From positions 1 to 23,458 of the IMG/VR virus record IMGVR_UViG_3300046011_005901: a stretch of 23,458 bases of DNA. The stretch is one strand, 5' to 3'. Under the pieces are notes generated by a model. The model was not told the DNA's origin and did not search any database. It worked only from the letters and a program-made list of their open reading frames with translations. Positions 1 through 23,458 of this stretch are shown in pieces; within the stretch, counting starts at the first letter, position 1, and every line of letters begins with the position of its first letter. The translations under genes and the position numbers were made by a program. The stretch is from a virus.

Positions 1-63
1 TCTGAGCTAAGTGTTTTGGAAATGCCTTGGAAAATAGGAATTTGAAATTTCTTGAAAATTACG

Positions 64-92
64 TTTACACATTGTTCTATCACATTTATGCT
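64..92 (+). promoter_or_regulatory. Putative sigma-70 promoter with flanking inverted repeat
   Basis: TTTACA (64-69) and TATGCT (87-92) are separated by 17 bases and lie about 65 bases upstream of the first gene of the small operon. The -35 box overlaps GTTTACACA (63-71), which recurs inverted as TGTGTAAAC (122-130). Such a 9-base pair of arms around a promoter could be a repressor site. The promoter match is moderate and no start site is known. Confidence 0.4.
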
Positions 93-157
93 GCAAGTAT
101 GCGATATTTATGTAAGAATGGTGTGTAAACACAACCAAATGTTAGGAGGAATCGTTC

Positions 158-352
158 ATGAATGAACAAAAGTTGTATTACAATGACAGAGAAATTATTC
201 GTGTACTTAATACAGGATATTATTGCAGAGGCTGTGTAGGAAATAGTATTAGGTGTAAGTTAGGTGTTAGCAATGGTTATCCTGATGATTTGTATTATTG
301 CACAGATAGTGATAACGATTATATATTTAAATTTAAGGAGGAAGCAGAATGA
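158..352 (+). CDS. Small cysteine-containing phage protein, unknown function
   Basis: This 64-residue protein is not recognised. The ATG is preceded by a strong TTAGGAGGA site (about 143-151), which fixes the start. It carries four cysteines (C23, C26, C33, C48), the first two as CRGC, so a small metal-binding fold is possible but unproven. Tyrosine is frequent and the C-terminus is acidic. It is the first gene of a three-gene rightward operon. Its stop overlaps the start of the next gene by four bases (ATGA), which implies translational coupling. Confidence 0.75.
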   Translation: MNEQKLYYNDREIIRVLNTGYYCRGCVGNSIRCKLGVSNGYPDDLYYCTDSDNDYIFKFKEEAE

Positions 353-588
353 AAATTGTTCAACAAGGAAATGAGAAGCCTAAGTATTTGCCTATCACAA
401 TTACTCTTGAGACAGCTCAAGAATTTATAGAGGTTTTACACGCCTTCAATGTCGTAGTAGACTCTCAAATACTTCAGTCCATGAAGCGATATGGAGACCA
501 CAGTCAAGCAGAGACTTATTGCGGTGTTGTCGGTATTTTACATGAAAAGATGAGTGAGATGAAACAACAAGTAAAGGAGACACTATGA
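349..588 (+). CDS. Small phage protein, unknown function
   Basis: A 79-residue soluble protein with no recognisable domain. The start is set by AAGGAGG just upstream and by a four-base ATGA overlap with the preceding gene. The N-terminal third (KYLPITITLETAQEFIEVLH) looks like a beta strand followed by a helix. A loosely similar pattern (PVTLVIDSEDDLELIVESL) begins the next gene, so the two may be distant relatives. The C-terminus is a charged helix. There is no signal peptide or membrane segment. Its role is unknown; its position in a short operon of tiny genes is typical of phage accessory functions. Confidence 0.75.
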   Translation: MKIVQQGNEKPKYLPITITLETAQEFIEVLHAFNVVVDSQILQSMKRYGDHSQAETYCGVVGILHEKMSEMKQQVKETL

Positions 589-812
589 GCATTACCATCA
601 CACAAGAAAAATATCAGTTTAAGCCTGTCACACTAGTGATTGACAGTGAGGATGATTTAGAGTTGATTGTAGAATCTTTGAGGCTTGTTAAGTTTACAGC
701 ACATGCTCTGACAATTCCATACTTCGATCAAAGTGGTGTTGAAGGCACAGCTCGTAGAGCAGAAGTGGAAAGGATTGTGCGTAGGCTGGAACAATGTGGT
801 AATTTAGAATAA
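585..812 (+). CDS. Small phage protein, unknown function
   Basis: A 75-residue protein, the last gene of the first operon. AAAGGAG precedes the ATG, and the start overlaps the previous stop by four bases. Near the N-terminus a strand-plus-acidic-helix pattern (VTLVIDSEDDLELIVESL) resembles the start of the preceding gene, suggesting an old duplication, though similarity is weak. The C-terminus is rich in arginine and glutamate. A terminator follows 18 bases after the stop. I do not recognise the family. Confidence 0.75.
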   Translation: MSITITQEKYQFKPVTLVIDSEDDLELIVESLRLVKFTAHALTIPYFDQSGVEGTARRAEVERIVRRLEQCGNLE

Positions 813-830
813 TTCCGCTGTCGTGTAATT

Positions 831-862
831 GCCCTGTCTCCGAAAGGAGCAGGGCTTTATTG
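831..862 (+). terminator. Rho-independent terminator of the first operon
   Basis: GCCCTG pairs with CAGGGC, and inside it CTCC pairs with GGAG around a GAAA tetraloop; a T-rich tail follows. It lies 18 bases after the stop of the third gene. Confidence 0.85.
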
Positions 863-1480
863 TATGTGCCACGTAAGGCTCGGAAATATGTGGCAGGATA
901 AAATTAAAAATAAATTTATAAAATTCTAAAAATTTTAACCGCAACCTTTGCAGTTATGTAATCATTCTCCCTCCCCATGAATTCCTCGTTTTCTGCGCCA
1001 ATCTTGCTGAAATGTCATGTTTCTTGTGTGAAACTTTCTGATTTGCAACATTTCCTGGCTGTAATGTTTCTTGCAAGGAATTATGCTAGGCTTACGCTGG
1101 CAAGCTAGGCAAGCTCAAAGGACGTTACAGAATACCGTTATAGCTTGGTTTAAACCGCTCAGAATCAATTTAAATAGCTTGGTTGGATACTACCTAGCCA
1201 AGACAGAGAAAACGTCTCAAAGCGTCTCAAAACACGTATTATAACATAACGCGCAAGAGCGGATTAATAGCGCTATTCACAAGGAAGGCGAAACGAGGCA
1301 CTATCTAGAATCTGAGTAAGACGACAAGATAGTGAATGCAATCAAGAAACCGATTGCGAAGTGAGACAAGCGATAATGTAAAGCATCTAAAATCATTTTG
1401 CAAGCTTTCTTTAAATTATTTGCTGTCCAATGCCTGAATATATAAGCGAAAATTATTTTGAAGTGATTTGGATAAAGTTG
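863..1480. other. Non-coding repeat-rich region
   Basis: No gene with a credible ribosome site was found on either strand. It contains an AT-rich start (about 898-940) and several short direct repeats: GCTAGGC at 1085 and 1104, ATAGCTTGGTT at 1140 and 1174, and a tandem 10-base unit CGTCTCAAA at 1213 and 1223. CACTATCT (near 1300) recurs inverted as AGATAGTG about 20 bases later. TTATAACATA (1239-1248) matches the arms of the inverted repeat before the portal gene. The role is unknown; an origin, a recombination site or a small RNA are all possible. Confidence 0.5.
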
Positions 1481-1510
1481 TTGACAGAGTTTTTAAAAGT
1501 ATGTCATAGT
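1481..1510 (+). promoter_or_regulatory. Putative sigma-70 promoter for the 1700-4278 gene block
   Basis: A perfect TTGACA (1481-1486) is followed after 18 bases by CATAGT (1505-1510). Transcription would start near 1517, leaving a leader of about 180 bases before the first small gene. Confidence 0.5.
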
Positions 1511-1572
1511 TCAGTCATTCGCTGAGCAACGCGAAAAACTCGCAACAAAACAACGTAGCGAGGCAAGCAAAG

Positions 1573-1643
1573 CTAGTTAACGATACTAGAGAATAAAATC
1601 AGATAGTAGTAGAATTTCGCCTAGTGGCTCATTCTACGAAATT
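1573..1643 (+). other. Leader hairpins upstream of the small-gene block
   Basis: CTAGT (1573-1577) pairs with ACTAG (1585-1589), and AATTTCG (1613-1619) pairs with CGAAATT (1637-1643). Both lie in the predicted untranslated leader between the promoter at 1481 and the ATG at 1700. They could regulate the operon, but no known riboswitch class is recognised. Confidence 0.3.
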
Positions 1644-1699
1644 AAAGGTTTTCAAGCTTGCAAATAACTTATTTTATCAATCAATTTTAAAGGTTTATC

Positions 1700-1798
1700 A
1701 TGCGCGATTTTACTTACAGAGAAGCAATTTTAGTTTTAATCGTAGTATTCTTTATTGTTCTACCTATTTTGAACCACATTGAAAAGGTTTTACCATGA
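1700..1798 (+). CDS. Tiny single-span membrane protein (32 aa)
   Basis: A 32-residue ORF with AAAGG seven bases before the ATG. After a short charged N-terminus (MRDFTYREA) it has one strongly hydrophobic segment (residues 10-23, ILVLIVVFFIVLPI), then a short charged tail. The expected product is a single-pass inner-membrane peptide. The stop overlaps the next ATG by four bases (ATGA), which supports it as a real gene. Function is unknown; tiny membrane proteins of this kind occur in phages as holin-like, superinfection or host-modulating factors, but nothing here selects among these. Confidence 0.6.
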   Translation: MRDFTYREAILVLIVVFFIVLPILNHIEKVLP

Positions 1799-1992
1799 AT
1801 TTTATCGAATTTAAAACCAATGACCACGCATTACGCAAGATTACAGAAAGACACTCCTTAGAATTTTCTTGCCATCTTGGCGACAAAGGCTTATGGTGTA
1901 ATGTACATAACATGGCGGTCTTGATGTTGGTGTATGATGGTAATTCCTACCGAGCATTTTATGATGCAGATTATTTTACTAAAGGCATTTAA
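1795..1992 (+). CDS. Small protein, unknown function
   Basis: A 65-residue soluble protein of unrecognised family. The ATG has AAAAGG upstream and overlaps the stop of the tiny membrane protein by four bases. It contains two cysteines (C26, C35) and several histidines and aromatic residues (GLWCNVHNMAVLMLVYDG). It lies in a run of closely packed rightward genes, and its 3' end carries the AAAGG ribosome site of the next gene. Confidence 0.65.
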   Translation: MNFIEFKTNDHALRKITERHSLEFSCHLGDKGLWCNVHNMAVLMLVYDGNSYRAFYDADYFTKGI

Positions 1993-1993
1993 G

Positions 1994-2326
1994 ATGAAAA
2001 CCAATATTCAAGCAATTTCCCAACAGTGGGAAAACATGTTGCCAGGCAATACAATTCCTTGTTTTGAATTAGAATTAAAGGACGGTGAATTTCTTCTAGT
2101 CGATTTGGAATTGTTTGCAGACTTAGAAGAAATTCGTTTTAGTTTCGATAGTATGAATTTAAAAACGTGGTTTTCTGGTAATATCAAGGAAATCCACGAT
2201 TGTAAATTTGCTTTGCCTATCACAGAATTCGATGATAATCTTGATGAATTATTGCAAGTGATTTATCAAGAAATTAGCGAAGGTTTTATTCTTCCTAATG
2301 ATTTGTTCCCACGAGAAGAAAATTAA
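1994..2326 (+). CDS. Small acidic protein, unknown function
   Basis: A 110-residue acidic protein. I chose the ATG at 1994, one base after the previous stop, because AAAGG lies eight bases upstream. A longer frame from 1934 would overlap the preceding gene heavily and has no ribosome site. The middle (FELELKDGEFLLVDLELFADLEEIRFSFD) alternates hydrophobic and acidic residues as in a beta sheet. No signal peptide or membrane segment is present. Many phages carry small acidic proteins that act as DNA mimics or host inhibitors, but there is no specific match here. Confidence 0.65.
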   Translation: MKTNIQAISQQWENMLPGNTIPCFELELKDGEFLLVDLELFADLEEIRFSFDSMNLKTWFSGNIKEIHDCKFALPITEFDDNLDELLQVIYQEISEGFILPNDLFPREEN

Positions 2327-2353
2327 TTTTAACTAGACGAAAGAAAACCTATC

Positions 2354-2929
2354 ATGAAAACAACTATTCAAAACATTTACACTGCTTGCAACTTAGATTT
2401 ATCTACAATCAATAGTGAAGCAATTGATATTCTCGTTGAAATTATAGAAGCAAACCATTCTTTATCTGAGCCAGAATCATTTGAATTTAATGAAAACGAA
2501 CCAATTGAGAACGACTACTCTGATATTGACGACTACAAAAATCAATATGAATTTTGGGAAAATAGCTACAATGATGCTTTGCAAGAATACCAAGAAGAAA
2601 TGCAAAGCGAGTATAGCGAATTGATTGATGCATTAAACGAGTTAAACGATAAAATTAGATCAGGTGATTTTTATTTTGAATATGACGGCAACGAGTATCG
2701 CATTATTGCTGAATCTGGTATCTGGGATATCTACGTAGAGGCGATAAAAAATATAGTAACCGACTGCTATGATTTAAAGCTTGAAAATATCCCTGATTTT
2801 GTAGCTTGGGAAATTGACTGGGAACAAACGGCTGAAAATGCTTATGTAGATGGGTATGGACATACATTTAGCGGCTACGATGGATCAGAGTTGGAAACAA
2901 AAAATTATTACATTTTCCGCACTAACTAA
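2354..2929 (+). CDS. Acidic protein with C-terminal GYGHTFSGYDGSE motif, unknown function
   Basis: The largest product of this block (191 residues) and strongly acidic, mainly between residues 30 and 95, where charged residues suggest helix or coiled coil. The C-terminus (WEIDWEQTAENAYVDGYGHT, then FSGYDGSE and YYIFRTN) resembles conserved tails I recall from uncharacterised phage and plasmid proteins, some linked with antirestriction; this is memory, not a search result. The ribosome site is weak (GAAAG further upstream than usual). The acidity would fit a DNA mimic, but this is only an inference. Confidence 0.65.
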   Translation: MKTTIQNIYTACNLDLSTINSEAIDILVEIIEANHSLSEPESFEFNENEPIENDYSDIDDYKNQYEFWENSYNDALQEYQEEMQSEYSELIDALNELNDKIRSGDFYFEYDGNEYRIIAESGIWDIYVEAIKNIVTDCYDLKLENIPDFVAWEIDWEQTAENAYVDGYGHTFSGYDGSELETKNYYIFRTN

Positions 2930-2939
2930 GGCTAAGACA

Positions 2940-3092
2940 ATGATACAATTTACTATCCAATATAGCCCGTCAAGTATTGCAAAGTGGCAAGCTGTGGATA
3001 GCTCAGGCAAAGTATGGAAAAGTCACGTATACAAGCGCGGTATTATTGACTGGATCAATGGGTTTCACGGCACGCAAGTAAAGTCAAATTAA
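2940..3092 (+). CDS. Small protein, unknown function
   Basis: A 50-residue ORF. I chose the ATG at 2940 because AAGG lies eight bases upstream and it begins just after the previous stop; a longer frame from 2850 would run inside the preceding gene. The sequence (IQYSPSSIAKWQAVDSSGKV, ending in IIDWINGFHG) looks like a small soluble beta-rich domain. No family is recognised. Confidence 0.5.
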   Translation: MIQFTIQYSPSSIAKWQAVDSSGKVWKSHVYKRGIIDWINGFHGTQVKSN

Positions 3093-3111
3093 TTTTTAAG
3101 CGAGAATAAAA

Positions 3112-3471
3112 ATGTTAATAGCAAAACTACAATTAGTGTCGTCTGAGTTAGATCACTGGGAAAACGGCTGTACAGGTGAACATTCGGTTAATTTCTGGGA
3201 TTTAGAATTCAAAGCGGAAAATGAGCAACAATTGATTGATAAAATCACTTCTTATTTTGGCGTAACAGTGGATTATTTACAGTTTAACGCATGCGAGGAA
3301 ATAGGAAGGTTAGACGTGCAATTACAGACATTGAGCATGTTTGATGAATTCCAATTGACTAAATCAGAATTGGAAGAGTTCAAGGTCGGCAGTATTAAAG
3401 CTTATTTGACCACTTTTAGTTTTCAAGTGTACGAGCAACTCCCGTTTAATCTCGCAACAAAGGACAGCTAA
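3112..3471 (+). CDS. Small protein, unknown function
   Basis: A 119-residue, mildly acidic soluble protein. The ribosome site is weak (AGCGAGAA). The segment KAENEQQLIDKITSYFGVTV looks like a helix leading into a strand. No catalytic or metal-binding pattern is seen. It is flanked closely on both sides by other small rightward genes and its stop lies one base before the next ATG. Confidence 0.6.
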   Translation: MLIAKLQLVSSELDHWENGCTGEHSVNFWDLEFKAENEQQLIDKITSYFGVTVDYLQFNACEEIGRLDVQLQTLSMFDEFQLTKSELEEFKVGSIKAYLTTFSFQVYEQLPFNLATKDS

Positions 3472-3472
3472 C

Positions 3473-3622
3473 ATGCAAAGCAATTTCCAACACGTAAAAA
3501 CAATGCGCAAGCCTAAGCAAGAAACCACGTTAAAACACGTCAAAACAACTCACAAGGGGAAAACATGGCAACGTGGCACGGATAAACGTGAGATGTATAA
3601 TTATGCTTTTGAGGCGCGTTAA
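3473..3622 (+). CDS. Small basic protein, unknown function
   Basis: A 49-residue ORF, strongly basic and rich in lysine, arginine, threonine and histidine (for example KTMRKPKQETTLKHVKTTHK). The ATG is preceded by AGGA eight bases upstream and starts one base after the previous stop. The composition suggests binding to nucleic acid, but there is no recognisable domain. A longer frame that begins inside it (3573) is rejected in favour of a later ATG at 3654. Confidence 0.5.
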   Translation: MQSNFQHVKTMRKPKQETTLKHVKTTHKGKTWQRGTDKREMYNYAFEAR

Positions 3623-3653
3623 ATCATTCTTTAATCACATATTGAAAACTACT

Positions 3654-3929
3654 ATGAAAAATAAATTCTATACATCACGCGGCTGGCTTACAAAATACTC
3701 ACTGGCATGCGGTTATCTTGAAACGTCAAAAGACTATAAACACAATTTTGTAAATGACCTGCCGTATTTAACGCTTGAAAAGGACGGTATTTATCACGTT
3801 AAAGGAAGACCGTATCAAGATCAAACTTTGCGAGTATGGACTAGCTTTGATACATACGAAAACGCAAAAGCTCATTTTCTGCACGTTCTTAAAAACAACG
3901 GATTGAAACGACATATAAACAAAGCTTGA
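3654..3929 (+). CDS. Small protein, unknown function
   Basis: A 91-residue protein from the ATG at 3654 (MKNKFYTSRGWLTKYSLACG). I chose this over an upstream start at 3573 because the upstream part overlaps the basic-protein gene and lacks a ribosome site; the site for this ATG is itself weak. The N-terminal RGWLTKYSLACGYLE pattern and a C-terminal aromatic repeat-like stretch (RVWTSFDTYENAKAHF) look conserved in style, but I cannot name the family. Confidence 0.6.
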   Translation: MKNKFYTSRGWLTKYSLACGYLETSKDYKHNFVNDLPYLTLEKDGIYHVKGRPYQDQTLRVWTSFDTYENAKAHFLHVLKNNGLKRHINKA

Positions 3930-3973
3930 AATGTATTGACACATTCTTTTAATTCATGAGACTATTTGTCTGT

Positions 3974-3985
3974 CGCAAATTTGCG
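3974..3985. promoter_or_regulatory. 12-base perfect palindrome, possible operator
   Basis: CGCAAATTTGCG is a perfect 12-base palindrome directly followed by CATAAT (3986-3991), a possible -10 box. TTGACA occurs about 45 bases upstream but at the wrong distance. It lies in the 91-base gap before the next gene. An operator is plausible but unproven. Confidence 0.3.
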
Positions 3986-4020
3986 CATAATTAAATAGGA
4001 CAGTGAAAGCTGAAAACATC

Positions 4021-4278
4021 ATGACACAATTTAATCAAGTATTGCAACAACAATTTAACCATGCTCGAAAGTCAATTCGATGGGTGGACTACTGTACAGC
4101 ATACGACACTATCGAAATAGTCGATCATGCTGGCAATGATTTGTTTTTACAGGGTGATGAGGCTCAAACTTTGTTAGATCAAGCTAGGGACATGGCAAAA
4201 AATCGCTTTACAGATGAGACATTCGAGAATTGCCTTATTTTGTGTTTATATTCTTATGTTGACATGTTAGGGAATTAA
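4021..4278 (+). CDS. Small acidic protein, unknown function
   Basis: An 85-residue protein from the ATG at 4021 (MTQFNQVLQQQFNHARKSIR). A GTG at 4003 is in frame but lies only two bases after its AGGA, so I prefer the ATG, although its own ribosome site is weak. The product is acidic in its second half (IEIVDHAGNDLFLQGDEAQT). It is the last gene of the weak-ribosome-site block. Confidence 0.55.
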   Translation: MTQFNQVLQQQFNHARKSIRWVDYCTAYDTIEIVDHAGNDLFLQGDEAQTLLDQARDMAKNRFTDETFENCLILCLYSYVDMLGN

Positions 4279-4282
4279 TTCT

Positions 4283-4387
4283 ATGAAAATCACAAAACAA
4301 GAATTTTACAATAATGGTGGGTTTAGTAATCCTAATCAATATCGTAAAATGATTTAAGGGCGTTGGTGTTATTATTCTAAGGGGTGA
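4283..4387 (+). pseudogene. Short ORF with in-frame stop (24 aa + 9 aa)
   Basis: The frame from ATG 4283 encodes 24 residues (MKITKQEFYNNGGFSNPNQY, then RKMI) and meets TAA at 4355-4357. The same frame continues as GRWCYYSKG to TGA at 4385-4387. Small phage proteins I recall have this overall pattern (EFY..GGF.N...YRK followed by G.W.YY), so the intact product would be about 33 residues. Either a point mutation has truncated it or the stop is read through. AGGGA lies upstream. The family match is from memory only. Confidence 0.4.
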
Positions 4388-4390
4388 ATT

Positions 4391-4450
4391 ATGTTTGAAT
4401 CTGATATGCTTGACAATATTGCAGCTATGAAGGGGAATAAGAATGTTTAA
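4391..4450 (+). CDS. Possible 19-aa peptide
   Basis: A 19-residue ORF (MFESDMLDNIAAMKGNKNV) with a strong AAGGGG six bases before its ATG. It ends inside the start of the next gene (8-base overlap) and could act mainly as a coupling leader for it. There is no composition or homology support, so it is tentative. Confidence 0.35.
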   Translation: MFESDMLDNIAAMKGNKNV

Positions 4451-4634
4451 ATATTACCAATCAACAGTTAATAGACATCAAATTATTGGTGTTTTGTGCA
4501 ATGGTAATAAGCACAATGTTAATATGTCTGATTTTAAGCCTATCAAGGCAACGAAAGACATCATACAACGTCGAAAGCTTGGTTTTATCTTGTGCTATGC
4601 TTTCTTAAATGATGGTAGTTATAAAGGGGTTTGA
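4443..4634 (+). CDS. Small basic protein, unknown function
   Basis: A 63-residue basic protein with a strong AAGGGG site before the ATG. Basic residues cluster at residues 36-45 (KATKDIIQRRK), followed by a hydrophobic stretch (LGFILCYAFLN) too short and polar to be a sure membrane segment. No family is recognised. Confidence 0.6.
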   Translation: MFKYYQSTVNRHQIIGVLCNGNKHNVNMSDFKPIKATKDIIQRRKLGFILCYAFLNDGSYKGV

Positions 4635-4703
4635 TTATCCGCCCTAAGTGTATCAGTCATGGATTGCATCGAAAGTATAGAAGTGTAGAAATCAGGAGGG
4701 TAT

Positions 4704-4913
4704 TTGAAACCAATTAAATGCAGTGTAAGAATTAAGAACGACAAGCCTATTCTTTTCTGGTATGAAGTTTATCCAAGCAAAGACGGCGAAGTGTGCCGCT
4801 TAGAGTCCTTCACTTTTGAAGATAGTTTTTCATCGACCACTGTGGAATATATGCGTAGTTTGAGGCAAGCTGATGATGAATTAGTCAATGAAACATTAAA
4901 ACAATTTCGATGA
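4704..4913 (+). CDS. Small protein starting at TTG, unknown function
   Basis: A 69-residue protein read from TTG at 4704. The start is supported by a perfect GGAGG at 4695-4699. An ATG elsewhere in frame would remove most of the N-terminal region. The first 45 residues look like a beta-rich fold (CSVRIKNDKPILFWYEVYPS) and the end is a charged helix. A terminator follows about 75 bases downstream. Function is unknown. Confidence 0.6.
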   Translation: MKPIKCSVRIKNDKPILFWYEVYPSKDGEVCRLESFTFEDSFSSTTVEYMRSLRQADDELVNETLKQFR

Positions 4914-4986
4914 TTGTGAAGAAATATTCATGCAAAGAGTAAAACGACTACATAAACCTAAGTTATAGTATCTTTTCAGACACTCC

Positions 4987-5014
4987 AGCACATTAAATTA
5001 ATAATGTGCTTTTT
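4987..5014 (+). terminator. Rho-independent terminator
   Basis: AGCACATT (4987-4994) pairs perfectly with AATGTGCT (5003-5010), followed by TTTT. It ends transcription of the small genes at 4283-4913. Confidence 0.8.
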
Positions 5015-5042
5015 GTCGTTTATTTTCACAATTTGCTTGCAT

Positions 5043-5064
5043 TTCTTTTTCAGTGGTCTATAAT
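5043..5064 (+). promoter_or_regulatory. Putative promoter of the 5117 gene
   Basis: A perfect TATAAT (5059-5064) lies 52 bases before the ATG and just after a terminator. The -35 region is weak: TTGCAT ends 16 bases upstream of the -10 box. Confidence 0.4.
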
Positions 5065-5116
5065 AACTACATCGGGTAAGCAATTCCGCAAAGCCCACTT
5101 TATATAGGCGGTTATC

Positions 5117-5575
5117 ATGGCACAAGGTACAAAGCAAGCATCGCAAGTTATCTCTAATTCCTCTCTTGGTTTTATCGCTGTACAGAACAAGGTAGGCGCT
5201 TGGTTCTGTCGCTGGGAGTATTCTGATTACTATGGCATCAAGGATACTAAGTGGACAGCCGTTGAATACATCAAAGTATCTAGTGATAACAAGATCACTG
5301 TCAAGCCTATAGGTAAGGATGCATTCTGTCAATGCGTCTTTATTGATAGCACATCAGCCTACCGCTTGCCTACTACGTCAAGCTGTACAGAGATACAGTA
5401 CCCTTGTGATGGTCTTTATATCGTGGATAAGTATAACGACAGCGTAGGCGCTTTTGAGTGTGCTTACCATTGGCTAGGTGGCAAGCTTGTTGCAAGTGGA
5501 GGCAACGCATACGATCAACATGTGTGCTTCAGAGAGATGGCAGAGAGTGATGTTATTAAGTACATAAGCAAGTGA
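5117..5575 (+). CDS. Hypothetical phage protein, own transcription unit
   Basis: A 152-residue soluble protein rich in tyrosine and cysteine (KVGAWFCRWEYSDYYGIKDT near residue 26). It is not recognised. It is framed by its own terminator upstream, a perfect -10 box and a strong terminator downstream, so it is probably a single-gene unit. The ribosome site is only moderate (AGGCGG). Such isolated, strongly bounded genes in phages are often host-interaction factors, but nothing specific supports that here. Confidence 0.75.
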   Translation: MAQGTKQASQVISNSSLGFIAVQNKVGAWFCRWEYSDYYGIKDTKWTAVEYIKVSSDNKITVKPIGKDAFCQCVFIDSTSAYRLPTTSSCTEIQYPCDGLYIVDKYNDSVGAFECAYHWLGGKLVASGGNAYDQHVCFREMAESDVIKYISK

Positions 5576-5597
5576 TAACATCATATTAGTGCTATTT

Positions 5598-5624
5598 AAG
5601 CCGCCTTTGAGCGGCTTTTCTTTT
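5598..5624 (+). terminator. Rho-independent terminator
   Basis: AAGCCGC (5598-5604) pairs with GCGGCTT (5611-5617) around a 6-base loop, followed by a T-rich tail. It ends the unit at 5117-5575. Confidence 0.9.
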
Positions 5625-5625
5625 A

Positions 5626-6436
5626 TGTGCTGTCATATCGTGGTCAAGGTATGTAACACAGACATGGTAGAGTAGGTTATACAGTAGTTTATACAGTGCT
5701 GTATGTTTGTACAGTAGTATTGGAGGTCAATTGTAACCTTTCCAGCTATACGGAGCGATCTATAATCAAATCGAAAGCGTATCATGCACTCTGTCCCTAT
5801 TTAATATAATTAACAATATCATAACACATACACTTATCATCTTGATAAGCTTGCCAAATACATCACAATTACACTCGATTGTTCTATATCTTCGCAGTGT
5901 TTTAGCCAGTCAATCCATCATATCATCACTCAATCATAGCTCACAATACCGATTGCAAGGCATTAGAACCACTGCCAAGCGATTATCTTGTGCTGTCCTA
6001 TATCTTCTTACACCTAGGTTTTTAAACGCCTAGAATCGCTTCTATTAAGGGAACTAAACAGGTGATTGTCTCACTTACAGGGCGACACTGTAGATATTTG
6101 TGTTCCACGGTATGTTCCACGGACGAGGCATCTACCCCTGTTAAACAACGATTGTGCCACCCACCATTTTCGAGTATCAATTGATAAAATTCACAAGATA
6201 TATTTTCAGAAACTGACAAATAATCTGACGATAAAGAGGTCACTCCTGAAAATTTTTTATTTGAAATTTGACGTTCAAAACGCTCTTTGCAGATATTTTC
6301 CTGTATAAAATTACAACAAGTGTGTCTTAAAACAACACATAAAATTAAATTTTTAAATTTTATCGTTTAAGGAACTTTATCGGTGAATTTGAATATAGAT
6401 ATTGCATCCTTTTAATATCGAATAAGGAAGCAACAA
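5626..6436. other. Non-coding region between converging transcripts
   Basis: About 810 bases without a convincing gene; the open frames here lack ribosome sites. It holds iteron-like ACAGT repeats (5677-5718), a hairpin CTTATCATCTTGATAAG (near 5836-5852), AAGCGATT (5977-5984) pairing with AATCGCTT (6034-6041) around a nested CTAGG/CCTAG stem, a repeated TTCCACGG (near 6103 and 6116), the palindrome TATCAATTGATA (6175-6186) and a very AT-rich imperfect palindrome near 6341-6365. The mix of repeats, palindromes and an AT-rich block resembles a replication origin, but this is inference. Confidence 0.4.
5677..5718. repeat. Iteron-like ACAGT repeats
   Basis: Three direct copies of (T)TATACAGT or TTGTACAGT begin at about 5677, 5689 and 5708. 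The first and third continue with AG, and an inverted CTGTAT sits at 5699-5704. Irregular spacing makes this weaker than a typical iteron array; protein binding is possible. Confidence 0.4.
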
Positions 6437-6517
6437 ATGATAGGATTTAGATGTGAAAAAGCTCTCGAAACAATAGACTGGCACTCAACTACCAGAATAC
6501 TATTTGAGAGCTTTTAG
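6437..6517 (+). CDS. Possible 26-aa peptide overlapping a terminator hairpin
   Basis: A 26-residue ORF (MIGFRCEKALETIDWHSTTR, then ILFESF) with AAGGA eight bases before the ATG. Its codons form the stem of the hairpin that should terminate the leftward operon. A weak promoter-like pair lies upstream. It may be chance, or a peptide gene that shares DNA with a terminator. Confidence 0.25.
   Translation: MIGFRCEKALETIDWHSTTRILFESF
6457..6515 (-). terminator. Terminator of the leftward antirepressor operon
   Basis: AAAAGCTCTC (6457-6466) pairs perfectly with GAGAGCTTTT (6506-6515). A smaller CTGG/CCAG stem lies within the loop. Read leftward, the stem ends in a run of T. It lies about 33 bases after the last leftward gene. 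The A and T runs on both sides could allow it to act in both directions. Confidence 0.7.
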
Positions 6518-6547
6518 TGGTGATTTTGTAAGGAGTAGTTGATTACA

Positions 6548-7141
6548 TTAGTCTGTAATTTCTACTGTAAAGTTATTTAAAGCTTCGATTACTTTTGGAT
6601 GCACCATCCCTTCATACTTTATTGCAAGCTCTTTGGCAAGAGCTTCCTTGTAAACTTTGTAAGCTTGAAAAGCCTCTTCTGGGGTGTCGTAGAATCCTAG
6701 ATGTTTACTAACACTTCTGCCATCACTCGCACTTGCTCGGTATAATCCGTAAGTTTTGTAGAAGTCAACGCCTATAGGACAATCACCTCTATCCCCCTTC
6801 CTCTTAGTTAAGAAAGTATTAACTTGCCTTGGAATAAAGAAGCTTGTATCCCCTGAGTAAAGTTTATTTCCTTTGAACACAACGTCCTTGTCCAATTGAT
6901 AATCTTTTAACTTAAACCCTATCTGAGACTGACACCACTCAGCGAAATACTGAAAGTTCTTGAAATCATCTGAAACTTCACAACCTATGTAACTAGGATA
7001 CCTTGCATGGAGTTTCGCAGAGTAACACCTCTCCAGCATATTTTGCCATAAGATGTATTCTTTCGTACGTTTTCTGCCGATAGTCCTAGGGTGTTTCCCT
7101 TTTTCAGAAACCCCAACTCCTTGCACTAATCTTCTACTCAT
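6548..7141 (-). CDS. HNH/AP2-type homing endonuclease-like protein
   Basis: This 197-residue protein belongs to the phage HNH-plus-AP2 group. Visible parts are a WQNMLERCY helix (residues 32-40), a DDFKNFQYFAEW segment, an HNH-like block with LDKD (83-86) and GNKLYS (91-96), and an AP2-like DNA-binding part (about 123-168, ending LGFYDTPEEAFQAYK). It is a clear paralogue of the protein at 18270-19079; both end in VEITD. Unlike that copy it lacks the N-terminal zinc-binding part, and SPENC is replaced by SGDTS, so the active site may be degraded. The ATG overlaps the previous stop (ATGA) and has GGGGAGGGG upstream, so it is co-translated with the operon. Confidence 0.8.
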   Translation of the reverse strand: MSRRLVQGVGVSEKGKHPRTIGRKRTKEYILWQNMLERCYSAKLHARYPSYIGCEVSDDFKNFQYFAEWCQSQIGFKLKDYQLDKDVVFKGNKLYSGDTSFFIPRQVNTFLTKRKGDRGDCPIGVDFYKTYGLYRASASDGRSVSKHLGFYDTPEEAFQAYKVYKEALAKELAIKYEGMVHPKVIEALNNFTVEITD

Positions 7142-7518
7142 TCTATCCCCTCCCCTTCTGTATATGTGATTTTCTTAATTGCTATAAGCTTATACCTGTT
7201 TGAATCTTCTTCCATAATTTTAATACGATCTTTCAAATCACTGAGGTTGTGGTAATATCGAATACATGTTTCACTTCTGTCTCCCCAATGTGTATAACGA
7301 AATATCTCCAACCACACTGTTTTCTCTTCTGGAACTTCTACCAAATCATTGCCTGTAAAATCTATTGCAGAGAACGCACCAAACTTGGTCATCTGCCATA
7401 CCTCATTATCTACTACAGCAACAACAGGGTAGTGACCTTCACAAGCATCCACACACAACACTCTCGCGTCACGTCCATCACGAGTTTTATATCGTTTATC
7501 CATGCTTATTAAATTCAT
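7138..7518 (-). CDS. Small phage protein, unknown function
   Basis: A 126-residue protein. I chose the ATG at 7518 (MNLISMDKRYKTRDGRDARV) because GAAGGAGAAG lies upstream and it overlaps the preceding membrane-protein stop by four bases; the longer open frame back to 7632 only reads another gene out of frame. The N-terminal half looks like a small beta-barrel-type domain, and the middle (VWLEIFRYTHWGDRSETCIR) suggests strands. No catalytic motif is visible. It sits between a two-span membrane protein and the HNH/AP2 gene. Confidence 0.7.
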   Translation of the reverse strand: MNLISMDKRYKTRDGRDARVLCVDACEGHYPVVAVVDNEVWQMTKFGAFSAIDFTGNDLVEVPEEKTVWLEIFRYTHWGDRSETCIRYYHNLSDLKDRIKIMEEDSNRYKLIAIKKITYTEGEGIE

Positions 7519-7676
7519 AACTTCTTCTCCTTCAATATAAAGTACAACAGAATACCACCAACAGGAATAAATAGCAACACAGGATAAGCGATAAACATAA
7601 CAATCCCTAATACAACAACCATCAATTGCCAATTAATTAAGCCTAGGCATAGCATAGCGACCAAGAGCCAAAACAT
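7515..7676 (-). CDS. Two-span small membrane protein (holin-like)
   Basis: A 53-residue, very hydrophobic protein with two likely membrane segments (about residues 2-15 and 19-48, with AYP and PVGG turns) and a lysine-rich end (KEKKL). The start overlaps the upstream stop as TAATG and has GGGGAG upstream; the stop overlaps the next ATG (ATGA). This tight coupling on both sides supports a real gene. Size and layout fit small phage holins or superinfection-type membrane proteins, but no endolysin is visible nearby, so the role is uncertain. Confidence 0.65.
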   Translation of the reverse strand: MFWLLVAMLCLGLINWQLMVVVLGIVMFIAYPVLLFIPVGGILLYFILKEKKL

Positions 7677-8002
7677 TACAGCTCCCCTTTCTGCTTCTTA
7701 ATAGCATCTACAACACCTCGTAGCTCTAGCTCTCGTAAATGATTCATTGCTTCATTCTCCTTACCGCAAATATACTCCAACACCAACTCCACCTTCTCTA
7801 CATCAATTGGCACACCTTGGCAGAATGCCACGAATGATGAGTGCATTGAATTTATATCAGAAGGGTGTTTAACAACAGTAATTGGTAATGTCTTATGTTT
7901 CACACGGACACAATGGTGCCTGCCAATCTCATAAGTCCATCTCTCTAAAAACTGAAGCTCTTCCTCTACAAGTGATTTCAACTGTTGTTCTAGCTCATCC
8001 AT
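7676..8002 (-). CDS. Small helical protein, unknown function
   Basis: A 108-residue protein. The ATG at 8002 (MDELEQQLKSLVEEELQFLE) has AAAGGAG six bases upstream and overlaps the previous gene by eight bases; an upstream start at 8053 would overlap much more. The N-terminal 30 residues form a probable acidic coiled coil, followed by a mixed region with HHCVRVKHK and a charged C-terminal helix (LRELELRGVVDAIKKQKG). No known family. It lies between two genes for membrane proteins, so a link with the membrane is possible. Confidence 0.7.
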   Translation of the reverse strand: MDELEQQLKSLVEEELQFLERWTYEIGRHHCVRVKHKTLPITVVKHPSDINSMHSSFVAFCQGVPIDVEKVELVLEYICGKENEAMNHLRELELRGVVDAIKKQKGEL

Positions 8003-8300
8003 TACATTCTCCTTTACATTTCTTCTGTATCTCACCATCCAAATAGCTAACATGAGCTGCCAACGCTGTCAAAGCCCTAGAACTATTCTGTATAAATTCC
8101 TCATCCTTTTCAAGCGTAGCAATAACAGCTTCATTAGCATCGTTCTGAGCTGACACATACTCTGTTGTCTTGGTCATGAATTCTGTTAATGTTTCTCGTA
8201 AGAAGTTTATTTGAGATTGTTGCTGTGTTAGCTTCTGTCCTTGCACACCTATTAAGATTAGGCATATTAGGATAAGTATTGCTGTGATTATTTCAGTCAT
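7995..8300 (-). CDS. Membrane-anchored coiled-coil protein
   Basis: A 101-residue protein with one N-terminal membrane segment (residues 4-20, IITAILILICLILIGVQ) followed by a long polar helix (QKLTQQQSQINFLRETLTEF), which is typical of a membrane-anchored coiled coil. The C-terminus has two cysteines in KKCKGEC. The ATG has AAGGAGAAG upstream and lies two bases after the antirepressor stop. The shape recalls inner-membrane spanins or membrane-bound phage regulators, but there is no specific match. Confidence 0.7.
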   Translation of the reverse strand: MTEIITAILILICLILIGVQGQKLTQQQSQINFLRETLTEFMTKTTEYVSAQNDANEAVIATLEKDEEFIQNSSRALTALAAHVSYLDGEIQKKCKGECNG

Positions 8301-8301
8301 A

Positions 8302-9036
8302 TCACTTCTCCTTCTTAATATTCAATTGACCCCAAGAGATTTTCTTCTGCAAATATTGCATTCCCTTACCTGTAACAAACGTAGTGTATGACAGCTCTCC
8401 TGTATTGTCCACATACCGACTCTTACAAGTGAAGTATCCAGCTCCATTAATACCGTATTGTGAGTAAGGCACTTTGTTGTCTTGTAAGTATTTCTGCTTC
8501 TTAAGCACTTTCAACAATGTGTTACGTCCTCCACCAAGAATGTTAGCAGCTTCAAGCATTGTGTACACACTTGTACTATCAGCAACATTATCAAAGAACT
8601 CCACTTTAGGAGCTTGCACTGTGAGCTGTAGCTTCTGCTGTTCAATCACTTCTTCTTGTTGTGCTGCTAACAACAGAGCTTCACGGAATGTTGTAGGAAG
8701 CTTGTAGCCTGTGTTCTCGAGTTGTGTAGCTGTCTTCTCACGAGCAATAAACCACTTACGCATGTTACGACCATTATCATTATTCTCCACCATTGACAAC
8801 TCTTTAGCCATGTCTATTGAGATGTGGTATTCGCTGCTAGGACGTCCTCCAGTACTTTTTCCTAAAATTATGGTAAAGTCCTCTCCATTAGTAAAACCAA
8901 ACTTATCAATACGATTCTTAATCCAATCACTAAAGTCTTGACGACTACCAAGTTTAGCATGAAGCTCACGAGCATTCACTGTTTCAATAGAGTCTGTTCC
9001 TACCACTTGTTTTGCTACGTTAATAATTTCATTCAT
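8302..9036 (-). CDS. AntA/AntB-type antirepressor with KilAC domain
   Basis: A 244-residue protein with two recognisable parts. Residues about 17-95 match the AntA/AntB antirepressor family (VNARELHAKLGSRQDFSDWI and GRNMRKWFIAREK), and residues about 130-238 match the phage antirepressor C-terminal KilAC type, a DNA-binding domain (VADSTSVYTMLEAANILGGG). Such proteins counter phage or host repressors and can shift a phage toward lytic growth. AAAAGGAGAG precedes the ATG. No repressor gene is visible in the window, so its target is unknown. It sits in a leftward operon of small genes. Confidence 0.85.
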   Translation of the reverse strand: MNEIINVAKQVVGTDSIETVNARELHAKLGSRQDFSDWIKNRIDKFGFTNGEDFTIILGKSTGGRPSSEYHISIDMAKELSMVENNDNGRNMRKWFIAREKTATQLENTGYKLPTTFREALLLAAQQEEVIEQQKLQLTVQAPKVEFFDNVADSTSVYTMLEAANILGGGRNTLLKVLKKQKYLQDNKVPYSQYGINGAGYFTCKSRYVDNTGELSYTTFVTGKGMQYLQKKISWGQLNIKKEK

Positions 9037-9037
9037 G

Positions 9038-9343
9038 TTATTTCTCTCCTTTTGTTAATTTACTTCCAAAATACTTCTTAATAAATTTCTTCACTTTATA
9101 CAACAGCGTCTCCTTGTTACGCTCTGGTGTGATTGTGACGTATTGCCAATGTCCATTCAGCTTATGCGTAGCAACTTGTAAAATCATGTTCTCAGCCTTA
9201 GACACATGCACCACCTTATTAGCCTTGGTATGCACCATAACAATGTTCCCATCCTTCTTAATCACAGTCATAAAGTTGGGAGCTGATGATAGCTCCTCTC
9301 CTGTGTCCTTGTCAATGAATCTGTAACGTATATTAAATCTCAT
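9038..9343 (-). CDS. Small basic protein, unknown function
   Basis: A 101-residue basic protein. The ATG at 9343 (MRFNIRYRFIDKDTGEELSS) is chosen over an upstream start because GGAGG lies just upstream and it overlaps the previous stop as TAATG. A beta-rich N-terminal half (residues 1-70) is followed by a lysine-rich tail (KVKKFIKKYFGSKLTKGEK) that could bind nucleic acid or membrane. The stop lies just before the antirepressor ATG's ribosome site. No known family. Confidence 0.7.
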   Translation of the reverse strand: MRFNIRYRFIDKDTGEELSSAPNFMTVIKKDGNIVMVHTKANKVVHVSKAENMILQVATHKLNGHWQYVTITPERNKETLLYKVKKFIKKYFGSKLTKGEK

Positions 9344-9528
9344 TACCAACCCTCCTCTTTCCATACAACGTCATAATTTCCAATAGCATCACTCAATCTA
9401 CAAATAGATGGGTAATATTGTTGTGTACCGACTAAAAAGAATATTCCTTGTGAGTTCATAACCACCATATACTGTCCAGATGGCTTATACTTCTCTCCAT
9501 TCTGGTATATTTCAAATTTCTTTCTCAT
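9343..9528 (-). CDS. Small protein, unknown function
   Basis: A 61-residue protein with GGAGGATTG before the ATG and one-base stop/start overlap with the following gene. The sequence (KFEIYQNGEKYKPSGQYMVV) looks like a small beta-sheet fold. No motif identifies a role. Confidence 0.65.
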   Translation of the reverse strand: MRKKFEIYQNGEKYKPSGQYMVVMNSQGIFFLVGTQQYYPSICRLSDAIGNYDVVWKEEGW

Positions 9529-9529
9529 A

Positions 9530-9847
9530 TCAATCCTCCTCCAATTCTAAAGCTAACGGAGCTAATATCTCTTTAGCCCACTGTTCTCGTGTCATTTGTT
9601 CGTAGAATGTTGTACTTCCGTAGGTCTGATCTTCCCCTTCATCTAGAAAATGTTCACCAAGGTTTTCATTAATGTTCTTCTGAATAGCTTGAGTCAATAC
9701 TTGATAGTCATATTCGTTGTATTTCTCATTGTACTCAGAGAACCTACCAAAATGACCTGTGATATAACCAATACGATTGCATAGGTATCTGTCATCGGTA
9801 TTTAAGGCTACAGCTTCCATCAGTAAATCCACGTGTCGTTGTGACAT
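9530..9847 (-). CDS. Small acidic protein, first gene of the antirepressor operon
   Basis: A 105-residue acidic protein of mostly helical character (YDYQVLTQAIQKNINENLGE), with a glutamate-rich C-terminus. AAAGGAG precedes the ATG. It is the first gene after the promoter at 9898-9926, so it should be the first product of this leftward operon. There is no recognisable domain. Confidence 0.7.
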   Translation of the reverse strand: MSQRHVDLLMEAVALNTDDRYLCNRIGYITGHFGRFSEYNEKYNEYDYQVLTQAIQKNINENLGEHFLDEGEDQTYGSTTFYEQMTREQWAKEILAPLALELEED

Positions 9848-9897
9848 TTGTTTCTCCTTTAATGTTTAAGAAAGCTCATAATTAAGCTGACAGACGA

Positions 9898-9926
9898 ATA
9901 GTATTAGAGATTGGGAGGGATGTCAA
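9898..9926 (-). promoter_or_regulatory. Sigma-70 promoter of the antirepressor operon
   Basis: Read leftward: TTGACA (9926-9921), a 17-base spacer, then TACTAT (9903-9898), about 50 bases before the first ATG. The -35 box overlaps the stop region of the GIY-YIG-type gene, so this promoter marks the border between that gene and the operon. Confidence 0.7.
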
Positions 9927-11122
9927 GCTTTATCGTTTACTTTGTAAACAATTTCAGTTAATCCTGTACATAGCTTAAGAACTTCCTCTTTCCTGTCAAT
10001 GCTAATACTTTCACGTCTGAAGCCTTCGCAATCTATTAAGCCAGATTTATGTAGGGTTTTGATAGCATTCTCCACTGACAACACTCTTGCTCCAGACCCC
10101 TCGAAGATTCTTGTTGAGAGGATTTTGTATCCTAGCTCTTTTAAGTTCTTACGGTGGGTTGAAAGTCTGTTGTCAAGTTTTGTTGTGATGCCATAACCTA
10201 AGATAGCCGCAGAGTCCGTTTGGATTTCTAGGAGGTATAAATACCCATGTTTATTTTTATCATACCCCCGTATTGACGGATTACACTTTATACAATGACA
10301 CCCTGTCCTTTCTAAACTTCCGTGGGTTCGTCTATATATACCATGCACAGAACAAATAAACACAATGCTTACAAATTGCTTAACATACACCATCCCTAAG
10401 ATAGAAACGTTTACAAGATTATCCTCAACAGATTTGGCTTTTTCTAGAATATCAAATGCAGTTTTTAAGTAATATTCACTAGGTCTGTATTTAGGGGATG
10501 TCGAGCACATACAAGGTAGTATATTTTGGTGAAACAATGCACTAGAGTCAACTGTATATAAAGACTCAAATCCATTACTCTCGCATACCTTACAATAATA
10601 GCCAAGTATGTGCCTATCATTTGGACAAGGTATCTTTGTATCCCAAATAACTGTATTATTGTTTTTATTATTGAATGTTGCTATTCTCTTATCAGTTGAA
10701 ATAATTTTCTGCCCATAATTGCCACGACCATTTTTACTCATAAAATTTCTAATACTGTCAATAATAAATGTTTCTGAAGTTTGTTTACAGAACAGTTCAA
10801 TAGATGTCGAAGTTATTTTCTTTTTTACGTTCTTAAAACTTAAAAATTCGATTGGGAGATTCTCATCAATGATTTTCCTACGGACAACTATTTCCCATTG
10901 CGCTATGGATAGCCTAGGGTGTGATGAACACCTACAAGGAAGTTTTCCTTTATTTAAGTTAGAAACAGATACGTCAAAATAAGCCTCACCAAACAACTCA
11001 GGGTCTTCTGCACAAACACTGCACTTGACTTTTACGTAATTATTTCTATCACCACCATCCACCACAACAAGCTTGCCGTCATTAAAGGTTTTTCCTATGT
11101 GAGCTCTCCCATATTTCCCCAT
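9923..11122 (-). CDS. Divergent GIY-YIG-type homing endonuclease-like protein with zinc-binding repeats
   Basis: A 399-residue protein. The C-terminal third resembles a divergent GIY-YIG nuclease: YLYLLEI (294-300), GYGIT (309-313), R319, H323 and a glutamate at E351 in VENAI. The N-terminal two thirds carry repeated cysteine pairs likely to bind zinc: C34xxC37, C63xC65, C177xxC180, C204xC206, C257xxH260 and C275xC277xxC280. This layout of zinc-binding repeats before a nuclease is known in phage homing endonucleases. AGGAG precedes the ATG. It adjoins another GIY-YIG gene, suggesting a mobile cluster. Activity is not certain because the motif is divergent. Confidence 0.65.
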   Translation of the reverse strand: MGKYGRAHIGKTFNDGKLVVVDGGDRNNYVKVKCSVCAEDPELFGEAYFDVSVSNLNKGKLPCRCSSHPRLSIAQWEIVVRRKIIDENLPIEFLSFKNVKKKITSTSIELFCKQTSETFIIDSIRNFMSKNGRGNYGQKIISTDKRIATFNNKNNNTVIWDTKIPCPNDRHILGYYCKVCESNGFESLYTVDSSALFHQNILPCMCSTSPKYRPSEYYLKTAFDILEKAKSVEDNLVNVSILGMVYVKQFVSIVFICSVHGIYRRTHGSLERTGCHCIKCNPSIRGYDKNKHGYLYLLEIQTDSAAILGYGITTKLDNRLSTHRKNLKELGYKILSTRIFEGSGARVLSVENAIKTLHKSGLIDCEGFRRESISIDRKEEVLKLCTGLTEIVYKVNDKA

Positions 11123-11133
11123 TCTTTGTTCTC

Positions 11134-11865
11134 CTAATAAACTGTTTCCTTACGCACCAAACTTACAGATGGTTGTGCGAACGGTTGATCTTTCTCAGTA
11201 ACATCAACAACAGTTACTAACCCATCTGATTGAAGTGTTCTTATGATTTTCCATACGTTATTCATAGAAACACTAGCACCATTACCATCTCGCACTCTTC
11301 TTAAGTTATATGACCCTTTGTAGCCGTGTTGGATAATTAACTTCTCGCAAATAAGTAAATTACTAACTACAACATTAAATATCCTAAATAAAGGTGACTT
11401 AGGTAAGTTTACTGCTGCATAATTTACAACGTCTTGATTTATTGGAATATTCGGATTGAATACAAGTGAATTCCCAACAACGGTTGCTTGATTCTCTATA
11501 AAAGAACTAAAATCGTGTAAGTGAATGTACTTATTTGAGAATTCTTGTCCACAAGTCTCTCTATTATACGGAGGTTTAAACTTGGAGATTAATCTGCTCT
11601 CAAGAGATAATGCAACAGTGTCATTCATTCCAAACCTGTAGATATAAACCCTGTGAACAATCCCAAGGAAATGATCTTTGTTGAGTTGGTAAGAACTACT
11701 TGTACCAGATAATACATGTGTGTACCTATCTCCAGTGCCTTTACCAACATACACAATATCGTCATTTGGACTTACCACAATATATACATAACTCTTTCTA
11801 ACTTTGTTGGTAGTGCGTCCAAACACTACTTTAGCTAAATTTTCTGTTACCATCCAATCGTACAT
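11134..11865 (-). CDS. GIY-YIG endonuclease with C-terminal DNA-binding region
   Basis: A 243-residue protein from the ATG at 11865, chosen because GGAG lies nine bases upstream and the ATG follows the previous stop by one base; a GTG at 11901 and ATGs at 11880 and 11874 are in frame but less well placed. Key GIY-YIG residues are visible: YVYIV (26-30), VYVGKG (38-43), R47, H50, E89 and N101 in the FKPPYN segment. The C-terminal part (about 150-225) looks like a winged-helix domain (NNVWKIIRTLQSDGLVTVVD). Such proteins cut DNA and can act as homing endonucleases. It is in an apparent operon with the helix-turn-helix gene upstream. Confidence 0.75.
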   Translation of the reverse strand: MYDWMVTENLAKVVFGRTTNKVRKSYVYIVVSPNDDIVYVGKGTGDRYTHVLSGTSSSYQLNKDHFLGIVHRVYIYRFGMNDTVALSLESRLISKFKPPYNRETCGQEFSNKYIHLHDFSSFIENQATVVGNSLVFNPNIPINQDVVNYAAVNLPKSPLFRIFNVVVSNLLICEKLIIQHGYKGSYNLRRVRDGNGASVSMNNVWKIIRTLQSDGLVTVVDVTEKDQPFAQPSVSLVRKETVY

Positions 11866-11866
11866 C

Positions 11867-12676
11867 TTATTCATCTCCATCCCACTTGTTATCTCTTTCA
11901 CAATCTATATAGAAAGAAGCTTCATCAAAGTAATTAAACAAATCTTCATCTACCTCTTTATCCACAGTATTTGAAGCCCAAGCAAGGATATCAGGCTCAA
12001 CAACATATACTTTTTCCTCTATAGCAGAATTAGTATATATGCCTACTTTTTCATCACTATACTTTTCTACGCAAGTATATATATGGGATATAATAGCGTT
12101 ACGGTTCTCAAACTCATTAACTAAGTTCTCAATCATATTGATTGTTGACTGGGCATCTGTACCATTGCCAAATTTACTGCCTGCATACGTTAATGAAACA
12201 ATAGCCCAACGTACACTGTTAGCGTAAGAAGAATCAAGATTAAATAAAGCAATATAATTACTTACTTCCTCCTCAATCCTATCACTAATCAATTTTGCTG
12301 ATTGCACTAATTCAATAAATGATTGTTGTGCTTTGTGTGGCTGTAGCCAGTATGGACGTACAAGGCAGTCTTTGTGTTCACGTAATCTTAATTTGATGCG
12401 ATTAAATATCTTATCTTCTTTTATTTTGTCTTCCTTAGTGAATGTGTTTGTGTGCAAGGTTCTAATGATGTGTCGGATTTCAATATTTGTGATTCCTTCA
12501 TTACTTCTTGCTTTATTCATTGTTTGTGCAAGAATTTCATCATCTGTTTTGTGTTTCTTCACTGTCTTGAGGTTGGTTTTGCACCATATTTCACTACATC
12601 CTATTTGTTGTGCAATTTCTTTGTACGTACAACCTTCTTCACGTAGGTGTTTTGCTTTGTTTATGTCAATTTTCAT
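11867..12676 (-). CDS. Helix-turn-helix protein, unknown function
   Basis: A 269-residue protein. Residues about 17-37 (TYKEIAQQIGCSEIWCKTNL) form a clear helix-turn-helix like those in resolvases and small regulators. The rest is unrecognised and mainly helical, with an acidic C-terminus (DNKWDGDE). AAAGG precedes the ATG. It is the first gene after the promoter at 12720-12748. The helix-turn-helix suggests DNA binding; a role as a regulator or as a target-recognition part for the downstream GIY-YIG gene is possible. Confidence 0.7.
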   Translation of the reverse strand: MKIDINKAKHLREEGCTYKEIAQQIGCSEIWCKTNLKTVKKHKTDDEILAQTMNKARSNEGITNIEIRHIIRTLHTNTFTKEDKIKEDKIFNRIKLRLREHKDCLVRPYWLQPHKAQQSFIELVQSAKLISDRIEEEVSNYIALFNLDSSYANSVRWAIVSLTYAGSKFGNGTDAQSTINMIENLVNEFENRNAIISHIYTCVEKYSDEKVGIYTNSAIEEKVYVVEPDILAWASNTVDKEVDEDLFNYFDEASFYIDCERDNKWDGDE

Positions 12677-12719
12677 TTATAGCCTTTCTTTATTATACCA
12701 AGTATGAATTTATAGGTAT

Positions 12720-12748
12720 ATTGTAGCACCCACTATTCCTGAAGTCAA
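12720..12748 (-). promoter_or_regulatory. Sigma-70 promoter of the helix-turn-helix gene
   Basis: Read leftward: TTGACT (12748-12743), 17-base spacer, TACAAT (12725-12720). Both boxes match at five of six bases. The ATG is about 45 bases downstream. Confidence 0.75.
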
Positions 12749-12767
12749 CAATAATTTGTGTGCATAG

Positions 12768-12801
12768 AATAAAACCCCATACCAATTAAGGTACAAGGTT
12801 T
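12768..12801 (-). terminator. Terminator after the methyltransferase operon
   Basis: The 12-base arms 12772-12783 and 12790-12801 pair (with three G-T pairs), around a 6-base loop, with a T-rich tail in the leftward direction. It lies six bases after the stop of the last methyltransferase. Confidence 0.7.
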
Positions 12802-12807
12802 CCTGAT

Positions 12808-13473
12808 TTAAGCCTTCCAAATCCTCTCTTGAGCAATCTCAAAATACGTCTCATCAAGCTCAATTCCTATACCATTCCTGCCAGTGTTTTTACAAGCTAG
12901 TAAGGTTGTGCCACTTCCCATGAATGGGTCTAACACCGTACCACATTCTTTAGAAGAATTTGTAATCAGCTTCTCAACAAAAGATAAAGGCTTTTGTGAC
13001 ACATGAACTTTACCATTTTTAAGTGTTGGCATAGTTACAAACTCATAGTCTCTGCTTGTCATGTCATTAATTGGAAATGCCCTGCCTTTCCTAAAGAATA
13101 AAACTAGCTCAGTGTATTTCAAATACCACCTGTTAGGCATCTTAGTGTCCTTAATCATACTTATGACATTATGTAATTTAAAACCCACTTCTGTGGCGAC
13201 ATTTAGAAATTCTTGTAAACTGTTTGTGTTGGTGAATATGTACAAGTGAGAATCTTCTTTCATCTTATCGTAGCAAATCTTCAACCAAGTTTGTGTATCA
13301 GGTAACTCCCCTTCAAATAGATTATCTCCCATGCCACTTCTCATGTAATTTGGACGACAACTCTTTCCTTGTTTTGTCATTTTGTAGGGAGGGTCTGTAA
13401 GAACTAAATCGACAGAGTTTGTTTCTATATCTTTCATCATTTCCAAGCAGTCGCCTTGTAACAACTCTATCAT
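12808..13473 (-). CDS. DNA adenine methyltransferase (DPPY type)
   Basis: A 221-residue N6-adenine (or N4-cytosine) DNA methyltransferase. The catalytic DPPY lies at residues 27-30 and the S-adenosylmethionine-binding DPFMGSGTT at 182-190, followed by GIELDETYF. The catalytic motif precedes the cofactor motif, which is the beta-class order. Length is typical of phage orphan methyltransferases. AAAGGAG precedes the ATG, which overlaps the previous methyltransferase stop by four bases. No restriction enzyme lies nearby, so its likely role is to protect phage DNA from host restriction or to modify it for regulation. The target sequence cannot be told. Confidence 0.88.
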   Translation of the reverse strand: MIELLQGDCLEMMKDIETNSVDLVLTDPPYKMTKQGKSCRPNYMRSGMGDNLFEGELPDTQTWLKICYDKMKEDSHLYIFTNTNSLQEFLNVATEVGFKLHNVISMIKDTKMPNRWYLKYTELVLFFRKGRAFPINDMTSRDYEFVTMPTLKNGKVHVSQKPLSFVEKLITNSSKECGTVLDPFMGSGTTLLACKNTGRNGIGIELDETYFEIAQERIWKA

Positions 13474-14249
13474 ACATACTCCTTTATAATCAACTCTGCA
13501 TCTAAATTATTCGTTGTAATACATTCTCTTACCCGATTACAACCTATTTTGAAATATTCTTTATCCAGTTCAATACCAATTGCATTTCTTTCAGTATTCA
13601 GAGCTGCTACAATAGTCGTTGAACTGCCCATAGTAGGGTCAACCACAACATCACCTTCATTGCTATAAGACTTTATCAACCACTCCATAAGTTCTACAGG
13701 TTTCTGTGTGGGATGTACTTGATCTTGTCTGCGCCACTTCATAGGAAAGTCCAATACAGATATAGGATGTCTCTCACCTTTGTTATCAACGCTCACAACA
13801 GAAACTCCGTAACCATGATTATTTGTCTTTGTAACAACTCCAGTGCGTTTATAAGGAGTTCCCTCTGTTTTCTGAGGATTATATGTTTTGTGCTTACCTC
13901 CTCCCTTAGTGAAGACAATAACATCCTCGTGTTTCATCATTGGTCTAAACTTAGCTAACAGTGGGCTACCACATTTACTCTTTTTCCACACAAGGTTGTA
14001 TTTATACCATTTTTCATTACTACAGATTGTTTTTGCTGTAAATATTCCATTGCCAAATAGAATTATTGTAGCTCCTTCTTTACAAATACGACTGAAAGCT
14101 TCCCACAAAGGTTGGTATGGTATGACAGAATCCCATGACACATTTGTTGTGCCATAGGGTAAATCCGCTATAATTAAATCCACACTCCCATCAGGAATGC
14201 CTCTCATAACCTCTAGACAATCTCCATTGTACAGTTCTATTTTACTCAT
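13470..14249 (-). CDS. DNA methyltransferase (DLPY type)
   Basis: A 259-residue DNA methyltransferase. The catalytic motif is DLPY (residues 29-32, in IIADLPYGTT) rather than DPPY, a variant that occurs in some phage enzymes. VDPTMGSSTT (203-212) is the cofactor loop and HPTQKP (179-184) is also typical. The order is again beta class. It overlaps its neighbours on both sides by four and eight bases, so the two methyltransferases are translated together. The two are distinct rather than close duplicates and may have different targets. GGAG precedes the ATG. Confidence 0.87.
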   Translation of the reverse strand: MSKIELYNGDCLEVMRGIPDGSVDLIIADLPYGTTNVSWDSVIPYQPLWEAFSRICKEGATIILFGNGIFTAKTICSNEKWYKYNLVWKKSKCGSPLLAKFRPMMKHEDVIVFTKGGGKHKTYNPQKTEGTPYKRTGVVTKTNNHGYGVSVVSVDNKGERHPISVLDFPMKWRRQDQVHPTQKPVELMEWLIKSYSNEGDVVVDPTMGSSTTIVAALNTERNAIGIELDKEYFKIGCNRVRECITTNNLDAELIIKEYV

Positions 14250-14460
14250 TGTTCCACTCCATCTTCAATATCCACTTCCCATTACCAGCTCGTTTATACT
14301 CTGTCCAAATATTCTCTGCAATTAGTAAACTAATGACATCATCCAATGTGTAAGGTTGCTCACAAGTGATTGTACGGATAAGTGAGCTATGAAATAAGTT
14401 ACGAACACATGCCACTTCATGTAGCAAGTTTGATACGATTGTCTCAGATTCCGATTTCAT
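14242..14460 (-). CDS. Small protein before the methyltransferases
   Basis: A 72-residue protein with AAAGGAG before the ATG. It overlaps the previous gene by four bases and the next by eight. The region CEQPYTLDDVISLLIAENIW looks like a small winged-helix segment, and the end (GKWILKMEWNNE) like a strand pair, so it may be a small DNA-binding protein. No direct match. Confidence 0.7.
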   Translation of the reverse strand: MKSESETIVSNLLHEVACVRNLFHSSLIRTITCEQPYTLDDVISLLIAENIWTEYKRAGNGKWILKMEWNNE

Positions 14461-14741
14461 AATTTCTCCTTTAATTTCTCTTTCAAGTTATTTATAAACA
14501 CTTCCAAACCAAACTCTGTGAAATGATCTGGATGTGGATATGTCATAAGCTTCTTCGGCATCCAAATAGTTACATCCTTGTAACGGAGTTGTACAGCCTT
14601 TTCTGTTGTCACGCCTGTCAATGTACACCCATATCTCTTTATATCATACAGCCTCGGAGCGTATCCTCCACAGTCATCGTTATTACCACCCCACCCGTAG
14701 AATGTATCATCTCCATTTAAACCTGCTCCGAACATACTCAT
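14457..14741 (-). CDS. Small protein, unknown function
   Basis: A 94-residue protein. The N-terminal part is rich in glycine and aromatic residues (GLNGDDTFYGWGGNNDDCGG) and the C-terminus is a lysine-glutamate helix (NNLKEKLKEKL). GGGAG lies upstream and it overlaps both neighbours by four bases (ATGA). No known family is recognised. Confidence 0.65.
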   Translation of the reverse strand: MSMFGAGLNGDDTFYGWGGNNDDCGGYAPRLYDIKRYGCTLTGVTTEKAVQLRYKDVTIWMPKKLMTYPHPDHFTEFGLEVFINNLKEKLKEKL

Positions 14742-14902
14742 TCCACACTCCCTTCCACAACAGCGAGTACATTCTTAGCCTGATAGTCCCAACTCACCTG
14801 CTTAAGATTCTCATCAATATTCTTAATAGCCTCTGGAGAGTCGTCCAAGAGCTTTCCTAGTGTGCCGTCTGGTTTTCGATAGTAATAATGTACGACAGTC
14901 AT
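14738..14902 (-). CDS. Small protein, first gene of the methyltransferase operon
   Basis: A 54-residue ORF (begins MTVVHYYYRKPDGTLGKLLD) with a strong AAAAGGAG seven bases before the ATG and a four-base overlap with the next gene. It sits directly after the promoter at 14942-14970, which supports it as the first gene of the methyltransferase operon. Slightly acidic; no known domain. Confidence 0.65.
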   Translation of the reverse strand: MTVVHYYYRKPDGTLGKLLDDSPEAIKNIDENLKQVSWDYQAKNVLAVVEGSVE

Positions 14903-14941
14903 AATTTCTCCTTTTAGTTGTTTGTCACATCGACAGACATA

Positions 14942-14970
14942 ACTCTACACAACAGAATTACCCTTGTCAA
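14942..14970 (-). promoter_or_regulatory. Sigma-70 promoter of the methyltransferase operon
   Basis: Read leftward: a perfect TTGACA (14970-14965), 17-base spacer, TAGAGT (14947-14942). It lies between the terminator of the upstream operon and the first small gene. Confidence 0.65.
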
Positions 14971-14983
14971 CACATTTCTCCAA

Positions 14984-15018
14984 ATAAAAAGCCCTAACAC
15001 ATTTCTGTGAAAGGGCTT
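14984..15018 (-). terminator. Terminator after the ClpP-like gene
   Basis: AAGCCC (read leftward from 15018) pairs with GGGCTT (14994-14989), with inner CAC/GTG pairs and a TTTTTATTT tail. It ends the PhoH/ClpP operon. Confidence 0.85.
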
Positions 15019-15024
15019 CTGAGA

Positions 15025-15798
15025 TTATTTCTTATTATTTACAGACTTCTCCAAAAACATCAACTCTTCTTCTGGTGTATCGAAGGCTGTTTCTAAGCCT
15101 TTAAAGCCTTCTGAGGGCTTCGTATCTGTTTTGGCTACTCCACTATCAACTTTTGGTTTGCGTGGCTTCTTGGGTGGTTTTAGTGCCTTCAAAGCAGCCT
15201 TTTCGAACTTTTCTGCCTGCTCTTGCATCCACTTGTTACGTTGCTCGTGTCGTTCACACCATTGTTCAGCATCTAACAATAAGTCTTTACCGTTCAGCAT
15301 ATCTTCAATTTCTTTTTCAGACATAAACCCAGCGTATGTATTGCGTAGTAATTTCTCCATACGGGAAATGTGGAAAGCAGCACTCTGACGCATCTCATTC
15401 AAGTTACCTGCGTCTCCGAGACTTCCACAATGTATAAGGGCTGTAAAGTCCTCACTAAGTTCAAATGACGGTGCATCTAGTAAGAGGATAGTTGCAGCAG
15501 AAGCGTTGAATCCAGTAGCAATGAAGTGAACTTGTCCCTTTGTCTTGCGCAGAGCATGTAGGATTGTGTCAGTAGTGCTAAGGCAACCTCCACCTGATTG
15601 CAAATTGACTACCATCTCATCATCTTGCTCCATCATGCCGAGTGCGTCAATCATGTCGGAGAATTGTGAAGGAGATTCAATGTAGTCATAAATGTCCACA
15701 GTGAAACGTCCACATTTGCTTGGAGAATAGCTAACAGGAACTTTATTGTCCTCAAAGAATGGATTCTTAGCTAGTTGTTTGTTGAATTTCTCTTTCAT
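15025..15798 (-). CDS. ClpP-like serine protease
   Basis: A 257-residue protein of the ClpP/crotonase-like serine protease fold. NLQSGGG (65-71) is the oxyanion loop; Ser100 in FNASAATILL is the expected nucleophile and His123 in ALIHCGSLG the expected base; an acidic residue near GKDLLLDAEQW (170-180) would complete the triad. The last 60 residues are lysine-proline rich (ALKPPKKPRKPKVDSGVAKT) and probably flexible. Length exceeds plain ClpP because of this tail. AAGGAG precedes the ATG, right after PhoH. ClpP-like enzymes in phages often mature heads, but this phage also has an S49 protease next to portal, so here a different role, such as cutting host or early proteins, is possible. Confidence 0.8.
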   Translation of the reverse strand: MKEKFNKQLAKNPFFEDNKVPVSYSPSKCGRFTVDIYDYIESPSQFSDMIDALGMMEQDDEMVVNLQSGGGCLSTTDTILHALRKTKGQVHFIATGFNASAATILLLDAPSFELSEDFTALIHCGSLGDAGNLNEMRQSAAFHISRMEKLLRNTYAGFMSEKEIEDMLNGKDLLLDAEQWCERHEQRNKWMQEQAEKFEKAALKALKPPKKPRKPKVDSGVAKTDTKPSEGFKGLETAFDTPEEELMFLEKSVNNKK

Positions 15799-15807
15799 GT
15801 GTTCTCC

Positions 15808-16548
15808 TTAATAGCCAGATTTATCAAACGCAATAATCAAGTCCTTGCAAGTTTTGCTTCTCACGATATGTTCATAGGAATCAAAATCAATGCGTGCCAC
15901 AGACTCTTTTAAGCGAGGGTTTTTATCAATGATTTGTGAGAAAATAGCCAGACCACTCTCTTTATTTAGTGCAGATTGTGCAACATCTCCACAAAGAATC
16001 ATTTTGCAGCCACCACCCCGAGTGATGATAGATTTAATCTCAGAAATTTTACAGTCTTGGACTTCATCGGCAATAACCCATGTACCCCTGCCATAACTCA
16101 TACCTTTGATTGTCTCTAGGGGTTGTAATTGAATGTTCCCATCTGCAATTGCTTCATCAACAACATCTTTACCCATACGTTGATACAATACAGATAACAT
16201 TGGCATAATCCAGTTCTTCACTTTCATATCCTTGTCGCCGCCAAAGTAACCAAGACTCTTAGAGTCTGACACTGAAGGTCTTGTGAGAACAATCTTATTG
16301 CATACACCTGTTCGCCATGCATCTGCAGCCATACAAGTTGCAATAAATGTTTTTGAACTCCCTGCGAATCCTGTTGCTACAATCAAATCGTAATCTTTGA
16401 TAGCTTTGAAGTATTCTGCTTGCCGTTCATTCATTGGAACAATTGGTTTGCTTTCAATTTCAAGTTTACGCTGTTCTAAAAACTTCTCTTTGATTACAGG
16501 AGCAGTTTCAGGGGATTTTTTAGTTCTTTTGCTAATTACGCGAGCCAT
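15808..16548 (-). CDS. phoH: PhoH-like ATPase
   Basis: A 246-residue P-loop ATPase of the PhoH family, common in phages. The Walker A motif is GFAGSSKT (60-67; most relatives have GxAGTGKT), the Walker B is VIADEVQD (158-165), and RPSV (90-93) and GDVAQ (187-191) match conserved PhoH helicase-like motifs. The role in phage is uncertain; it may be RNA- or stress-related. GGAGG precedes the ATG. It is followed closely by the ClpP-like gene, so both should be expressed together. Confidence 0.88.
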   Translation of the reverse strand: MARVISKRTKKSPETAPVIKEKFLEQRKLEIESKPIVPMNERQAEYFKAIKDYDLIVATGFAGSSKTFIATCMAADAWRTGVCNKIVLTRPSVSDSKSLGYFGGDKDMKVKNWIMPMLSVLYQRMGKDVVDEAIADGNIQLQPLETIKGMSYGRGTWVIADEVQDCKISEIKSIITRGGGCKMILCGDVAQSALNKESGLAIFSQIIDKNPRLKESVARIDFDSYEHIVRSKTCKDLIIAFDKSGY

Positions 16549-16575
16549 GTAGATACCTCCACATTAAGTTAAACT

Positions 16576-16600
16576 GCCAAGCACTTGCTGCATACTTGGC
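16576..16600 (-). other. Hairpin between small regulator and PhoH gene
   Basis: GCCAAG (16576-16581) pairs with CTTGGC (16595-16600). It lies in the 69-base gap between the two genes. In the leftward direction the tail is only weakly T-rich, so it may be an attenuator or an mRNA processing hairpin rather than a full terminator. Confidence 0.35.
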
Positions 16601-16617
16601 TATACTACAAAATACTA

Positions 16618-16863
16618 CTAATTAAAATTATTTAATATTTGCTTCTCCAACAACTTCTCAATTGTCGTACCAGACTCAATTGCTAAAGCTGTGAAAGCCT
16701 TGTACACATCCTTTGGGATTCGTACAGTTACCGGAAACAATGTTTCAGGTTGCTTGTACTCAACTCCACTACCAATCAATTCATAGTTGTCAATAAATCT
16801 ATTAAACCCTGTTCCTGCTTTAGATTTGATGGCATCGCCTGTTATATCGTTAGTCGTTGTCAC
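16618..16863 (-). CDS. Small ribbon-helix-helix-like protein
   Basis: An 81-residue protein from GTG at 16863, chosen because GGAGG lies eight bases upstream; a TTG at 16902 is in frame but has no clear ribosome site. The C-terminal part (VTVRIPKDVYKAFTALAIES, then GTTIEKLLEKQIL) matches the strand-helix-helix layout of Arc/CopG repressors. The N-terminus is polar and extra. It probably binds DNA as a dimer and may control this operon or others. It overlaps the previous gene by 14 bases. Confidence 0.65.
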   Translation of the reverse strand: MTTTNDITGDAIKSKAGTGFNRFIDNYELIGSGVEYKQPETLFPVTVRIPKDVYKAFTALAIESGTTIEKLLEKQILNNFN

Positions 16864-17020
16864 TCCACATGCCTCCTTCTCTGTTAACTTTGTTGTTTTC
16901 AATCTTCAGAATCAGATTCCCATCCTCATCTGTCCATTCTACCAAGATACCACCTTGTTTGCATGATTCTAGCACATCGTACAAGTCAGCTTCTAGTAAT
17001 TGTTTATTTTTCTTGCCCAT
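16850..17020 (-). CDS. Small acidic protein, unknown function
   Basis: A 56-residue protein from the ATG at 17020 (MGKKNKQLLEADLYDVLESC). A GTG at 17035 is in frame but less favourable; the ribosome site is weak for both, and it overlaps the preceding gene, so coupling is likely. The N-terminal half is probably helical, and GILVEWTDEDGNLILKI looks like a beta hairpin. No family is recognised. Confidence 0.55.
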   Translation of the reverse strand: MGKKNKQLLEADLYDVLESCKQGGILVEWTDEDGNLILKIENNKVNREGGMWSDND

Positions 17021-17243
17021 TTGTTTTACGTCCACGAGGTTTTGTTTCTGTTGGAGCTTCTAGCTCTTCTTGTTTTTCTTCCCAACGCTCCAGAGTTACA
17101 CAATATTGTGCTCCCTGCCAAGCTGCATGTTGTGGATTTTGTGATGTTTCAAAGCCTTCTTTTGAGTATTTGACAAGTAGCTCTGAGAACTCAATCAGGC
17201 TAGGAGTCATAATATCAATTGTGTCTTTTAGTGTTTTTGCCAT
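17004..17243 (-). CDS. Small protein, unknown function
   Basis: A 79-residue protein with AAAGGAAA before the ATG. It is mostly helical, with a lysine-, arginine- and glutamate-rich tail (KPRGRKTNGQEK). The segment HAAWQGAQYCVTLERWEEKQ may be a helical dimer interface. It overlaps the next gene. No known family. Confidence 0.65.
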   Translation of the reverse strand: MAKTLKDTIDIMTPSLIEFSELLVKYSKEGFETSQNPQHAAWQGAQYCVTLERWEEKQEELEAPTETKPRGRKTNGQEK

Positions 17244-17258
17244 TGTGTTTCCTTTATG

Positions 17259-17339
17259 TTAGTCTTCTAAATCTTCTTCAAGCATGTGCTCTACGAAGTC
17301 GTTTACGTCCAAGTATTCTAATTCTGTGTATTCTTCCAA
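17259..17339 (-). CDS. Possible 26-aa acidic peptide with TTG start
   Basis: A 26-residue, strongly acidic ORF (MEEYTELEYLDVNDFVEHML, then EEDLED) starting at TTG, with AGGAG six bases upstream. It would be the first gene of the leftward PhoH operon, just after the promoter at 17369-17397. The ribosome site is good, but the small size makes it tentative. Confidence 0.45.
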   Translation of the reverse strand: MEEYTELEYLDVNDFVEHMLEEDLED

Positions 17340-17368
17340 TTTATTCTCCTAATGCGTTCAGAAATTAA

Positions 17369-17397
17369 AGTTTAACACTCATCTTTGAAAATTGCAA
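17369..17397 (-). promoter_or_regulatory. Putative promoter of the leftward PhoH operon
   Basis: Read leftward: TTGCAA (17397-17392), 17-base spacer, TAAACT (17374-17369). Each box matches at four of six bases, so this is only a candidate, but its place and spacing suit the divergent operon. Confidence 0.35.
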
Positions 17398-17452
17398 GTG
17401 TTTCTTTTAAGCAATTATTAGTTGGCATTGACAACAATTTATATGAGGGGGC

Positions 17453-17481
17453 TTGACAAAGCATGGTGTTGTATGTATAAT
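17453..17481 (+). promoter_or_regulatory. Consensus sigma-70 promoter of terS
   Basis: TTGACA (17453-17458) and TATAAT (17476-17481) are both perfect and separated by exactly 17 bases, about 30 bases before the ATG. This is the strongest promoter in the window and drives the rightward packaging genes. A second TTGACA at 17428-17433 has no matching -10 box. Confidence 0.9.
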
Positions 17482-17513
17482 GAGCGTATCAGAACAATAA
17501 TAGCAGGAGATGT

Positions 17514-17888
17514 ATGAGTGACGTAGATAATTCAGTCGGGGAGATAGTAAGGACAGGTGTTCAGAGTAAGAAGAACCCGATCACTGTATTTAAGAGAGCT
17601 TTGAACAAACATAGTAAGACAGCTATTGATTACTTAGCATCTGTGATGGAAGACCCGACAGCATCTAAGAAAGATCGACTGGAAGCTTCTAAAGAGTTAT
17701 TAAAGTTACATGCAGATATGTTGAAAGCAGAATCTACCGAGAAAGCTCGCAATAAAGAATTTGCAGCGAAGCATCACGAGTTGCTTGTAGGAATACAGCG
17801 TAATGGTGGGGTTATTGTGGATGATGACAGTGAAGACGATACAGATAGTCCCCTGCTTGATTTTGAGAATATCGCAGAAGTTGACTAA
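17514..17888 (+). CDS. terS: Small terminase subunit (TerS-like)
   Basis: A 124-residue protein in the position expected for the small terminase, upstream of terL. It is helical and charged, with a central coiled-coil-like region (DRLEASKELLKLHADMLKAE) and an acidic C-terminus (DDDSEDDTDS), both usual in small terminases, which form rings and recognise the packaging site. No clear N-terminal helix-turn-helix can be seen, so the call rests on context and shape. AGGAG precedes the ATG. Unusually, 1.2 kb separates it from terL because of an inserted homing endonuclease gene. Confidence 0.7.
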   Translation: MSDVDNSVGEIVRTGVQSKKNPITVFKRALNKHSKTAIDYLASVMEDPTASKKDRLEASKELLKLHADMLKAESTEKARNKEFAAKHHELLVGIQRNGGVIVDDDSEDDTDSPLLDFENIAEVD

Positions 17889-18269
17889 AGAATAAGGGAA
17901 GGAATCAGCCAACCCAAATAGGATTGAGGAGTTCCTTATAAACCTCGCTTAGATTGTAAATACAACAGCTCTCCACTGATTTCTCCTTGGCACGTTCCTC
18001 CTCCTCGTGCTTTCTCCTGTCAGTGTCTGAGAGCTGTTCTGTTTGTAATTTAGTTTTCTATTCGGTATTTGCGAATAGCGAATGAGTTTGAGGAGAGGAG
18101 TGGGATTTTGCCTGCTTGAGATTGAGGTAAGGTAGGGTGACGCTCAATCATTTATGAGTTTTATTATGTCAGGGCATTGGAGAGGAACCCCTCACAAGAA
18201 TCTTTAGTGCTTCTGACATAATAGAGTTTATTAACCGTCCGTAAGGATACAGCTTGTGAGGAGCAAAAT
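17889..18269 (+). other. Structured RNA region between terS and the HNH/AP2 gene
   Basis: A 380-base gap without a gene, holding three clear hairpins. First, AACAGCTCTC (17964-17973) pairs with GAGAGCTGTT (18029-18038), CACTGA (17974-17979) with TCAGTG (18020-18025), and GCACG (17990-17994) with CGTGC (18006-18010), around a pyrimidine-only loop. Second, GATTGAG (18120-18126) pairs with CTCAATC (18143-18149). Third, TATTATGTCAG (18162-18172) pairs with CTGACATAATA (18213-18223), with further pairs inside. The pyrimidine loop is complementary to the GAGGAG ribosome site at 18258-18263. It may control translation of the endonuclease gene; no known RNA class is recognised. Confidence 0.5.
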
Positions 18270-19079
18270 ATGTCAACAAAGAGATTAACACAAGAAATTG
18301 CAATTAAAAACCTTATCGCAGTACATGGAGATGAGTATGACTACTCAAATTCCTTATTCACCAGAACAAAAGATAAGATATTAATTACCTGCAAAAGACA
18401 TGGGGAATTTTCTCAAATCTATGCCGTACATAAAAGTGGTAGTGGGTGTCCTAGATGTCTAGATATTCACAGAGTGCGTAAATACAACCCTGACGAGAAA
18501 TCTGTGTACGGTGTTGGGTTCAGGCCTACAAGATATCCGTCACATGATTCTAACGGCAGAATAACAAAAGAATATAATACTTGGTCTGGCATGATGACAC
18601 GGTGCTACAACCCTAAGTATAAACTAAATAAACCTACTTATAATACTGCGGAAGTTTGTGATGACTGGTTACACGCAGACAATTTCATGGATTGGTGTCA
18701 GACGCAGGTAGGGTTCGGGGTGGAAGGGTTTCAACTAGATAAGGATATTCTAAATAAAGGCAATAAACTTTATTCTCCAGAAAATTGTGCATTTGTACCA
18801 GCAGAGGTTAATTCTCAGCTAACTAAGGCAGATGCAAGGAGAGGTGAGTTTCCTATAGGAGTTAGCTGGCACACTTATCATTGTAAATTCTCAGCATGTA
18901 TGAGGGCAGATAACAAAACTAAACATCTAGGGTATTTCAGCACTCCAGAGCAAGCTTTCTTAGCGTACAAAGTTAGTAAGGAGGCGTATTTGAAGGTCAT
19001 AGCTGAGAGATACAAGGATTTCATAGATGAGAGGGTGTATGTTGCACTATGTAACTATAAAGTCGAGATAACAGATTAG
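18270..19079 (+). CDS. HNH/AP2-type homing endonuclease-like protein
   Basis: A 269-residue free-standing homing endonuclease-like protein. An N-terminal zinc-binding part (about 6-64; C41, H44, C60xxC63) resembles DUF723-type domains. It is followed by WSGMMTRCY (105-113) and VCDDW, an HNH-like block with LDKD (157-160), GNKLYSPENC (164-173) and N181, and an AP2-like DNA-binding part (about 197-240). GAGGAG precedes the ATG. It is a paralogue of the gene at 6548-7141 but has an extra N-terminal domain and a better-preserved nuclease block. It lies 7 bases before exon 1 of the intron-split terL, so it may cut intron-free terL alleles and spread the intron; this role is inferred. Confidence 0.82.
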   Translation: MSTKRLTQEIAIKNLIAVHGDEYDYSNSLFTRTKDKILITCKRHGEFSQIYAVHKSGSGCPRCLDIHRVRKYNPDEKSVYGVGFRPTRYPSHDSNGRITKEYNTWSGMMTRCYNPKYKLNKPTYNTAEVCDDWLHADNFMDWCQTQVGFGVEGFQLDKDILNKGNKLYSPENCAFVPAEVNSQLTKADARRGEFPIGVSWHTYHCKFSACMRADNKTKHLGYFSTPEQAFLAYKVSKEAYLKVIAERYKDFIDERVYVALCNYKVEITD

Positions 19080-19086
19080 AGGATAA

Positions 19087-20827
19087 ATGAGTAAAAAAGA
19101 ACGTAAAGTATTAGCCCCTGCATCCGAAGCACATAGGAAGTTTTTAAATTGTAAATCAAACTTCGTAATTTTTGGAGGTGGAGCTGGATTGAAACCTAGT
19201 CCCGTATTTAAGTGATTAAATAATGAAAACCTATTGAACTCAGGGGAAGCGAAGACCTCGTAATCCTGATCTAAGCCTGAATACAACTCAGAATAAAGTA
19301 CGAGAAGAACGTGTCAGGAAAGAGCAACGACTATCGAAAGCACACAGAAATGTGGAAGCGAGTAGAGTAGAGCCAAGTGGCTCGAAGCGGTAGGCATCTT
19401 GATTAAAGATGATGATATAGTCTGGTCTGCATGGGGACATGCAGTAGCTAATTAGCGGAAGTAGATTAACGAACTACTTTGAACACAAAGCAGGTAAATC
19501 GCACCAAGCGTTAATGTTGATTCTAAAATACATTCACGACCCATATTTTAGAGGTGTTTTCATTCGTGAGACATCCACACAACTTTCACAGGCTGGTGGA
19601 TTGTTCATGGAAGCTCAAGATATGTGGAAAGATTATGGGGCAAAGTTTAAGACACATCCACAGATGACAGCCACGTTCCCAAGTGGAGCACAAGTGCAGT
19701 TTAAAGTGTGTCAAGCAGATAGAGACATTAACAACTTCGACGGTGGGCAGTTTTCATTAGTCTGCTTCGATGAGGCGCAATGGCACAGCGAAACTCAAAT
19801 TAAATACTTAGAGTCTCGCATTCGCTCTAAAGCACAAGCACCTCACCAGCTTATCTGCACAGCTAACCCATCAAGAGCATCCTACCTTTATCAATTCGTA
19901 CAACCATACCTTGATATGGAAACAGGGATTCCTATTCCTGAATTGTCTGGTAAAGAGAGATATTACGCTACTTATGGCGGTGTGACAGTTACAGCAGACA
20001 CTAAAGAAGAGTTGTTAGAAAAGTACGGAGATAAAGTACAAGCTCAAACTTATACTTATATTTCTGCTACGGTTAAAGATAACCCTATCATGAAAATCCT
20101 GAATCCAAACTATGTAGCTCGTTTGGAGAATTTGAAGCGCACAGAACGTGAACGTCTCTACTTGGGGTCATGGCACGCTAAGGAAGAGTCGCGGGGATTT
20201 TTTAAGAGAGATTGGTGTGAAGTTATTACAGAACTTCCAGACGATATTGTATCTACTGTACGTGGTATGGATATTGCTGGTAGCCTACCTTCTGAAGCTT
20301 ACCCTGACCCTGATTGGACTGCATCTGTGATGATGTCTAAGACTAAATCAGGTTATTACATCATACATCATGGAGAGCGTTATAGGTCTTTAATCAACGG
20401 TGTAATGGAACACATAGCAGAAACAGACCGCAAAGATAAGGCAATGGGACATTCGCCTACTGTATATCTACCAGAAGACGTTGGTGTAGCAGCTAAGGCA
20501 GCAACCATGTTCTTTGTCAAAACACTAACAGAAATGGGTGTGGATGCTAGGGTAGATAGGTCTGGTGGCACTAAGAGTAAATTACACAGGATGCAGCCAT
20601 TCTTAACATTAGCAGAAGCGGGATTTGTCAAAATCTTGGACGATGGGAGTTGGGATACAGAGCCTTTGTTAGCAGAATTGGAAGATTTTGTTGATGGCAG
20701 GCGTCAGCAAAAAGACGATTATTGGGACTCGGTTGGGACTTGCACGAAGGCTCTTATGAGAACTCAAACGATTCCCACCTTCAGTCTCCCAAACCTAACA
20801 AAAGCCTCACCTGTCCCAACAATATAG
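19087..20827 (+). CDS. terL: Large terminase subunit (TerL), split by a group I intron
   Basis: The phage packaging motor. Exons are 19087-19189 and 19491-20827; joined they give 479 residues. Exon 1 encodes 34 residues ending FGGGAG, and the first base of codon 35. After splicing, the Walker A loop reads GGGAGSGKS (30-38). Walker B is LVCFDEAQ (D128, E129), and ANPS (159-162) is the coupling motif. The nuclease part has MDIAG with D295, YLPEDVG with D364, and KDDYWD (D444, D447). Length is usual for TerL. Without splicing, translation stops at TGA 19213-19215, nine codons after the exon. Exon 1 has only a weak AGAGGA ribosome site near the end of the endonuclease gene. Confidence 0.93.
19190..19490 (+). 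other. Group I self-splicing intron in terL
   Basis: A 301-base intron without an ORF. The exon 1 end GCTGGAT pairs with an internal guide GTCCCGT (19199-19205), with the usual T-G pair at the splice site and one mismatch. CAACGACTA (19325-19333) matches the conserved R element, and GATATAGTC (19414-19422) the S element; GACTA and TAGTC form the P7 stem. The last intron base is G. The splice points follow from the requirement to restore the terminase reading frame and Walker A loop. The P and Q parts (near 19230-19265) are less clear to me. Confidence 0.9.
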
Positions 20828-20830
20828 CCG

Positions 20831-20899
20831 TAATTATAACATAGAACTGTGTCTGAGTTAAAAACTACTTGACTTTGACATAACACTATGTTATAATTA
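20831..20899. repeat. 14-base perfect inverted repeat around the portal promoter
   Basis: TAATTATAACATAG (20831-20844) and CTATGTTATAATTA (20886-20899) are perfect reverse complements, 41 bases apart. The right arm covers the -10 box of the portal promoter and the left starts 3 bases after the terL stop. It may be a pair of repressor sites or an AT-rich hairpin at the end of the terL message. Confidence 0.75.
20869..20897 (+). promoter_or_regulatory. Sigma-70 promoter of the portal operon
   Basis: TTGACT (20869-20874), 17-base spacer, perfect TATAAT (20892-20897), about 40 bases before the portal ATG. The -10 box lies within the inverted repeat, suggesting repression. Confidence 0.8.
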
Positions 20900-20938
20900 T
20901 ACGAAATTAAATAATAAGCATTACAAGGAGCAATAAAT

Positions 20939-22453
20939 ATGCCAGAAGCGACATCGCCTGATGGCGTTGCAACAGCTCTACAGCCTGACAGTGGGACAAC
21001 TATACCACGTATCAAATTAGGAAGTCAAGGGTTTGGAGTATTAAAAACCTCTAACGGACGCATCTACGAAGAAGCTAACGCAGCATTCCGAATGCCTGCT
21101 CGTATTAAAGTTGTAGATGAAATGAGGCTCAGCCCTCCTGTTGCCATAGGAATGAATGCTATCAAGATGCTCATGAATCGTGCAGAAATGTATGTAGAGC
21201 CTTTTGATGACACTCCTAAGCACAGAGAACGTGCAAAGTTCTTACACTCTTGCTTTCACGACATGGAAGAAACCTTTCAGCAAACAATGCAGAATACGTT
21301 CCCTGTTCTTGAGTATGGATTCCACGTCTCTGAAAAAGTATATCGCAGACGCTTAAAAGTAAATGGTAGTAAGTATAATGACGGACTCGTAGGGCTTAAA
21401 TGTCTTGCAACTCGCCCACAAGCTTCCATTGAAAAGTGGAACTTCTCAGAAGATGGTAGAGAGCTTGTCAGTGTATCACAGTCTATTGCAAACCTCGAAA
21501 ATAGTTACCGATTCAAAAACCTCACAGATGAAAATGGCTTAATTGTCATCCCTCGTGAGAAGTTTGTGCTCTTCAATGTTGATCCTACAAATGGTAATCC
21601 AGAAGGTAACAGTATTCTCAAAGCAGCATATTTGGCTTACAAGCAATTGACATTGCTCACAGATAATATGATGACAGGCGTTGCCAAAGATACACAAGGG
21701 CTTCCTGTTATTGGTATCCCTCCTCAGTATATGTCTGCAGACGCTAGTGACGACCAAAAAGCTGTCTACGCAATGTTCATGAAAATTGTTGATGACTTAG
21801 CAAGTGGTACTCAGCGTGGTATTGTCATGCCAAAGTCTTATGACATGGATTCCAAAGGTGAAATGTTCACTGTGGAATTGTTGGAGTCCAAAGGTGGTAA
21901 GGCTTACAACGTGTTAGAGATTATCAAGACACTTCAAGCTAATATTCTTTCAGTGTTGTCGTGTGATGCTGTCAAGATGGGTAGTGATACTGCAGGTTCG
22001 TTGAGCCTCAGTGATGGCGACACAAATTTGCTGTCTATGGCTGTGTCATACAGATTGATGGAAATTGCAAACGCACTCAACAGAGACGTAACAAGACAAA
22101 TCTTTGAGTTGAACGGATGGGATACTTCAGAGATGCCAACAATCAAGTTCAAAGATATTAGCAGTGCTTCGACTGAGAGTTTTTCTAAGTACGTGCAACG
22201 AGTTTTCAGTGTTGGTGGTATGGAAATTGATAGAGCTGTCCTCAATCGTATCCGCGAAGTCGGTGGCTTTGAGTTGTTGCCAGAAGACCTCCCTGTACAA
22301 GAAGATATCCTCTCTACAGCAATGGCTGGTAAAGCTACAAGTGCTGGTGAGGGTATGGAAGTCGGTGTAGGTAATGGTGTCGAAGGTGGCACAAGCAAAG
22401 GTGGTGGCAAGAAGTCAGACAACTCTGCTGAAAATTTGGATAACGAAGGGTGA
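20939..22453 (+). CDS. Portal protein (Mu gp29/DUF935-like)
   Basis: A 504-residue protein placed right after terL. Length and sequence pattern fit phage portal proteins, especially the Mu gp29 type: an N-terminal region leading to RLSPPVAIGMNAIKMLMNRA, a central LEYGFHVSEKVYRR segment, KFVLFNVDPTNGNPEGNSIL, and a long helix (AYLAYKQLTLLTDNMMTGVA). The last 50 residues are rich in glycine and polar residues and probably disordered. Portal forms a 12-subunit ring in the head vertex through which TerL pumps DNA. ACAAGGAGC precedes the ATG. It has its own promoter. Confidence 0.82.
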   Translation: MPEATSPDGVATALQPDSGTTIPRIKLGSQGFGVLKTSNGRIYEEANAAFRMPARIKVVDEMRLSPPVAIGMNAIKMLMNRAEMYVEPFDDTPKHRERAKFLHSCFHDMEETFQQTMQNTFPVLEYGFHVSEKVYRRRLKVNGSKYNDGLVGLKCLATRPQASIEKWNFSEDGRELVSVSQSIANLENSYRFKNLTDENGLIVIPREKFVLFNVDPTNGNPEGNSILKAAYLAYKQLTLLTDNMMTGVAKDTQGLPVIGIPPQYMSADASDDQKAVYAMFMKIVDDLASGTQRGIVMPKSYDMDSKGEMFTVELLESKGGKAYNVLEIIKTLQANILSVLSCDAVKMGSDTAGSLSLSDGDTNLLSMAVSYRLMEIANALNRDVTRQIFELNGWDTSEMPTIKFKDISSASTESFSKYVQRVFSVGGMEIDRAVLNRIREVGGFELLPEDLPVQEDILSTAMAGKATSAGEGMEVGVGNGVEGGTSKGGGKKSDNSAENLDNEG

Positions 22454-22454
22454 T

Positions 22455-23285
22455 ATGAATAAAGTAGCGCACAGTTTATTTAGAATGAGTTCTAAAGTAT
22501 GGAATACCCCTCAGTTTATCACACAGGAAGACTTTACACCAATCCTTCAATACCTGTCAAGTAGAAATGCTGGTGATATTGAGTTTGGTGTAGTCGATAA
22601 GAAAGATAAAGTTGAGCCTAGTAGAGCTGGTAAATTTGGAGAGCTGCAAATAACTGGCTCTCTTACTTACAAGCCAGTTATGTCTATGTGTGGAGAAGTT
22701 GGTACAAGCTATCAACAACTATTGGAAGATGCCGAGTATTTAATTGATGCTGGTGTTAAGACAATTATCCTCACACATAACAGCGGGGGTGGTGAAGCTC
22801 AAATGATGATGACAAGTGCTAACAGACTCCGAGAGCTTGCAGATGAGAACGGTGTAAAGCTAATTAGCTACATTGAAACTCTGAGTGCTTCTGCTTCACT
22901 AGGACTTGGGATAGTGGCTGATGAAGTCATAATTCACCCCGAAGCTAAAACGGGAAGTGTGGGAGCAGTCGTAGCATTGCTAGATAGATCAAAAGCTTTA
23001 GCAGACGCAGGATTGAAACCAATCTACCTCTCAAGCACAGAAGGTAAAACCCCATTCAAAGAGGATGGTTCATTTTCTAAGAAGTTTTTGGATACGCTAC
23101 AAGCAGAAGTTGTTGACTTAGGTACACGATTTGCAGAACACGTCTCGAAATACTCAGGAATCCCTCTCGAAGACATCTTAGCACTTGACGCTCAAGTATT
23201 CAATGCAACTAAAGCTAAAGAGATTGGCTTAGTTAATAAGATTATGAATCATCAAGAGTTTGCGGCTTACTTAGCTAAATTATAA
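22455..23285 (+). CDS. S49-type head maturation protease (SppA-like)
   Basis: A 276-residue serine protease of the S49 family. The start is the ATG at 22455, one base after the portal stop, with AAGGG five bases upstream. HNSGGGE (108-114) is the oxyanion loop; SASASLGLGI (144-153) holds the likely nucleophile Ser148; GKTPFKEDG (197-205) holds the likely general-base lysine (K198 or K202); and PEAKTGSVGAVV is typical of the family. In lambda-like phages this protease, encoded after portal, cuts the scaffold and head proteins during assembly. Position and overlap fit this role. Confidence 0.88.
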   Translation: MNKVAHSLFRMSSKVWNTPQFITQEDFTPILQYLSSRNAGDIEFGVVDKKDKVEPSRAGKFGELQITGSLTYKPVMSMCGEVGTSYQQLLEDAEYLIDAGVKTIILTHNSGGGEAQMMMTSANRLRELADENGVKLISYIETLSASASLGLGIVADEVIIHPEAKTGSVGAVVALLDRSKALADAGLKPIYLSSTEGKTPFKEDGSFSKKFLDTLQAEVVDLGTRFAEHVSKYSGIPLEDILALDAQVFNATKAKEIGLVNKIMNHQEFAAYLAKL

Positions 23286-23293
23286 GGACATAT

Positions 23294-23458
23294 ATGTTAG
23301 AACATTTGAAAAAGTTTCTATCAGGTAACACTGATATCACCACTGCGCAAGCAGACATTGAAAAGGAAGTCGTTAATATGACTACAGCAACAGAGCAGCC
23401 AATCGCGGCTGAAAACACATCCGCAGACTTGGTAGCACAACTTGCTTCCTCTACATCT
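23294..23458 (+). CDS. Head protein, partial (possible scaffold)
   Basis: The first 55 residues of a gene cut off by the window end. AAGGA precedes the ATG, eight bases after the protease stop. The N-terminus (MLEHLKKFLSGNTDITTAQA, then DIEKEVVNMTTATEQP) is polar and helical, with many alanines, threonines and glutamates, as in scaffold proteins. Position after an S49 protease suggests a scaffold or capsid assembly protein; this rests on context only. Confidence 0.55.
   Translation, partial: MLEHLKKFLSGNTDITTAQADIEKEVVNMTTATEQPIAAENTSADLVAQLASSTS

Follow-up and report, generated by a model that had tools for sequence, protein, structure and literature searches.

The DNA analysed here (the window) is an IMG/VR virus fragment of 23,458 bases. 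It carries a large terminase gene, terL, whose product is about 40% identical to the TerLs of 84- to 97-kb myoviruses of the PAK_P3/KPP10 type. As read from the DNA, terL is split between the first and second bases of the serine codon of its Walker A motif (GGGAG-S-GKS). The genes and segments around the split are listed below.

17514-17888, + strand: terS, small terminase subunit (PHROG 641, E 8e-4; syntenic TerS in the relatives L002-L004)
18270-19079, + strand: free-standing HNH endonuclease gene, 269 aa (PHROG 953, E 7.8e-74), ending 8 nt before the terL ATG
19087-19189, + strand: terL exon 1, 103 nt, or 34 codons plus T (translation and join)
19190-19490, + strand: predicted group IA self-splicing intron, 301 nt (RF00028, covariation, likeness to the T4 td type)
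19491-20827, + strand: terL exon 2 (Pfam Terminase_6N, E 4.1e-18; joined open reading frame)

Exon 1 ends with TTT GGA GGT GGA GCT GGA T, inside Walker A (FGGGAG plus T). The intron begins with TGAAACC and ends with AACACAAAG, and exon 2 opens with CAGGTAAATCG, completing the motif as (T)CA GGT AAA TCG (SGKS). Once joined, the exons restore FGGGAGSGKS in a frame that stays open for 479 amino acids; the unspliced frame reaches a stop 8 codons into the intron. The Walker A residues are contiguous in the relatives L004, L005, L006, and L011, and the TerL of L004, with its uninterrupted P-loop, is 95% identical to that of the window. An earlier note on this DNA had proposed a group I intron within the Walker A codons of terL, with a 34-codon exon plus T, a 301-base insert ending in G, and exons that rejoin as GGGAGSGKS. 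The join, the RF00028 match, and covariation bear this out to the base, except that the end coordinate given, 19513, falls 23 nt inside exon 2.

In the covariance search proposed in that note, 19180-19444 matched RF00028 with 79.3 bits, above the gathering score of 50 (E 6e-19; full model, 1-253); this is the only Rfam match in the whole window. A search for a second copy of the intron across the window found none. The elements of the RNA are as follows.

19183-19189, + strand: P1 exon strand GCUGGAU (U at -1, U.G wobble at the 5' splice site)
19194-19205, + strand: internal guide sequence (IGS) ACCUAGUCCCGU, made of ACCU (P10) and GUCCCGU (P1)
19230-19235, + strand: P3 5' strand CCUAUU (partner 19389-19394)
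19325-19333, + strand: R element, CAACGACTA
19329-19333, + strand: P7 5' strand GACUA, in the R element (covariation in relatives)
19414-19422, + strand: S element, GATATAGTC
19418-19422, + strand: P7 3' strand UAGUC, in the S element (covariation in relatives)
19490, + strand: omega-G, last intron base (sequence and frame of the join)

Since the folding energy of the single sequence is only 1.6 sd below that of shuffles (z -1.6), which is not unusual for pseudoknotted ribozymes, covariation was used as evidence. We aligned 17 introns, namely, that of the window, the terL P-loop introns of 15 relatives, and the KIL1 terL intron. RNAalifold proposed 52 pairs, 39 of them with two-sided changes; P7 and P8 escaped it, so we placed them manually and included them in the count; P1 was left out. 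The resulting 55 pairs are formed in 94.2% of the cells and show two-sided changes in 43 cases, with a covariation score of 0.641 versus a shuffle mean of 0.235 (none of 500 shuffles reached it) and slid controls of at most 0.141. P3, P4-P6, P7, P8, and P9 all covary. P3 is paired in 99% of the cells, with two-sided changes in all six pairs. P7, formed by the R and S elements that the note had pointed out, is paired throughout, with the compensatory variants GGUCA/UGACC and GAUCA/UGAUC in L007, L008, L040, and L053. Of the fold from P1 and P3 to P8 suggested there, covariation supports P3 to P9, including P7, and P1 pairs with one mismatch.

Two stems, P7.1 and P7.2, lie between P7 and P3 (columns 167-199 and 203-218, 94% and 100% paired) and therefore place the intron in subgroup IA. 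The T4 td intron has the same IA architecture with P7.1/P7.2 (group IA2), and the 3' half of the window intron matches td-type introns with 74% nucleotide identity over 124 nt (BLAST). However, the td intron sits in the thymidylate synthase gene and encodes a GIY-YIG endonuclease, whereas no ORF of at least 60 aa was found on the coding strand of the 301-nt window intron.

The RF00028 score, the covariation, and the existence of close relatives with an uninterrupted P-loop exclude chance. An intein, which would be an in-frame insert with intein splicing motifs, and a frameshift were both rejected because several in-frame stops interrupt the insert and it contains a ribozyme core. At the level of sequence, the splice-site anatomy and the RNA core are firmly established, and the insert is very probably a group I intron that is spliced out. 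For splicing of the window terL itself, an inference on our part, there are proven precedents in other phages.

To place this intron among its kin, 51 TerL relatives were collected from IMG/VR through the exon 2 protein motifs GAQ[VI]QFK and N[FY]DGGQ; since both lie downstream of the P-loop, the relatives were not chosen for its state. Among the 40 TerLs of the tree set, 18 have a P-loop group I intron, 3 have a P-loop intein (L037, L061, and L059, the last together with an intron), and 20 have neither. With the loop numbered F-G1-G2-G3-A-G4-S-G5-K-S, the introns occupy four positions within 7 bases:

Site A, after G2 (n=6): L023, L029, L031, L034, L035, L040
Site B, after G3 (n=8): L002, L003, L007, L010, L028, L053, L055, L059
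Site C, after A: L045
Site D, after the first base of the S codon: window, L057, L038

The site assignments of L045 and L053 are uncertain, as the last intron base at their frame-restoring junctions is A and not G; this points either to a 5' site displaced by one position or to an exception to the omega-G rule. Outside the P-loop, matches to the exon 2 query are contiguous, except for one further intron in L007. In that relative (4725-5342), the group I intron in Walker A of terL is followed, about 30 codons downstream, by a second one near STQLSQAG. L059 (335-1290) combines two kinds of insert in one Walker A motif of terL, with the group I intron following G3 and the intein following K.

Each intron seems to read the codons in front of it. 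In the window, GCUGGAU faces IGS positions 19199-19205 with U.G, A-U, G-C, G-C, a mismatch, C-G, and G.U, giving six of seven pairs with one internal mismatch, and the sequence predicts a P10 between ACCU (19194-19197) and AGGU of exon 2 (19492-19495). Site B introns have the IGS GCCUCCAC opposite the exon sequence GUGGUGGU; in L007, where the exon reads GCGGUGGU, the IGS is correspondingly GCCUCCGC. At site A, CCAA, CCGA, and CCAU stand opposite UUGG, UCGG, and AUGG, respectively. The guide and the exon thus covary from intron to intron (CCAC/GUGG, CCGC/GCGG, CCAA/UUGG, CCGA/UCGG, CCAU/AUGG), which supports both the site assignments and P1. Sites A and B lie one GGU repeat (a glycine codon) apart and have the IGS core GCCUCC in common. 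In the site A introns and in all scored site B introns except L055, a U.U mismatch falls at the third position of the penultimate glycine codon, so the guide would rely mainly on the invariant first two codon positions. P1 pairing is less regular at sites C and D.

The P-loop state changes 19 times over the 40-TerL tree, and well-supported branches force at least 14 changes of the intact/interrupted label. The window (site D) forms one clade with the site B carriers L002 and L003 and with L004, which has no insert, and the window's TerL exon 2 is 95 to 96% identical to those of L002-L004. Within coding positions 30-120, 19 of the 90 nt differ between the window and L002, none of them altering an amino acid; L002 and L003 are identical over positions 30-90 and about 15% divergent elsewhere. 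This exon-flank pattern, drawn from four sequences, is supported as what co-conversion during DNA-level acquisition would leave. On the comparison as a whole, the terL P-loop is a hotspot invaded repeatedly by introns and inteins at several positions a few bases apart.

We propose that, after transcription, the IGS would pair with the glycine/alanine codons just upstream (P1) and the ribozyme would cut after the U and join the T to CAGGTAAATCG, with P10 aligning the 3' exon, so that the P-loop is restored and only spliced mRNA would yield an active packaging ATPase. The suggestion in the earlier note that packaging depends on splicing is sound, because neither unspliced fragment has a complete P-loop; such dependence is also true of many phage introns in essential genes. 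At the DNA level, the intron may spread by collaborative homing: an endonuclease acting in trans would cut the intact P-loop DNA carried by a co-infecting relative, which would then acquire the intron and its flanks during repair. We consider the case for this homing step evenly balanced. The endonuclease would plausibly be the product of the HNH gene directly upstream (18270-19079), although we name this agent only tentatively.

The arrangement of an HNH gene beside an ORF-less intron fits the collaborative homing described for ICP1, T3-like phages, and a cyanophage (PMC10448857, PMC3984707). The adjacency of the two genetic elements is as in those systems; across the relatives, they do not travel together. 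HNH or other endonuclease genes lie directly upstream of many terL genes in the group, and one adjoins terL in 10 of 17 cases with an intron versus 9 of 18 without (Fisher p 0.74). Strict coupling of the intron to an upstream endonuclease was thereby rejected and, as such genes adjoin terL about equally in both classes, the HNH gene is at most a candidate homing partner; for site A alone, an endonuclease gene adjoins in 6 of 6 (p 0.05).

The HNH gene might alternatively be a packaging accessory, like HK97 gp74, unrelated to the intron. HNH genes upstream of terminase can act with it (Kala et al. 2014, as cited in PMC10448857), and endonuclease genes also flank uninterrupted terL genes, as in the 9 of 18 above. 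We find this unlikely. The gene matches PHROG 953, and the window contains a paralogue of it (a second HNH/AP2 gene at 6548-7141, - strand, 43% identical). It is also missing from the position upstream of terL in the relatives L002-L004, which have TerLs at least 95% identical to that of the window; this absence argues that it is not a fixed part of packaging. In L002-L004, the interval separating terS from terL holds a tRNA; in the window, no tRNA is present there (17889-18269), and the HNH gene lies in that interval instead. Elsewhere in the window, 9923-11901 (- strand) holds two neighboring homing-type genes, a PHROG 681 endonuclease gene with a CapR domain and a GIY-YIG-like gene, and two DNA methyltransferase genes lie in tandem at 12808-14249 (- strand).

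Less likely still, the intron could have arrived in the P-loop through reverse splicing into RNA, with the pairing of its IGS to glycine codons as the guide, and then reverse transcription instead of homing. The match of the IGS to the exon in each register, the single GGU between sites A and B with their identical core GCCUCC, the lack of an endonuclease gene within the intron, and the absence of a link between endonuclease adjacency and intron presence would all agree with such a route. However, synonymous blocks in the exon flanks track the intron type (L002 equals L003 over coding positions 30-90, with the window divergent), which speaks against it because DNA-level conversion is expected to leave them, and no reverse transcriptase was noticed in the 23-kb fragment. 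Finally, a decayed intron that no longer splices, leaving terL a pseudogene or made as two pieces, is very improbable: exon 2 has an internal ATG at 19514 and unspliced splits are known (Aeh1 NrdA and a CB7 gene; PMC7344957), but both exons are open and conserved (exon 2 at the identity given above), the core, splice-site U, omega-G, P1, and P10 are all in place, and neither piece of a gene split inside its P-loop would keep the nucleotide-binding loop.

Split P-loops are found beyond terL as well. A pattern scan of IMG/VR for an S element, TGAAYA, and then GGNAARWS gave at least 119 stretches. When an R element and an open frame were also required, at least 41 were retained versus 10 of 61 for a composition-matched permuted motif, an excess, itself a minimum, with p = 0.007 against the GK:KG background of 484:309 (near-duplicates in both counts); with near-duplicates removed, the counts were at least 34 versus 7 (p = 0.005). 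The exons upstream of the inserts show that P-loops are indeed split in replicative helicases (L157, L140, and L073; GAG/VKMGKS, with the slash at the split), in a DnaB-like gene (L066), and in other ATPases. The inserts of these three helicases and of a fourth split in the same way (L013, OP744025) bear endonuclease genes, and a phage replicative helicase in L185 (PP556867) also has an endonuclease-bearing insert. The closest isolate match to the window intron comes from the fourth, Escherichia phage A5-4 (OP744025; 80.6% identity over 35% of the query). Its Walker A motif is also split (FIGAG/VKMGKS), but in a replicative helicase and by an intron that carries an HNH gene. This match does not single out a helicase P-loop as the origin of the window intron, since the KIL1 terL intron, which lies outside the P-loop, and introns of large Pseudomonas phages are nearly as close as that of A5-4. 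We offer as a possibility, at somewhat less than even confidence, that phage group I introns use P-loop coding DNA in general as a landing pad, in which the IGS would read the glycine codons of GxxxxGK, related introns would settle in several registers, and introns would move among the P-loops of unrelated genes (terminase, replicative helicase, and AAA ATPases).

The nearest known system is the terL of Vibrio phage ICP1, for which RNA-seq, RT-PCR, and Sanger sequencing have demonstrated splicing (PMC10448857); the words "Walker" and "P-loop" are absent from that paper. As we read the ICP1 genome record (L262, HQ641347), the intron at 24402-24654 has MSDN...FYGGA before it and AGGGKS after it, which puts it in Walker A, and the uniqueness that the earlier note had implied for an insertion at the ATP-binding loop does not hold. 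As in the window, the ICP1 intron is ORF-less and interrupts Walker A codons, the N-terminal exon is short (about 32 codons, with no function in the annotation), and an endonuclease gene lies directly upstream of exon 1. The two differ in that ICP1 is split after alanine (GGA/AGGGKS) and the window within the serine codon (GGGAG-S/GKS), the endonuclease is of the T5orf172 class in ICP1 and HNH in the window, and splicing is proven in the former and inferred in the latter. Moreover, the ICP1 intron scores below the RF00028 gathering score and that of the window above it; since a proven intron is missed at this threshold, RF00028-based surveys undercount.

Pectobacterium phage CB7, the terL of which is spliced as judged by RT-PCR and Sanger sequencing (PMC7344957), and Lactobacillus phage LL-H also have terL group I introns. 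A Walker A position was checked for both and ruled out: they lie at Walker B (...GVD/EG in CB7, ...AVWF/ in LL-H) and contain an ORF, whereas the window intron lies at Walker A and has none. LL-H, cited in the earlier note as a precedent, is apt for the gene and not for the Walker A site. Many phages have terL group I introns (for example, CB7, KASIA, SIOphi, and Jug; PMC7344957, PMC8541194, PMC11878797, PMC12363816). In mycobacteriophage TerLs, inteins use two Walker A insertion points one residue apart (PMC5050341). These too are mobile self-splicing elements in TerL Walker A, but they act by protein splicing and sit between K and T or one residue away, whereas the window insert would act by RNA splicing.

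What is already known, then, is that the intron is of an ordinary group IA type and that splitting of the terL Walker A has a precedent in ICP1. Inteins favor P-loops. Group I introns favor conserved sites in general, according to a 2009 survey (PMC2814812); no statement that they favor P-loops was found in the open-access literature searched. The multiregister hotspot, the covariation of guide and codons, and the use of other P-loops are, as far as we checked, undescribed. In practice, "terminases" that seem to lack a P-loop should be checked for such a split, because a short exon 1 easily goes unannotated and the exon 2 ORF that gene-finding software would call here (ATG at 19514) has no Walker A; this check should come before any biological interpretation.

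Taken at the strength of the sequence comparison, group I introns, like inteins, favor the P-loop within this gene family; they occupy four positions spanning no more than 7 bases and turn over so fast that TerLs more than 95% identical carry different introns or none. Conservation of the protein and pairing of the RNA guide appear to pick the same few codons, and if the landing pad proposal is true, the NTPase motif itself would be a shared homing target. The natural intron-plus, intron-minus, and register-shifted alleles described here make the question of targeting directly testable.
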